64,000 nt of DNA. Origin: an uncultured Paracoccaceae bacterium (lineage in GTDB: Bacteria; Pseudomonadota; Alphaproteobacteria; Rhodobacterales; Rhodobacteraceae). Positions within the stretch are counted from its first letter, which is position 1. Each line of letters begins with the position of its first letter. Positions 1-64,000 of the stretch are shown piece by piece. The notes beneath the pieces are model-generated. The model made no database searches. It was not told the DNA's origin and worked only from the letters and a program-made list of their open reading frames with translations. The DNA lies in the NCBI GenBank assembly GCA_937922155.1, contig CAKZVL010000018.1, forward strand, positions 1 to 64,000, in the 5' to 3' direction. A program made the position numbers and the translations under genes.

Positions 1-654
1 GTCGCGAAAGGCGCGACGTTTCATCATGTGCGGGCCCAAGGACGCGATCACGAACGTCGTGCTGTCACGCATAGTTTTGCACGGGTTGCTGAGGATGCGG
101 TTTTCAAGTCGTTTACCATGACTTTTAACGGTGTTCTAACGCGCAATGAGTGCATCATCGACATTGTCGGTGACAATGCCACCGCCCATGTTGCGGGCGT
201 TTGCGTTGGGGACGGTGCTGATTTCCATCATGACGACACTGTTTTCATCACCCATGATGCGCTGAATGGCGAAAGCCGTCAGGTGTTTAAGAAAGTGTTG
301 CGCAATGGTGCGACCGGGGTTTTTCAGGGCAAGATCCTTGTGAAGGCGGGCGCGCAAAAGACGGATGGGTATCAGATCAGTCAATCGCTTTTGCTGGATG
401 ACGACAGCCAGTTTTTGGCCAAGCCTGAGCTGGAAATCTATGCCGATGACGTGGCCTGTTCGCATGGGTCCACCTCTGGTGCGATTGATGAGGATGCGCT
501 GTTTTATCTGCAATCGCGCGGTGTGCCATTGGATGAGGCCACGAACCTTTTGACGCTGGCGTTTTTGGCCGAAGCTTTGGAAGAGATTGCAGATGACGCT
601 ATCGCGGATGATTTGCGTGACCGTCTAGAGCGCTGGTTGGCGCGACATAGCTGA
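1..654 (+). CDS. sufD: Fe-S cluster assembly protein SufD, C-terminal part (5' truncated by window edge)
   Basis: Frame 1 is open from base 1 (VAKGATFHHVRAQGRDHERRAVTHSFARV...); SufB/SufD C-terminal beta-helix motifs; sufS lies downstream. Confidence 0.9.
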   Translation, partial: VAKGATFHHVRAQGRDHERRAVTHSFARVAEDAVFKSFTMTFNGVLTRNECIIDIVGDNATAHVAGVCVGDGADFHHDDTVFITHDALNGESRQVFKKVLRNGATGVFQGKILVKAGAQKTDGYQISQSLLLDDDSQFLAKPELEIYADDVACSHGSTSGAIDEDALFYLQSRGVPLDEATNLLTLAFLAEALEEIADDAIADDLRDRLERWLARHS

Positions 655-1139
655 TGGCAGTGACCACAGATATTGTGCGCACTTGGCGCGGCCCCGGTGC
701 TGTGATGCGTGATTTGCTGGCGCAGGGCCCGCGCGAGGATCGTGCGGTGGCCTATGTGATGGCGGCGTGTTTGGTGGTGTTTATTTCCTCCCTGCCGGGC
801 ATACAGTACAACGTGGTTTTGGGGGACGGCGATTTTCAGCGCGATGCGAGCTATTCGTTCCTGATGTGGATCATGGTAATGCCGTTGTTTTTCTATGGCT
901 TAGCGGCTGTTTTGCATCTGATTGCACGGGTGTTTGGCGGCAAGGGGACGTTTTACAGCGCGCGGCTTGCGCTGTTTTGGTCGCTGCTGGCCTCGACGCC
1001 TGTTCTGCTGCTGTACGGGCTGGTGCGCGGGTTCATCGGACCCGGCCTTGAGGCGGATATCGTCGGGGCGGTTTGGGTCGTCGGCTTTTTCTGGTTCTTG
1101 ATCCAAACGTTACGCGTAGCGGAGAGCGACAATGCCTGA
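654..1139 (+). CDS. Yip1-family integral membrane protein (paralogue 1)
   Basis: 161 aa, multiple hydrophobic segments; TGATG overlap with sufD stop. Confidence 0.7.
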   Translation: MAVTTDIVRTWRGPGAVMRDLLAQGPREDRAVAYVMAACLVVFISSLPGIQYNVVLGDGDFQRDASYSFLMWIMVMPLFFYGLAAVLHLIARVFGGKGTFYSARLALFWSLLASTPVLLLYGLVRGFIGPGLEADIVGAVWVVGFFWFLIQTLRVAESDNA

Positions 1140-1728
1140 TGATGTCCAAGGTTTTCTGCGCCTAGTCGGTCAATCCTTTGCTGATCCGGCCAATGCGGCG
1201 CGCACCGTTTATGCCCATCGTTATGAACGAGGGGTCTTGTGGTCATTGGTGATTTTGGTGACCGCGCTGAGCGTGGTGTTTTTGGTCGCGAGCTATGCCG
1301 TAACCGGAGTACCCGAAGAGCTGCGCGAAGTGGCGGCAAACATCACGCCGTTTGCCATTGCGATGATTTTGGGATCGACCTTAGTGATGATGGTTTTTGC
1401 CATTTATTTTATCGGGCGAACGCTAGGCGGGACTGGGCATTTTCCTGAAACGCTGATGTGTGTCGTTTGGTTGCAAGTGTTGAGCCTTGCGTTGCAGATC
1501 GTTCAGATTCTTGCCTTGCTGGTATTGCCTCCATTGGCGGGTATTGTATCGCTGATTGGCTTTGGTCTTTTGCTTTATGCGCTTGGACATTTTATCAATG
1601 AATTACATGGCTTTAACAGCCTTTTTAAATCCTTTGGCACCTTTGCATTGGCGATCATGGGGATGGGCTTTGGCCTTGCCATGATTATCAGCTTGGTGGT
1701 CGGTGTTGCAGCACCGGGAGTGGTGTGA
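1132..1728 (+). CDS. Yip1-family integral membrane protein (paralogue 2)
   Basis: 198 aa, multiple TM segments; overlaps the preceding gene; similar layout to paralogue 1. Confidence 0.7.
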   Translation: MPDDVQGFLRLVGQSFADPANAARTVYAHRYERGVLWSLVILVTALSVVFLVASYAVTGVPEELREVAANITPFAIAMILGSTLVMMVFAIYFIGRTLGGTGHFPETLMCVVWLQVLSLALQIVQILALLVLPPLAGIVSLIGFGLLLYALGHFINELHGFNSLFKSFGTFALAIMGMGFGLAMIISLVVGVAAPGVV

Positions 1729-2945
1729 TGTTTGACGTTCAAAAAGTGCGTGCCGATTTCCCGATTTTGAGCCGTGAGGTGAATGGCAAGCCGTTGGTCT
1801 ATCTAGACAACGGTGCCTCTGCCCAGAAACCGCAGGTTGTGATTGATGCGGTCACGAAGGGATATGCAGAGGAATATGCGAATGTGCATCGCGGTTTGCA
1901 TTATTTGTCCAACCTTGCCACCGATAAATATGAAGCCGTGCGCGGCACGATTGGTCGTTTCTTAAACGCGCCCGAGGACAATATCATTTTCAATTCCGGT
2001 ACCACCGAGGGCATCAACATGGTTGCCTATGGTTGGGCCGCGCCGAGGTTGCAGGCGGGGGATGAGATCGTTTTGTCGATCATGGAACACCACGCCAATA
2101 TCGTCCCGTGGCATTTTTTGCGCGAACGTCAGGGTGTTGTGATCAAGTGGGTCGATGTGGATGCCAATGGCGATCTTGACCCGCAGGCTGTCATTGATGC
2201 GATTGGTCCTAAGACAAAGCTGGTGGCGGTGACGCATATGTCCAACGTGTTGGGAACAGTTGTGGATGTCAAAGCGATCTGCGCGGGCGCCCATGCAAAG
2301 GGCGTTCCGGTTCTGATCGATGGATCGCAATCGGCGGTTCATATGCCTGTTGATCTGAGCGACATTGACTGTGATTTCTATGCGATCACGGGGCACAAGC
2401 TATATGGGCCTAGCGGGTCCGGTGCGATTTATGTCAGCCCTGAGCGGATGTCAGAGATCCAGCCCTTTATGGGTGGCGGCGATATGATCCGCGATGTGCG
2501 TCGCGATGGTGTGGATTACAACGATGCGCCGATGAGGTTTGAGGCGGGCACACCGGGGATTGTACAGACCATCGGTTTGGGCGTTGCGCTGGACTATATG
2601 ATGGCGATCGGCATGGAGAATATCGCCGCCCATGAAAATGCGCTGCGCGACTATGCACGCGACCGTTTGGATGGGTTGAGCTGGTTGTCGGTGCAGGGGC
2701 GGTCGGCCACGAAGGGTGCGATTTTTTCCTTTACCATTGATGGGGCCGCCCATGCGCATGACATCTCAACCGTGCTGGATAAAAAGGGCGTCGCGGTGCG
2801 CGCTGGCACCCATTGCGCGATGCCGTTGATGGAAAGCATGGGGGTTGGTGCGACGTGCCGTGCGTCGTTTGGCGTTTATAACACCACCGATGAGGTGGAT
2901 GTTCTGATCGATGCGCTGGAGCTGTGTCACGATCTGTTTGGCTAA
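1728..2945 (+). CDS. sufS: Cysteine desulfurase SufS
   Basis: PLP aminotransferase class V: YLDNGASAQKP, MEHHANIVPW, TGHKLYGPSG, RAGTHCAMPLM; ATG at 1728 overlaps the upstream stop. Confidence 0.95.
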   Translation: MFDVQKVRADFPILSREVNGKPLVYLDNGASAQKPQVVIDAVTKGYAEEYANVHRGLHYLSNLATDKYEAVRGTIGRFLNAPEDNIIFNSGTTEGINMVAYGWAAPRLQAGDEIVLSIMEHHANIVPWHFLRERQGVVIKWVDVDANGDLDPQAVIDAIGPKTKLVAVTHMSNVLGTVVDVKAICAGAHAKGVPVLIDGSQSAVHMPVDLSDIDCDFYAITGHKLYGPSGSGAIYVSPERMSEIQPFMGGGDMIRDVRRDGVDYNDAPMRFEAGTPGIVQTIGLGVALDYMMAIGMENIAAHENALRDYARDRLDGLSWLSVQGRSATKGAIFSFTIDGAAHAHDISTVLDKKGVAVRAGTHCAMPLMESMGVGATCRASFGVYNTTDEVDVLIDALELCHDLFG

Positions 2946-3002
2946 GTAACGCGGGAATTGATCATTGCGACCGCCCTGCGCCGGGCTTATAGGTGGCAGA
3001 AC

Positions 3003-3079
<77 letters not shown>

Positions 3080-3173
3080 ATTTCATTACAACTCGCCGAT
3101 ACCGTCGCCATTGCCAGTGCTGCGCATTGTGGCGCATGTTGTTGGGGAATGAAACAGCAGCAGGGTGCGGGAT

Positions 3174-6100
3174 ATGACGGCTCCGATCTTTTCGAACCGA
3201 AAGCGTCCGTTTCATTTGGGTCCGTTTCCGTTGGAGCGGCTTGCGCGCCGTTCAGACGGGGTGATCCCGGCTGATATCCCGCCGATGGAGCCTGTGGATT
3301 TTACTGGACGCCCGCGAGAGTCGTTGGTCAACGCGTTGAGCGAGTATCAGGCGATGTTGGATGCTTTGGGGGACGGGTTGGTCAGCAAGACCAAGGCCAA
3401 GTGCCCCGAGGATTTGGACGAACGCGCGCGCCACATCAAATCCTTTGGTTATTTCCAAGACGCGCCGATGGTGGGTATCGGGACGTTTGCGCCCGACATG
3501 ATGTTGGACGCACCGATCCGCAACCCTGAGATTGGGCGGTTGGCGGAAGAGTTGAAGACCAAGCAGGTCACATCGTTGGCCGCGGGCATTGATGGGATCA
3601 TGGCGGATCTGAAAGACAGCATGGTCGCGCCGCCCAAGTCGGTTGAGGGGCACAGCCATACGGTTGTTCTGCTGTATGATTATGGCCGCGATCCGGCGCG
3701 CGATGAGGCGGGATACGAATGGCTGTCGGATGCGCAGGCCCATCGCGCCTGTGTGCGGGGCAGTGAGACGGCGGTGGTTTTGGCCAATTATTTCCGTGTT
3801 TTGGGCTATGACGCAAAGGTGCATAGCGGCGCGTCGAGCGATGTGGATTTGAACAAGCTTGCGGCGGCCGCGGGCCTTGCCTGCGTGGAAGACGGGCGTT
3901 TGGTCAATCCGTTTGTGGGGCATCGGTTTAAGGTTGTCGCGGTGACGACCAATTTTGCGATGACGCCGGATGGGCCCTTGGCGCCGATGGCGGATCAACC
4001 CAAGTCGCTGACCACGGGACTGGCGTGGAAAACGGGTTGGGCTGCGCCCAAGAACGCGCGCACCTTGGATCCGTTTGCCAATCGCCCCTATGCGATGGGG
4101 CCGCATCCGTTTGAAACGTTGAAGCGGGTGGAAAAGCCAACGACCTATATTGATGAGGCCCGCGTTGCCCGTGTGCCCAAGCGCGCTGATATGTTTGCAA
4201 GGTCTAAGTTTGGCGACATGGGCAAAGCCAATCAAGAGGCGACGCGCGATGGGTTTTTTGCCGCGAAATCCCCGGTGGCCAGCGCGGTGCGTCGCCCGTT
4301 GGGGGCGTTTGTGGTTTTGCAAGGCGGACCACCTGCGGATAATATCCCCGATGATGCCAAAGACCCAGCGCGCAATGCAGAGGCGATTAAGGCTGCATCC
4401 TATTTCCTAGGGGTGGATGCTGTTGGCATTTCGCGCTGTCCAGACTGGGCGTGGTATTCGCATGATGCCAATGGCGATGAGATTGTGCCCACGCAGCACA
4501 ACGCCATCAGTTTCATCATCGACCAAGGGTTTGAGACGACCGAAGGATCATCGGGGGATGATTGGATTGCGGTGGCGCAATCCATGCGCGCCTATTTGAG
4601 GTTTTCGTTGTTGGGGGGGATCATCGCAAAGCAAATTCGGAACCTTGGATATTCCGCCAAGAGCCATACCAGTATGGACGGTGAGGTGTTGCAGCCGCCG
4701 CTGTTGCTTTTGTCGGGATTGGGCGAGGTGAGCCGGATTGGGGAGGTGATTGTGAACCCGTTTTTGGGGCCGCGCCTAAAATCCGGTGTGATTACCACCG
4801 ATATGCCGCTGGCCCATGATCAGCCGATTGATTTTGGGATGCAGGCGTTTTGTGAGTCTTGCAACAAATGTGCCCGCGAATGTCCGTCTGGCGCCATTAC
4901 GGCGGGGCCAAAGCTGATGTTCAATGGCTATGAGATTTGGAAGTCGGACAGTCAGAAATGCACGACCTATCGCATTACACAAAAGGGCGGGGCGATGTGT
5001 GGGCGCTGCATGAAGACGTGCCCGTGGAACATGGAAGGATTGCAGCACCAAAAACCGCTGCGCTGGATGGCGATGAATGTGCCGTCGATGGCGGGTGTGT
5101 TGGCCAAGATGGACGATGTGGTCGGCAATGGCCGGATCAACCCGCAAAAGCGGTGGTGGTGGGATATGAAGGCGGATCGTGATGGCAAGATCGAGATGAT
5201 TGGCGCCCAAGATGATCCGCCAAACTATCGCGAGTTGGATACAAAGCTGGGCCTGAAATACGAGGATCAGACGCTTGCCGTTTATCCCGCCAATCTGGCG
5301 CCGCACCCTTGGCCGTTTCCGTTTCCGATGGATCGGGAAAAAGGGATTGAGGCCTATCAGGCGATGATCACAGCGCAAGAGTATCAACGCCGCCTCGACG
5401 CAGGCGCGGATCACCCGACAGAGCATCGACTGGCCCCGGCAGAGGAGTCGCCCGTGATACGGGTTGAGGTCACCTTGGCGCAGCAGATGACGGATAAGGT
5501 AAGCAAATATGAATTGCGCGCTGTTGATGGTGCGCCGTTGCCGGAATGGACGGCGGGCGCGCATTTGGACATTGTGGTGACGCCGGAGTATTTCCGTCAG
5601 TATTCGCTGTGCAGTGATCCGGCGGATCGCAGCAAATATGAGGTTGCCGTTCTGCGCGAGGACGCGGGGCGCGGTGGGTCAAAGTTGTTGCATCGGATTT
5701 TTTCGCAGGGCCGCAAGATATTTGTGTCAAAGCCGATCAATCATTTCCCGCTTGCCAAGGGAGACAAGCATTTCCTGATGGGGGGCGGGATCGGTGTCAC
5801 GCCGATGATTGCCTTTGCCCACGAATGTTATGCCAAGGGTTTTGATTTTGAATTTCATTATTCTGCATCGCGCCGAGCCGATGCGGGGTTTTTGGAAGAC
5901 CTTAGCCATGTGGCGTGGGCGGATCGGGTAAAGCTCTATCTTTCGAACGAAGGGACGCGGGCGGATTTGGATGCGATCCTAGCGGGGTATAGGCCGGGGT
6001 GGCAGGTTTATACCTGTGGGCCAGAGCGGTATATGACCGGTGTGATAGAGGCGGCAGAGCGTCAGGGGTTTCCTGATGACGCACGCCATCTTGAGTATTT

Positions 6101-6398
6101 TTCTGTACCCGAGGTGCCAGAATACGAGAACCATGATTTCACGTTGCGATTGGCGCAATCGGGCAGGGAATTCGCGGTACCTGCGGATAAAAGTGCGGCA
6201 GATGTGTTGATCGAAAACGGGTTTGCTGTTGATCTGAAATGTTCTGACGGGATTTGCGGGGTGTGCAAATGTGGGATCGTGTCGGGCGAGGTGGAGCACC
6301 GTGATTTTGTTTTGTCCAATGCGCAGCGCAAAGACGCGGTGATCCTGTGTCAGTCGCGGGCGGCACAGCCGGGGGGCATTGGTGAGATTGATCTTTGA
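3174..6398 (+). CDS. Catabolic-type (respiration-independent) reductive dehalogenase fused to FMN/NAD(P)H/[2Fe-2S] oxidoreductase
   Basis: About 1075 aa (alternative start 3165). Two ferredoxin motifs CESCNKCARECP and CTTYRITQKGGAMCGRCMKTCP in the RdhA domain; RQYSLCSDP flavin motif; GGGIGVTPMIAF NAD(P) site; C-terminal CSDGICGVCKCG...ILCQ plant-type [2Fe-2S]; no Tat signal. Architecture as in BhbA/NpRdhA. Confidence 0.88.
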   Translation: MTAPIFSNRKRPFHLGPFPLERLARRSDGVIPADIPPMEPVDFTGRPRESLVNALSEYQAMLDALGDGLVSKTKAKCPEDLDERARHIKSFGYFQDAPMVGIGTFAPDMMLDAPIRNPEIGRLAEELKTKQVTSLAAGIDGIMADLKDSMVAPPKSVEGHSHTVVLLYDYGRDPARDEAGYEWLSDAQAHRACVRGSETAVVLANYFRVLGYDAKVHSGASSDVDLNKLAAAAGLACVEDGRLVNPFVGHRFKVVAVTTNFAMTPDGPLAPMADQPKSLTTGLAWKTGWAAPKNARTLDPFANRPYAMGPHPFETLKRVEKPTTYIDEARVARVPKRADMFARSKFGDMGKANQEATRDGFFAAKSPVASAVRRPLGAFVVLQGGPPADNIPDDAKDPARNAEAIKAASYFLGVDAVGISRCPDWAWYSHDANGDEIVPTQHNAISFIIDQGFETTEGSSGDDWIAVAQSMRAYLRFSLLGGIIAKQIRNLGYSAKSHTSMDGEVLQPPLLLLSGLGEVSRIGEVIVNPFLGPRLKSGVITTDMPLAHDQPIDFGMQAFCESCNKCARECPSGAITAGPKLMFNGYEIWKSDSQKCTTYRITQKGGAMCGRCMKTCPWNMEGLQHQKPLRWMAMNVPSMAGVLAKMDDVVGNGRINPQKRWWWDMKADRDGKIEMIGAQDDPPNYRELDTKLGLKYEDQTLAVYPANLAPHPWPFPFPMDREKGIEAYQAMITAQEYQRRLDAGADHPTEHRLAPAEESPVIRVEVTLAQQMTDKVSKYELRAVDGAPLPEWTAGAHLDIVVTPEYFRQYSLCSDPADRSKYEVAVLREDAGRGGSKLLHRIFSQGRKIFVSKPINHFPLAKGDKHFLMGGGIGVTPMIAFAHECYAKGFDFEFHYSASRRADAGFLEDLSHVAWADRVKLYLSNEGTRADLDAILAGYRPGWQVYTCGPERYMTGVIEAAERQGFPDDARHLEYFSVPEVPEYENHDFTLRLAQSGREFAVPADKSAADVLIENGFAVDLKCSDGICGVCKCGIVSGEVEHRDFVLSNAQRKDAVILCQSRAAQPGGIGEIDL

Positions 6399-6423
6399 GG
6401 GTCGGCCTTTGGGACGTATTCTA

Positions 6424-7881
6424 TCAGGACATGCTTTGCGGTAGGCGGATGACAAAGGCGCTGCCTGCATCGACGTCGGATGTGCACCAAATTTGCCCGT
6501 TGTGACGTTCGACGATCTTGCGACAGGTGGCAAGGCCAAGGCCGGTGCCCTTGTAGGTTTCCGCGCTCCACAAGCGTTTGAGCGGTGCAAAAATAACTTC
6601 TAGGTGCTTTGTTGGAATACCGATGCCGTTGTCTTGGACGACGACAAGATCACTCCCTTCGGTTTTGATTTTGACCGCGGGTGTTTTGCTGTCGTTGTAT
6701 TTGAGGGCGTTGTCGATCAGGTTTTGAAACAGCTGGACGAGTTGCGGGCGATGCCCTTCGATCGTGGGGAGGTCGCCGATTTCCACGACGGCCCCTTTTT
6801 CCGCAATGGTGAGGGATACGTTTTCTTTGGCGGCTTTGGCCGCTTGGCTGAGGCACACTTGAGAGAATTTCACATTGCCATCGAGCAGCGCGTAGACCTC
6901 AAGCGCGTCAACAAGTTCGGTGGCGGATTTTGTGACCAGTCGCTGCGTTTCCAGCAGGGTTTCCATTTCAGAGACATTGCCGTTGTTTCCCTCAACCACT
7001 GCGTATTCGCCCAAGGCCCGCACGTTGCGCAGCGGGGCGCGCAGATCGTGGACGAGGACGTTTAGAAAGCGGCGGCGTTCCTCTTCTTGATTGGCGACTT
7101 TTGCTTCGAGCATTGTCCGACTCATCGCGTTTTCAATCGCGGTTTTGAGGTAAGGCGGGGTGAGGCGTTGTTTGATTAGGTAATCGGAGGCACCCGCCTT
7201 GATGGAGGTTGCTGCGACCTCTTCCGTGCCTTGACCGGTGAGCATGACCACGGGGTGAAAGGGAGAGATGTCTCTGATTTTGGTGAGGACTGTTAGGCCA
7301 TCTTCGGCCTCTAGTCGGTAATCAAGGATCGTGCAATCGACGCTGTTGTTGACAAAGAACGCCAGCGCCTCATCGCCGGTTGCCACTGCTTTGACCTTGA
7401 TGTCCTGATGAAGGTTTTGGATCATGTCGGCGATGAAGTTTCGGTCGTCTTCGTTGTCTTCGACCAGCAGGACTTGCCGATGGCCACGGTCCAGCGAGGC
7501 GAGGCCGCGTTTTTGTTCGCTGTCTTCGACGGCGGCGGCGACCATCGCGCTGAGCCCTTGGGATGTCAGGTCTTGTTTCAACACCAATCCGTTGGCGCCG
7601 GCGTTGTCTGATATGCGGCCCAGATCAGCGTGGTGGCGTCCGGTCATCAGAAAAATCGGCAGATAAAGGGAGCGCGCGCGGAACGCAGCGAGAACGGATA
7701 AGCCATCCGCCCCGGCGAGCCGATGGTCCAGCAGGACGCAATCGGTGCCAAACTCATGGAAATGATCCAAGGCTTGGTCGCCGGTTCCAAAGGTGTGAAC
7801 AACAAAATCAGCACTTTTGCTGGCCAGTTCTTTAAGGAACTCACGGTCTTGGGGGCCGTCGTCGATAATCATCAGTCGCAT
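6424..7881 (-). CDS. Hybrid REC-REC-HisKA-HATPase sensor kinase/response regulator
   Basis: Two receiver domains (LMIIDDGPQD...LLDHRL; LLVEDNEDD...ILDYRL), H-box VHDLRAPLR, G-box GTGLGLATCRKIV; start MRLMIIDD at 7881 overlaps the upstream stop (TAATG). Confidence 0.88.
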   Translation of the reverse strand: MRLMIIDDGPQDREFLKELASKSADFVVHTFGTGDQALDHFHEFGTDCVLLDHRLAGADGLSVLAAFRARSLYLPIFLMTGRHHADLGRISDNAGANGLVLKQDLTSQGLSAMVAAAVEDSEQKRGLASLDRGHRQVLLVEDNEDDRNFIADMIQNLHQDIKVKAVATGDEALAFFVNNSVDCTILDYRLEAEDGLTVLTKIRDISPFHPVVMLTGQGTEEVAATSIKAGASDYLIKQRLTPPYLKTAIENAMSRTMLEAKVANQEEERRRFLNVLVHDLRAPLRNVRALGEYAVVEGNNGNVSEMETLLETQRLVTKSATELVDALEVYALLDGNVKFSQVCLSQAAKAAKENVSLTIAEKGAVVEIGDLPTIEGHRPQLVQLFQNLIDNALKYNDSKTPAVKIKTEGSDLVVVQDNGIGIPTKHLEVIFAPLKRLWSAETYKGTGLGLATCRKIVERHNGQIWCTSDVDAGSAFVIRLPQSMS

Positions 7882-8327
7882 TATTTTGGCGCCGGTAACA
7901 GAACGATTTGGAACCAATAATCCCGCAACCGCGCAATGGATTTAATGAACCCGTCTAGGTCGACAGGTTTGACGATGTAGCTGTTGGCCCCTTGGTGGTA
8001 GCAATCGTCGATGTCTGTTTGATCCCTTGAACTGGTCATGACGACGACGGGCACGGATTTGAGTCTGGGATCTGCCTTGATGATCGACAAAACTTCGCGC
8101 CCGTCGGTTCCTGGAAGGTTCAGGTCCAGCAAGATCAAACACGGCAGTTCAGGTTTGGTGGAGCTGAATTTTCCCGCGCCGCGCAGGTAGTCCAATCCGT
8201 CATCGCCGGTTTCACAATGAAAGATTGGGTTGGCCAGATTGTTATCTTGGGTCAAAGCCGCCACGCAGGCTTCGTAATCATCGATTGTGTCCTCGATGAT
8301 GAGTATTGTGGAAGTGGAGTTCATCAA
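7881..8327 (-). CDS. Single-domain response regulator, Rcp1-like
   Basis: 148 aa REC: ILIIEDTIDDYEAC, LILLDLNLPGTDGREVL, VVVMTSS, SYIVKPVDLDGF. Confidence 0.9.
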   Translation of the reverse strand: MMNSTSTILIIEDTIDDYEACVAALTQDNNLANPIFHCETGDDGLDYLRGAGKFSSTKPELPCLILLDLNLPGTDGREVLSIIKADPRLKSVPVVVMTSSRDQTDIDDCYHQGANSYIVKPVDLDGFIKSIARLRDYWFQIVLLPAPK

Positions 8328-10765
8328 GCGACGTCCCTTTCTTGGACTTTTAAATGTTGATTGGAAATTTCAACGAGCGGGAGGGTGAAATAGAAGGTCG
8401 TCCCGACCCCTTGTTCTGAGGTAAAGGTCAGGTTGCAGTTGTAGGTTTCGAGCACCTTTTTAACGAAGGACAGACCCGCGCCTGTTCCGCGTCCGTAATC
8501 GGCTTCTTTGTTGAGGCGGGTGAAGATGCGGAACACTTTTTCCCGGTTCTTTTCAGCTATGCCGATCCCGTTGTCTTTGACGTAGAAGACGTCTGTTAGC
8601 TGCTTGCCGTTGACATTGGCTGCGTTGAGAAAGCCGATTTCGGCCAGTTTTTGGGGTTGGTCGTTGTAGGTTAGCCCGTTCAAGATCAAGTTATAGAACA
8701 CTGTTCGCACCCGCGCGGGTTCGGCGCTGACCAAGGGCAGGGGTGTTTCGATGCGAATGTTGGCGCAGCGTTGATCAAGCGTTTCGCGCAAGTCTGCCTT
8801 GAGGTGGCCGAGCAGTTTGTTCAGATCGACGTGTTCGCGGTTTTCTTCATCGCGGCCAAGGCGAGAAAAATAGAGAAGATCAGAGATCAAACGCTCCATC
8901 CGGTTGGTCAAGGTCGCCATACGCGCAACTCGTTTTTGCGCCGTGTCCGGCATATCCTCGCGCATAAGAAAATTGGCATTGATAGCGATGCCGCGCAGTG
9001 GTTCCTTGAGATCATGGGAGGCGATGTAGGCAAAGTCGTTCAGATTTTCGTTGGATCGCTCCAGTTTACGGACGACGTTTTCAAGTTCTTTGGTGTACGT
9101 CGCTTCTTTTCTTAACTCTCTGCGTTGGAGTTCGAGGAGCCGTGCCTGTTGGCGTTGCCTTTGGATGACGAGGAACGCGCCCAAACTCAGAATGGCCAGG
9201 GTTGCGACCCCAAGGGCAGTATTGACACGTTGTTTGGTCCAGAAAATTGGATTGCCGAACCATTGCTCATGTACATAACGATAGCGGTCAGAGATGAGGT
9301 AGCGCGGGATGACAAAATTAAATCGTTCGCGCACGTCGCCAAGCCCCGTGCGCAGGGCGGGTGCGCGTTCACTGGTGAAAATAGCTGGTTTGATTTCTGT
9401 AATTTGGTCACTCACACCTTGGACGGCGGCCAATTCACGGATGGCTTGTGGCGGATAGAGAATTGCGTCGGTACGATCGTTTAACAAGCTGTTTAAGTGA
9501 TCGTGCTGGTCGCCCAATGTGAGGAGCGTCATATCGCCTTGGGCGGTGGCCAATCTGCGCCCCAAGCTGGTGGCGGAAGTGCCAACGCGCAGCCCGCTGA
9601 GGTCACTTAGTCCCGTGATCCCTTCGGACTGCCCGGCGCGCACAAAGATTGAGACCTCTGCCTGTTCAATCGGGTAGGTGAAATCCATTCGGGCGCTGCG
9701 ATCTGCGTTGATACCTGCCTGTGGCAAAAGATCATAGCTGTCAGCGGATGGGCCTGCCTGCCATTGTTCGAGTGTAATCTCCTTGAAATCCAACCCCAGA
9801 CCAGCCCGATCTGCGAGGTCGCGCAAGGTTTCGACGCCGAAACCCGTAAAGCTGCCGTCCGCGTGTACAACTTGGTAGGGTGGAAAATGATAAACGCCCA
9901 CGGTGAGGGTGTCAGGCGTATCTTGGGGGACTTCGATTCCATAGCGCGTGGCGATGGAGGAAAGACGGCCATCTTGGGCCATGGCGGCCAGGGCCGTGTT
10001 GATCGGGCCGAGCAGGTCTGCGCGATCTTTGTGCAGCCCGACAAAGAGCTCGTATTCGAGCAGGTGTTCTGAGGTAAAGGCAACGCGGTGATCAACCCGT
10101 GCGGCCCGCGCCGCGGGAAGGGTAAAGTAGGTTGGGGCGGATATCGCATCAATATCACCATTTAGGAGTTCGATCAGCGCCGCGTTTGCGTTTGGAAACG
10201 CAAGGATTGTCGCATCCGGTAGCAATGCCGGATCAGATCCTGAAGTTGGCGGAATCACCCCAATACGCCGCCCGTTCAAATTTGCCAGATCAATGAGGGC
10301 TGCATCTTCGGTACGCACCATCAGGCGGACTTGTTGCGCGAAGGCGGCGTTGGAAAAGACGGTTGTGTCTTGGATAGAGGGGAGTTTGGGGATTCCGGGA
10401 ATGATCTGGGTTTGCCCGGTTCTGAAGGTTTCGAGCCATTCTTCTAGGTTGGAGACGCGCAAAAATTCGACGTCGAAACCGATTTCTGCGCCAAGGTGAT
10501 GGGCGAGATCGACGTAAAGGCCGCTTAGCGTGCCATCGGTGGTTTCAAAGGCAAGCGGGCGAGAGCTTTCCCAGCCCATTGTGACCGGGGCCATTGTGAT
10601 CGCAGCGGCGTCCTGGGCTGACGCGCTGGAACCGAGCAAAGCAAGTGTGAGGACTGCCGCGCGAGGGGACGGCACAATTGGATACCGGGCAAGCACGAGG
10701 TTGCGTCGGAGGATTGTGGTGATCAGTCGTGAGAATGGTATGAGCCCCAAATCGGCATCTTCCAA
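8324..10765 (-). CDS. Membrane histidine kinase with two periplasmic SBP_bac_3-like sensor domains, Cph1-like HisKA/HATPase
   Basis: 813 aa; signal/TM N-terminus; two SBP-like repeats (VTMGWESSRPLAFETTDGTLSGLYVDLA; LTVGVYHFPPYQVVHADGSFTGFGVETL); TM near VNTALGVATLAILSLGAFLVI; IASHDLKEPLRG H-box. Confidence 0.88.
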   Translation of the reverse strand: MEDADLGLIPFSRLITTILRRNLVLARYPIVPSPRAAVLTLALLGSSASAQDAAAITMAPVTMGWESSRPLAFETTDGTLSGLYVDLAHHLGAEIGFDVEFLRVSNLEEWLETFRTGQTQIIPGIPKLPSIQDTTVFSNAAFAQQVRLMVRTEDAALIDLANLNGRRIGVIPPTSGSDPALLPDATILAFPNANAALIELLNGDIDAISAPTYFTLPAARAARVDHRVAFTSEHLLEYELFVGLHKDRADLLGPINTALAAMAQDGRLSSIATRYGIEVPQDTPDTLTVGVYHFPPYQVVHADGSFTGFGVETLRDLADRAGLGLDFKEITLEQWQAGPSADSYDLLPQAGINADRSARMDFTYPIEQAEVSIFVRAGQSEGITGLSDLSGLRVGTSATSLGRRLATAQGDMTLLTLGDQHDHLNSLLNDRTDAILYPPQAIRELAAVQGVSDQITEIKPAIFTSERAPALRTGLGDVRERFNFVIPRYLISDRYRYVHEQWFGNPIFWTKQRVNTALGVATLAILSLGAFLVIQRQRQQARLLELQRRELRKEATYTKELENVVRKLERSNENLNDFAYIASHDLKEPLRGIAINANFLMREDMPDTAQKRVARMATLTNRMERLISDLLYFSRLGRDEENREHVDLNKLLGHLKADLRETLDQRCANIRIETPLPLVSAEPARVRTVFYNLILNGLTYNDQPQKLAEIGFLNAANVNGKQLTDVFYVKDNGIGIAEKNREKVFRIFTRLNKEADYGRGTGAGLSFVKKVLETYNCNLTFTSEQGVGTTFYFTLPLVEISNQHLKVQERDVA

Positions 10766-10782
10766 ATGATCGTCAAACTTCC

Positions 10783-10917
10783 TTAACCATGGGAGCGAAA
10801 TGGTTAATGTTCCGTTAGCTTTAGCGGGCGGAAGCGGAAATTTTGCTAATTCGTCGGAATAAATACGGTTATGCGCAGCTTCGTCATGATCCTGATGGTC
10901 TTCACCCCGTTAACCAT
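10783..10917. promoter_or_regulatory. Three CtrA-like TTAACCAT sites in the divergent promoter region
   Basis: TTAACCAT at 10783-10790, inverted copy ATGGTTAA at 10800-10807, TTAACCAT at 10910-10917. Confidence 0.6.
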
Positions 10918-10969
10918 CTGTCAATTCCTCTATGGAACTATCTGAATCGAAAGTTTTTCGGAGCACTCT

Positions 10970-12664
10970 GTGAAAGTTCTAGTTATTGAAGACAGCGAGT
11001 TTGATTTCTTGTTCATAAAACGCGGGCTAGAGGCTGCGTTTTCCGAAGGAAATTTGCAGCTAGAATGGGATCGTGACGCAGAGATCGAGCATTTGATCAA
11101 AAAGGTCGATGAGTTTGACGTTTGTTTCATTGACAATAATCTGCCGCGCGACACTGGCATTGATATCATTGGTGCGCTGACAAGCGCGGGGGTGACGACG
11201 CCGCTTATCCTGCTGACAGGCGATCAGGAATTTAACCTGGACCACCAAGCGATTGCGCGGGGGGCAAGTGATTTTATTCACAAAGATAAACTGTCGATCA
11301 GTTCAATCTCGCGCGCGACCCGGTATTGTATTGCACGCAAAGAACAAGAACAGCGATTGCGTGACATGGCCTATACCGATCAATTGACGGGAATCGCCAA
11401 TCGCGCGGCGTTTGACGAAAGATGCCAAGTCTCCCTTTCGCGTCTGGAGGAACATGGGTCGATGTCTGTGATCCTGCTGGATTTGGATCATTTCAAGATG
11501 GTCAATGACACCTATGGCCACCCCTATGGCGACGATTTGTTGCTGCAATTCGCAGCCGAATTGTCGCGTCAATTTGGGGCAGGGGATTTGGTGGCCCGGA
11601 CGGGTGGGGATGAGTTTGGCGTCATTGTTGAAAGTGATACGGCGAGCGTGACACCCACGGCCATTCGTGATCGGCTGCGCGGGTCATTATTTTCGCAATT
11701 CGACGTGCTGGACACCAAAATTATTGCACCGGCCAGCATTGGTGTCGCGACGGTTTCGCAGCTGGACTTGCCTGTGTCGGCGACGGATTTGGTGCAACGC
11801 GCCGATCGCAACCTTTATATTGATAAGCGGCGGCGCAAGTTTGAAACGTCACACCTCAAGAACGGCGCGGGCTTGAAGAGTGTTGAGCTAGAGGAGATGA
11901 TCCAAGACTTGGAACGCGCGATTTCCAACAATGAGCTAGAGTTACATTACCAACCCAAAGTGAATTTTCGGTCGCGCCGCATTACCGGTTTGGAAGCGTT
12001 GTTGCGATGGAACCATCTAAAGCGGGATATAGGGCCGTCTGTTTTTGTGCCAGTGGCGGAGGAATTCGGTTTGATCAACAAGATCGGGTATTGGGTTTTG
12101 CGCGAATGTTGTCGTCAGATAAATGAATGGAAGCACGCGGGGCGGACACCGCCGCCCGTCGCCATTAACGTCGCGCCCTCGCAGCTGGATGATAATAAGT
12201 TTGCGAGTTTCGTGGCCAAGACGTTGGTGGAGTTTAACGTTGATCCCGCACAGATCGAATTTGAACTGACCGAAGGCGCGCTGGAGCGGGCCTTGGATGA
12301 TCGGCTTGCACAAATGAATGCCGTGGCACAATTGGGGTGCAAATGGTCGGTTGATGATTTCGGGATCGGGTATTCGTGTTTAAGCCGTTTGCACAAACTG
12401 CCAATATCACGGATCAAAGTCGATAAAAGCTTTCTTGATCAGTTGCCGCACGACCAGTCGGCACGGGCGATCAGCAATACGATTATTTCGATGGCGCGAT
12501 CCTTGGACCTGGCGTTGGTCGTTGAAGGTGTCGAAAGGGCGAGGCAATTGGCCGGCTTGGATTTAGGCCACGCGGATGAATTGCAGGGATTTCATTGTTA
12601 TCGGCCCATGGCGGCGGATGCGATGTCAGGCCTTTTGGAGGACAAAAGGTGTTTTGCGGCCTAA
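10970..12664 (+). CDS. REC-GGDEF-EAL c-di-GMP signalling protein
   Basis: REC VLVIEDSEFDF; RTGGDEFG; EALLRW, ELTEGAL, DDFGIGYSCL, KVDKSFL, VEGVE, QGFHCYRP motifs. Confidence 0.92.
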   Translation: MKVLVIEDSEFDFLFIKRGLEAAFSEGNLQLEWDRDAEIEHLIKKVDEFDVCFIDNNLPRDTGIDIIGALTSAGVTTPLILLTGDQEFNLDHQAIARGASDFIHKDKLSISSISRATRYCIARKEQEQRLRDMAYTDQLTGIANRAAFDERCQVSLSRLEEHGSMSVILLDLDHFKMVNDTYGHPYGDDLLLQFAAELSRQFGAGDLVARTGGDEFGVIVESDTASVTPTAIRDRLRGSLFSQFDVLDTKIIAPASIGVATVSQLDLPVSATDLVQRADRNLYIDKRRRKFETSHLKNGAGLKSVELEEMIQDLERAISNNELELHYQPKVNFRSRRITGLEALLRWNHLKRDIGPSVFVPVAEEFGLINKIGYWVLRECCRQINEWKHAGRTPPPVAINVAPSQLDDNKFASFVAKTLVEFNVDPAQIEFELTEGALERALDDRLAQMNAVAQLGCKWSVDDFGIGYSCLSRLHKLPISRIKVDKSFLDQLPHDQSARAISNTIISMARSLDLALVVEGVERARQLAGLDLGHADELQGFHCYRPMAADAMSGLLEDKRCFAA

Positions 12665-12699
12665 TCGCGCGGCCTTGCGTCACGCGATGCGAGGATGTG

Positions 12700-13290
12700 C
12701 TACTTTTCCGTTGCCATGACCAGAACCCAGCTTTTTTGCGCGCCTGATCCGGCAACGCCGAGGCCAAAGTTGCTGACGCTATTTGCTTGCAGCAAGGCAT
12801 TATGAGGTGGCGAGTTGATCCAGGCGTCTAGTGCTTGTTCTTCGGTTTGCTGGGTGCGCGCAATGTTTTCGCCCCATGCGGATGGATCGTATCCTTGCGC
12901 AATCAATCGATCTTGGACGGTTTCGCCTTCTGGGCTGTCGTGGGCGAAGTAGTTTCGGTCGACCATGTCATCAGCGTGCCCTTGTGCGGCGGCGTCAATG
13001 CGGCTGTCATAGGTGACAACCCTGTCGCCGTTTGAGATGCGCAGATTGTTAAGCAGCGATCCGAAAGACACATCGCCAGATGTTGCGGCCAGTTCATCAT
13101 CCATTGGATCATCGACCAACACCACATCATCCATCAGATCGTCATCGATCCCCATGGAAAGATCATCGTCGTCTAGGTCCAATTCTTGAAACGGAGGGAG
13201 GTCGTCTGGCAGGAGCGACAGGGTTGACGCGGTTTCACCGCAGGCGGATAGCGATAGTAGGCCGACTGCCAAGATAATTTGTTTGTTCAT
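12700..13290 (-). CDS. CAP/SCP-like (YkwD family) lipoprotein with Asp-rich linker
   Basis: Lipobox LSAC; HADDMVDRNYFAHDSPEGETVQDRLIAQGY and WINSPPHNALL CAP-domain motifs; Asp-rich segment before the domain. Confidence 0.85.
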   Translation of the reverse strand: MNKQIILAVGLLSLSACGETASTLSLLPDDLPPFQELDLDDDDLSMGIDDDLMDDVVLVDDPMDDELAATSGDVSFGSLLNNLRISNGDRVVTYDSRIDAAAQGHADDMVDRNYFAHDSPEGETVQDRLIAQGYDPSAWGENIARTQQTEEQALDAWINSPPHNALLQANSVSNFGLGVAGSGAQKSWVLVMATEK

Positions 13291-13381
13291 GCGCTTTTAC
13301 CTCATCTTGAAAACAGAATCGATTGTCAGAGAAATTGAACTGTGCAGGCAATTTTTCTAACCGAAAAGCGAATGCAGTAGC

Positions 13382-13951
13382 CTATCGGCCCCAAATGCGC
13401 ACTTGACCGCAATCCATATGCACAAAGTTTGATCCGCTATAGCGCCCGACGCCGCCAGCCTGACAGGAGGACGCTGCGCGAGAAATTTGTGCAACGCTAT
13501 GTCCTTGGATCCGAAGATCGGCCGCTTGCCCACGCATGTGCAGTGAATTGCGGGCCACGCCGGAATTTTTTCTGCGTAACATCGCATTGGTCTGAGGAGA
13601 GCGATAGCCGGACAACATCATGTAGGGATTTGTTGCCTCTAGCAGGCGATGTGAGGCCGCCATGATGTCGATCGTGCGGGTGTCGATCCCTATCGTTTCG
13701 CCATTGCGCCAATCGCGCATGAAACGGTTCACTTCGTTCAACGCTTCGGCGATGTATTCGCCTTCGATCCAATAGATCGTGTCGATCCGTTCACCCGTGC
13801 GCCCGGAAAACATAGAAATACGTCGAACGTCGCCGCCGCCGCGCAGGAAACCTGCGGCTTTCGAATATGTTGGAGCTGCCGTCAGAGCTGTTGCTGCGAA
13901 CGCGCCCAAAAGGCCACGCCGGGTTATACCCTGTGTCTTTGTTCCCACCAT
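13382..13951 (-). CDS. DUF882/YcbK-like peptidase M15 family protein with Tat signal
   Basis: RRGLLGAFAATALTAAPTYSKA signal; SGYRSPQTNAMLRRKNSGVARNSLHMRGQAADLRI; HMDCGQVRIWGR. Confidence 0.85.
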   Translation of the reverse strand: MVGTKTQGITRRGLLGAFAATALTAAPTYSKAAGFLRGGGDVRRISMFSGRTGERIDTIYWIEGEYIAEALNEVNRFMRDWRNGETIGIDTRTIDIMAASHRLLEATNPYMMLSGYRSPQTNAMLRRKNSGVARNSLHMRGQAADLRIQGHSVAQISRAASSCQAGGVGRYSGSNFVHMDCGQVRIWGR

Positions 13952-14272
13952 GGCTATCGCCTGTCCCGTCTTATTTTTGTCCGCGATCTCTGCCGCAGAT
14001 TTGCCATCTCATCCCCAGATGTTGGCTTCATTTACCATAAGAGGATTCAGTGACCAAGGTCCCCTGCTTTGAAAATGCTGGAAAAATCGACAATAGGCGA
14101 TTTCTTGCGCACTGGATGACGGGCTCGACCTGTGACACAATGTCAACAGGTTGGGATTTGACGGCTCTAAAAGTGGCTCCTCACGCGGATTGTGATTAGA
14201 CACGCCGTAATTCAGCCTGAATAGCTGTGTACGGGGTCTGCTCTCCGTGACGAACGTTCGATAGGATTAACC

Positions 14273-15886
14273 ATGTTTGCTGCTGCTCGCCGTTTTGGCT
14301 TTCTTGCTTTGTTGTCTTGGGCGTTTTTGTCCATCTTTGTTCTTTTGTTGCCCAACAGCGCTAGCGCGCAGGTCACTGCATTTCGCCAAGCTGTGGCAGA
14401 GGCGGCGGCGCGTGACGAAGATTTAGCGACATTCTACCGTGCGCGAGAGTTTGAAGGTCTCTGGACCGGGTCGGGCAATGCTGTGCGCAACCGCCGAAAT
14501 GCGTTGATGTCAGCCTTTGACGAGGCCAGCAACCATGGCCTGCCTGCGGGGCGTTATGATACGTCTGCTTTGATGGCGCAGCTGCGTGCCGCCACGACGC
14601 CAGAACAGCAGGGTCGGATGGAAGTTGAGCTAAGCCGCTTATTCCTTCAGTATGCCCGCGATGTGCAAACCGGTGTTTTGATCCCGCGTCGCGTGGATGA
14701 ATTGATTGTGCGCCAAGTGCCTTATCGCAATGGTTTGGCAACGATCGAAGGGTTTGCCCAATCTAATGCGCGGGCGTTTTTACGCGCGCTCCCACCGAGC
14801 AGTCCTGAGTATTCGCGCCTGATGCGAGAAAAGCTACGTTTGGAGCGTGAGCTTTCGCGCGGCGGATGGGGCCCGCAGATCAATTCCCAAAAACTGGAGC
14901 CGGGGGCAACTGGTCCGCAAGTTATTGCGTTGCGCAATCGTCTGATTGCCATGGGCTTTTTGCCGCGCACGGCGACGCAGACGTATGATGATGCGATTAC
15001 AGCTGCGGTTCAGCGTTTCCAGCAAAGCCATGGTTTGGCGGTTGATGGTGTTGCTGGCACAGGAACTATCAATGAGATTAACGTTCCGATGGAACGCCGC
15101 TTGCGGTCTGTTATTGTCGCGATGGAGCGAGAGCGTTGGATCAATCGGCCGCGCGGCAACCGCCATGTCTGGGTGAATTTGACTGACTTTTCAGCCGCAA
15201 TCGTGGATCGTGATGTCGTGACGTTTTCAACGCGCTCTGTCATTGGGGCGCTGGACCTTGATCGCCAAAGCCCGGAATTTTCGGATGTGATGGAATTCAT
15301 GGTCATCAACCCAAGCTGGTATGTGCCACGATCCATTATCACCAAGGAATATCTGCCGCAGTTGCAGCGCAATCCCAATGCGGTCAGTCATCTTTTGATC
15401 ACTGATAGCCGTGGTCGTGAGATTAACCGGAGCACGGTGAACTTTAACGCCTACGACGAGAACAACTTTCCCTTCGCGATGCGTCAGCCGCCGAGCCGTG
15501 GGAATGCGCTGGGACTTGTGAAGTTCATGTTCCCGAACCGGTATAACATTTATTTGCATGACACGCCGGCCAAGAACCTGTTCGGTCGTGAGGTACGTGC
15601 GTTTAGTCATGGTTGTATCCGACTAAACGATCCGTTTGATTTCGCTTATGCGCTTTTGGCGCCGCAACAGGGCGATCCGGTTGGGTTCTTTCAATCTCGC
15701 TTGGCGTCTGGCAATGAAAGCCGGGTCAATTTGGAAACCCCTGTGCCGGTCCACATCGTGTATCGCACTGCATTTACCAATGTGACAGGCAGCTTGCAGT
15801 TCCGTCGCGACATCTATGGTCGGGACATTAAAATCTGGAACGCCTTGGCACGCACAGGGGTAGCCGTGCGCGCCGTTCAAGGCTAA
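14273..15886 (+). CDS. L,D-transpeptidase (YcbB-like) with peptidoglycan-binding domain
   Basis: Signal peptide; PG-binding LEPGATGPQVIALRNRL; YkuD active site HDTPAKNLFGREVRAFSHGCIRL. Confidence 0.92.
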   Translation: MFAAARRFGFLALLSWAFLSIFVLLLPNSASAQVTAFRQAVAEAAARDEDLATFYRAREFEGLWTGSGNAVRNRRNALMSAFDEASNHGLPAGRYDTSALMAQLRAATTPEQQGRMEVELSRLFLQYARDVQTGVLIPRRVDELIVRQVPYRNGLATIEGFAQSNARAFLRALPPSSPEYSRLMREKLRLERELSRGGWGPQINSQKLEPGATGPQVIALRNRLIAMGFLPRTATQTYDDAITAAVQRFQQSHGLAVDGVAGTGTINEINVPMERRLRSVIVAMERERWINRPRGNRHVWVNLTDFSAAIVDRDVVTFSTRSVIGALDLDRQSPEFSDVMEFMVINPSWYVPRSIITKEYLPQLQRNPNAVSHLLITDSRGREINRSTVNFNAYDENNFPFAMRQPPSRGNALGLVKFMFPNRYNIYLHDTPAKNLFGREVRAFSHGCIRLNDPFDFAYALLAPQQGDPVGFFQSRLASGNESRVNLETPVPVHIVYRTAFTNVTGSLQFRRDIYGRDIKIWNALARTGVAVRAVQG

Positions 15887-15921
15887 ACCGTTCCCCAAGT
15901 CAACGGGGGCATGCGCCGGTT

Positions 15922-16965
15922 ATGGTTCTACGCATTGGGCAGATCGCAAAAGAACTTGGCGCAGAGGCGTTTGGTGACGAAAGCCTGCTGATCCATGGCT
16001 TGTCAGAACCCGGCATGGCCACTGCGCGCGATTTGGCGCTGGCGATGTCACCCCGGTATGAAGCGGCCCTCATGAATAGTTCGGCACGTGCGGCTGTGGT
16101 TTGGGCCGGTGCGGATTGGCAAGCGCTTGGCCTTGAGGCGGCGATCGTTGTGCCGCGGCCCCGGCTGGCCATGGCGGGTTTGACGCAAGTGTTTGAGCCG
16201 GGCTTGGTGAGCGATGGCATCCATCCATCTGCAATCATTGACCCCAGTGCGCAGATCGGTGCGGGCACGCATATCGGCCCGTTTTCCATTGTTGGGCCAG
16301 GGGCGAAGATCGGCGCGGATTGCTGGATCGGGGCGCATGTGTCGATCACGGGCGGGTCCGAGATCGGCGAGGCATCCGTTTTGTTTGACGGCGTGCGCAT
16401 TGGCCGACGTGTGCAGATTGGCGCGCGCTGTGTTTTACAACCCAACGCAGTTGTTGGCGGGGACGGGTTTTCGTTTGTAACGACTGGACCGTCCAACGAA
16501 GAACGCGCTTTTGCCACTGCGGGGCGGGTGCCGCTAGAGCCAATTGAAGATGGCAAACGCCACCGTATCCATTCCCTTGGCGGGGTGTTGATCGGAGCGG
16601 ATGTCGAGATCGGCGCAAATTCAACGGTGGATGCGGGCACCATTCGCGCGACGCAGATTGGTCGCGGTACCAAGGTCGATAATCTTGTGCAGGTTGGGCA
16701 TAATGTGATCATCGGCCAAGATTGCGTGCTGTGCGCGCAAGCGGCTGTGGCGGGTTCAGCCCGAATGGGTGACCGCGTTGTGATGGGGGGTAAATCTGGC
16801 ATCAAGGACAATATCACGGTTGGATCGGATGTTGTGCTGGCCGGTGGTGCCATTGTTATGGCGCGCGTTTCGGATGGCCGTTTTCTGATGGGATACCCTG
16901 CGATGGAGATGCCAGCCTATCGCGCACAGCAAAAGGCGCTGCGCCGCTTGCAGCGCGATGGGTGA
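15922..16965 (+). CDS. lpxD: UDP-3-O-acylglucosamine N-acyltransferase LpxD
   Basis: Hexapeptide repeats; NAVVGGDGFSF, VDNLVQVGHNVIIG, GKSGIKDNITVG. Confidence 0.95.
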   Translation: MVLRIGQIAKELGAEAFGDESLLIHGLSEPGMATARDLALAMSPRYEAALMNSSARAAVVWAGADWQALGLEAAIVVPRPRLAMAGLTQVFEPGLVSDGIHPSAIIDPSAQIGAGTHIGPFSIVGPGAKIGADCWIGAHVSITGGSEIGEASVLFDGVRIGRRVQIGARCVLQPNAVVGGDGFSFVTTGPSNEERAFATAGRVPLEPIEDGKRHRIHSLGGVLIGADVEIGANSTVDAGTIRATQIGRGTKVDNLVQVGHNVIIGQDCVLCAQAAVAGSARMGDRVVMGGKSGIKDNITVGSDVVLAGGAIVMARVSDGRFLMGYPAMEMPAYRAQQKALRRLQRDG

Positions 16966-16998
16966 AGCCCTAAATGCAACCTAACAAATGAGGGTCAG

Positions 16999-17265
16999 AT
17001 GAGCATCGAAAAACAAATCATTGAAATCATTGCAGAACAAGCGTTGCTGGAAACTTCAGACGTCAAGATGGAACATACCCTAGAGGATTTGGGTATTGAT
17101 AGCCTCGCGCTTGTGGAGTGCATTTTCGCGATTGAAGAGGAATTTGATATCTCTGTTCCCTTCAACGCTAATGATCCGATGGACAGCGGGTTTGATATTT
17201 CAACGGTGGCGACGATTATTGATGCGGTAGATGCCCTTGTGGCTGAGGCCGCGGAAGAGGGATGA
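16999..17265 (+). CDS. Acyl carrier protein
   Basis: 88 aa acidic; phosphopantetheine site LGIDSLALVE. Confidence 0.93.
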   Translation: MSIEKQIIEIIAEQALLETSDVKMEHTLEDLGIDSLALVECIFAIEEEFDISVPFNANDPMDSGFDISTVATIIDAVDALVAEAAEEG

Positions 17266-18473
17266 GGCGCGTTGTCATCACCGGTGCGGGGACGATCAAC
17301 CCGCTCGGGTCTGATGTGGCAACGACGCTTGAGGCTATGCGCGAAGGGCGGTGCGGGATTGGGCCGCTAAAGCTGGATTATGCGGATCGGTTGCAAATTC
17401 AAATCGGTGGGCAGATTGCCGATTATGATGAGCATGAACATTTCAACCGCCAGCAAATCGCCCTTTATGACCGTTTTACCCAGTTTACTTTGCTGGCCGC
17501 GCGGGAGGCGTTGGCGCAGTCGGGGTTGACGTTTTCAGGGCACTTGGCTGACCGTTCTGGTGTTGTGCTTGGCACGTCGGGCGGTGGGCTGACGACGCAG
17601 GATGAAAATTACCGCGCTGTTTATGAGGAGGGCAAGAATAGGGTTCATCCCTTTGTCGTCCCCAAGTTGATGAACAATGCGGCTGCCAGCCATGTGTCGA
17701 TTGAGTGGAATTTGCGTGGGCCGTCGTTCACCGTAGCGACCGCCTGTGCATCCTCCAATCACGCGATGGGACAGGCGTTTAACATGGTCCGCTGCGGCAT
17801 GGCGGATGTAATGATCACGGGTGGATCTGAAAGCATGTTATGCTTTGGCGGGATCAAAGCCTGGGAAGGCTTGCGGGTGATGTCAAAGGATGCGTGCCGC
17901 CCGTTTTCAGCGACCCGCAACGGCATGGTTCAGGGCGAAGGCGCGGGTGTTTTTGTGTTTGAAGAATACGAAAACGCCAAGGCACGCGGCGCTGAAATCT
18001 TATGTGAAGTTGCTGGGTTTGCGATGTCCTCTGATGCGTCGGACATTGTGATGCCATCCAAACAGGGGGCGGCGCGTGCCATTCTGGGGGCAGTCACTGA
18101 TGCGCAGATCGCCAAAGAACGCGTGGGATATATCAACGCCCATGGCACTGGTACGGCGGCGAATGATAAAACCGAATGTGCCGCTGTTGCGGATGTGTTT
18201 GGGGCGCATGCGGATCAGCTGATGATGTCATCAACAAAATCAATGCATGGGCATTTGATCGGTGGCACCGGCGCTGTGGAGCTGTTGGCCTGTATTATGG
18301 CGGTGCGCGATGGGGTCATTGCGCCAACGATTGGCTATGAAGAGCCGGACCCGGAATGCGCATTGGACGTGGTTCCAAACGTGGCGCGCGACGCCAAGGT
18401 AGACGTCGCGCTGTCCAATGCGTTTGCTTTTGGCGGCTTGAACGCGGTGATCGCGTTGCAAAAGGCGCCTTAG
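17262..18473 (+). CDS. Beta-ketoacyl-ACP synthase (KAS II/FabF family)
   Basis: ATGA overlap with ACP gene; Cys-His-His triad: TVATACASSNHA, NAHGTGTAANDKTE, STKSMHGHLIGGTGAVE. Confidence 0.93.
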   Translation: MRRVVITGAGTINPLGSDVATTLEAMREGRCGIGPLKLDYADRLQIQIGGQIADYDEHEHFNRQQIALYDRFTQFTLLAAREALAQSGLTFSGHLADRSGVVLGTSGGGLTTQDENYRAVYEEGKNRVHPFVVPKLMNNAAASHVSIEWNLRGPSFTVATACASSNHAMGQAFNMVRCGMADVMITGGSESMLCFGGIKAWEGLRVMSKDACRPFSATRNGMVQGEGAGVFVFEEYENAKARGAEILCEVAGFAMSSDASDIVMPSKQGAARAILGAVTDAQIAKERVGYINAHGTGTAANDKTECAAVADVFGAHADQLMMSSTKSMHGHLIGGTGAVELLACIMAVRDGVIAPTIGYEEPDPECALDVVPNVARDAKVDVALSNAFAFGGLNAVIALQKAP

Positions 18474-19057
18474 TTTCCGGTTGTGGCCTCTAGCGCGGCT
18501 GTGAACCCGGCCAGCGAGACGTCTAAACGGACTTCTTCCTCTGGGGCGCCGGCTGGGACCAAACGGACCACAGCGTTATTGCCGAGTTTGAATTGGTCAA
18601 CCTCCGCTTGGGTGAATCCGACGCGTGCCACACAACCGCCGACATTGCAGAAGGTAAAGGCATAGGTGCGCGCTTCGCCGCCATCAACTGTGATGGTGAG
18701 CTGTTCTGTCAAAAGCGTCTCGAGCGGAGCCACGATTGTCGCACCCGCCGCTGCACGGCCGCCGGGGGGAAGCGCGAACATCGACATTTCAGCGACGGCG
18801 TTTCCATCCTGATCCACTAGCAATTGATAAAGCTGACAGGGATCGGGGCCTTCCTCTTGTTTCAGGCAGCGCAGGGACCAATCATCAAAAACCGCCGCCA
18901 CATAGCTTTGGCCGGGCTGTGGTTCGCTTGGCGCTTCGTTGACGGGGGTTCCCAGATCAAGGTCTTGGGCGGGATCGTCGGCTGTTTCCTGCGCGAAAGA
19001 GGGCGTGGCGCACAGAAAGGCAAGGGCCAGGGTGGCTGATTTCTTGAGTGTTAACAT
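18470..19057 (-). CDS. Invasion-associated locus B (IalB) family protein
   Basis: Signal peptide ALAFLCATPSFAQ; FDDWSLRC and YAFTFCNVGGCVARVGFTQAEVDQFK typical of IalB. Confidence 0.85.
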   Translation of the reverse strand: MLTLKKSATLALAFLCATPSFAQETADDPAQDLDLGTPVNEAPSEPQPGQSYVAAVFDDWSLRCLKQEEGPDPCQLYQLLVDQDGNAVAEMSMFALPPGGRAAAGATIVAPLETLLTEQLTITVDGGEARTYAFTFCNVGGCVARVGFTQAEVDQFKLGNNAVVRLVPAGAPEEEVRLDVSLAGFTAALEATTGN

Positions 19058-19152
19058 TGAAAGGCTCCGCTCTATTATTTTGCGGCTGTCCTAACATGGC
19101 GCGAGGACCTTGTCAGGCGCAAAACATCGTGATCGGCAAGGACCCATTGAGA

Positions 19153-19183
19153 CGAAAAAAGGGACCCAGCGGATCCCCTTTTT
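19153..19183 (-). terminator. Rho-independent terminator or attenuator hairpin upstream of the IalB gene
   Basis: AAAAAAGGGACCCAGCGGATCCCCTTTTT, about 13 bp stem with A/T tracts on both sides (bidirectional). Confidence 0.75.
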
Positions 19184-19215
19184 ACTATTCTCCCTGCCGG
19201 ACTGCGCCAGCTTGT

Positions 19216-19251
19216 GGATAGATTCCTAAAGCAGGGAGTTTATGGCGTCAA
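19216..19251 (-). promoter_or_regulatory. Candidate sigma70-type promoter for the IalB leader
   Basis: Minus strand TTGACG (19251-19246), 17 nt spacer, TAGGAA (19228-19223). Confidence 0.45.
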
Positions 19252-19327
19252 CAGGGTTTGATGAAAGCGAGTTTTTGGCGCGCGGCAATTTTTAAGAGAA
19301 TTGGGTCAGGTTATTAAGGAATAATCT

Positions 19328-19361
19328 GGCCTCCGGCGGGAGTATTTTGGGCAAGATGATA
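19328..19361 (+). repeat. Dispersed intergenic motif, copy 1 (cctccggcgggagtattttgggcaagatgatagc)
   Basis: Near-identical motif at 28637-28670 in this window. Confidence 0.6.
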
Positions 19362-19401
19362 GCAGACCTGCGAAAGGCTATTGAGTGCATTGGGATGCGT
19401 C

Positions 19402-19520
19402 AGAAAAAAGCCGCACCCGAGGGTGCGGCCAGTCTGACAGGGAGGTGTCATCCGCGCTGCACCAGGGGGAGAAGTGCTGCGCGGGGTGTCTTTACTCTGG
19501 CACATAGGGGTTAAGAATGT
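19402..19520 (-). ncRNA. Candidate small RNA with two C-rich-loop hairpins and Rho-independent terminator
   Basis: Minus strand: CCGCGCAGCAC-UUCUCCCCCUG-GUGCAGCGCGG (19484-19452), UGACA-CCUCCC-UGUCA (19450-19435), terminator GGCCGCACCCUCGGGUGCGGCUUUUUUCUG (19430-19401); no ORF. Confidence 0.6.
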
Positions 19521-19557
19521 ATTTTAAGCGAGAATTTGAACAAACATAGGCGGATCA

Positions 19558-21096
19558 ATGGATCGCATTTTTGTAGGTGGTGGCGCGGCAGACTATGGCG
19601 TGGCGCAGGATTTGTTGCTGAACAAGGCGAACCGACACGGGTTGGTGGCCGGGGCCACAGGGACGGGGAAAACCGTGACGTTGCAGATTTTGGCCGAAGG
19701 GTTTTCTGCGGCGGGGGTGCCTGTGTTCTTGTCGGACGTGAAGGGCGATTTGTCAGGGCTTGCGGCATCCGGGACGCCTGATTTCAAACTGCATGATGCG
19801 TTTATGAAGCGATCTGCGACCATCGGCCTTGATCTGACCTATGATAAATTCCCGGTGACGTTTTGGGATTTGTTTGGGGAGCAAGGCCACCCGATCCGCG
19901 CCACGGTGGCAGAGATGGGGCCGCTGCTTTTGTCGCGCCTGATGGAGCTGACCGACGTGCAAGAGGGCGTGTTGAACGTCGCCTTTCGGGTTGCGGACGA
20001 AGAAGGTCTGCCGCTGTTGGACCTCAAGGATTTGCAATCGCTGTTGGTTTGGGTTGGTCAAAATGCCAAGGAGCTGTCGTTGCGCTATGGCAATGTTGCG
20101 TCTTCATCCGTGGGTGCGATCCAGCGGCAATTGTTGGTTTTGGAAAATCAGGGCGGCACCAAGTTGTTTGGGGAGCCTGCGCTGAATTTGGATGACATCA
20201 TTCGCACTGAGGCGGATGGGCGCGGTGTGGTGAACATTCTGGCGGCGGATAAGCTGATGGGCAGTCCACGGCTTTATGCCACGTTCCTTTTGTGGTTGTT
20301 GTCAGAGCTGTTTGAAGAACTGCCAGAGGTTGGAAACCCGGATAAACCCAAGCTCGTGTTCTTTTTTGATGAAGCGCATTTGTTGTTTGATGGCGCGCCA
20401 AAGGCCTTGGTAGATAAGGTTGAGCAGGTTGCCCGATTGATCCGATCCAAGGGGGTTGGTGTGTTTTTCATCACGCAAAACCCCACGGATGTGCCCGAAG
20501 ATGTGCTGGGCCAGTTGGGGAACCGTGTTCAGCATGCGCTGCGCGCGTTTACGGCCAAGGATAACAAGGCGCTGAAGCAGGCGGCGGAAACCTATCGCCC
20601 TAATCCGGTGTTTGATACCGCAGAAGCGATCCAAGAGGTTGGAACGGGGGAGGCTGTGACCTCACTTTTGGACGAAGACGGTATTCCGGGGATTGTGGAA
20701 CGCACCTTGATCCGCCCGCCATCATCGCAGCTTGGCCCGATCACGGCAGCAGAGCGCAAAGCGATCATGGATGCCTCGCCCATGGCGGGCAAGTATGATG
20801 CGACGATGGATCGCGAGAGTGCCTATGAAATTTTGGGAAAGCGCGCCGCTGACGCCGCAGTGGCGGCGGAGAAGGCTGAAGAGGAAGAAGAAAAAGCAGA
20901 GCTGGAGCTGAAAGAATTTAAGAAGGCGCGCCGCTATGATGCGCCACAAGCGGGGCGGTCAACGTCGCGCCGCAGGTCGACTCGAGATACCAGTTTTGGC
21001 GGCGCTATGGCCAGCGTTGTGATCAAGGAATTGAAGGGGACGACCGGAAAGCGGATCGTGCGCGGTATCCTTGGTGGATTGTTTAAGGGCCGTTAG
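19558..21096 (+). CDS. HerA-like/DUF853 (YjgR-type) P-loop ATPase
   Basis: [12 protein letters not shown] Walker [14 protein letters not shown] Walker [12 protein letters not shown]. Confidence 0.93.
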
Positions 21097-21119
21097 AAAA
21101 CGCGCTAAGGAAACGCATT

Positions 21120-21160
21120 GGGCCCAAACCTTTGGCATAAGGTTTGGGCCCGAATTTTTT
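21120..21160 (+). terminator. Rho-independent terminator of the herA-like gene
   Basis: GGGCCCAAACC-tttggcataa-GGTTTGGGCCC followed by gaATTTTTT. Confidence 0.85.
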
Positions 21161-21184
21161 GTCTTGCACGAAATGCGGACTGGC

Positions 21185-21406
21185 TTAGCGGCCGGTCACT
21201 TTTGCAATCAGGTCTTCGACGGAAAGCCCCATGCCTTCGAGCATGGACAGGTCGATGCCTTTGTCGGCGAGCATTGTTTTCACGCTTTCTGCGTCCATGT
21301 CTGCCAGTGAGGATGGATCGATTCCGGCTGCGCCGAGTTTTTCAGTGATGGCGTCCATACCGCCAAGTGACCCTGCGGCTTTGCCGAGCATATCTCCGAT
21401 TCCCAT
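21185..21406 (-). CDS. Small conserved-looking protein, 73 aa
   Basis: MGIGDMLGKAAGSLGGMDAITEKLGAAGIDPSS...; good Shine-Dalgarno (GGAGA) upstream; sits before its own intergenic hairpin. Confidence 0.65.
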   Translation of the reverse strand: MGIGDMLGKAAGSLGGMDAITEKLGAAGIDPSSLADMDAESVKTMLADKGIDLSMLEGMGLSVEDLIAKVTGR

Positions 21407-21504
21407 AGTATCTCTCCTTATTGGGTGTGGTGGTGTTGTCTAACATGGCCCGGCGGGTTTGCATGGGAAAACATCGCCGTAAGCTTCAAAACAGCCTGAC
21501 CTGA

Positions 21505-22809
21505 CTAGAGCCTGCGAATTTTGATTTGGTTGATGCGGTTTTCCGCCTTTTCGACGACTTCAAAGCGGAAGCCGTGAAAGCTGAACACTTGTCCCTCGAT
21601 CGGGATCATCTGTGCCTCGTGGATGACTAAGCCGGCTATGGTGTTGGCTTCGTCATCGGGCAATTGCCAATCATGCGCGCGGTTGAGGTCGCGGATCGTC
21701 ATGGATCCGTCCACAAGATAGGCACCATCGGCGGTGGTTTCGATTTGTTCCTCTTCGTCGTCGTCAAATTCGTCGGCAATTTCGCCAACGATTTCTTCGA
21801 GGATGTCTTCGAGCGTGATCAACCCTTGGAGTGAGCCGTATTCATCAACCACCAAGGCAAAGTGGGTTTTTCGTTTGAGGAATTGGCGCATCTGGTCGTT
21901 GAGCGTTGTGGTTTCAGGAACAAAGTAGGGTTCCATCGCCACTGTGAGGATATCAAAATCGCGCAGTTCGGTGCTGGTGACGACGCCGTCGTCCATCATT
22001 TTGTTCATCGCGCGCAACAAGTCTTTGGCGTGCAGGATGCCGACGATGTTTTCCTGGCTGCCCCGGTAAAGCGGCAGGCGCGTGTGGTTGTTATCAAGGC
22101 AAAGCTGCAGGATTTCTGCGGGCGGCAGGTCGGCGTCGATCATTTCAATGCCGGAGCGGTGCAACATCACTTCTTCCACGGCGCGTTCGTCTAGATCAAG
22201 TGCGCCTAAGATGCGGTCGCGATCTTCTTTTTCGACCAAACCTTCGGAATGGCCGAGCTGGAGGGCGCCGACGATTTCTTCGCGCACGGCGAGGATGTGA
22301 CTGTCGGGGTCGATTTTCACACCAAAGAGGCCCAAAACGCCCCGCACCAAAAGACGCACCGCAGAGACGATGGGGGCAAAGACGATCACGACCAATCCAA
22401 TGGGGCGGGCCACAAAGCTGGACATTTTTTCGGGATTTGTGATGGCGTAGGTTTTGGGCAGGACTTCGGCGAAGATCAGGATCAGGAAAGTCATGATCAA
22501 AGACGCCAGTGCAACAGCACTTGGGCCAAACACCTTGGTCAAAACAGCAGTCGCAAGCGACGTTGCAACGATATTCACCACGTTGTTGCCAAGGAGGACA
22601 GAGCCGATCAAGCGTTCGCTGTCTTCGGTAATGTCCAATGCGCGTTGTGCGCCTTTGCTGCCCTTGTCGGCAGAATTGCGCAGTTTTCCGCGCGATGCCG
22701 CCGTCAGCGCGGTTTCCGAGCCGGAAAAGAAGCCTGACATCACCAGCAGAACACAAATGACAGCAGAGGTTATCCAAAAAGACGTGTCAAAAAGGGGGGC
22801 GTCCATCAT
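21505..22809 (-). CDS. CNNM/CorC (HlyC) family transporter with CBS pair
   Basis: N-terminal TM domain FFSGSETALTAASRGKL; CBS; VVDEYGSLQGLITLEDILEEIVGEI; CorC_HlyC C-terminus. Confidence 0.93.
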   Translation of the reverse strand: MMDAPLFDTSFWITSAVICVLLVMSGFFSGSETALTAASRGKLRNSADKGSKGAQRALDITEDSERLIGSVLLGNNVVNIVATSLATAVLTKVFGPSAVALASLIMTFLILIFAEVLPKTYAITNPEKMSSFVARPIGLVVIVFAPIVSAVRLLVRGVLGLFGVKIDPDSHILAVREEIVGALQLGHSEGLVEKEDRDRILGALDLDERAVEEVMLHRSGIEMIDADLPPAEILQLCLDNNHTRLPLYRGSQENIVGILHAKDLLRAMNKMMDDGVVTSTELRDFDILTVAMEPYFVPETTTLNDQMRQFLKRKTHFALVVDEYGSLQGLITLEDILEEIVGEIADEFDDDEEEQIETTADGAYLVDGSMTIRDLNRAHDWQLPDDEANTIAGLVIHEAQMIPIEGQVFSFHGFRFEVVEKAENRINQIKIRRL

Positions 22810-22859
22810 TTACTTTCTAAGTTTGTTTGGCCGTTTTATGGGGCTTGCTGGTGGTTTCT

Positions 22860-23807
22860 TCAAGACGTGGGCAATTTGCGCGCGAGGGGGTGGTGGGTGT
22901 GGACCAATTCGGCCAGCCGTTCATCGACCACATGGGTATAAATCTCGGTTGTGGCAATATCAGCGTGTCCCAACATGGTCTGGATTGCGCGTAAATCTGC
23001 CCCCCCAGCCAGAAGGTGTGTCGCAAAGGCGTGGCGCAGGGTGTGGGGTGTTACGTTGGATGGATCAACGCCTGCTTCAACAGACAATCGCTTGATCAGC
23101 GCGAAAAAAGCATGACGGGTGAGGTGTCCGCTTTTGCCGCGGCTGGGGAATAAAAAGGGTGAGGCTGGTTTGCCCTTTTTGCGATCCAGCGCTTCTTGCG
23201 CGTCGCGTGATTTTAGATGGGTGGTGACAGCCTCGCGGGCGGGGCCGGACAAGGGGACCAGCCGTTCTTTGCCGCCTTTGCCGCGCACGAGCAGCATGCG
23301 TGGATCGCCACGGGTGGCAGAAACGGGCAGGGTGACCAATTCGCTGACGCGCATGCCGGTGGCATAAAGCAGTTCCATCAAACAGGTGTTGCGCACGGCG
23401 TCAGTTTTAGATGCACGCGCGGCGTCTAATAGGCGCGCGACGTCGTCAACGCTGAGGGTCTTGGGCAAAGATTTGCTTTTCCCCGGTCCTTTGATTTGGA
23501 TGGAGGGGTTGTCGTCACGCCAGCCTTCCTCAAACGCAAATCGGTAAAGTTGGCGAATGGCAGACAGCCTGCGGGCACGGGTGGCGGGGGACAATCCTTC
23601 GGCTTCGCAGTCGATGAGATAGCTTTCGATCTGATCCTGTGTGGTGAAAGCGAAATGCAGGTTTTTGGGTGTTAGCCACTCTTGAAATTTCGTTAAGTCG
23701 CGTGCGTAGGCAAGCTGCGTGTTTGTTGCCGCGTCCAGTTCTGCTGCTTGTGCCTCCAAAAAACTTTGTATCCAGTGGCCCATGGGTTGATTGGCGGGAG
23801 AGGTCAT
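22860..23807 (-). CDS. xerD: Site-specific tyrosine recombinase XerD
   Basis: RLSAIRQLYRF; YATGMRVSELV; HTLRHAFATHLLAGGADLRAIQTMLGHADIATTEIYTHV. Confidence 0.93.
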   Translation of the reverse strand: MTSPANQPMGHWIQSFLEAQAAELDAATNTQLAYARDLTKFQEWLTPKNLHFAFTTQDQIESYLIDCEAEGLSPATRARRLSAIRQLYRFAFEEGWRDDNPSIQIKGPGKSKSLPKTLSVDDVARLLDAARASKTDAVRNTCLMELLYATGMRVSELVTLPVSATRGDPRMLLVRGKGGKERLVPLSGPAREAVTTHLKSRDAQEALDRKKGKPASPFLFPSRGKSGHLTRHAFFALIKRLSVEAGVDPSNVTPHTLRHAFATHLLAGGADLRAIQTMLGHADIATTEIYTHVVDERLAELVHTHHPLARKLPTS

Positions 23808-25324
23808 CTGCGGCGTTCCAAGAGCAAGGTTTGCAAGGCTGTGCGCCGCGCGAGATCTTCGAGACCGACGTGACGCAGAAAGGCCAAACCGTCGGTGAGG
23901 GATGCGCGATCACCCCTGACCCCACGATCCAGAATGCTCAGTGCCTCAAGCAAGGCGAGGCCAAGCCGGTCGTTTTCGGCCAAATCGAGCAAGTCTTGCG
24001 GTGGGTTTGCGCCGTTGAACGCCGATTGAATGGCAAGCTGGCGGGGGTCGCTTGTCGCGACCTCTTGCGGGCGACCTTGCGCGAGGGCGCGCAAGAAGGG
24101 GGAAATGCCGTTTGAGATGGCTTCATAGTCCGGGGATAGGAGCCCGATCTGTCCGGCGATTTCTGTCACTTCTGCTGGCAAATCCATGGCGCGCAGGTCG
24201 GCGCCGTAAAGCTGGGCAAAAGCAACCTCAGAGCGGATGGTTTTCATCGCCTCCCATGCTGGTGGCAGTGTCTCGGCGACTGCTGTCAGGTCATTGCGCG
24301 CGATGGCGCTGTCAAATCGTTGAAAGGCCGCGATGCGATCCCAGACGCCGCCGGATGCGGAGGGCGTGCGCGATGAATACACTGCTTGCAGTTGTGCTGC
24401 GGATAGGCTGCCTGCACGGGACAAGCGTTCTGCGGCGTCAAGCTGGGTTTTCCATCCGGTTGTGTCGTTTAGATCGGCGTGGGCAAAGGCAAGCGGTAGG
24501 CCCGCAGTGGACAGGCGTTCGCCAATGGCTTCGCGGATGCGGAAGATCAAGGGAGTGATCCGGCTGGGTGCAGGGAGGTTGGTTGTTTCTTCGGCCTGTT
24601 CGGCGTCCAAGAAAAGGGTGAGTAGAAAGACGTCTTCGTCCGTCATGTCGCCCAAGAGCCGGTTGGTGTTCAGCGTCAGTGCGGCTGCGGTCCAATCACC
24701 GGATCGCGCAAGGCAGAAAATACGTGATGTCACAGTCGGCGCGACGGCGGGGCGTGTGTCCAAAACGACGCAGCCTTCGTGGGCGCGCCCCTTTAGCAGG
24801 GTTATGTCAAAGTAGCGCTGGAAAAGCTGCGGGCTGTCGGGATTTGCGGCCTCTAGCAGGGATAGCGCTTCGTCCAATCGGCCCATCAACAAGAGCGCGT
24901 CGATCCGGGCGAGGAACATTTCGCCGCGCGAGGAGCTTCCCAAGGGCGGGTCCGCTTCGGCGAGCATCAGAAGCGTTGCGAAATCTTGAAGCGCGGGGAG
25001 ATCCAGTTTGGGGATGTCCATTACTTGCGGCACCAAGGTGCCAAGATCAGATCCCGACCAAAGGGTACGTGGCAGACCCGTGATATCCGGTGGCAAAAGC
25101 CCAATCCGATCTGGGGATGGATCGTCAAGCGAGGTGACGGTCACGCTGGGCGACGCTGCGGAATTGGTAGCAGGTGTTTCATCCGTGGTCACATCTGCGG
25201 GTGGTAATGCGACGCTGTCTGACAGCCAATCAATCGCCGATAGAGGGGGCGTATCCTGCGCAAGACTTGATCCTGCGTAGATACATCCCACCAAAACAAA
25301 CGACAGGCCACGGGCCAAAACCAT
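23804..25324 (-). CDS. Secreted hypothetical protein
   Basis: Likely start MVLARGLSFVLVGCIYAGSSLAQ (25324), signal peptide; helical repeat-like body; overlaps xerD start. Confidence 0.7.
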   Translation of the reverse strand: MVLARGLSFVLVGCIYAGSSLAQDTPPLSAIDWLSDSVALPPADVTTDETPATNSAASPSVTVTSLDDPSPDRIGLLPPDITGLPRTLWSGSDLGTLVPQVMDIPKLDLPALQDFATLLMLAEADPPLGSSSRGEMFLARIDALLLMGRLDEALSLLEAANPDSPQLFQRYFDITLLKGRAHEGCVVLDTRPAVAPTVTSRIFCLARSGDWTAAALTLNTNRLLGDMTDEDVFLLTLFLDAEQAEETTNLPAPSRITPLIFRIREAIGERLSTAGLPLAFAHADLNDTTGWKTQLDAAERLSRAGSLSAAQLQAVYSSRTPSASGGVWDRIAAFQRFDSAIARNDLTAVAETLPPAWEAMKTIRSEVAFAQLYGADLRAMDLPAEVTEIAGQIGLLSPDYEAISNGISPFLRALAQGRPQEVATSDPRQLAIQSAFNGANPPQDLLDLAENDRLGLALLEALSILDRGVRGDRASLTDGLAFLRHVGLEDLARRTALQTLLLERRR

Positions 25325-25325
25325 T

Positions 25326-25478
25326 TCACTCTGCTTCCAAAACAACCGGTTGATTTATATCGACCAAAGGAGGGGCAAAATCCGCTGGAAAGAAAATTGG
25401 CCCAATATACGCATAGGCCACAAGACCTAAGCCGGCCAAAATTGCCAAGATAAGAACGACTTTGATCAATCGCCACAT
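25326..25478 (-). CDS. Small membrane protein, 50 aa (absent from the ORF track)
   Basis: MWRLIKVVLILAILAGLGLVAYAYIGPIFFPADFAPPLVDINQPVVLEAE*; single TM; stop abuts the start of the next gene. Confidence 0.7.
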   Translation of the reverse strand: MWRLIKVVLILAILAGLGLVAYAYIGPIFFPADFAPPLVDINQPVVLEAE

Positions 25479-25637
25479 TGTGCATGCCTCGGGTTAAGTT
25501 TCTGCCCATCGTCGCGGTCTCTTTTTGCCGCGTTGATGAAAGGTATATATGGTCTTTTCGACAAGATCACGTCATTGAAGCGAAGAAACTTTTTTTTGAT
25601 GTCAGAACACCATCATGGAACTGGGTGAAATTCGGCG

Positions 25638-26210
25638 ATGACAGGGCAGGTGAGGGACACTCCGACGTTTAGATTGCATCGCAATATCGTGTTGGTCGGT
25701 ATGATGGGGTCTGGCAAGACGGCGATTGGTAAGGCCCTATCTGCGCGATTGGCGGTTCCGTTTCGTGATAGTGATGAAGAAATTGAAGTTGCGGCACGTC
25801 GAAGCATTGCGGAAATTTTCGCCCGCGATGGCGAGCCGTTTTTTCGGATCCGCGAGGCCGAAGTCGTCAAACGTTTGTTGGGTGAAACACCGGGTGTTTT
25901 GTCCACAGGTGGTGGGGCGTTTTTGTCGGACGAAATTCGTACAGCGATTGACGCCCATGGTGTGTCTGTCTGGCTTGATGCGCCGCTAAATCTGTTGTGG
26001 GAAAGGGTGCGACACAGAGATACACGCCCCCTTTTGCGCACGTCCAACCCGCGCAAGACGTTGTCGGAGGTGTTTGAACAGCGCACGCCGATTTATGCCA
26101 AAGCGCAGTTCCGTCTGAACTGTGAGCCCAAGGCGAGTATTGATGACACCACATCAGCTGTGATCGAATTGTTGAAATCTGACAGCACAGTTCTGGAGCA
26201 AGTGACATGA
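25638..26210 (+). CDS. aroK: Shikimate kinase
   Basis: LVGMMGSGKTAIGKALSARLAVPFRDSDEEIE; STGGGAFL. Confidence 0.95.
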   Translation: MTGQVRDTPTFRLHRNIVLVGMMGSGKTAIGKALSARLAVPFRDSDEEIEVAARRSIAEIFARDGEPFFRIREAEVVKRLLGETPGVLSTGGGAFLSDEIRTAIDAHGVSVWLDAPLNLLWERVRHRDTRPLLRTSNPRKTLSEVFEQRTPIYAKAQFRLNCEPKASIDDTTSAVIELLKSDSTVLEQVT

Positions 26211-27319
26211 TTGAAACGGTGCCCGTTCCACTGCCGGGGCGTGAGTATGAGATCAAGATCGGGCCGGGTGTCCTGGCCGAGGCGGGCCCGCGCATTGCTG
26301 CGATGACGCAGCGTAAACACGTGGCGATTGTGTCGGATGAAACGGTGGCGCGTTTGCATGGTGGTGCGTTGCAATCCGTTTTGACCGAGGCGGGCCTGAC
26401 GTCAGACATTCTGGCGCTGCCGCCGGGAGAAGCGACGAAGTGTTGGCCAGAGCTTGAGCGCACAGTGGAATGGTTGCTGGCACAAAAGGTCGAACGCGGT
26501 GACGTCATCGTGGCTTTGGGCGGCGGCGTTATTGGCGATTTGGCCGGGTTTGCTGCGGCAATCTTGCGTCGCGGCGTGCGTTTTGTTCAAATCCCTACAT
26601 CGCTGCTGGCGCAGGTTGATAGCTCTGTTGGGGGCAAGACCGGGATCAATTCCGTTGCGGGAAAGAACCTGATTGGGGCCTTTCATCAACCCTCGCTCGT
26701 ACTGGCCGATACCGCCCTTTTAGAAACTTTGGAGCCGCGTGATTTTTTGGCCGGGTATGGTGAGGTCGTGAAATACGGGCTGCTTGGCGATGCGGCGTTT
26801 TTCGATTGGCTAGAGGGAGAAGCGCCAAAGATGGCGGCGGGCGACGTTGCAGCACAGGTCAAGGCGGTGACGCGGTCCTGCCAGATGAAGGCGGATATCG
26901 TGGAGCGGGATGAGACCGAACAAGGAGATCGCGCGCTGTTGAACCTTGGGCATACGTTTTGTCACGCTTTGGAGGCTGCCACGGGGTATTCTGACCGGCT
27001 TTTGCATGGGGAAGGCGTCGCCATTGGTTGTGCGCTGGCGTTTGAGCTGTCGTCGCGTTTAGGCCTGTGTTCGCAAGAGGAACCAAGCCGCGTGCGTGCG
27101 CATCTGCGTGATATGGGGATGAAGGTTGATCTGGCGGACATTGACGGAGATTTGCCGCCCGCTGAAGCACTGTTGGACCTAATGGGCCAAGACAAAAAGG
27201 TTGTTGATGGGCAGCTACGATTCATCCTTGCCCGTGGGATTGGCGAGGCGTTCGTGACGTCCGACGTGCCGCGGGACGCTGTTTTGCGGGTTTTGGAGGA
27301 TGCGCTGAAGCAAAGGTAG
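26207..27319 (+). CDS. aroB: 3-dehydroquinate synthase
   Basis: GGGVIGDLAGFAAA, PTSLLAQVDSSVGGKTGINS, NLGHTFCHALE. Confidence 0.96.
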   Translation: MIETVPVPLPGREYEIKIGPGVLAEAGPRIAAMTQRKHVAIVSDETVARLHGGALQSVLTEAGLTSDILALPPGEATKCWPELERTVEWLLAQKVERGDVIVALGGGVIGDLAGFAAAILRRGVRFVQIPTSLLAQVDSSVGGKTGINSVAGKNLIGAFHQPSLVLADTALLETLEPRDFLAGYGEVVKYGLLGDAAFFDWLEGEAPKMAAGDVAAQVKAVTRSCQMKADIVERDETEQGDRALLNLGHTFCHALEAATGYSDRLLHGEGVAIGCALAFELSSRLGLCSQEEPSRVRAHLRDMGMKVDLADIDGDLPPAEALLDLMGQDKKVVDGQLRFILARGIGEAFVTSDVPRDAVLRVLEDALKQR

Positions 27320-27341
27320 GGTGGGTTCAAGCCCACCCTAC
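27316..27341. terminator. Hairpin between convergent aroB and ssb
   Basis: GTAGGGTGGG-ttcaag-CCCACCCTAC perfect inverted repeat; no clear T-tract. Confidence 0.55.
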
Positions 27342-27367
27342 GCATTGTGATTTAAGGCGCGCGTGAT

Positions 27368-27880
27368 TTAGAACGGAATTTCGTCTTCCATATCGCGGCT
27401 GCTGCCACCACCAGAACCGCCGTCGCTGTTGCCGCCCGAGCCGCTGTCATAGCCGCCACCACCAGCACCGCCGCCACTGTATCCACCGCTGTCACCACCA
27501 TAGCCGCCACCGCCGCCTTGGTTGTCGCCGCGGCCATCAAGCATGGTCAGGGTTGATGTATAAGGGCGCAATACGACTTCTGTGCTGTAGCGATCTTGAC
27601 CGTCTTTGTCCTGCCATTTGCGGGTTTCAAGCTGCCCTTCGAGGTAAACTTTGGAGCCCTTTTTGAGATATTGTTCCGCCACGCGGGCAAGGGGTTCGGA
27701 AAAGATCGCGACGGAATGCCATTCGGTGCGTTCTTTGCGTTCGCCTGTGTTGCGGTCTTTCCAGTTTTCGGAGGTTGCGATGCGCAGGTTGCACACTTTG
27801 CCACCGTTTTGGAACGTGCGTACCTCAGGGTCGCGGCCCAAATTTCCGATAAGAATAACTTTGTTCACTGATCCGGCCAT
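27368..27880 (-). CDS. ssb: Single-stranded DNA-binding protein
   Basis: [23 protein letters not shown] fold, Gly-rich linker, DMEDEIPF acidic tip. Confidence 0.96.
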
Positions 27881-28036
27881 AGCGGCATCCCCCACGATTC
27901 TAGATTTTTGCATTTGTGACAGACCCGGCATGCCGCAACAAGGTTAATGGAGGGTTTCGATGTCTTGTATCCCCCGTGTCACTAGACCTTTGGCAGAAAT
28001 TGGCTAGGGTATCGCCCAGTAAATTGGGGGTGTGTT

Positions 28037-28618
28037 ATGTCTAAGAGTTACCTTGGCGCTGTGATTGCTGGTTTGGCTTTGGTTTTGATCGCCAATGACG
28101 CGATGGCGCAGGATCGTTCATCGCGCATGAAAAGCCAGTTGACCCTGCTGGATGAGCGGGCGGCAGAACAATCAAGCGCGACCGTGACCTTGGATGCGCC
28201 GGCCATTGAAATTCCGGGGACGCCCAATGTCGGCCCTGATTACGCAGGGTCTTATTCGGGGCCTTTGCTGGACCTTGCCCGCGCGGCAGCCCGACGTCAT
28301 CAGATACCTGAGGAATTGTTTTTGCGCCTTATTCAGCAGGAAAGCGCTTGGAACCCTAATGCACGCTCGCACAAGGGGGCGATTGGGTTGACCCAATTGA
28401 TGCCGGGGACGGCGGCGTATTTGGGCGTTGATCCTTATGATGTGGAGCAAAACATCGAAGGCGGTGCGCGGTATTTGAAAGAACAGCAGCAAGAGTTTCG
28501 CAGCTGGATGCTGGCGCTGGCTGCTTATAACGCGGGGCCGGGTGCGGTGCGTCAATATGGTGGGGTGCCGCCGTACCGGGAAACACGGACCTATGTGCGC
28601 CGCATTTGGGGGCGCTAG
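28037..28618 (+). CDS. Lytic transglycosylase (SLT domain)
   Basis: QESAWNPNARSHKGAIGLTQLMPGTAAYLGV; ALAAYNAGPGAV. Confidence 0.93.
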   Translation: MSKSYLGAVIAGLALVLIANDAMAQDRSSRMKSQLTLLDERAAEQSSATVTLDAPAIEIPGTPNVGPDYAGSYSGPLLDLARAAARRHQIPEELFLRLIQQESAWNPNARSHKGAIGLTQLMPGTAAYLGVDPYDVEQNIEGGARYLKEQQQEFRSWMLALAAYNAGPGAVRQYGGVPPYRETRTYVRRIWGR

Positions 28619-28636
28619 GGCGTCTGGCGTCGCCCC

Positions 28637-28670
28637 GCCTGCGGCGTTGAGTATTTTTTGGCAAGATGAT
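28637..28670 (+). repeat. Dispersed intergenic motif, copy 2 (gcctgcggcgttgagtattttttggcaagatgatgcg)
   Basis: Matches copy 1 at 19328-19361 in the GAGTATTTT..GGCAAGATGAT core. Confidence 0.6.
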
Positions 28671-28692
28671 GCGAGGATGATGCGAGGGCGCG

Positions 28693-30780
28693 TTATTCTG
28701 CGGCGATCTGGATGACGGGTTCCATATCTGCCAGATCTCTATCGCTGAGGTGGCATTTCACCTGATGGCCTTCGGACAGGATCCGCACCGGAGGGACCTC
28801 TTTTTCGCACAGGCCATTTGCCACTTGGGATTTCCACCCGCAGCGGGTTTGGAACGGGCAACCTGAGGGTGGGTTCATTGCGGAGGGGATGTCGCCTTCG
28901 AGGACGATGTGTTTTTTGGTGATGCTTGTGTCAGCGATAGGAACGGCAGACAGTAGTGCCTCTGTGTAGGGGTGGTAAGGTGGTGCGAAGACCTGATCGG
29001 TGCTGCCCAGTTCCACCACATGACCAAGGTACATCACCATCACACGGTCGCTGAGATAGCGCACGATGGAAAGGTCGTGGGAGATGAAAAGCAGGGTGGT
29101 TTTGTGTTCGCGCTGAATTTCCATGAGCAGATCGGTGACGGCGGCTTGCACAGAAACGTCCAGCGCTGAAACCGGTTCGTCGGCGACAACGATACGGGCG
29201 TCACCGGCAAAGGCGCGCGCGATGCCGACGCGTTGTTTTTGACCACCAGAGAGTTGGCGCGGCATGCGGTCGGCAAAGGCGCGGGGCAGTTTCACAAGGT
29301 CGAGGAGTTCGAGCATGCGTTCGCGCCGTTCGGCGTCTGAATTGCCAACCTGAAAGATTTCAAGCGCGCGGATGATTTGGCGCCCGACCGTCATCGAGGG
29401 GTTGAGCGTATCAAAGGGGTTTTGGAACACCATCTGGACGTCGGCAATAGTTTTGGTGTCGCGTTCTTCGATAGGGATGTCTTGGATCGCTTTGTTGTCG
29501 AGCAAAATCTGGCCATCTGTTGCGGTTTCAAGACCCATCAACACCTTGGCAAAGGTCGATTTTCCGCAGCCGGATTCGCCGACGATGGCCAGGGTTTCGC
29601 CTTCGCGGGCTTCAAAGCTGAGGGTTTCGTTGGCTTTGACGACCTTTTTGTCGCCGCCACCAAAGAGCGCGTTTGCCGCCACCTCGTAGTATTTTTTCAG
29701 GTTGTCCATTTTGAGGACAACGCGCCCCGGTTCGGGTTTCGCGGTTTGCGCGCCCACGTCGATGGGGGCGTTCCAGTCAATTTCTTGGAAGCGCAGGCAT
29801 CGGGTTTGGTGACGGTCGTTGCCGTGAACGGGGTACATTTCGATGGGCAGGTTTTCGTTGCACAACCCGTCCTCAAAGTAATCGCAGCGCGGGCCGAAGT
29901 TGCACCCTGTGGGTCGTTCATGGGGCAGAGGGAAGTTGCCGGGGATTGCGATCAGGGGGCGCGCATTTTTGTTTGCGCCAGGGAGCGGGATAGAGCGAAA
30001 GAGCGCTTGCGTATAGGGGTGCTGCATCTCATCAAACACGTCTTCGATGGAGCCGCGTTCGACCGCTTCACCGGAATACATCACGCAGATACGGTCACAG
30101 GTTTCGAGGACTAACCCCAAGTTATGACTGATAAAAAGCATGGACGTGCCGTACTTTTTACCCAAGTCCTTGACCAGTTCGACAACGGCGGCTTCGACCG
30201 TGACGTCAAGGGCTGTGGTGGGTTCGTCCAAGATCAAGAGCGAGGGTTTGGACATCAAGGCCATTGCGATGACGATGCGTTGTTGTTGGCCGCCAGACAA
30301 TTGGTGTGGATAGCTTTTGAGGATGCGGGCCGGGTCGGGGAGTTTGACGTCGGTGACGACCTCTAGGGCGCGGGCAAGGGCGTCGGATTCGCTGAGACCT
30401 TCGTGGATCATCGGCACCTCGGCGAGCTGTTTTCCGATTTTCATTGCCGGGTTCAAAGAGGCCATAGGTTCTTGATAAATCATGGCAATTTGGCTGCCAC
30501 GGATGTCGCGCAGGCGTTCGCGCGACATGGTGTTCATTTCTTCGCCTTTGAACTTGATCGACCCGCCGACGATACGTCCGTTGACGCCCAAATCCTGCAT
30601 CACGCCGAGCGCGACAGTGGATTTGCCGCAGCCGGATTCGCCGACCAAACCAAGCGCCTCGCCGGGGCGGATGGTGGCGGAGAAATCCATGACCGCTGGG
30701 ATTTCACGCAGGCGCGTAAAGAAGCTGATGGACAGTTTGTCGATCTCAAGGATCGGGCCGTCGTAGGTCGTGTCAGTCAT
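28693..30780 (-). CDS. ABC transporter, fused tandem ATP-binding protein (DppD-DppF-like)
   Basis: Two Walker A (GESGCGKST) and two LSGGQ sites; oligopeptide C-terminal CxFxxRC motifs. Confidence 0.95.
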   Translation of the reverse strand: MTDTTYDGPILEIDKLSISFFTRLREIPAVMDFSATIRPGEALGLVGESGCGKSTVALGVMQDLGVNGRIVGGSIKFKGEEMNTMSRERLRDIRGSQIAMIYQEPMASLNPAMKIGKQLAEVPMIHEGLSESDALARALEVVTDVKLPDPARILKSYPHQLSGGQQQRIVIAMALMSKPSLLILDEPTTALDVTVEAAVVELVKDLGKKYGTSMLFISHNLGLVLETCDRICVMYSGEAVERGSIEDVFDEMQHPYTQALFRSIPLPGANKNARPLIAIPGNFPLPHERPTGCNFGPRCDYFEDGLCNENLPIEMYPVHGNDRHQTRCLRFQEIDWNAPIDVGAQTAKPEPGRVVLKMDNLKKYYEVAANALFGGGDKKVVKANETLSFEAREGETLAIVGESGCGKSTFAKVLMGLETATDGQILLDNKAIQDIPIEERDTKTIADVQMVFQNPFDTLNPSMTVGRQIIRALEIFQVGNSDAERRERMLELLDLVKLPRAFADRMPRQLSGGQKQRVGIARAFAGDARIVVADEPVSALDVSVQAAVTDLLMEIQREHKTTLLFISHDLSIVRYLSDRVMVMYLGHVVELGSTDQVFAPPYHPYTEALLSAVPIADTSITKKHIVLEGDIPSAMNPPSGCPFQTRCGWKSQVANGLCEKEVPPVRILSEGHQVKCHLSDRDLADMEPVIQIAAE

Positions 30781-30861
30781 TTACGTTTGCCTTTTGTTGG
30801 GGCGCATCGGCGTGTCACACCGTGTGCACAGCCTGTACACACTGCGTACACCGCGATTTGG

Positions 30862-32313
30862 TTAATCTTTCAAACTTTCCTCGCGAAGGCCGTCGGCCAG
30901 CAGGTTCAGACCCAAGACCAGTGAGAGCAATGCAATCGCGGGTGGCAGGGCTGGGTGTGCGAAGATTAGCAAGAGTTTGCGCCCTTCGTTGATCGTTGAT
31001 CCCCAGTCAGGGCTTTCGGGTGGCAGGCCAAGGCCGAAGAAGCCCAAGGTGCCAAGCAGGATGGTGGTGTAGCCAATGCGCAGACAGAAATCGACGATTA
31101 GGGGCCCGCGTGCGTTGGGCAGGATTTCCCAAAGCATAACGTACCACGCGCCTTCGCCGCGGGTTTGCGCGGCGGCGACATAATCGCGTGTGCGCAGGTC
31201 AAGCGCGAGGCCGCGCACGATGCGGTAGACCGTGGGTGAGTTCACAAAGACCACGGAGACGAAGACGACCAAGATGCCAGAGTTGATATCAAAGAGGTCA
31301 AACCAGTTCGGCAGGAAAGCGACGGAGGTGCCCTCTTGGCTGATGAGCGATAGGTAGAGCCACGCGAGGACGCCAAGCACGACCACGAGGATCGGTGTTC
31401 GTTTGGCGGGTTGCGTGTGGTAGCGAGAATTCAGGAGCACCGCGAAAAAGATCAGCGGGAAGATGAACAGCACCATCGCCATCACTGTTGGGATTGGTGA
31501 GTTCACAATTTCGGGTGTCACCAGCAAGAAAAACAGCAGGATGACCGGGAAGGCGAGGATCAGGTTGGCCAGAAAGCTGAGGATTGTATCGAGCCGTCCG
31601 CCGTAGAATCCAGCGGGCAGGCCAAGTGTGATCCCAACCATGAACGCAAAGAGCGTGGCCAATGGTGCGATGGCAACCACGATGGTGGAGCCGTGGATCA
31701 TGCGACTGAAGATGTCGCGGGCGAGGTTATCGCCGCCCAGCAGGTAATGCGGGATGCTGCCGACCGTTCCGTCTGGGACAGTCACACCGGGTGTTTTGTT
31801 CTTGAGGCCTGAGACTTGGGTGAGTGGGTCGAACGTCGCAAGCATGTCAAAGGCACCCGCGAGGATCGCGGTGAAGACCCAGAACATGACAAGACCAAAG
31901 CCAATCATGCCAACAATGCTGTCAAAGAGTTTCCCGTAAAGGCCAAGGTGGCGTTTGAATGCGATGGACAGGACGAACATCACGGTCAGCAGGATCCAAA
32001 CGGGGAAGAATTGTTTGGACATCGCACCGATGATCCCAGCTTGGCCGTAGGGCATGAGTGCGCCCACGGCGATATAGCCAAGGATGACAAGAATCACCGC
32101 CCAAAGCGCGGCTTGGGTGGTTTGTTCGAACATACCCAAAAACCCGCCGCGTTTGACCAATGTGCCGTCGGCGTTGGATTGCATTCGCATCGGCGACGCT
32201 GTGAAGGACAGCACCATCTGAATAAAGGCAGAGGCCAGAAGGCAGATTACGGCAATGCCGAAGGCGGGGTTGAGGAATGTGCCAAGGGCACCGGTCCAGC
32301 TGAGCGGTTCCAT
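30862..32313 (-). CDS. ABC transporter permease (DppC-like)
   Basis: Multiple TM; HYLLGGDNLARDIFSRMIHG; EILPNARGPLIVDFCLRIGYTTILLGTLGFFGLGL. Confidence 0.92.
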   Translation of the reverse strand: MEPLSWTGALGTFLNPAFGIAVICLLASAFIQMVLSFTASPMRMQSNADGTLVKRGGFLGMFEQTTQAALWAVILVILGYIAVGALMPYGQAGIIGAMSKQFFPVWILLTVMFVLSIAFKRHLGLYGKLFDSIVGMIGFGLVMFWVFTAILAGAFDMLATFDPLTQVSGLKNKTPGVTVPDGTVGSIPHYLLGGDNLARDIFSRMIHGSTIVVAIAPLATLFAFMVGITLGLPAGFYGGRLDTILSFLANLILAFPVILLFFLLVTPEIVNSPIPTVMAMVLFIFPLIFFAVLLNSRYHTQPAKRTPILVVVLGVLAWLYLSLISQEGTSVAFLPNWFDLFDINSGILVVFVSVVFVNSPTVYRIVRGLALDLRTRDYVAAAQTRGEGAWYVMLWEILPNARGPLIVDFCLRIGYTTILLGTLGFFGLGLPPESPDWGSTINEGRKLLLIFAHPALPPAIALLSLVLGLNLLADGLREESLKD

Positions 32314-32325
32314 GTGTCGATCCCC

Positions 32326-33372
32326 CTAAGAAATGCGAATGCGTGGATTAAGGAAGACGTAGCCGATGTCAGAAATCAGCTGCGTGACCAGAACCACGAA
32401 GACGGAGACGACAGAAACCGCCAAGAGCAATTCGATGTCGTTGTTGGAGGCCGCTTGGAACAAGGTCCAGCCAAAACCTTTGTAGTTGAACAGGGTCTCG
32501 ACGATGACGACACCGTTGAGCAACCACGGGAACTGCAACATGATCACAGTGAAAGGCGCGATTAGCGCGTTGCGCAACGCGTGGCGCAGAACGATGGTGC
32601 GAAAGTTAACGCCCTTGAGCCGGGCGGTGCGGATGTATTGCGCTGTCATGACCTCTGTCATGGAAGCGCGGGTCATGCGCGCGATATAACCCATCCCATA
32701 AAGCGCGATGGTGATGACCGGTAAGAAAAAGTTGATGAAATTCGCATCGTCCATGGCGGCGGTGGCCGTGCCCTTGAAATACTGCATCCCAAAGAGCGGT
32801 GTGGCGAAAGCGGCGATGAACACAACGCCCGAGACATATTCAGGCGTCGCCGTTGATATGATCGAAACGGTTGATAGGCTGCGGTCGGTTCCTGATCCTT
32901 CGCGCATGCCTGCGAGCACACCGATGATCAGCGCGCCGGGCACCATGACCATCATCACCCAGAACATCAGTTTTCCGGTCAGGGCGAGGCGCTTGGCGAT
33001 AATGGTGCTCACGTCCTCTTTGAAAACGGTGGAAAAACCCCATTCGTTTTGCAGGATGCCGCAAAATCGCGGCGCTTCTTCGATGGGTTGTTCGAAGGCG
33101 ACGCAGCGGCCACGGGTTTCACCATCGCTGCCTTCGATCACATAGCCGGGCAGGACGCCAAGCCATTGGCCGTATTTCTGTGGAAGGGATTGTTTGTAGC
33201 CACGGTTCGTCAAATAGCTGGTCACGGCTTCGTCCGACATGCGGAAGTTGCCTTGGGTTTTGGCCAGTTTTTCGAGGTTTGGCGTCAGGTTCGTCAGCCA
33301 GAAGACGACGAAGGTGAGGCAAAGCGCCGTCAATATCATCACCCCGAGGCGCCGTAGGATAAACAGTCCCAT
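32326..33372 (-). CDS. ABC transporter permease (DppB-like)
   Basis: MGLFILRRLGVMILTALCLTFVVFWLTNL; YIRTARLKGVNFRTIVLRHALRNALI. Confidence 0.92.
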   Translation of the reverse strand: MGLFILRRLGVMILTALCLTFVVFWLTNLTPNLEKLAKTQGNFRMSDEAVTSYLTNRGYKQSLPQKYGQWLGVLPGYVIEGSDGETRGRCVAFEQPIEEAPRFCGILQNEWGFSTVFKEDVSTIIAKRLALTGKLMFWVMMVMVPGALIIGVLAGMREGSGTDRSLSTVSIISTATPEYVSGVVFIAAFATPLFGMQYFKGTATAAMDDANFINFFLPVITIALYGMGYIARMTRASMTEVMTAQYIRTARLKGVNFRTIVLRHALRNALIAPFTVIMLQFPWLLNGVVIVETLFNYKGFGWTLFQAASNNDIELLLAVSVVSVFVVLVTQLISDIGYVFLNPRIRIS

Positions 33373-33440
33373 AAAGTTCCTTGTTGTTCTTTTTTGGGGC
33401 GAGCTGCCCAACGCTTCACCCTGCGTCAGGCGCAGGTGCG

Positions 33441-33478
33441 AAAAAGAAAGGGCCGCGTCCCATCAGAACGCGGCCCTG
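33441..33478 (-). terminator. Intercistronic hairpin between SBP and permease genes (partial terminator)
   Basis: AGGGCCGCGT-cccatcaga-ACGCGGCCCT; minus-strand 3' flank TTCTTTTTC. Confidence 0.75.
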
Positions 33479-33485
33479 TTTTGTT

Positions 33486-35147
33486 TTAAGCAGCAACCGC
33501 CATCTTGTAGATCTGTGGCAGATACGCGATGTGCATATCCCAGCCGACAAATCCGGGCTTGGCGTGGCGATAGATCGTACGCCAATATGGCTGGAGCGTG
33601 ACACCTTCGTCGGTCATGATCGCCTGAAGCTTGGCCATTATATCACGGCGTGCATCTGCATCCGCAATGCTGTTTGCTTCGGCCAAAAGCGCGTCAAACT
33701 CAGCATTGGCAAAGCCCGCTTCGTTCCATGCTTCGCCAGAGCGATAGGCCAGACCAAGGATCTGCGTATCCAGTGGGCGGTGGTTCCAGTTGGTTGAGCT
33801 GAACGGATATTTTGTCCAGTCGTTCCAGAACGTCGTGCCCGGGATGATTGTCCGCTTTACGTTAAAGCCAGCGTCGCGCAGCTGTGCTGCGACGGCGTCA
33901 GTTGTGTTGCGGCGCCAGTCATCGTCGATGGAAGAGATTTCCATCTCAAAGTCGGCCATCCCTGCTTCTTCGAGCAAGGCAAGCGCTGCTGCTGGATCAT
34001 ATGACAGGCCGGGGACATCTGCCCAAGCGGGGTGCATTGGTCCGACGTGCTGGTTGCGGGCAACCTCACCTTGGTTGGCATAGCCAAGCTCAAGGCAAAC
34101 CGCGTTGTTACAGGCCATAGCAATCGCCTGGCGCACGCGCTTGTCCGCATAGGGCTGCTTGCCGTCAACTTCGGCCAGCTGGTTTGGACGGATCACAATT
34201 GTTGCCGCAGACGCAACCTCGGAACGTTCCCAACCGATGCTTTCGAAGACTTCTACGAAATCGCCAACGGTTTCATAGGTCATATCAACTTCGTCAGCGG
34301 CGGCTGCCGCAACCCAAGCGGATGGGTCCGTGCCGTAGTCGATGTATTCGATCCGGTCGAGGAACGCGCCTTTGCCTTCGGCGTATCCCCACCAATCGTG
34401 GCCTTCGTTGCGCACGATGACCGATTTGACCTGAACCTCGTGTGATTCTGGCAGGTATGGGCCGGTGCCAACTGGATTTGACAGCATTGTTTCAGGGCTA
34501 AAGCTTGCTGGAACAATCGCGGCTGGATAATCGGCCATGCCAGCAATGAGCGTGATGTCAGAACCCGGCAGGTTCAGTTTCACGGTGTGGCTGTCGACGA
34601 CTTCAACAGCGCCATCAATCGCCTTTTCGGAGTCGGCGTCGATCAGGATCGCAAAGCGACCAGCCATTGAATTGCCTTCAACGGACTTGTCACACCAACC
34701 GATGATGTTGCGCGCCACGTCTTCGGCTGTGAAGTCGGATCCGTCGTTCCATTTCACGCCCTGACGCACGTTCAATGTGTATTCTGTCGCGTCGTCGTTG
34801 ACAGACCAGCTGGACAGAAGCATCGGCTGGAAAGAACCGTCGGAGTTATATTCAACCAGATATTCCAACCAACCGGCGGAAACAAAGGCCATCTGCGTCC
34901 AGTCAAAGGCGCGTGGATCTTTGAGGGCGCGCACTTCCATTTGCATGCGCAATGTGCCGCCTTGCTGGGCATGTCCGCCAGCTTGCGCAGGTTGCGCAAG
35001 GCCAAGCATCCCGTAAGCGGCGGTCGCGGTAACGCCGAGCGCTGTGGCACGTGTTAGAAATTCGCGACGCGACAGTTTGCCGTCGGCGACTTCTTGGACG
35101 TGCATTTCCACGGCCGGGTGGACCCGGTCACTGATAAAATCTTTCAT
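33486..35147 (-). CDS. Peptide-type ABC transporter substrate-binding protein with Tat signal
   Basis: [34 protein letters not shown]_bac_5 fold sequence ([22 protein letters not shown]). Confidence 0.93.
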
Positions 35148-35354
35148 TCTTTTCTCCCTGTGACACGCATCATTGTGGAGCGTTGCGCGTCTTTTTTGAA
35201 CCCGAGCACGCGGCGAGCTTGCGCGTGCTGCTCCGGCTATGCATGCATTGCGCCCTATTTTTGGCAGAACGTCAACAGAGGGAAGCGTCCCTTCGGGGTG
35301 CGAAAGCGACCAGCACGTGATCCGTTTCCGACATTTGTGACGGTCTCAAAGGCC

Positions 35355-36206
35355 CTATGAAGGGCGCCCAAAGCCCTTATTTTCCTGTCGATTGGACGCC
35401 AGCCATTGCTTTCGAAAATGCGATGGGCTGCATCCGCTGCGGTTTTGAAACGCGCGAGAAAAATAGGCGGCAGAACTGTATCCGAGGGTCAAAGCGATAT
35501 CTTGGACCGCTGTTGGTGTCTCTTGTAATAGGAAACAGGCTTCGAAATGGCGCCGGTCGTTCAATAGATCCAGCGCGGATCGCCCGCAGGTGCGCTTGCA
35601 GCATCGGGTCAGATGGGTTGGTGTGACGCCAAGGCTTGCGGCGTATCCCGCGACGCCATCGCTGCTGCGAAATCCGCGTTCGATCAGGTCGGTATAGGCG
35701 GCAACAAGTCGGGCGGATGTTGTTTCGCTTTGCGGGTCGGTCGCTTCGTTGGTGTCGAGTTGGCGTTCAAAAAAGACGGAGATTAAGCCAAGGCGATAAA
35801 ACGCAGCGCGGCTGTGTTTGCCATTTGCAAGATCGACTTCTTTTTCCAGACCGTCCAGGAGCGCGGTCAACTCCTTTTGTGCCGCAACATCGCGCAGGCG
35901 CAGATGCAGCGCCGCACTGGGCCATTCGCTGGACATCGCGTCGGGGATGGTAAGCATTTGACCAAAGACAGAAGAACCCGCTTCATAGCCGTACATGGTG
36001 CGGGCAGGGATAAAGATCAGGTTGTTGGGGCCAAAGCCGCGTGTCAGCCCCGAAATGGTGATCCGGCCATGTCCTTTTGTGATGATCAATAACCGCGCCG
36101 CACTATGGCTGCGCATCGCCTCGGTCTGCCAACGGCCGACCTTGGGGTTGTGAGAAATACTCTTGAGCGATGGTGCTTGCGCCGCGGAGTTCGGGATATT
36201 TGACAT
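35355..36206 (-). CDS. AraC-family transcriptional regulator
   Basis: Cupin-like N-terminus; C-terminal HTH YAASLGVTPTHLTRCCKRTCGRSALDLLNDRRHFEACFLLQ...SSAAYFSRAFQNRSGCSPSHFR. Confidence 0.92.
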   Translation of the reverse strand: MSNIPNSAAQAPSLKSISHNPKVGRWQTEAMRSHSAARLLIITKGHGRITISGLTRGFGPNNLIFIPARTMYGYEAGSSVFGQMLTIPDAMSSEWPSAALHLRLRDVAAQKELTALLDGLEKEVDLANGKHSRAAFYRLGLISVFFERQLDTNEATDPQSETTSARLVAAYTDLIERGFRSSDGVAGYAASLGVTPTHLTRCCKRTCGRSALDLLNDRRHFEACFLLQETPTAVQDIALTLGYSSAAYFSRAFQNRSGCSPSHFRKQWLASNRQENKGFGRPS

Positions 36207-36409
36207 TGAGTGATCATTCTCCAATGCAGTGACCATGCACACTTACGAAGAGGTTTTCAACGGTTTTCGCGGGGGGAGTTTGGGGGGAGGTGGGTTGACG
36301 TAAGCCGCACATCTTCCCTATGAAAGGCAGGACTAGATACCAATTCGCCGACCCGGCGGGGCGGGTCGTCAACTATCCGGCGCCTGCGGCTTGATTCCGG
36401 ACCCCACTG

Positions 36410-37297
36410 CTAAAACTTCAGCACATCCACCGCATCGCCCATCGGCATCGTCACCTTGTGCCAATCGCGCATACGCTTGTTGAACCATGTGCGTTGGCGT
36501 TTGGCGTATTGTCGGGTGGCGATGATCACCGCCTCTTTGACCTGATCGAACGACAGGGTACCATTGAGGAATTCCATCAGTTCTGGCGCGCCGATGGCTT
36601 TTGAGGAGGGATGGGTCGGGTCCCAGTTGGCGTGCATTGCGCGGGCCTCTTCCATGACGCCTTGCGCGACCATCAGGTCAAATCGTTGTTCGATCCGGGG
36701 GGTGAGCCAGTCTTTGGGGGCATCCAGAAGGAGGGCCGTTGCGCTGGCCAACGGGACAAGCGGCGGGGGCGTTTGATCTTGCCAATCCGCAAGGCTTTGC
36801 CCGGTTTGGTTCAGGACTTCCCACGCGCGCTGTACGCGGGCGCGGTTTTTGGTGTCGATCTGCTGTGCTGTGCGCGCGTCTAGTTGCGACAGGAGTTCGG
36901 GTAGGGGCAATGCGTCTGCTGCCGAGCGCACCTCTGCGCTTGTCGCGGGGATGTCGGCCAAGCCTTCGGTCAGGGCCGAAAAGTAAAGCCCGGTGCCGCC
37001 GACAATGATTGGCCTTTGACCCGAAAGCAGCGGTTTGACGTCGCGCAGCCAGTGGCCGACCGAATAGGATTGGTCATGGGGCACGTGACCATAAAGGTGA
37101 TGTGGTGCGTGTTTTGTGTCTGCCGCATTGGGTCGAGCAGTCAGGATGCGCCAGCCGTCAAAGACCTGCAGCGCGTCTGCGTTCACCACGATCCCGCCTT
37201 GGCGCTGTGCAATCATCAAGGCCAAAGCCGATTTACCAGACGCCGTTGGTCCTGCGATCAAAACCGGTTTGTCGGGGGAGATGTCAATCGGTGCCAA
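36410..37297 (-). CDS. miaA: tRNA dimethylallyltransferase
   Basis: [44 protein letters not shown]. Confidence 0.95.
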
Positions 37298-37410
37298 GTG
37301 TTTTCACGTTTTCCAAAGGTAAGGTAAGGAACGGCTGCGTTGCCCATTGAACCTTTGGCCTTTTTGCGACATTTTGCGCGCAACGAAAAGCGTGAACTAT
37401 GAGGGCCAGC

Positions 37411-38136
37411 ATGACGAGTGAACCAAAGACCGCTTACAAACGGGTTATGCTGAAAATCTCGGGCGAGGCGCTGATGGGCGATACAGGCTTTGGCCTGCAC
37501 CCGCCGACGGTGGAACGTATCGCCAAAGAGGTGAAGTCGGTTCACGACCTTGGCGTTGAGATTTGTATGGTCATCGGGGGCGGCACTATCTTTCGCGGGT
37601 TGCAAGGCAGCGCGCAGGGGATGGAACGCACCACGGCCGATTACATGGGGATGCTGGCGACGGTTATGAACGCGCTGGCGGTGCAATCCGCGCTGGAGGC
37701 TGAGGGTATTCACACGCGGGTCATTTCCGCAATCACGATGAACGAGGTTGCAGAACCCTACATCCGCCGCCGCGCTGTACGTCACCTTGAAAAGAAACGC
37801 GTATGCATTTTTGCAGCCGGGACAGGCAACCCCTATTTCACAACCGATACAGCAGCGACGTTGCGCGCCAATGAGATGTCGTGCGAGGCGATCTTTAAGG
37901 GCACCAAAGTTGACGGGGTTTACGACAAGGACCCAGTGAAACATGCGGATGCGAAACGATACAAAGAAGTGTCGTATGACGAAGTGTTACAAAAGCATTT
38001 GGGCGTTATGGATGCCTCTGCGATTGCGCTGGCGCGGGACAATCATTTGCCGATTATCGTGTTTTCATTGGATGAACCGGGTGGGTTTCGCGGCATCTTG
38101 GCAGGAGAGGGCACCTATACAATCGTGCACGATTAG
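37411..38136 (+). CDS. pyrH: UMP kinase
   Basis: [38 protein letters not shown]; alternative start 37399. Confidence 0.96.
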
Positions 38137-38276
38137 GACGTTTCACGCCGACTCCACGGAAACTGCACAAATCCGCCTAGATACGCGATTAGGGCATAAC
38201 CTATACAAAGAACGGGATTTCGCATACTACACCAAAAGTAGGGTTCGCCCGTAATAAACTGAGCAGACGAATAAAT

Positions 38277-38840
38277 ATGGCTGATGACTTTGAACTAGAT
38301 ACCGATGATCTGACCCGCCGCATGGATGGGGCGATTGCAAACCTTCGCACAGAATTGGCGTCCCTGCGGACGGGTCGTGGCTCTGCCTCGATGCTCGATC
38401 CGATTATGGTTGATGCCTATGGATCTACAACGCCAATCAATCAGGTGGGCACTGTGAACGTGCCTGAACCGCGTATGGTGACAATCAACGTTTGGGACAA
38501 AGCCCTTGTTGGACCTGTGGAAAAGGCGATCCGCGAAAGCGGGCTGGGGATCAATCCGCAGTTGAACGGCACAATCATTATGTTGCCAATTCCAGAGTTG
38601 AACGAAGAACGTCGGCGCGAGATGACCAAGGTCGCGGCGCAATATGCCGAAAGCGCACGGGTTTCCATTCGCAACCTGCGCAAGGACGGCATGGATCAGA
38701 TCAAGAAGGCCAAAAGCGATGGCCTGTCTGAAGACGATATGAAGTTTTGGGAAGCCGAAGTTCAGGATCTGACGGACAAATATACGAAAACTGTCGACGA
38801 TACGCTTGAAAATAAGCAAGCTGAAATCATGCAGATTTAA
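38277..38840 (+). CDS. frr: Ribosome recycling factor
   Basis: [37 protein letters not shown]; adjacent to pyrH. Confidence 0.96.
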
Positions 38841-38923
38841 CTCGGGTTAACGATATATCGTGTAGGCGAATTGAGCGACGAATGAGGCGGCCATTTTTGG
38901 CCACAGAACAAAAAGGGTCATGA

Positions 38924-39643
38924 ATGACCAAAATGGATAAAATCGGACCACGTCATGTGGCGATCATCATGGATGGGAATGGCCGTTGGGCGCAGCAACG
39001 CGGCCGTCCGCGTTTGGTCGGCCACCATGCCGGTGCGAAACGCGTGCGCGAAATCGTCGAGGCTTGCCCGGATGTCGGCGTCAAGTATTTGACGATCTTT
39101 GCCTTTTCGACCGAAAATTGGAAACGCACACAGACCGAAGTTGCGGGATTGATGCGGTTGTTCCGCCGTTACATTGAGCGCGAAGCGCGCGCGCTGTTGC
39201 AGGAAGGTGTGCGGGTTCGGTTTATCGGCGATCGGATGAAGCTGGATGATAAGCTTGTGTCGTTGATGGATAACCTTGAGCTTTTGACATCGACCAATGA
39301 CAAGGTACATTTGACCATCGCGTTGAATTATGGCGGCCGCGATGAAGTGACCCGTGCGGCACAGCGCCTTGCCTTTGAGATTGAGCAGGGGCGGCTGACG
39401 CACAAGGACGTGGACGCCGAAACGCTGGCGAAATTCCTGGATACGCAGTTTTTGCCTGATCCTGATCTGGTTATTCGCACCAGTGGCGAAGCACGGATTT
39501 CGAACTTTTTACTGTGGCAGTCAGCCTATGCGGAATATGAGTTCCTTGATACGTTGTGGCCGGATTTCACATCGGACGAATTCAAGACAGTTATCGGTGC
39601 CTATGGCACGCGGGATCGCCGTTATGGTGCGGTCCTCGCTTAG
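38924..39643 (+). CDS. uppS: Undecaprenyl diphosphate synthase
   Basis: IIMDGNGRWAQQRG; FAFSTENWKR; RTSGEARISNFLLWQSAYAEY. Confidence 0.95.
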   Translation: MTKMDKIGPRHVAIIMDGNGRWAQQRGRPRLVGHHAGAKRVREIVEACPDVGVKYLTIFAFSTENWKRTQTEVAGLMRLFRRYIEREARALLQEGVRVRFIGDRMKLDDKLVSLMDNLELLTSTNDKVHLTIALNYGGRDEVTRAAQRLAFEIEQGRLTHKDVDAETLAKFLDTQFLPDPDLVIRTSGEARISNFLLWQSAYAEYEFLDTLWPDFTSDEFKTVIGAYGTRDRRYGAVLA

Positions 39644-39645
39644 AT

Positions 39646-40452
39646 ATGTCGGCACAACCGCCGCTTGACCCCTCCAAATGGGATGATCTGCAAACCCGCG
39701 TAATTTCCGGCGCGGCAATGACGGTTGTTGGCGCGATTGGCGTCATCATGGGCGGTGTTTGGTTCCAGATGATGGTCGTCTTTGTCACGGCCGTTATGGT
39801 TTGGGAACTTTGGATGATGATCGTGCCGGATCGTCCCACGCCGGGCATGTTGCTTGCCGCGTTGTTGGCGTCTGTGATGTCTGGGCTGTTGTTGGACACA
39901 TCTATCATTGGTCTGTTGCTGTTTCTGGTGGTGCCTGTGTTGGGTGCGGCCACGTTAAAGCGGGAACGGGTTACGTTTTTTATCTTTGCGCTCGGGCTTC
40001 AAATTGCGGGCTGGGGATTGGTCCAGTTCCGCGGGGATTATGGGTTCATCTGGATCATCTGGTTGATGTCTGTGGTGATTGCCACGGATGTGTTTGGGTA
40101 TTTCGCGGGCCGGACCTTTGGCGGACCAAAGTTTTGGCCCAAGGTCAGCCCCAAAAAAACGTGGAGCGGGACAATCGCAGGTTGGATCACCGCAGGGATT
40201 GTCGGGTTTATCTTTACCCTGTTTACCAACGCTGGGTTTACGATTGTTTTGATTTCGATGGTGTTGAGTTTCGCCAGCCAAATGGGTGATATCGCCGAAA
40301 GCGCGTTGAAACGCCGGATGAAGATTAAGGACAGTTCGACACTGATCCCCGGTCATGGCGGGTTATTGGACCGCTTTGATGGGTTGCTTGGCGCGTCGTT
40401 GTTTATGCTTGTGGTTGCATATCTATTCAACGTGCCCGGAGTGGCCTTTTGA
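39646..40452 (+). CDS. cdsA: Phosphatidate cytidylyltransferase
   Basis: Start MSAQPPLDPSKW at 39646; multi-TM; SPKKTWSGTIAGW and KDSSTLIPGHGGLLDRFDGLL. Confidence 0.94.
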   Translation: MSAQPPLDPSKWDDLQTRVISGAAMTVVGAIGVIMGGVWFQMMVVFVTAVMVWELWMMIVPDRPTPGMLLAALLASVMSGLLLDTSIIGLLLFLVVPVLGAATLKRERVTFFIFALGLQIAGWGLVQFRGDYGFIWIIWLMSVVIATDVFGYFAGRTFGGPKFWPKVSPKKTWSGTIAGWITAGIVGFIFTLFTNAGFTIVLISMVLSFASQMGDIAESALKRRMKIKDSSTLIPGHGGLLDRFDGLLGASLFMLVVAYLFNVPGVAF

Positions 40453-41618
40453 AGACAATCAGCATTTTGGGGGCGACGGGGTCAATCGGGCAGAGTACGA
40501 TTGATTTGATTGCGCGTGATCCGTCTCGCTATGATGTTGTGGCGCTGACGGGTGGGCGCAACGTTGAGCAATTGGCCAAGGATGCCAAGGCGTTAGGGGC
40601 TGATATTGCTGTAACGTGCTATGAAGATTGCTTTGCCGATCTAAAGGCCCTGTTGGCGGGTTCGGACATTGAGGTCGCCGCAGGAAGCGACGCCGTCATT
40701 GCGGCCGCGCAGCGTCCGGCTGATTGGTGCATGTCTGCGATTGTTGGTTCTGCTGGCCTTGCGCCGGGGTGGGCGGCGTTGACGAACGGAAATACGTTGG
40801 CCTTGGCCAATAAGGAATCGCTGGTCACTGCCGGGCCGATCCTATTGGCACATGCAAAGGCGCATGGTGCCACGATCCTTCCTGTGGACAGTGAACATTC
40901 GGCGGTGTTTCAAGCGCTGGTGGGTGAAGACATGGCGAGCGTGGAGCGGGTGATTATCACCGCATCTGGCGGCGCGTTTCGCGACTGGCCATTGGAAAAG
41001 CTAGCGACAGCGACGCCAAGCGAGGCAGCGAGCCATCCGAATTGGGATATGGGGCAACGCATTACAATTGATAGCGCGTCGATGTTTAATAAGGCGATGG
41101 AACTGATTGAAACAAAAGAGTTCTTTGAGGTTTCGCCTGACAAGATCGAAGCCCTCATTCATCCCGAAAGCCTGATCCATGCGATGGTGGGGTATTGTGA
41201 CGGTGGCATCATGGCCCATGTGGGGCCGCATGATATGCGCCACGCGATCGGCTATGCGCTGCACTGGCCAGATCGCGCGGATGTTCCGGTGGAGCGGTTG
41301 GATTTCGCCAAGATTGCACAGCTGAATTTCAAAGCGCCCGATTTGGCCCGGTATCCTGCGTTGCAGATTGCACAGGATGTGATGCGGGCCGGTGGCCTGA
41401 CGGGCGCGGTCTTTAACGCCGCCAAAGAACAGGCGCTTGATGGCTTTATCGCCGGGGACATCGGATTTATGGACATGGCCCCTGTGGTGGCGGAAACCCT
41501 AGACAAAATGTCATCACATCCGGGGCTGCAAAATGCCAAATTTACCCTAGATGACGTCTTGAACGTCGACCAGCTTTCCCGGATTGCATCCGGTGAGATC
41601 ATTTCAGCGCGGAGATAG
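40449..41618 (+). CDS. dxr: 1-deoxy-D-xylulose 5-phosphate reductoisomerase
   Basis: ILGATGSIGQSTIDLI; LANKESLVTAG; PVDSEHSAVFQAL. Confidence 0.96.
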   Translation: MKTISILGATGSIGQSTIDLIARDPSRYDVVALTGGRNVEQLAKDAKALGADIAVTCYEDCFADLKALLAGSDIEVAAGSDAVIAAAQRPADWCMSAIVGSAGLAPGWAALTNGNTLALANKESLVTAGPILLAHAKAHGATILPVDSEHSAVFQALVGEDMASVERVIITASGGAFRDWPLEKLATATPSEAASHPNWDMGQRITIDSASMFNKAMELIETKEFFEVSPDKIEALIHPESLIHAMVGYCDGGIMAHVGPHDMRHAIGYALHWPDRADVPVERLDFAKIAQLNFKAPDLARYPALQIAQDVMRAGGLTGAVFNAAKEQALDGFIAGDIGFMDMAPVVAETLDKMSSHPGLQNAKFTLDDVLNVDQLSRIASGEIISARR

Positions 41619-41620
41619 CT

Positions 41621-42946
41621 TTGGATTTATCAGCCCTTTTGTCCGCCGTTGGGGATAATGTTTTCATCCTTTTGGCCTTTGTTGTTGCGTTGTCTGTGAT
41701 CGTGGCGATCCATGAATACGGTCACTACATCGTTGGACGCTGGTCCGGCATTTATGCAGAGGTGTTTTCGATTGGGTTTGGCCCGGTCCTGTGGTCGCGC
41801 AAGGATAAACGCGGCACGGTTTGGCAGATCGCGGCACTGCCCTTTGGTGGATACGTAAAATTTTTGGGTGATGCGAATGCGGCCAGTGTTGGCGGGACCG
41901 CGAACGTTGAAGGCTTTACAGAGCGTCAAACGATGCTGGGGGCTCCATTGTGGGCGCGCACGTTGACGGTTTTGGCGGGGCCTGTGTTCAATTTCATTTT
42001 GGCGGTTTTGATTTTTACCGGCTATTTCATGTGGAATGGCAAAGTGTCCGAACAGCTGGTTCTGGTGGACAGTTTTGATTTACCTGCGCAACTGGTGAAT
42101 GAGCTTGAGGTCGGTGATCGCATAATTGCGGTTGAGGACATCATCTTTGGTGAAGAGGGCACCAATGTCGATGATTTGCCCAATCAGCTATCCTATGATT
42201 ACCGCGTGATCCGTGATGGTCAGGAAATCATCGTTCAGGGGCCGCACCCGATTGTGCCACGCGTTGACCGGCTTTCGCCACGGTCGGCTGCCGATGATGC
42301 CAAGCTGAAGGTTGGCGATGTTATTGTGAGCGTCGATGGTGCGCCGATTTATGCGTTCAACGGGCTGGTTGATGCGGTGCAAGCGGCGCAAGGCGCGCCC
42401 CTGTCGCTGACTGCGTGGCGCGATGGCGAACTGATGGAATTTACGCTGACGCCGCGCGAAACGGCAGAGCGTCAGGAAGACGGATCGTTTGAAAACAACT
42501 ACCGGATTGGCATCGCTGGCACGTTCTTTTTCACGCCTGCGACGGATCGCATTGGCCCTTGGGAGGCGTTCAAATACGGTGCGGAACAGCTTTGGGTGTC
42601 CATCTCGGGATCACTTGTCGGGCTTTGGCAGGTCATTACGGGGGGGATTTCGACCTGCAACATTTCCGGCCCTGTGGCGATTGCACAGGCCAGCGGGTCG
42701 ATGGCGGCGCAGGGCACGGAAAATTACGTTCTGTTCATTGGCATGTTGTCGGCGGCTGTGGGGCTATTGAACCTGTTCCCGATCCCGGTTTTGGATGGCG
42801 GGCATTTAGTGTTTTACGCCTATGAGGCCGTTGCACGGCGCAAGCCGGGAGAGCGCGCGGTGCAGTTCTTGATGTTGATAGGCGTATCGCTTGTCGGGGC
42901 GCTGATGGTGTTTGCGCTGCTCAACGATCTAATTCTTTGCCCATGA
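41621..42946 (+). CDS. rseP: Site-2 intramembrane metalloprotease RseP
   Basis: HEYGH motif, PDZ domain, LFPIPVLDGGHLVFY; TTG start. Confidence 0.94.
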   Translation: MDLSALLSAVGDNVFILLAFVVALSVIVAIHEYGHYIVGRWSGIYAEVFSIGFGPVLWSRKDKRGTVWQIAALPFGGYVKFLGDANAASVGGTANVEGFTERQTMLGAPLWARTLTVLAGPVFNFILAVLIFTGYFMWNGKVSEQLVLVDSFDLPAQLVNELEVGDRIIAVEDIIFGEEGTNVDDLPNQLSYDYRVIRDGQEIIVQGPHPIVPRVDRLSPRSAADDAKLKVGDVIVSVDGAPIYAFNGLVDAVQAAQGAPLSLTAWRDGELMEFTLTPRETAERQEDGSFENNYRIGIAGTFFFTPATDRIGPWEAFKYGAEQLWVSISGSLVGLWQVITGGISTCNISGPVAIAQASGSMAAQGTENYVLFIGMLSAAVGLLNLFPIPVLDGGHLVFYAYEAVARRKPGERAVQFLMLIGVSLVGALMVFALLNDLILCP

Positions 42947-43014
42947 AGTCGTCACGACTTTGACATAATTGTGCCTTCTTTGCCGCCTAGGGAAGTGGGG
43001 AAGGAGACCGTCTG

Positions 43015-43149
43015 ATGACCGTTTTGACCCACGGATACAAAGGAATGCGCGTATTGCTGATGCTGAACTGGCATCGGATGATGTATGCTTTTGCCCTTTT
43101 TGTGTCCCTTAAGGTTGGGTCTTATCTTGCGCTGATTGGGGTCGTTTAA
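43015..43149 (+). CDS. Putative small membrane protein, 44 aa (absent from the ORF track)
   Basis: MTVLTHGYKGMRVLLMLNWHRMMYAFALFVSLKVGSYLALIGVV*; strong SD GGAAGGAGA upstream; one hydrophobic segment. Confidence 0.55.
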   Translation: MTVLTHGYKGMRVLLMLNWHRMMYAFALFVSLKVGSYLALIGVV

Positions 43150-43197
43150 CGCCTGATCTTGGCTGGGCGATGGCCCGCTTTATCCACCTGCATCGTT

Positions 43198-43226
43198 TTG
43201 ACATCATGATTGCGACCGGGTAACCC
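43198..43226 (+). promoter_or_regulatory. Candidate sigma70 promoter upstream of bamA
   Basis: TTGACA, 17 nt, TAACCC. Confidence 0.4.
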
Positions 43227-43262
43227 TTAGGTCTACGGGGATGTGAAGAACAGGCAGAAATC

Positions 43263-45575
43263 ATGAATAATTGGACCGGCAGGGTTATGGCGCGACGCAA
43301 CGGGCCCGTTGGCGTCGTTTTTGCGATGATTCTAACGCTATGTGCGGCCAGTTGGGCACCGATGGCTGCGGCGCAAAGCTTTTCCTTCAATTCCGTTCAA
43401 ATCGAAGGCAATCAGCGGGTGGCTGATGGCACCATTCTGACCCAAGCGGGGATTAGTCAAGGCCAACGCATTTCGTCGTCTGAGTTAAACGCAGCCGCGC
43501 AAAACATTCAAAATTCTGGATTGTTCCAGTCTGTCAATGTCACCCCACGTGGCGGCACGTTGGTGATTGAGGTTGTAGAATTCCCAACTATCAACCGCAT
43601 CAACATCGAGGGCAACCGTCAGGTGCGCGATGCAGAGCTTTTGGCGGTCGTGCGATCCCAGCCGCGCCGTGTTTACACGCCCACAATGGCCGAGGCGGAT
43701 GTTGCGGCGATCACCCAAGTTTACGCATCAAAGGGCCGTATCAATGCATCTGTTGTACCTCAGATTATTCAGTTGAGCGACAATCGCGTTGATCTGGTGT
43801 TCGTCGTCGAAGAAACCGGCGTCACTGAGATTGAGCGTATTTCCTTTATCGGCAATCGCAGCTTTTCCGAACGGCGCTTGCGCGGTGTGCTTGAGACAAA
43901 GCAGGCAGGTGTGCTGCGTGCAATCATCGCGCGTGATACATTCGTGCAAGAGCGGATCGCCTTTGATCGTCGTGCGCTGACCGATTTTTACAATTCGCGC
44001 GGCTACGTTGATTTTCAGGTTCAAAACGTAGATGCGGCGCTGACGCGGGAACGCGATGCGTTTTTGCTGACTTTCAATGTTCAAGAGGGGCAAAAGTTCA
44101 ACTTTGGCGCTGTGACTGTCAGTTCGGATTTACCCGGCGTTGATCCGGCAGAGTTCATGGCCGTGGTGAAGACAAAGCCGGGGGCGGTTTATTCGCCTGT
44201 CGCCCTGGAAACCGATATTGCGCGGATTGAACGGTTGGCGATCCAGCGCGGTCTGGCCTTTGTACGGGCTGATCCGCAAATCACCCGCAATGACCGTGCG
44301 TTGACATTGGATGTGGATTTCCGGCTGATCCGCGGGGAACGCATTTTTATCGAGCGGATCGATATCGCAGGCAACACCACCACGCTGGACCGGGTTGTGC
44401 GCAATCAATTCCGTGTGGTTGAGGGGGACCCGTTCAACCCACGTGAAATTCGTCAAGCCGCAGATCGCATTCGCGCTCTTGGCTTTTTTGGCAATGCAAA
44501 CGTCGAAGCGCGGGAAGGGTCAAGCCCAGAGCAGATTGTTGTGGATGTAGATGTCGAAGAAGGCAACACAGGCTCACTCGGCTTTGGTGCGAACTTTAAC
44601 TCTGATACGGGTGTTGGTTTGCAAGCAACGTTTCGAGAGCGTAACTTCCTTGGCCGCGGTCAGTCGTTGACGTTTCAGCTATCCACCGCTGAAAGCAACC
44701 GCCAACTGTCGTTCAATTTTGCCGAACCGCAACTGCTGGGCCGGGACCTGCGCGGCGGGTTGGAGTTTTCTTATAGCACGACGGACAATGAAAACGCGCT
44801 TTATGACACCGAGACATTTAATTTCCGACCCAGTCTTGCGTTTCCGGTGTCTGAGAATGGTCGCCTTTCGGTGTTTTACCAGCTTGAATATACAGACCTG
44901 ACGGATGTGTCCGATGATGCAAGTCTCATTATCCAAGAAGAGGCGGAGCTGGGTGGTATTTGGACCAATGCGCTTGGCTATAGCTATAGTTATGACACAC
45001 GTCGCACCGGGCTCAATCCGAACGCGGGTGTTTTGTTCCGCTTTGGGCAAGAGTTTGGTGTTGGTGATGCCAACTTTATTCGCACGACCGCACTGCTTGG
45101 TGCGGAGGCATTGGTGCTGAACGAAGAGGTCACACTGCGTGCAACCTTGGAAGGTGGCAGCCTGAACTATACCGGTGGGGATAGCCGCGTTACGGATCGC
45201 TTTTTCCTCAACAGCCGCCGGATGCGCGGATTTGAACCGGGTGGGATCGGTCCGCGCGATGCGGTGACGGATGATGCCCTTGGTGGTAACAAATTTGCTG
45301 TCGCCCGCCTTGAGGCTGAGTTTCCGATCGGTCTACCCGAGGAATACGGGATCACGGGTGGGGTCTTTTTTGACTACGGGTCTGTCTGGGATGTTGGCAA
45401 CACGCGCGGTCAGTCTGTTCTTTATGACGATTTCACCGCGCGATCTGTTGCGGGCATCGCTTTGTTTTGGGACACGCCTTTGGGGCCCTTGCGGTTTAAC
45501 TTTACCGAAGCTTTGGAAGCGGAATCCCAAGACCGCACCCAGAATTTTGATGTAACCATCTCTACCAGCTTCTAA
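43263..45575 (+). CDS. bamA: Outer membrane protein assembly factor BamA
   Basis: POTRA repeats; surface antigen barrel; RRMRGFEPGGIGPRD; C-terminal DVTISTSF. Confidence 0.96.
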   Translation: MNNWTGRVMARRNGPVGVVFAMILTLCAASWAPMAAAQSFSFNSVQIEGNQRVADGTILTQAGISQGQRISSSELNAAAQNIQNSGLFQSVNVTPRGGTLVIEVVEFPTINRINIEGNRQVRDAELLAVVRSQPRRVYTPTMAEADVAAITQVYASKGRINASVVPQIIQLSDNRVDLVFVVEETGVTEIERISFIGNRSFSERRLRGVLETKQAGVLRAIIARDTFVQERIAFDRRALTDFYNSRGYVDFQVQNVDAALTRERDAFLLTFNVQEGQKFNFGAVTVSSDLPGVDPAEFMAVVKTKPGAVYSPVALETDIARIERLAIQRGLAFVRADPQITRNDRALTLDVDFRLIRGERIFIERIDIAGNTTTLDRVVRNQFRVVEGDPFNPREIRQAADRIRALGFFGNANVEAREGSSPEQIVVDVDVEEGNTGSLGFGANFNSDTGVGLQATFRERNFLGRGQSLTFQLSTAESNRQLSFNFAEPQLLGRDLRGGLEFSYSTTDNENALYDTETFNFRPSLAFPVSENGRLSVFYQLEYTDLTDVSDDASLIIQEEAELGGIWTNALGYSYSYDTRRTGLNPNAGVLFRFGQEFGVGDANFIRTTALLGAEALVLNEEVTLRATLEGGSLNYTGGDSRVTDRFFLNSRRMRGFEPGGIGPRDAVTDDALGGNKFAVARLEAEFPIGLPEEYGITGGVFFDYGSVWDVGNTRGQSVLYDDFTARSVAGIALFWDTPLGPLRFNFTEALEAESQDRTQNFDVTISTSF

Positions 45576-46132
45576 TGCGTGGCGTTGTTGCCTTCATGCT
45601 TGCAGCGGCGTGGGCTTTGGTCAGCTTGCCCGCTGTCGCGCAGGAGGCGGAGGTCAGCATTCCGGCGCCTGTTCTGGTTATTGATCCAGAGCGGGTCTAC
45701 GCAGAAAGCCGTCGAGGGCAATCGGTACGGTCAGAGTTGGACGCGGCGGCGGCGGCGCTTCAGAATGAAAATGATCGCATCGTGAATGATCTGATCGCCG
45801 AAGAACAGGATCTTGCAGCGCGACGCCCGAACATGGACCCAGCCGCGTTCCGAGAAGAGGCAGACTCCTTTGATGAAAAGGCGCAGGATATTCGCCGTGC
45901 CCGGGACGCAAAAGAACGCGAGCTGACCCGCATTGCCACAGAGGCGCGCGCGCAGTTTTTTGCAGAATTGCGCCCCATCGTTGGTCAGCTTTTGATCGAC
46001 AAGGGCGGGGTCGCTGTTTTGGACAGTCGGTCTGTTTATCTTGTGCTGCGGTCTGCTGATGTCACAGAGGATGTGATTGAGCGGTTGGATGCGCTGGATG
46101 CCGAAGCAGACACAGCACCCCCAGACGAATAG
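45575..46132 (+). CDS. OmpH/Skp-family periplasmic chaperone
   Basis: Signal peptide; coiled-coil body; downstream of bamA. Confidence 0.85.
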   Translation: MRGVVAFMLAAAWALVSLPAVAQEAEVSIPAPVLVIDPERVYAESRRGQSVRSELDAAAAALQNENDRIVNDLIAEEQDLAARRPNMDPAAFREEADSFDEKAQDIRRARDAKERELTRIATEARAQFFAELRPIVGQLLIDKGGVAVLDSRSVYLVLRSADVTEDVIERLDALDAEADTAPPDE

Positions 46133-46199
46133 CGTGCTTGCCGTGGGCAGGTCGCCTTGGTAGGCATTTGAGCGACGCATTAGATCGAAAGACCCATCA

Positions 46200-46658
46200 A
46201 TGACAACGCCCACAACCGCAGATATTCAACTGATCCAGAAAATCCTGCCGCATCGGTATCCGTTCCTATTGGTGGATAAGGTCCATTCAATTGATGGGAC
46301 GTCTTCAGCCGTGGGCATCAAGAACGTGACGATGAATGAACCGCATTTTCAAGGGCATTTTCCCGGTGCGCCCATTATGCCGGGTGTCACAATCGTCGAA
46401 GCGATGGCGCAAACGGCGGGGGTTATGTGTGGCGCGTCGATGGGTCTGACTGACGGTAATTTGCTGATCTATTTTATGTCGATTGATAAGTGCAAATTCC
46501 GTCGAAAAGTCATTCCCGGTGATGTGCTAGAGATGAAATTGGAAACCTTGCGCGGAAAGCCGGGTGGTAAGGTGTGGCGGTTCAAAGGTATCGCCACCGT
46601 CGAGGGTGAGATGGCCGCAGAAGCGGAATTCGCCGCGATGATGGACCAACAAACCTGA
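46200..46658 (+). CDS. fabZ: 3-hydroxyacyl-ACP dehydratase FabZ
   Basis: [35 protein letters not shown]. Confidence 0.96.
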
Positions 46659-47440
46659 TGGCGGGCATTCACCCCAGCGCTGTGATCGAAGCCGGGGCGG
46701 TTGTTCCTGAAAGCTGTCGCGTCGGTCCGTTTTGCGTCATTGGCGCAGACGTCGTTCTGGGAGAGAATGTAGAGCTGAAATCCCATGTGGTTATTGCGGG
46801 CGATACCCATATCGGCGAAGGGACGGTTGTGTTTCCGTTTTCGGTGCTTGGCGAAGTCCCGCAGGACCTAAAATATGGCGGTGAGAAAGCGGTGCTGCGC
46901 ATCGGTGCGCGCAACACGATCCGCGAACATGTGACAATGAATATCGGCACCGCAGGTGGCGGCGGTGAGACGCGCGTTGGTAGTGATGGGTTGTTTATGG
47001 CGGGTTGCCATGTGGCCCATGATGCCCGGATCGGGGATCGGGTGATCCTTGTGAATTCCGTAGCTTTGGCAGGTCATTGTGTTCTGGAAGACGACGTCAT
47101 TGTCGGCGGGTTAAGTGGCGTGCATCAATGGGTGCGCATCGGGCGCGGGGCCATTATCGGTGCCTTGTCCATGGTGACACATGACGTCATCCCGCACGGT
47201 TTGGTGATGGGACCACGTGGCGAATTGGATGGTCTGAACCTAGTCGGTCTAAAGCGCAAAGGCGTGCCGAGATCCGATATCACGGCGCTGCGGGCCGCGT
47301 TCTTGGCGTTGAAAGACGGGGACGGCACGGTGCAGGAACGCGCCAAACGGTTGGCCGAAGAGTTAGACAGCGACTATGTGCGCCAAATGGTTGATTTCGT
47401 ACTGGGCGAAAGCGACCGTGGCCTGCTGACACCGCGCTGA
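46658..47440 (+). CDS. lpxA: UDP-N-acetylglucosamine acyltransferase LpxA
   Basis: Hexapeptide repeats; VLGEVPQDLKYGGE; RIGARNTIREHVTMNIGT. Confidence 0.96.
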   Translation: MAGIHPSAVIEAGAVVPESCRVGPFCVIGADVVLGENVELKSHVVIAGDTHIGEGTVVFPFSVLGEVPQDLKYGGEKAVLRIGARNTIREHVTMNIGTAGGGGETRVGSDGLFMAGCHVAHDARIGDRVILVNSVALAGHCVLEDDVIVGGLSGVHQWVRIGRGAIIGALSMVTHDVIPHGLVMGPRGELDGLNLVGLKRKGVPRSDITALRAAFLALKDGDGTVQERAKRLAEELDSDYVRQMVDFVLGESDRGLLTPR

Positions 47441-48327
47441 TGCTGGCTCTGATCGCAGGGACGGGTGCGTTGCCGTTTGTGTTGTTCCGGCATTTGTCCA
47501 AGGTTGGCACACCGCCGATTGTCTGTGCGATGGAGGGGTTTGAGCCTGAGATCGCGCCTCAGATCACTTTTCGGCTGGAGCATTTGGGCAGCTTTCTTGC
47601 AGCGCTCAAGACGACTGGTACGACCCAGATTTGTATGGCGGGGGCGGTAACACGCCCTGACATTGACCCGACTGAAATTGATGCGGCGACCCTGCCGCTG
47701 ATCCCGAAACTGCAGGCGGCCATTGCCAAAGGCGACGATGGAGCCCTGCGCGGCATCATTCAGCTGTTCGAAGACGAAGGCTTTACCGTTATTGGCGCGG
47801 CAGAATTGATGCCAGAACTGTTGCCGCCCACGGGCGTGCTGACACAGGCTTGGCCGGATGACAGCCACAAATCGGATGCCAAGGTCGGAGATGCCACGCT
47901 GCAAGAGATGGGTGCCGCCGACATTGGGCAGGCTTGCATCATCAAAGGCGGTCAGGTGATCGCCCGCGAGGGACCTGCGGGCACCGATGCCATGCTCGCC
48001 CCGTTTATGCGCCCTGTGACGCCGGGGGGCGAGCGGAGCGTTTGGCCGTTGGACATCGGATCTGGTCTCATCTCTGGTGCGGCGGATTGGTTGACGGGGG
48101 ATACGCAAAATGCCCGCGGTGCAATTTTATTCAAAGCGCCCAAACCGGGCCAAGATCGTCGCGCGGATTTGCCCGTCATCGGACCACACACCGCAGAGCG
48201 CGCTGTTGCCGCAGGCGTTGCGGGGATCATTATCGAAGAGGGTGGCGTTATGGTTCTGGACCTGCCTCAGGTGCGGCGCATTCTGGATGCGGCGGGCGCA
48301 TTCCTTTGGGTGCGTCAATGGGACTAA
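47440..48327 (+). CDS. lpxI: UDP-2,3-diacylglucosamine diphosphatase LpxI
   Basis: LALIAGTGALPFVLFRHL; position between lpxA and lpxB; DUF1009-type sequence. Confidence 0.92.
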   Translation: MLALIAGTGALPFVLFRHLSKVGTPPIVCAMEGFEPEIAPQITFRLEHLGSFLAALKTTGTTQICMAGAVTRPDIDPTEIDAATLPLIPKLQAAIAKGDDGALRGIIQLFEDEGFTVIGAAELMPELLPPTGVLTQAWPDDSHKSDAKVGDATLQEMGAADIGQACIIKGGQVIAREGPAGTDAMLAPFMRPVTPGGERSVWPLDIGSGLISGAADWLTGDTQNARGAILFKAPKPGQDRRADLPVIGPHTAERAVAAGVAGIIIEEGGVMVLDLPQVRRILDAAGAFLWVRQWD

Positions 48328-49448
48328 AGGCGTTTGTCATTGCCGGGGAGCCTTCTGGTGATAAGCTAGGCGGCGCATTAATGTCGGGCCTTAAGTCACT
48401 GACAAATATATCGTTTGACGGTGTTGGTGGTCCCTTGATGCAGGCGCAAGGTTTGACGTCACGCTTTGACATGGATGAATTATCTGTGATGGGGCTGGCA
48501 GAGATTTTGCCGAAATATCGCGCGCTCAAGGCGCGGATCAATCAGACTGCGCAGGCAGTGATTGATACCCAGCCGGACGTGTTGATCACCATTGATAGCC
48601 CGGATTTTTGTCTGCGTGTGGCGAAGTTGGTCAAAGCTGCATCAAACATCAAGACGATCCACTATGTGGCCCCGACCGTTTGGGCGTGGCGTGCGGGGCG
48701 TGCGGAAAAGATGGCAGCACATATTGATCATGTGCTGGCCTTGTTCCCGTTTGAGCCGCCTTTGATGCAGGCCGCTGGCATGTGCTGTGATTTCGTTGGG
48801 CATCCCGTTGTTGCGGAACCTGTGGCCAGCGATGCAGAGGCAAAAGCGTTTCGTGCGTTCCATCGGATTGATGGGCCGATGATCCTCGCCCTGCCGGGGT
48901 CGCGCAAAGGGGAGGTGTCGCGATTGTCCGCGCGCTTTGGTGCCGCCCTTAACGCGGTGGCAGAACAGCATCCGGGCTTGCGCGTTGTCGTGCCCTGTGC
49001 GGCGCCGGTTTATGAGATGGTGCAGACGCTGTCAGCAAACTGGCCGGGGAATCCGGTGTTGATCGCGCCCGGTGATCCGCAAAAGGCGGCAGCGTTTCGC
49101 GCAGCGAACGTCGCGCTTGCCGCGTCGGGGACTGTGTCATTGGAACTGGCAGCCTCTGCCACGCCGATGGTGATTGCCCATGATATGGCATGGTTGTCGC
49201 GCCAGATCATTGGGCGGATGTTAAAGGTCGATTCAGTCACGCTTGTGAACCTTGTTGCGGAAAGCCGGACAGTGCCGGAATTTATTGGGGCGAACTGCGT
49301 GCCCAGTGATATCGCCAAGGGTCTGTTGCAGGTGTTGGACGACCGTAGCGCGCAGGATGAGGCGATGGCGCTGACGATGCAGCGTCTGGGTCGCGGTGGT
49401 GAGGATCCGGGCTTGCGGGCTGCGCGCGCTGTCTTAGCGGCGCTTTGA
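48318..49448 (+). CDS. lpxB: Lipid-A-disaccharide synthase LpxB
   Basis: MGLKAFVIAGEPSGDKLGG start at 48318; HYVAPTVWAWRAGRAEKM; LALPGSRKGEVSRL. Confidence 0.95.
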   Translation: MGLKAFVIAGEPSGDKLGGALMSGLKSLTNISFDGVGGPLMQAQGLTSRFDMDELSVMGLAEILPKYRALKARINQTAQAVIDTQPDVLITIDSPDFCLRVAKLVKAASNIKTIHYVAPTVWAWRAGRAEKMAAHIDHVLALFPFEPPLMQAAGMCCDFVGHPVVAEPVASDAEAKAFRAFHRIDGPMILALPGSRKGEVSRLSARFGAALNAVAEQHPGLRVVVPCAAPVYEMVQTLSANWPGNPVLIAPGDPQKAAAFRAANVALAASGTVSLELAASATPMVIAHDMAWLSRQIIGRMLKVDSVTLVNLVAESRTVPEFIGANCVPSDIAKGLLQVLDDRSAQDEAMALTMQRLGRGGEDPGLRAARAVLAAL

Positions 49449-50348
49449 ATTGAGGATCAGCAGACCAATCGCAAGCAAGGCAAAGCCTGCGTAGGCCTGC
49501 GGTTTCAGTGTTTCACCCAGCACAACAGCGCCCAATATGATCGCAACAGGTGCCACCAATAGCGTGCACAGCATCAGGTTGCCACTGCCCGCCATTGCCA
49601 TAACCCGGTAGTAGAGGAGGTAGGCAAAAGCCGTTGCAATCACAGCATAATAACCAATCGCGCCCCATGTGCGCATTTGAAGATCAAAGGTAAATGGCCC
49701 GTCGATCAGATAGGCCATTGGCACCATGATTAGCGTCGAGGCGGTGACCATGCCTGCGGCGGCGACCTGTGGTGTCAAACCCGTCAGTCGTTTGCGCCCC
49801 CAAACGCTGGCCAAAGCATAGCTGAGCGTGCCACCCAGCACTGCAAGCTGGCCCCAGGATCGCAGATCAAACTGCGCCAGCGATGACAGGCCAATGGCGG
49901 TGGCGACGCCTAGAAATCCGATGATGACGCCGATCAGACGCCGCGCCGTCAGGCGTTCGTCCTCGAAAAACACCGCAACAACCAGCACGCCAAAGACGGC
50001 GGTAGAGGCATTCAGGATCGAGGTCAGCCCGGTTTCAATATGCAACTGTCCCCACGCCATGAGGGAGAATGGAATGACGTTGTTCAGCACACCCATGCCC
50101 AGAAAGCCGAACCAGACTTTCGAGTCCTTTGGCACGGGCAAGCGGCGGATCAAAACATAGGCCCACAGGATCAGCATAGCCCAGCCAACGCGGTGGGCCA
50201 CGGTAGTGAGCGGAGGGAGTTCGTCCAAAGCGATACGGATCGACAGGAACGACGCGCCCCAGATCAGCGAAAGCAAGATCAACTCGCCCCAAGCACGCGG
50301 CGAGATCGTTTTTTGTAGCGGTACTGTTGTCATGTGGAGAGATGACAA
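49434..50348 (-). CDS. DMT-family (EamA) transporter
   Basis: About ten TM segments in two repeats; 15 bp convergent overlap with lpxB. Confidence 0.9.
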   Translation of the reverse strand: MSSLHMTTVPLQKTISPRAWGELILLSLIWGASFLSIRIALDELPPLTTVAHRVGWAMLILWAYVLIRRLPVPKDSKVWFGFLGMGVLNNVIPFSLMAWGQLHIETGLTSILNASTAVFGVLVVAVFFEDERLTARRLIGVIIGFLGVATAIGLSSLAQFDLRSWGQLAVLGGTLSYALASVWGRKRLTGLTPQVAAAGMVTASTLIMVPMAYLIDGPFTFDLQMRTWGAIGYYAVIATAFAYLLYYRVMAMAGSGNLMLCTLLVAPVAIILGAVVLGETLKPQAYAGFALLAIGLLILNSKRR

Positions 50349-50382
50349 CGACGGGTGATCAGGAACAACCCGGAAAATGCGA

Positions 50383-50414
50383 AAAGGCCCTGCGGATTTT
50401 CACGCAGGGCCTTT
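50383..50414. terminator. Bidirectional hairpin downstream of the FadL-like gene
   Basis: AAAGGCCCTGCG-gattttca-CGCAGGGCCTTT. Confidence 0.75.
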
Positions 50415-50438
50415 AGCCGATATTAGGAGTGTTTGTCT

Positions 50439-51542
50439 TTAGAACGAGTAGCCAACCCGAATTCCAAACGCGACGACGTCGTTATCCGTAAACCGCGAAG
50501 CCGGGGTGCCTCCGGGTGCGGCAAAAGCATCGCCGAGCTGGACATAGCGGATCCCACCGCCAATAGTGATGTTGTCATCGACTTTGTACTCACCACCAAG
50601 GGCGATAGATCTGTTGCCATTCGTTGGTGACAACGGTGAAACAAGATCATCGTCGCCTTCTGAGTCAAAGCCTATGCTGATTGAGCCTGAAAACGCGTCG
50701 TTAAAGCGACGACCAACGCCAAGAGAGTATGACACGCCTGTGTCGATGTCTGTCAAAGACTGACCACCACCGGCCACAAAACCGGCAGGAGCAACGATGA
50801 CATCTTCGTATTTGGCCCAGCGGATTTGACCAAAGAGAAGTGTGTCAGCAGCAATACCTGTTTGGAAATCCAAGTTGATGGCTTCTGGTGTTGTCACAGC
50901 CGTCGGCAGGGAAGGTGCCCCAAGTTCGAGGGTGTCAAATTCGTAATCGATTGCAGAGTGGTAAGTCAGTGCCACGCGCAATGCAATTTCAGGACGCTCA
51001 TATGCGCCCCCGATGGAATATCCAAATTCCGTCTCTTCTTCGAGAACGACATTGTAGCCGTCCAACCCGACTTGAGCAAACGCCGCACCTGCAAGAGTAA
51101 TCTCGGCGTCAATAGTTTCCGCGCGGATACCGGCATGCACGCTAAAGTTATTGTCGATCTTATAGCGGCCAAGAGCTGTGATTGCGCTTGAGTTGAGTTC
51201 AGCTGCAGTGCCGCCGAGCAGAACAGAGCTTCCGACGGGGTATTCGATGTCCGCGCCGTATGGTTCGTCAAATATGAGCGCAATTGAGAACTGTTCATTG
51301 ATGTCTGTCTTATAGCCAAGGCTGATTTGGTTAAAATCACCACCAACATTTCCTGTGCCATTGCCACCTGCTGCCAAGTCGGCGCCGGTAATGCTTGGGC
51401 TGACATTACCAAAGCTTAATTCGGCATAGTCGCCGTCTTCAAAGATGATACCAATGTTCTGATTGGACCTGTCTAGGCCCACCGCGAAAGCTGAGGTGGT
51501 TGTTAGCAATAGCGCTATGCCACCTGTAATTACGTTTTGCAT
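50439..51542 (-). CDS. FadL/OmpP1-family outer membrane transport protein
   Basis: Signal peptide; beta-barrel pattern; C-terminal GIRVGYSF; PSITGADLAAGGNGTGNVGGDF. Confidence 0.82.
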   Translation of the reverse strand: MQNVITGGIALLLTTTSAFAVGLDRSNQNIGIIFEDGDYAELSFGNVSPSITGADLAAGGNGTGNVGGDFNQISLGYKTDINEQFSIALIFDEPYGADIEYPVGSSVLLGGTAAELNSSAITALGRYKIDNNFSVHAGIRAETIDAEITLAGAAFAQVGLDGYNVVLEEETEFGYSIGGAYERPEIALRVALTYHSAIDYEFDTLELGAPSLPTAVTTPEAINLDFQTGIAADTLLFGQIRWAKYEDVIVAPAGFVAGGGQSLTDIDTGVSYSLGVGRRFNDAFSGSISIGFDSEGDDDLVSPLSPTNGNRSIALGGEYKVDDNITIGGGIRYVQLGDAFAAPGGTPASRFTDNDVVAFGIRVGYSF

Positions 51543-51663
51543 GTCTCCGTCCCCGTCATGAATCTTTATGATGACGCAAACGTTAGGCGGCGTTTTGCTT
51601 TTCGGTCAATTCTTTACGCGGCGTTACGATGTTTTGACGCTACGACAGTGGCTGAAATACACG

Positions 51664-52539
51664 TCAGCGTTTCTGACCATAAACGATGTTGAGGTAGTTC
51701 GCGCCAAAGATCAAAGCCGCCCCAGCAAAGATCAACAGGCTTAAGGGTTCAGTGTAAAAGGCCATTCCGATGAACGCCATCACGGGCAAGCGAAAGAAAT
51801 CAAGCGGCATCACAACGCTTGCCGGGGCGAGGGAGAGCGCGGTGGTCAGGCAGAAATGGGCCAGTAAACCAGCACATCCGATGATGAACACCAACGGCAC
51901 GGATGTGGCAGAGGGAAGGTTGAAATCGCTGAACAGCAGAATGCAGATACCACCAAAGACGGCTTGCATGACGGTCAGGTACAGCATGATCGTGGTGATC
52001 GACTGATCGCTTGTCAGTTTACGTGTAAAGATGGCCGATAAGGCAAAGCCAATCGCGGCAAAGGCGGCGGTAAAGATGCCCGCGCTGATCGGGCCCGCGC
52101 CCGGTTGCGCAACAAGCAAGACACCGATGAAACCAAGGCCGGCTGCAATCGCGCCAATGCGAGTGATCCGCTCTCCGATCAGGAGCGGTGAAAGCAGGAG
52201 CACCCAAATCGGTGAGGTGAATTCAATGGCGATCAATTGCGCCAGTGGGATCAGCGGCAGGGCGTAGAACCACATGTTTTGCCCAAAGAAATGGCAAATG
52301 TTGCGGATGAAGTGGAGCGGGATACGGTCGGTTTTAACGCGGGCGAGTTTGCCCGTGGCCGCGCCAAGGCTGACGACGATTACAATCCCGATCAGGCTGC
52401 GAAAGAACATGATTTCGAACGTGTCAAGATCAACGCTGACCTCACGTCCCGCAATTGCCATGGCGGTAAAGGACGCGATGGCCCCAAGCATCCAAAGCGT
52501 TGCGATAAACATATCGCGCGGTGCCGCAGATTGCGCCAT
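51664..52539 (-). CDS. DMT-family (EamA) transporter
   Basis: Ten TM; likely start MAQSAAPRDMFIATLWML. Confidence 0.9.
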   Translation of the reverse strand: MAQSAAPRDMFIATLWMLGAIASFTAMAIAGREVSVDLDTFEIMFFRSLIGIVIVVSLGAATGKLARVKTDRIPLHFIRNICHFFGQNMWFYALPLIPLAQLIAIEFTSPIWVLLLSPLLIGERITRIGAIAAGLGFIGVLLVAQPGAGPISAGIFTAAFAAIGFALSAIFTRKLTSDQSITTIMLYLTVMQAVFGGICILLFSDFNLPSATSVPLVFIIGCAGLLAHFCLTTALSLAPASVVMPLDFFRLPVMAFIGMAFYTEPLSLLIFAGAALIFGANYLNIVYGQKR

Positions 52540-52594
52540 GGTGATCCTCCCGCGATGGGTTATGGTTGTCAAAACGCAGAAAGGAAAGCGGCGG

Positions 52595-53197
52595 ATGCGA
52601 TGGATTTTGATGTGGGTGTGCAGCGTGCAGATGGTTGTGGCGCAAGATATCGGCGCGACGGCGCAATCGCTATATTCAAAGATGCCCGGCGTTGAGATCG
52701 TCGATCAGATCACGGGGGAGTGTGGGGCAACGGCGGCGGTGAACCAGCGGGTTGCTTATTGTACCTCTGCCAATACGATTTTTGTAGCGCGGGGCGTTTT
52801 GGACGATCCGTCGATTGGGTACGAGTTGGCACATCAGTTTGGGCATGCGATTTTTGTTCAGCATGGCGTGGCGGATGTGGCGTTGGCGGCCATTCGGGCC
52901 AACCGGCCGAAAGAGGCGTTTTTGCGCGGCCAAGTGTCCCGTCAGATCGACTGTTTGGCAGGTGTGATTTATACGCGCGCTGGGTTTTCGCAGGCGGAGC
53001 TGGTCGATTGGTTTAAGGATGAACCCTTTATCGGCGCGCATTGGGGGCGCAACCCGCTGCGGGTTGGGCCACGTGCGAGCATCGGGTTGGCCGCGCGCAA
53101 TGAATGGTTTGTCAAAGGGCAAATGGGTGCAGAGCCGAGCGTTTGCGCGGTTCCCGAATTGCCGATTGAGCTGCTGGTTGAGCCGTTTGGCGGTTAA
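52595..53197 (+). CDS. Secreted neutral zinc metallopeptidase (YpfJ-like) homologue with degenerate active site
   Basis: Start MRWILMWVCSVQMVVAQ; YELAHQFGHAIF aligned by eye to AHExGH; SRQIDCLAGV aligned to ELQADCLAG. Confidence 0.55.
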   Translation: MRWILMWVCSVQMVVAQDIGATAQSLYSKMPGVEIVDQITGECGATAAVNQRVAYCTSANTIFVARGVLDDPSIGYELAHQFGHAIFVQHGVADVALAAIRANRPKEAFLRGQVSRQIDCLAGVIYTRAGFSQAELVDWFKDEPFIGAHWGRNPLRVGPRASIGLAARNEWFVKGQMGAEPSVCAVPELPIELLVEPFGG

Positions 53198-53538
53198 TCC
53201 GCGCGGGTGCAGCACCCCGTCAAAAGGATCGGCGTTTCGCCGCGCTGGGTCAGGACCTGCGCCTCGTGCGTCTGCCCCTCACAAATTCGGTCGTGCAGGA
53301 TGACGATGGCGCTGTCGCGCGGTCCGACCAGCGTCATGGCCAACGGCCAATCGCGCCCTTCGGCTGCGGATTTTTGCGGGATGCCGAGGTCGGATTGGCG
53401 ATCCAGATAGGCGAATGTGGCGGCATCCTCGCTGATTTCTAACGACCAGTTTGGATCATTGCCCAGGCAGCTAAATACCTGCGCCTGAGCGACATGAGGA
53501 AAAGCGCATAAGGCAATGATATAACGCCTTATTCCCAT
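53194..53538 (-). CDS. Secreted hypothetical protein (COG3650-like), 114 aa
   Basis: Signal peptide; [15 protein letters not shown] and [12 protein letters not shown] motifs; overlaps guaA end. Confidence 0.6.
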
Positions 53539-55088
53539 TCAATCGTACCCGGTGGTTTACTGGTGATGTCATAGGTCACGCGATTGATCCCTTGGACCTC
53601 ATTAATGATCCGCGTTGCGGTTTCGCCAAGAAATTCGTGGCTGAACGGATAATAATCCGCCGTCATTCCATCGACAGAGGTCACAGCGCGCAGCGCGCAA
53701 GCAAAATCATAGGTCCGCCCGTCGCCCATCACGCCAACGGTCCGCACAGGCAGGATTGCCACGAAAGCTTGCCAAATCTCATCATACAGCCCGTGCTTGC
53801 GGATTTGGTCGATATAGACGGCGTCGGCTTTGCGCAGGATTTCGAGCTTTTCGCGGGTAATTTCACCGGGGCAGCGAATGGCGAGGCCGGGGCCGGGGAA
53901 CGGGTGACGCCCGATGAACGACGTGGGCAGGCCCAGTTCGACGCCCAGCGCGCGCACTTCGTCTTTGAACAATTCGCGCAAAGGTTCGACTAGTTTCAGG
54001 CCCATCTTTTCGGGTAGGCCACCGACGTTGTGATGGCTTTTGATCGTCACAGACGGGCCGCCGCTAAAGCTGACGCTTTCGATCACGTCGGGGTATAGCG
54101 TGCCTTGGGCCAGAAATTCAGCGCCCTCGATGTCGTTGGCATATTTCTGGAATACGTCGATGAACAGGCCGCCGATGATCTTCCTCTTGGTTTCAGGGTC
54201 GCTGACGCCCTCAAGCTTGCCCAAGAATAGTTCGGATTCGTCGGCGTGGATCAGGTTGAGGTTATAGTTGTCCCGGAACATCGCGGCAACTTGCGCGCCT
54301 TCGTCCAAGCGCAGCAGGCCGTGATCGACGAACACACAAGTCAGTTGTTCGCCAATCGCCTCGTGCAGCAAAACTGCGGTAACTGAACTATCAACACCGC
54401 CGGATAGCGCGCAGATGACTTTTTTGTCGCCGACTTGGGCGCGGATCGCTTCAATCGCTTTTTCGCGGTAGGCGCCCATCGTCCAATCGCCGCTAAACCC
54501 GGCGAGGCGCACAAAGTTTTCATATAGCTTTGCGCCGTTGGGCGTGTGGTGCACCTCTGGATGGAATTGCACGGCGTAGAAATTGCGCGTGGTGTCGGCG
54601 GTGATGGCAAAGGGTGCATTGGGGGAGGTTCCATAAACCTCAAACCCCGGCGCGATTTCTGAGACATGATCGCCATGGCTCATCCAGACTTGTTCTTTGT
54701 CGTCCTTGAACCAACCGTCCAGCAAGGGGAGCTTGCCCTGCGGTGTCACATAGGCGCGGCCAAATTCGGCGGTACCGTGCCCGCTATCAACCTTGCCGCC
54801 AAGCTGGGTCATCATCGTTTGCTGGCCATAACAAATGCCAAGCACGGGCAGGCCCATGTTCCACAGGCTGTCTGGTGCGCGCGGCGATCCTTCGCGGGTC
54901 ACACTGTCAGGTCCACCCGATAGGATCACTGCCTTGGGCGCAAATTCAGTAAGAAAGGCGTCTGTGACCATCTGATAAGGGTGGATTTCGCAGTAAACGT
55001 TCAGCTCACGCAATCGGCGGGCGATCAGCTGGGTGACTTGGCTGCCAAAGTCGATGATCAGCAGGCGTTCGTTTGTTTGGTGTTCCAT
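53529..55088 (-). CDS. guaA: GMP synthase (glutamine-hydrolysing)
   Basis: GATase [31 protein letters not shown]-terminal [10 protein letters not shown]. Confidence 0.97.
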
Positions 55089-55296
55089 GCGGTCAGTTAC
55101 GCGAGGTGTCCAAGGGGGTGCAAGAGGGCGGGTCGCAAATTTCGCGCCTTACCGGGCAAAAGTCGCAGGCGGGCAGGACGTGCGAACGCGGATTTGGCGC
55201 GCAATGTCGCTTTTGCACGTCAGGGGGCGTTTGCTGTGCGGTGTTAGCGCCCGTTGCTGAGGTATTGGAACGTCACAAGCGATAAGGAGCGGTATT

Positions 55297-56847
55297 GTGA
55301 CAGAAGCAGCAGCAAGACCCGGACGTCGTGCCCGCGGCGGAGGTGGCGCAGCCCGCCGTGCAGAGCGGACAGCTGTCAGCGTTGAAACCGCCAAGTATAT
55401 TGAACGCAATATCCCCAATTATGAGGTTTTGACCGAAGAGGCCCTACAAACGATTGAGGCGAACGCCGAAACCGTGCTGGCTGAGATTGGTGTAAACTTT
55501 CCCGAAAACCCCGGCGCGTTGGCCCGTTGGAAAGACGCAGGTGCAGAGATCGAAGGCGACCGCGTTCGCATTCCGCGTGGTTTGGCCCGCAAACTGTGCA
55601 GCACCGCGCCCAGCCGTTTCACCCAACACGCCCGCAATCCTGAACGCAATGTTGAGATTGGCGGCAATAGCCTTGTCCTTGCCCCCGTTTATGGTCCGCC
55701 TTTTGTGCGCGATGCCGAAGGAGGCCGCCGTTATGCAACAATGGCGGATTTCGAAAAGTTTGTGAAGCTGGGCTATATGTCCAAGTGGCTGCATCATTCG
55801 GGCGGCACGGTTTGTGAGCCGACAGATGTGCCTGTGAACAAGCGTCACCTCGATATGCTTCTCGCCCATATGGTCTATAGCGATAAGCCGTTTATGGGAT
55901 CGGTGACCGAACCAAGCCGCGCGCAGGATAGCGTGGACATGTGCGAGATTTTGTTCGGTAAGGAGTTCGTGCAGGACCACACGGTGATGACGTCGCTGAT
56001 CAACATCAACTCTCCGCTGACGTTTGATAACATCATGATGGGCGCGCTAGAGGTTTTCGCTGAAAATAACCAAGCCAGCATCATCAGCCCGTTCATCGTC
56101 GGTGGTGCTATGGCGCCTGTGTCTGTGGCGGGAACGTTGACGCAAGTGCTGGCCGAAGTTTTGGCAGGCGTTGCCTATTCCCAATTGGTGCGTCCCGGTG
56201 CACCTGTGATCATGGGCACTTTCGTGACCTCGATCGACATGAATTCCGGCGCGCCGACCTTTGGCACGCCAGAGGCTAGCCATATCACCTATGGGGCAGG
56301 GCAGTTGGCCCGCCGTCTTGGGCTGCCTTATCGCAGTGCTGGGTCTTTTACCGGGTCAAAATTGCCGGATGCACAGGCGGCCTATGAGACCGCCAACAGC
56401 CTAAACATGGGATTGCTGTCCGGCGTGAACTTTATGCTGCACGCCTGCGGCTGGTTGGAAGGCGGGCTTGTGTCCAGCTTTGAAAAGTTCGTGATGGACG
56501 CCGACCAGTTGGGCGCTTTGCACCATTTCGCCAAAGGTGTGGCCATGGATGAAAACGCCCAAGCGATGGGTGCCATCGCAGAGGTGGGGCCGGGGGGGCA
56601 TTACCTTGGCTGTGAGCACACGCAGGCGAACTTTAAGGATGCGTTCTGGCGATCTGATTTATTGGATTACAAGCCATTTGAAACTTGGGACGAAGAAGGT
56701 GCCAACGACACTCAAGCGCTGGCGACGGCACGGGTTGAAAAGATGATCGAAACCTATCGCCAACCCATTTTGGACCCGCGCATTGAGTCCGCGTTGCGTG
56801 CTTACGTTGCGGACAAAAAGGCGTCGATGCCGGATAGTTTCACCTAA
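55297..56847 (+). CDS. MttB/trimethylamine methyltransferase superfamily protein, non-pyrrolysine
   Basis: 516 aa uninterrupted ORF; MttB-family sequence (GKEFVQDHTVMTSLININSPLTFDNIMMGALEVFAENNQ; TPEASHITYGAGQLARRLGLPYRSAGS); no in-frame TAG. Confidence 0.88.
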   Translation: MTEAAARPGRRARGGGGAARRAERTAVSVETAKYIERNIPNYEVLTEEALQTIEANAETVLAEIGVNFPENPGALARWKDAGAEIEGDRVRIPRGLARKLCSTAPSRFTQHARNPERNVEIGGNSLVLAPVYGPPFVRDAEGGRRYATMADFEKFVKLGYMSKWLHHSGGTVCEPTDVPVNKRHLDMLLAHMVYSDKPFMGSVTEPSRAQDSVDMCEILFGKEFVQDHTVMTSLININSPLTFDNIMMGALEVFAENNQASIISPFIVGGAMAPVSVAGTLTQVLAEVLAGVAYSQLVRPGAPVIMGTFVTSIDMNSGAPTFGTPEASHITYGAGQLARRLGLPYRSAGSFTGSKLPDAQAAYETANSLNMGLLSGVNFMLHACGWLEGGLVSSFEKFVMDADQLGALHHFAKGVAMDENAQAMGAIAEVGPGGHYLGCEHTQANFKDAFWRSDLLDYKPFETWDEEGANDTQALATARVEKMIETYRQPILDPRIESALRAYVADKKASMPDSFT

Positions 56848-56849
56848 GA

Positions 56850-57140
56850 CTATTCGACAAGCTCTGTCTTCAAAGACCGGACTTCGATCATGATCGCGGT
56901 GAGCGTTTGAATGTGATCGGCGATGGAATAATGCGCATCCTTGTCCAACCGGCGCGCGTTTAACCCGGCTTCGTGATCCAAGAGTTTCAGAACGATCTCT
57001 GCGGATCGCGGTAGGATTTCGAGGCCCAAGATTTGGCGCAATTCTATATCTCGTCGATAGTCGTCGACGCCAAACCGGGCGGCGCGCACGAGGATGCGGG
57101 GACGGGACAGTTGCCTGATGAGGCTGTGGATATCTAGCAT
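56850..57140 (-). CDS. Conserved hypothetical protein (DUF6477-like), 96 aa
   Basis: MLDIHSLIRQLSRPRILVRAARFGVDDYRRDIELRQIL; Rhodobacterales-type small protein. Confidence 0.65.
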   Translation of the reverse strand: MLDIHSLIRQLSRPRILVRAARFGVDDYRRDIELRQILGLEILPRSAEIVLKLLDHEAGLNARRLDKDAHYSIADHIQTLTAIMIEVRSLKTELVE

Positions 57141-57380
57141 TGAAAAGGTTCCTGCGGTTCTGATTCGTGTCTGAGATCAGCAAGGTGACACAGCCAGCGT
57201 GAGTGTTGCCGGATTGTGGATAGTTCCGCACGCCAAACTCAGAATTGGTTAATATGTCTGACCAATGATGGTAACCGAAACGTTAACATTAAGACTCTGG
57301 TAACAACACACGCCTAAGTTGTTGTAGGGCCGGTTGGCGCAGTTTTGACAGAGTTTTGCTGTTACAAATGGGGATATGGT

Positions 57381-58484
57381 ATGACGCTACATACGACATT
57401 GGGGTTAAGGACACGTCAAACGTTCTCTTGGGTTCCAGCCGACGCTGTCCATTACATCGAACATACAGTCTTGGGCCGCTCGATCCGTGCGATTGCACGT
57501 GACAATAATTGTCATGCCTCAACCATTTTGCGCCGGGTGCGTCGACTTGAAAATCGACGGGATTGTCCGTTGGTTGATGCCGCCCTCAAGGCGCTGACCC
57601 CGCAACTTTCGCACACAACACACACAGTAAAGGGTGATATGATGACCACACACATACGCATGTCCCAGAATGACAATTTTGACATTGGGCCGACACAAGC
57701 GCGCATGGACCGCGAGGCATTGCACGCCCTGCGCCGGCTTTGCGAAACCGGTGCCGTTATGGCCGTTGCATGGGATATGGAAACCGCCGTGATCGTTCGC
57801 GAAGACAGCGATGGCGGATCACTGCGCACAGCCAATGTTGAGCGGGAGATCGCCCAAGCACTGGCATTGAACGAGTGGATCGCCTCCAAAACACCGGATG
57901 CGCGGGTGGCCCGTTACCGGATCACAACCGCAGGACGCGCCGCATTCAGAGAATTGATGGCCCAGCAGGAAAACCGCGCGCAAGGGTTGGCGCCGGGTGT
58001 TGAGGATGGGTTTCAGGGGGCAGGTGATGCGTTTGGCGACCCTGATTCCGCGACGGGATCGCGATATTTGTCGGCAGAAAGCCCGATTGTTGGTCTTGCC
58101 CGGCGTAAGGATCGCGACGGTCAACCGTTTTTAAGCCGGGACATGGTCAATGCAGGGGAACGTTTGCGTCAAGACTTTGAGCTGTCCCAAGTCGTCATTG
58201 CGGCCCCCGATGGGTGGGAAGAGGCGGCCAAAGCGGGCTATGCTGAACTGCCGCAAGCTGCACAGTCGGCGCGGGATCGTGTCAGTGCAGCCCTTGCAGA
58301 GCTTGGCCCTGGTTTGATGGATGTTGCAATGCGCTGCTGCTGCCTGTTGCAAGGGTTGGAAGCAACAGAAAAGGTGATGGGCTGGTCCGCGCGATCTGGC
58401 AAGATCGTGCTGCGCATCGCGATGATCCGCTTGATCCGGCATTATGAAAAGACCGAAGGCAAATTTGCACCATTGATCGGCTAA
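57381..58484 (+). CDS. Helix-turn-helix protein with DUF6456-type C-terminus
   Basis: N-terminal HTH RSIRAIARDNNCHASTILRRVRRLE; C-terminal LSAESPIVGLARRKDRDGQPFLSRDMVNAGERLRQDFE. Confidence 0.8.
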   Translation: MTLHTTLGLRTRQTFSWVPADAVHYIEHTVLGRSIRAIARDNNCHASTILRRVRRLENRRDCPLVDAALKALTPQLSHTTHTVKGDMMTTHIRMSQNDNFDIGPTQARMDREALHALRRLCETGAVMAVAWDMETAVIVREDSDGGSLRTANVEREIAQALALNEWIASKTPDARVARYRITTAGRAAFRELMAQQENRAQGLAPGVEDGFQGAGDAFGDPDSATGSRYLSAESPIVGLARRKDRDGQPFLSRDMVNAGERLRQDFELSQVVIAAPDGWEEAAKAGYAELPQAAQSARDRVSAALAELGPGLMDVAMRCCCLLQGLEATEKVMGWSARSGKIVLRIAMIRLIRHYEKTEGKFAPLIG

Positions 58485-58588
58485 TCAAACGGCTTGCACC
58501 TCGCGCATAGCCATAGGGCGCGACTTGCAGTTGTTGTGGTGGGGGAAACGTCCTACATAAGGCCCAACCAGCCCCAAGAGGACGCCCC

Positions 58589-59542
58589 ATGCGCGATCTG
58601 AAAATCCCGGCCCAACGCCATCCAGAAAAGCAAAAGCGCGCGGATGCGGCGCAGCCAAAGAAGCCCGATTGGATTAGGGTCAAGGCCCCGACGTCCGAAG
58701 GTTACAAGCAGACCCGCGACATCATGCGCGAAAACAAGCTTGTGACCGTCTGCGAAGAGGCGGGCTGCCCCAATGTCGGCGAATGCTGGAGCCAAGGCCA
58801 CGCCACGATGATGATCATGGGCGAGGTCTGCACCCGCGCTTGCACATTCTGCAATATCGCAACCGGTAAGCCGCCCGAGGATTTGGACGTGTTCGAACCG
58901 GGCCGCGTAGCGGATGCTGTCAAAAAGCTCGGCCTCAATCACGTCGTTATCACCAGCGTGGATCGCGATGATATCGAAGACGGCGGTGCGGCCCATTTCG
59001 CGCAGACCATCCGCGCCATTCGCAAGCAATCCCCCGGCACCACGATCGAAATTTTGACGCCAGATTTTATTCGCTGTGATCCCAAAGTCTTAGAAATCGT
59101 TGTCGAAGCCCGCCCAGATGTGTTTAACCACAACCTCGAAACCGTTCCGGGGCTGTACCCAGAGGTGCGGCCGGGCGCGCGCTATTTCCATTCCTTACGT
59201 CTGTTGCAGCGGGTCAAGGAACTTGATCCGTCGATGTTCACAAAGTCAGGCATCATGGTCGGCCTTGGCGAAGATCGCCAAGCGGTCGTTCAGGTCATGG
59301 AAGACATGCGCGCGGCGGACATTGATTTTCTGACCATTGGCCAATACCTGCAACCGACGCCAAAGCATCACGCCGTTGATCGGTTTGTCACGCCTGAAGA
59401 ATTTGCTTCTTATGAAAAAGCCGCGTTCGGAAAAGGGTTCTTGATGGTCTCTGCCACGCCACTGACACGGTCAAGCTATCACGCAGGCGACGATTTCGCT
59501 CGTTTGCGCATGGCCCGTGAAAAGGCGTTGGGGCGATCCTAG
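58589..59542 (+). CDS. lipA: Lipoyl synthase
   Basis: Radical [29 protein letters not shown]. Confidence 0.97.
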
Positions 59543-59715
59543 AACCGTCGGCGCGGGTTGCCATTGGGCGTCAGCCATTCCGGCCATCCAAATAGCAGCT
59601 CGTACCCATAAAGTGCCAGACAAATGGCCGCGATGGCCAAGCCCAGCTTGACCCGTGCCGCGCTTGGCGGGTTTTGCAGCAACCGTTTCGCCCGCAAGAG
59701 CCAGATCGGGTTCAT
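59539..59715 (-). CDS. Small membrane protein, 58 aa (absent from the ORF track)
   Basis: [62 protein letters not shown] overlap with hpt stop. Confidence 0.7.
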
Positions 59716-60254
59716 TGGTCCGTGAACCTGACTGTGCCGATATAGGGCAGGTTGCGGTTTCGTTGCGCATAATCGATGCCATAGCCGACGACAAATTCGT
59801 CCGGAATTTCAAAACCGATCCAATCGGCCTTATAATCGACCTCGCGTCGGGCGGGTTTGTCGAGCAGGGCAATTGATTTCAGCCGAGCAGGGGATTTTGT
59901 TTTTAGATAATCGGTGACATGGGCCAATGTGTGGCCTGTGTCGATGATGTCTTCAACAACAAGTACGTCGCGTCCTTCGATGGCGCCACGCAGGTCTTTG
60001 AAAATACGCACCTCACGGCTGCTTTCCATCGCGTCGCCGTATGACGACGCCTCTAGGAAATCGACCTCGACAGGTAAATCGAGCTCGCGCACCAGATCGG
60101 CGATAAACACAAAGGACCCGCGCAAGAGGCCGACAACTACCAGTTTGGAGGTGCCTTCAAATTCTTTGTGGATGTCATGGGACAATTCTTCGATCCGGGC
60201 CGCGATGGATTTGGCGCTGATCATTTCGTCGATCACGTATTTTTGCTGCGACAT
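59712..60254 (-). CDS. hpt: Hypoxanthine phosphoribosyltransferase
   Basis: Start [38 protein letters not shown] motif. Confidence 0.95.
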
Positions 60255-60338
60255 TTTTGGGCTGCTCGGCTCTTTTGGTTGCAATTTGGTGATTAGTTTA
60301 CGACATCGGTGGTGGAAAGCCACCGAAGAAAGACGCGA

Positions 60339-60785
60339 ATGCCCGCCCACCACGAAACGAAGTTTCTGCCCTATACCGCCCAACAGATGTATGACCTTGT
60401 GGCGGATGTGGGATCGTATCCGCAGTTTTTACCTTGGACGGCCGCTGCGCGGATCAATTCGACCACAGACATGGGCGACCACCAAGAGATGTTGGCGGAC
60501 CTTGTGATTTCTTTCAAAGTGTTTCGGGAAAGGTTTGGCAGTCGGGTGTTGTTGTGGCCGGAGCTAAAACAGATCGACACCTCATACCTTGATGGCCCGT
60601 TCAAGCACATGGAAAGCCGTTGGCAATTCAGGGACGTCGAAGGCGGCAGCGAAGTGGACTTTCAGGTCGATTTTGAGTTTCGCAATCCGCTGCTGCAGGG
60701 GGCGGCTGGCATGTTCTTTAACGAAGCGATGCAGCGGGTTGTCCGCGCGTTTGAACGCCGCGCGACAGAGCTGCATGGAAGCTAA
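60339..60785 (+). CDS. Coq10/RatA-family START-domain protein
   Basis: [34 protein letters not shown]. Confidence 0.93.
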
Positions 60786-60787
60786 TG

Positions 60788-60817
60788 AAAAAGCCGCCCG
60801 CGTGAACGGACGGCTTT
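60788..60817. terminator. Hairpin between convergent Coq10-like gene and amtB
   Basis: AAAGCCG-cCCGcgtgaaCGGa-CGGCTTT. Confidence 0.65.
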
Positions 60818-60837
60818 GATTTTCGTATCAATCAAAT

Positions 60838-62016
60838 TTAGCTGGTGATGTCGTAAGCCCGCTCACCGTGGACCGAGATATCAAGCCCTGCTTCTTCGGT
60901 TTCTTGGTTCACCCGCAGTTGGGTGAAGGCCTTACAAATCAGAATGATCACAGTGGTCACAACGATTGTGTAGATACCAACAATCGCGAGCGACGCCAGC
61001 TGCGCTGTCCAATCGCCCTTACCAAAGACTGCGATCATGATCGTCCCAAAGATACCACCAACACCGTGAACGGCAAAGACGTCCAGCGTGTCGTCAATAC
61101 GCATCTTGTTGCGGATCAGGTTCACCGCCTCTTGGCATAGGATACCTGCGATGCCGCCGATGATCAGCGCCTCAACCGGGCCAACAAATCCAGATGCAGG
61201 CGTGATAGAGGCAAGACCAGCAATGGTGCCCGTGACAAGGCCGACAAGGCTGGCTTTACCAAACTTGATCCGTTCCCAAAGCGCCCACGTCAGCGAGGCA
61301 GCAGCGGCTGATAGGTGTGTCACCGTCAGCGCCTTGGCGGCACCCGCATCTGCGGCGAGCTGTGAGCCGCCGTTAAAGCCGAACCAACCAACCCAAAGCA
61401 GGGCCGCGCCGATCATGACCATGCCAGGGTTGTGGGGTGGTTTGCTGTCCACCGTCCGCGCACCAAGGAAGACGGCTAGAACAAGCGCTGCAAGACCCGC
61501 AGTTTCGTGAACCACGATGCCACCGGCAAAGTCGGACACAGCCTCTGGGAACAACATGCCGTTGGCCAACATGCCACCACCCCAAACCCAATGCACAACA
61601 GGCGCATAGCAGATCAGCATCCACAGGCTGGAAAAGAGCAAGACAAAGGCAAACCCAATGCGTTCCACATAGGCCCCAACGATCAAGGCTGGCGTGATGA
61701 TGGCAAAGGTCATTTGGAAGGCAAAGAATAAAATCTCTGGGAGTGTTCCGCTCAGGCTTTCGTCGGTGACGCCGTTCAGGAAGGCTTTATCCAAACCGCC
61801 CCAAAGCCCGCTTTCGCCGGGGCCAAAGGCGATCGAATACCCACAAACGAACCAAAGGACGCTCATTAAACAAGCAATGGCATAGCATTGCATAAATACG
61901 CTAAGCACATTGCGGCTGCGGACAAGCCCACCATAAAACAGAGCAAGCCCCGGCAATGTCATCAAAAGAACTAACGCCGTGGCCACAATGATCCACGCGG
62001 TATCTGCACCGTTCAT
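60838..62016 (-). CDS. amtB: Ammonium transporter
   Basis: TM family; ALFYGGLVRSRNVLSVFMQC; VHGVGGIFGTI. Confidence 0.95.
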   Translation of the reverse strand: MNGADTAWIIVATALVLLMTLPGLALFYGGLVRSRNVLSVFMQCYAIACLMSVLWFVCGYSIAFGPGESGLWGGLDKAFLNGVTDESLSGTLPEILFFAFQMTFAIITPALIVGAYVERIGFAFVLLFSSLWMLICYAPVVHWVWGGGMLANGMLFPEAVSDFAGGIVVHETAGLAALVLAVFLGARTVDSKPPHNPGMVMIGAALLWVGWFGFNGGSQLAADAGAAKALTVTHLSAAAASLTWALWERIKFGKASLVGLVTGTIAGLASITPASGFVGPVEALIIGGIAGILCQEAVNLIRNKMRIDDTLDVFAVHGVGGIFGTIMIAVFGKGDWTAQLASLAIVGIYTIVVTTVIILICKAFTQLRVNQETEEAGLDISVHGERAYDITS

Positions 62017-62162
62017 AGGAAATCCCCCTCCCAAATTTTTATTCGTCCGGGGATGAAGCGGCTTTTAGTCGCAAACAAAAGAGGCAAATCGCGTTGGTCT
62101 GCGATTAATTTATGTGCGCATGTTGTATGGTTGTCGGTAAGGCGCGAAAATATGCAGGATGA

Positions 62163-62633
62163 TCAAAAATTAGTCACATTGCGAACGAGCAGATCAAGCG
62201 CATGATCTACCGTGGCCGCACGAACCCGCTTGCGGCCAATTGCGCCAAATTCCTGTGTCTCGGTAAAGCTGTGCGTCGCTGTCGCGATGCCAAAACAGAC
62301 GCGACCCTCTGGCTTGAACTCCGACCCGCCCGGACCTGCGATACCTGTCACCGACACGGCGATTTGCGCATTTGATTTTGACAATGCACCCTGCGCCATT
62401 TCGCGCGCAACGTGTTCCGACACGGCGCCGTGCGCGTCTAGCGTGGCGGGGGTAACGTCCAACATCTCGACCTTGGCGGCATTGGTATAGGTAACAAAGC
62501 CCCGGTCAAATATCGCCGATGATCCGGGCACATCTGTAATGGCGCCCGCGATCAATCCCGCTGTGCAGCTTTCTACGGTGGCGATCATGACGCCCTTAGC
62601 CGATGCGATCTCCAGCAACCTTTGCGCCGTCAC
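62163..62633 (-). CDS. CinA-family nicotinamide-nucleotide amidohydrolase domain protein
   Basis: ATVESCTAGLIAGAITDVPGSSAIFDRGFVTYTNAAK; VTGIAGPGG. Confidence 0.94.
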   Translation of the reverse strand: MTAQRLLEIASAKGVMIATVESCTAGLIAGAITDVPGSSAIFDRGFVTYTNAAKVEMLDVTPATLDAHGAVSEHVAREMAQGALSKSNAQIAVSVTGIAGPGGSEFKPEGRVCFGIATATHSFTETQEFGAIGRKRVRAATVDHALDLLVRNVTNF

Positions 62634-63118
62634 ATCAAGACCCCATGCGCAAGTGCCGCCAATGCGATGACCCCGATGGCGGCAAAGATACCGGCGATGA
62701 CGTCGTCCAACATGACCCCCATCGCATCGTCCCGTTTATCGGCCCAACCCACCAGCCAAGGCTTGGTGATGTCGAAAAGACGGAACAGCGCAAAGGCCGC
62801 GATCCAACCGGGCCAAAGCGCGAAAAGTTCAACCTGCATCATGCTTGCGCCGTAGACGACTGGCAGCAGAGCGATCCAGATCCCGACAACTTCATCAATC
62901 ACAATCTCTGACGGGTCGTGATCGGCCGCGCCGCGCGTCATGTCCGTTGTGGCCCAAAGTCCGGCTGCAAAAGCGATGATGGTGCAGATGAGCAGCCCCA
63001 GCCAACCAGAACACAATGCGATGGGATAGGCTACGATCAGACCGGCCAGCGATCCCCAAGTGCCGGGTGCCGGTTTAAGGTAGCCACTATAAAGAAACGT
63101 CGCGATGATCCGGCTCAT
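62630..63118 (-). CDS. pgpA: Phosphatidylglycerophosphatase A
   Basis: [33 protein letters not shown] overlaps with both neighbours. Confidence 0.93.
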
Positions 63119-64000
63119 GCGCTGACCAACGTCACGGTCGCAAGGCTCGCAATCCCTTCGCCGCGCCCGGTAAAACCAAGCGTTTCAGATGTCGTCGCTT
63201 TGACGCTGATGCGGTCGGCGGGCAGGCCCATGATATCTGCCAATGCGTCCTTCATCGCGCCCTGATGTGGCCCAATCTTAGGAAACTCGCAAATCAAGGT
63301 GCAATCGACGTTTGAAACCTTCAAGCCATGCGCGCCCGCTAAGGCAACCGCATGGCGCAAAAAGATATGGCTCTCAGCGCCTTTCCACTGTGGATCAGAA
63401 GGTGGGAAATGCTGCCCGATGTCACCTTGCCCCAAGGCGCCATAAATCGCATCGGTGACCGCGTGCATGCCCACATCAGCGTCTGAATGACCAACCAGAG
63501 CATGATTATGCGCCACCTTAACCCCGCAAAGCCACACGTGATCGCCGGGCCCGAATTTATGAACGTCAAAACCGTTGCCAAGGCGAATATCCATCGCGGA
63601 CCTCATGATTTGTTCAGCCCGCGCGTGATCGCCGGGCGAGGTGATTTTGATGTTGTCTTCATGCCCTTGCACAATCGCCACGTCCAGCCCGGCATCGCGG
63701 GCCACTTGCACATCATCTGCGGCGGGCGTGTCGCGGTTGGCGTGGGCGGCGAGAATGGCGTCGAAATGAAAGCCTTGCGGTGTTTGGGCACGATACAGGC
63801 CATCGCGGTCTTGCACACCTGTCACAAGGTCGCCTTTGCCGGTCCAAAGTGCGTCGGTCACGGGCAGGGCAGGTGCTGCGCCCTTATGTGTTTGAAGGGC
63901 ATCTTTCACGGCTTGGACAACCTCCGCCGGGACCAAAGGGCGTGCGCCGTCGTGGATCAAAACATGCTGCGGCGCGTGCGTTTGCAACGCCTCAAGCCCG
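63115..64000 (-). CDS. ispDF: Bifunctional IspD/IspF (MEP pathway), 5' truncated by window edge
   Basis: IspD part [24 protein letters not shown]; IspF part [45 protein letters not shown]. Confidence 0.95.

Follow-up and report, generated by a model that had tools for sequence, protein, structure and literature searches.

Gene content of the ialB-herA interval

The window (the whole stretch of DNA analysed here, 64,000 nucleotides) comes from a genome whose sequence spans 2.99 Mb over 179 contigs. A minus-strand ialB gene (positions 18470-19057; Pfam PF06776, E = 7.6e-37) and a plus-strand herA-like gene (19558-21096; Pfam PF05872 HerA_C, E = 3.3e-224) flank an intergenic region that is best explained by two predicted minus-strand sRNA genes in tandem, here called A and, after it, B. 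The original prediction had placed a single sRNA candidate, corresponding to A, between these two neighbours in an interval without a gene; the Pfam matches confirm both neighbours, and no protein gene was found in the region of A. A minus-strand open reading frame of 63 aa (19505-19314) was rejected as the source of a small protein because it has no Pfam match and no frame is kept open among relatives of A, the three frames being open in 46, 64 and 57 of 100 segments.

Both flanking genes have promoter-like blocks. That of ialB is separate from B and reads CTGACA-N13-ATGTTA (19092-19116, minus strand), and it was detected in 97 of 110 loci compared with 0.2% of shuffles. That of herA, read from the sequence, is sigma-70-like (CTGGCA-N17-TATTTT; 19497-19525, plus strand), and the form TGGCA-N16-19-TATT, found in 0.2% of shuffles, occurs in 24/55 loci; the block is divergent and overlaps the presumed promoter block of A on the opposite strand. 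Elsewhere on the plus strand, the window contains a match to Rfam RF02647 Cis52_sRNA (Ruegeria cis52) at 32571-32749 (113 bits, cut-off 56) and a tRNA-Arg (ccg) gene at 3003-3079.

BLASTN searches with the region gave matches in 21 of 61 genomes (the window's own and relatives), nearly all of them in the ialB-herA interval, and a protein search with herA gave matches in 128 of 151 genomes of the family. Counts for A and B refer to 113 regions upstream of herA and related loci, which were scanned with profiles made from the sequences of the first ~20 loci. A was detected in 101 of the 113 and B in 111. The 99 loci with both elements have them on one and the same strand without exception, and homologues of A are syntenic with ialB and herA in most genera.

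Anatomy and conservation of sRNA A

A is predicted as an RNA of ~95-115 nt (about 19403-19500, minus strand), and the three consecutive minus-strand hairpins described in the original prediction are all present. The 126-nt minus-strand region has a folding energy of -51.3 kcal/mol, and dinucleotide shuffles average -32.8 kcal/mol (z = -5.5, with 0/200 shuffles equalling it); the terminator accounts for part of this stability. As MAFFT alignments of B and of the 5' half of A were too poor for RNAalifold to show stems, these were assessed by swapping arms and by counting stems. Hairpin 1 (19452-19484, loop UUCUCCCCCUG) has 11 pairs and one A.A mismatch in the minimum-free-energy fold. In 46 relatives with a UCCUC/UCCUU motif, split at the motif and not at the fold, the arms of hairpin 1 pair with their own partner at a mean of -17.8 kcal/mol and with permuted partners at -10.9 kcal/mol (0/5000 permutations), demonstrating at the level of sequence that this hairpin covaries across relatives. 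Its loop contains CCUC or UCCU in 37 of 99 relatives compared with 7% of shuffles.

Hairpin 2 (UGACA/CCUCCC/UGUCA, 19435-19450) is present in the window and is not conserved, with at least four pairs in just 31 of 99 relatives, and the conserved part of its site is the core CUUCCUCCCUGUCAGACUGGCCG, which indicates that the core of A is kept as sequence rather than as this hairpin. Of the two anti-Shine-Dalgarno hairpin loops that had been proposed, the first therefore has support among relatives and the second does not; likewise, the compensatory changes named beforehand as the refutation test for both stems were found in stem 1 and not in stem 2. The conserved core in the window, CACCUCCCUGUCAGACUGGCCG (19426-19447), is the presumed seed for ribosome-binding sites and the site matched by B, and its CUCCCUG is invariant in 37 of 37 aligned relatives. 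The intrinsic terminator with its six-T run (19404-19430) shows double changes at six of nine pairs in 37 relatives.

Upstream of A lies a conserved block, AATACA-N3-TTAACC-N6-TGCCAGAGT (19492-19524), which is presumed to be a promoter or regulatory site. Its TTAAC-N-TGCCA portion is found in 46 of 55 loci versus 1.3% of shuffles, and its wider conserved form is (A)ATAC-N-TTAAC-N-TGCCA. The TAAAAT that had been pointed out as a -10-like element at 19526-19521 is present, but this wider block is what relatives conserve instead. The block is partly retained in loci without herA (L002, L013, L090), and the TTAACC within it could be a regulator half-site. With its synteny, the covariation of hairpin 1 and the CCUC-type motifs, A looks like a real sRNA conserved across the Rhodobacteraceae, and the earlier description of a minus-strand, terminator-ended and probably trans-acting sRNA holds.

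A as a third sibling of SorX and SorY

In an Rfam scan of the A/B locus, no family reached its cut-off. The best score for A was with SorX (RF02784; 30.6 bits, E = 7.8e-6, or 2.4e-5 genome-wide; gathering cut-off 46.6), followed by SorY (RF02651; 23.2 bits, cut-off 111), alpha-r14 (RF02344; 21.8 bits, cut-off 58.8) and suhB/alpha-r8 (RF00519; 20.3 bits, cut-off 41). Formal membership of A in any of these four families was rejected, every score being below the Rfam cut-off. Kinship with the alpha-r14 RNAs, which have two hairpins with CCUCCUCCC loops, had been suggested originally and is supported neither by this score nor by the second hairpin of A, which relatives do not conserve. The suggested kinship with the CcsR RNAs also fails: these are processed from the transcript of ccaF1 (DUF1127), and no ccaF1-like gene lies upstream of A, where herA is divergent and two small minus-strand open reading frames have no Pfam match.

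Run over the window genome, the SorX model returns three separate loci, namely SorX, SorY and, as the third hit, A, and it also separates the three in most of ten genomes tested. We conclude from this that SorX and SorY have a third sibling in the predicted A. In the window genome, the SorY-like copy lies beside a purL-like start (G000:C168) and the SorX-like copy after a response-regulator gene (C120). SorY-like loci were found in 373 of 397 family genomes, mostly with two matches each, and neither ialB nor herA is present at the best-scoring 30 of them. With the SorY locus separate in the window genome and in relatives, the identity of A with SorY was rejected, as was its identity with StsR, which is RSs0827 at another locus. 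A also carries the feature of the sibling group, a CUCCCUGU-N-N-GACU-N-G core after a hairpin and just before the terminator. The alpha-r8 10-mer UUUCCUCCCU matches the A core at 9-10 of 10 positions in 82 relatives and at 7/10 in the window, and none of ten family genomes has a suhB/alpha-r8 copy above the cut-off.

A second sRNA gene, B

B is a predicted RNA of ~60-75 nt (19155-19217, minus strand), downstream of A and on the same strand, at a median distance of 141 nt from the A core (240 nt in the window). At the loci with B, the consensus is a promoter followed by (A)AGUCGGCCAGUCCGACAGGGAG and, ~60 nt further on, by a terminator-like stem. The promoter, TTGAC-N16/18-TA, is found in 111/111 loci, with a spacer that is nearly always 17 and a -10 that is usually TAGCGT. 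The window copy of B is divergent; its promoter (TTGACG-N17-TAGGAA, 19223-19251, minus strand) is weaker at the -10 element, and its 5' hairpin and Shine-Dalgarno-like tail, AGCUGGCGCAGUCCGGCAGGGAG (19190-19212, minus strand), are near the reverse complement of the core of A, SorX and SorY. Of 111 loci, 109 retain the hairpin GUCGG/CCGAC, in which exchanges such as U-A to C-G occur, and a terminator-like stem, in the window AAAAAGGGGAUCCGCUGGGUCCCUUUUUU (19155-19183, minus strand; -13.2 kcal/mol), is likewise present in 109 of 111. Rfam gave nothing relevant for B.

B occurs without A in 12 loci, including one in a sister species within the window's genus (L054, G001), where A was apparently lost and B retained. 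Outside the family, a search of 143 genomes of the class for a B-like motif returned chance-level three-mismatch matches only, so B seems to be restricted to the family. Because a promoter-like block of ialB itself lies further downstream, B need not be merely a leader. The original reading of the interval was thus right as to an sRNA and incomplete in missing the gene for B, whose 5' end runs antisense to the core of A and whose presence alters the likely biology.

Complementarity of B to A, SorX and SorY

The 5' part of B approximates the reverse complement of the A core (5'-CUCCCUGUCAGACUGGCCG-3' versus 5'-CGGCCAGUCCGACAGGGAG-3'). Mean duplex energies were -36.9 kcal/mol for cognate pairs, -36.1 kcal/mol for permuted partners (0/5000) and -18.2 kcal/mol for shuffled A, the small cognate advantage reflecting the high conservation of both cores. 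The share of paired positions in 59 gap-free genomes is 94%, a value reached in 4 of 2000 permutations; both permutation tests ignore kinship among genomes. Matched changes in A and B include a G-C pair replaced by U-A at position 15 (L012, L082) and an A-U pair at position 11 (L168).

The A-B duplex has a central A.C mismatch that 46 of 59 genomes keep. SorX and SorY have a G that is paired at this position, so that A is a poorer fit to B than either of them. In all ten genomes for which duplexes were computed, B is complementary to both SorX and SorY, at -35.0 to -44.4 kcal/mol. In the window genome the values are -34.7 for A-B, -39.8 for SorX-B and -39.9 kcal/mol for SorY-B, with unrelated window sites reaching -38 kcal/mol, and A did not come out as the top partner when the window was scanned by energy with the B core that it contains. 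The case for A-B pairing rests on conservation and not on the duplex energy of one genome. The conserved complementarity to a seed common to several siblings, by which a sponge would be recognised, is present in B, and this breadth, together with the 12 loci that have B and not A, suggests that B probably serves the whole sibling group.

Probable identity of B with UdsE in Rhodobacter sphaeroides

One of the genomes compared (G078) has, on contig C4, SorY at 1632645 and SorX at 2598225, in agreement with 1,632,642 and 2,598,224 as published for R. sphaeroides 2.4.1 (PMC6238624); on the strength of this match, the family is taken to be the Rhodobacteraceae. The gene order there is fabF, ialB, B, A, catalase and LysR-type regulator, with A and B at about 1,426,500-1,426,800 on the minus strand of chromosome 1. 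These loci (L090/L174) are without herA, the catalase and regulator genes adjoining A instead, and A lies downstream of katE on the same strand, where it could also originate from a 3' UTR. The same genome has a weak SorX-like match of 34.4 bits (C5:918847-918916), perhaps a fourth sibling, and a sub-threshold suhB/alpha-r8 match of 32 bits (C4:1639296-1639375, L196), possibly the R. sphaeroides representative of alpha-r8.

Since katE of R. sphaeroides is RSP_2779 (PMC3413700) and ialB adjoins it in G078, ialB is probably RSP_2778, and B is probably RSs2778, or UdsE, in R. sphaeroides 2.4.1. UdsE is a 5'-UTR-derived sRNA whose 5' end is a transcription start site and which is affected by RNase E and PNPase; by RT-PCR it is to some extent co-transcribed with the downstream mRNA (PMC8625941). 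UdsE is thus known as a 5'-UTR sRNA with its own start, and B lies beside ialB, which adjoins katE in that genome. Neither a function for UdsE nor a link to SorX or SorY was found in the literature searched.

A proposed repressor-antagonist pair and its alternatives

The reading that we favour, and consider reasonably probable, is that the two tandem genes encode an anti-Shine-Dalgarno repressor (A) and a sponge (B) for A, SorX and SorY. We infer that both would be transcribed in the host, possibly with a dependence on Hfq. A would consist of a 5' hairpin, a mostly single-stranded anti-Shine-Dalgarno core (CUUCCUCCCUGU...) and a terminator, and its core would most likely pair with the ribosome-binding regions of mRNAs and repress them, probably by covering the ribosome-binding sites as SisA does (PMC12559287). 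B would be a short RNA with a sigma-70-type promoter of its own, and its 5' end, GUCGG-CCAGU-CCGAC-AGGGAG, is predicted to form ~14-20 bp with the core that the three siblings have in common, most likely sequestering these RNAs or decaying together with them. A wider proposal, which we put forward tentatively and would not yet call probable, is that B (UdsE in R. sphaeroides) acts throughout the family as a sponge, setting the threshold of three stress-linked anti-Shine-Dalgarno sRNAs (SorX, SorY and A), and that, being encoded beside A, it forms with A a linked repressor-antagonist module retained through most of the Rhodobacteraceae.

The main rival to the sponge is an UpsM-like leader role, in which B would be a leader or attenuator of ialB and A, SorX and SorY would alter its termination or RNase E cleavage in trans. 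In its favour, B precedes ialB on their common strand, UdsE, which B probably is, derives from a 5' UTR, is co-transcribed with an mRNA and is affected by RNase E (PMC8625941), and there is a precedent in R. sphaeroides in the action of StsR on the UpsM/dcw leader (PMC11354728). Against this stand the terminator-like stem of B in 109 of 111 loci and the separate promoter-like block of ialB in 97 of 110, and we regard the leader role as unlikely, although it deserves consideration.

Less probable still is that A is a stand-alone anti-Shine-Dalgarno sRNA, in line with the original prediction, and B is unrelated to it, their complementarity arising merely from a Shine-Dalgarno-like stretch. A does have CCUC motifs in loop 1 and in its core, and any AGGGAG stretch would pair with CUCCCU; however, the match with B also spans the GUC-GACU-GGCC half, which a Shine-Dalgarno sequence does not need, and it co-varies with A. 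We give little credence to a third explanation, that the complementarity is an inverted repeat acting within one read-through RNA or as DNA (a long hairpin, or attenuation). A read-through transcript of two genes in tandem on one strand could fold back on itself, but between the two genes stand the strong terminator of the first and the separate promoter of the second, B is found without A in 12 loci, and the target site also occurs in SorX and SorY, at other places in the genome. That the A region is a set of chance hairpins with no RNA, for which the Rfam scores below cut-off at the locus could be cited, is scarcely credible given family-wide synteny, covariation and a conserved core.

Comparison with known systems

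SorX and A have the same layout of a hairpin, a CCUCCCUGU-N-GA-CU-GGCC core and a terminator, and they differ in that SorX arises by cleavage of the 3' UTR of a gene for an OmpR-type regulator, whereas A stands alone beside ialB, between ialB and herA, and has an A at the core centre where SorX has a G. SorY resembles A in having its own gene and the same core and layout, at a different locus. The layout of the alpha-r8/MmgR/SisA-D RNAs, a weak hairpin, a single-stranded UUUCCUCCCU core and a terminator, resembles the one predicted for A; unlike them, A does not adjoin an N-formylglutamate amidohydrolase gene and has the extended GUC-GACU-GGCC half in its core.

SorX, which targets a spermidine transporter, and SorY, which targets a malate transporter, belong to the few stress sRNAs of alphaproteobacteria whose targets are known, and the literature searched contained no antagonist of either. 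The sponge reading makes B a concrete candidate for this role in R. sphaeroides, a model organism, and B is probably an sRNA already detected there on Northern blots with no function given. The StsR-UpsM pair of R. sphaeroides is a case of one sRNA targeting another in the same family, with a different locus and different RNAs, UpsM being the dcw leader. The closest tested likeness to B is Caulobacter CrfA (2025), a proven sponge that inactivates the four alpha-r8 siblings SisA-D through the core UUUCCUCCCU (PMC12559287). In both cases one RNA is complementary to an anti-Shine-Dalgarno core common to several siblings, and B differs from CrfA in its sigma-70-type promoter, its linkage to one sibling and its longer, family-specific pairing; the likeness is one of logic, and no homology is claimed. 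If the proposal is true, the Caulobacter-type logic of a sponge set against siblings would also operate in the Rhodobacteraceae, with other RNAs.
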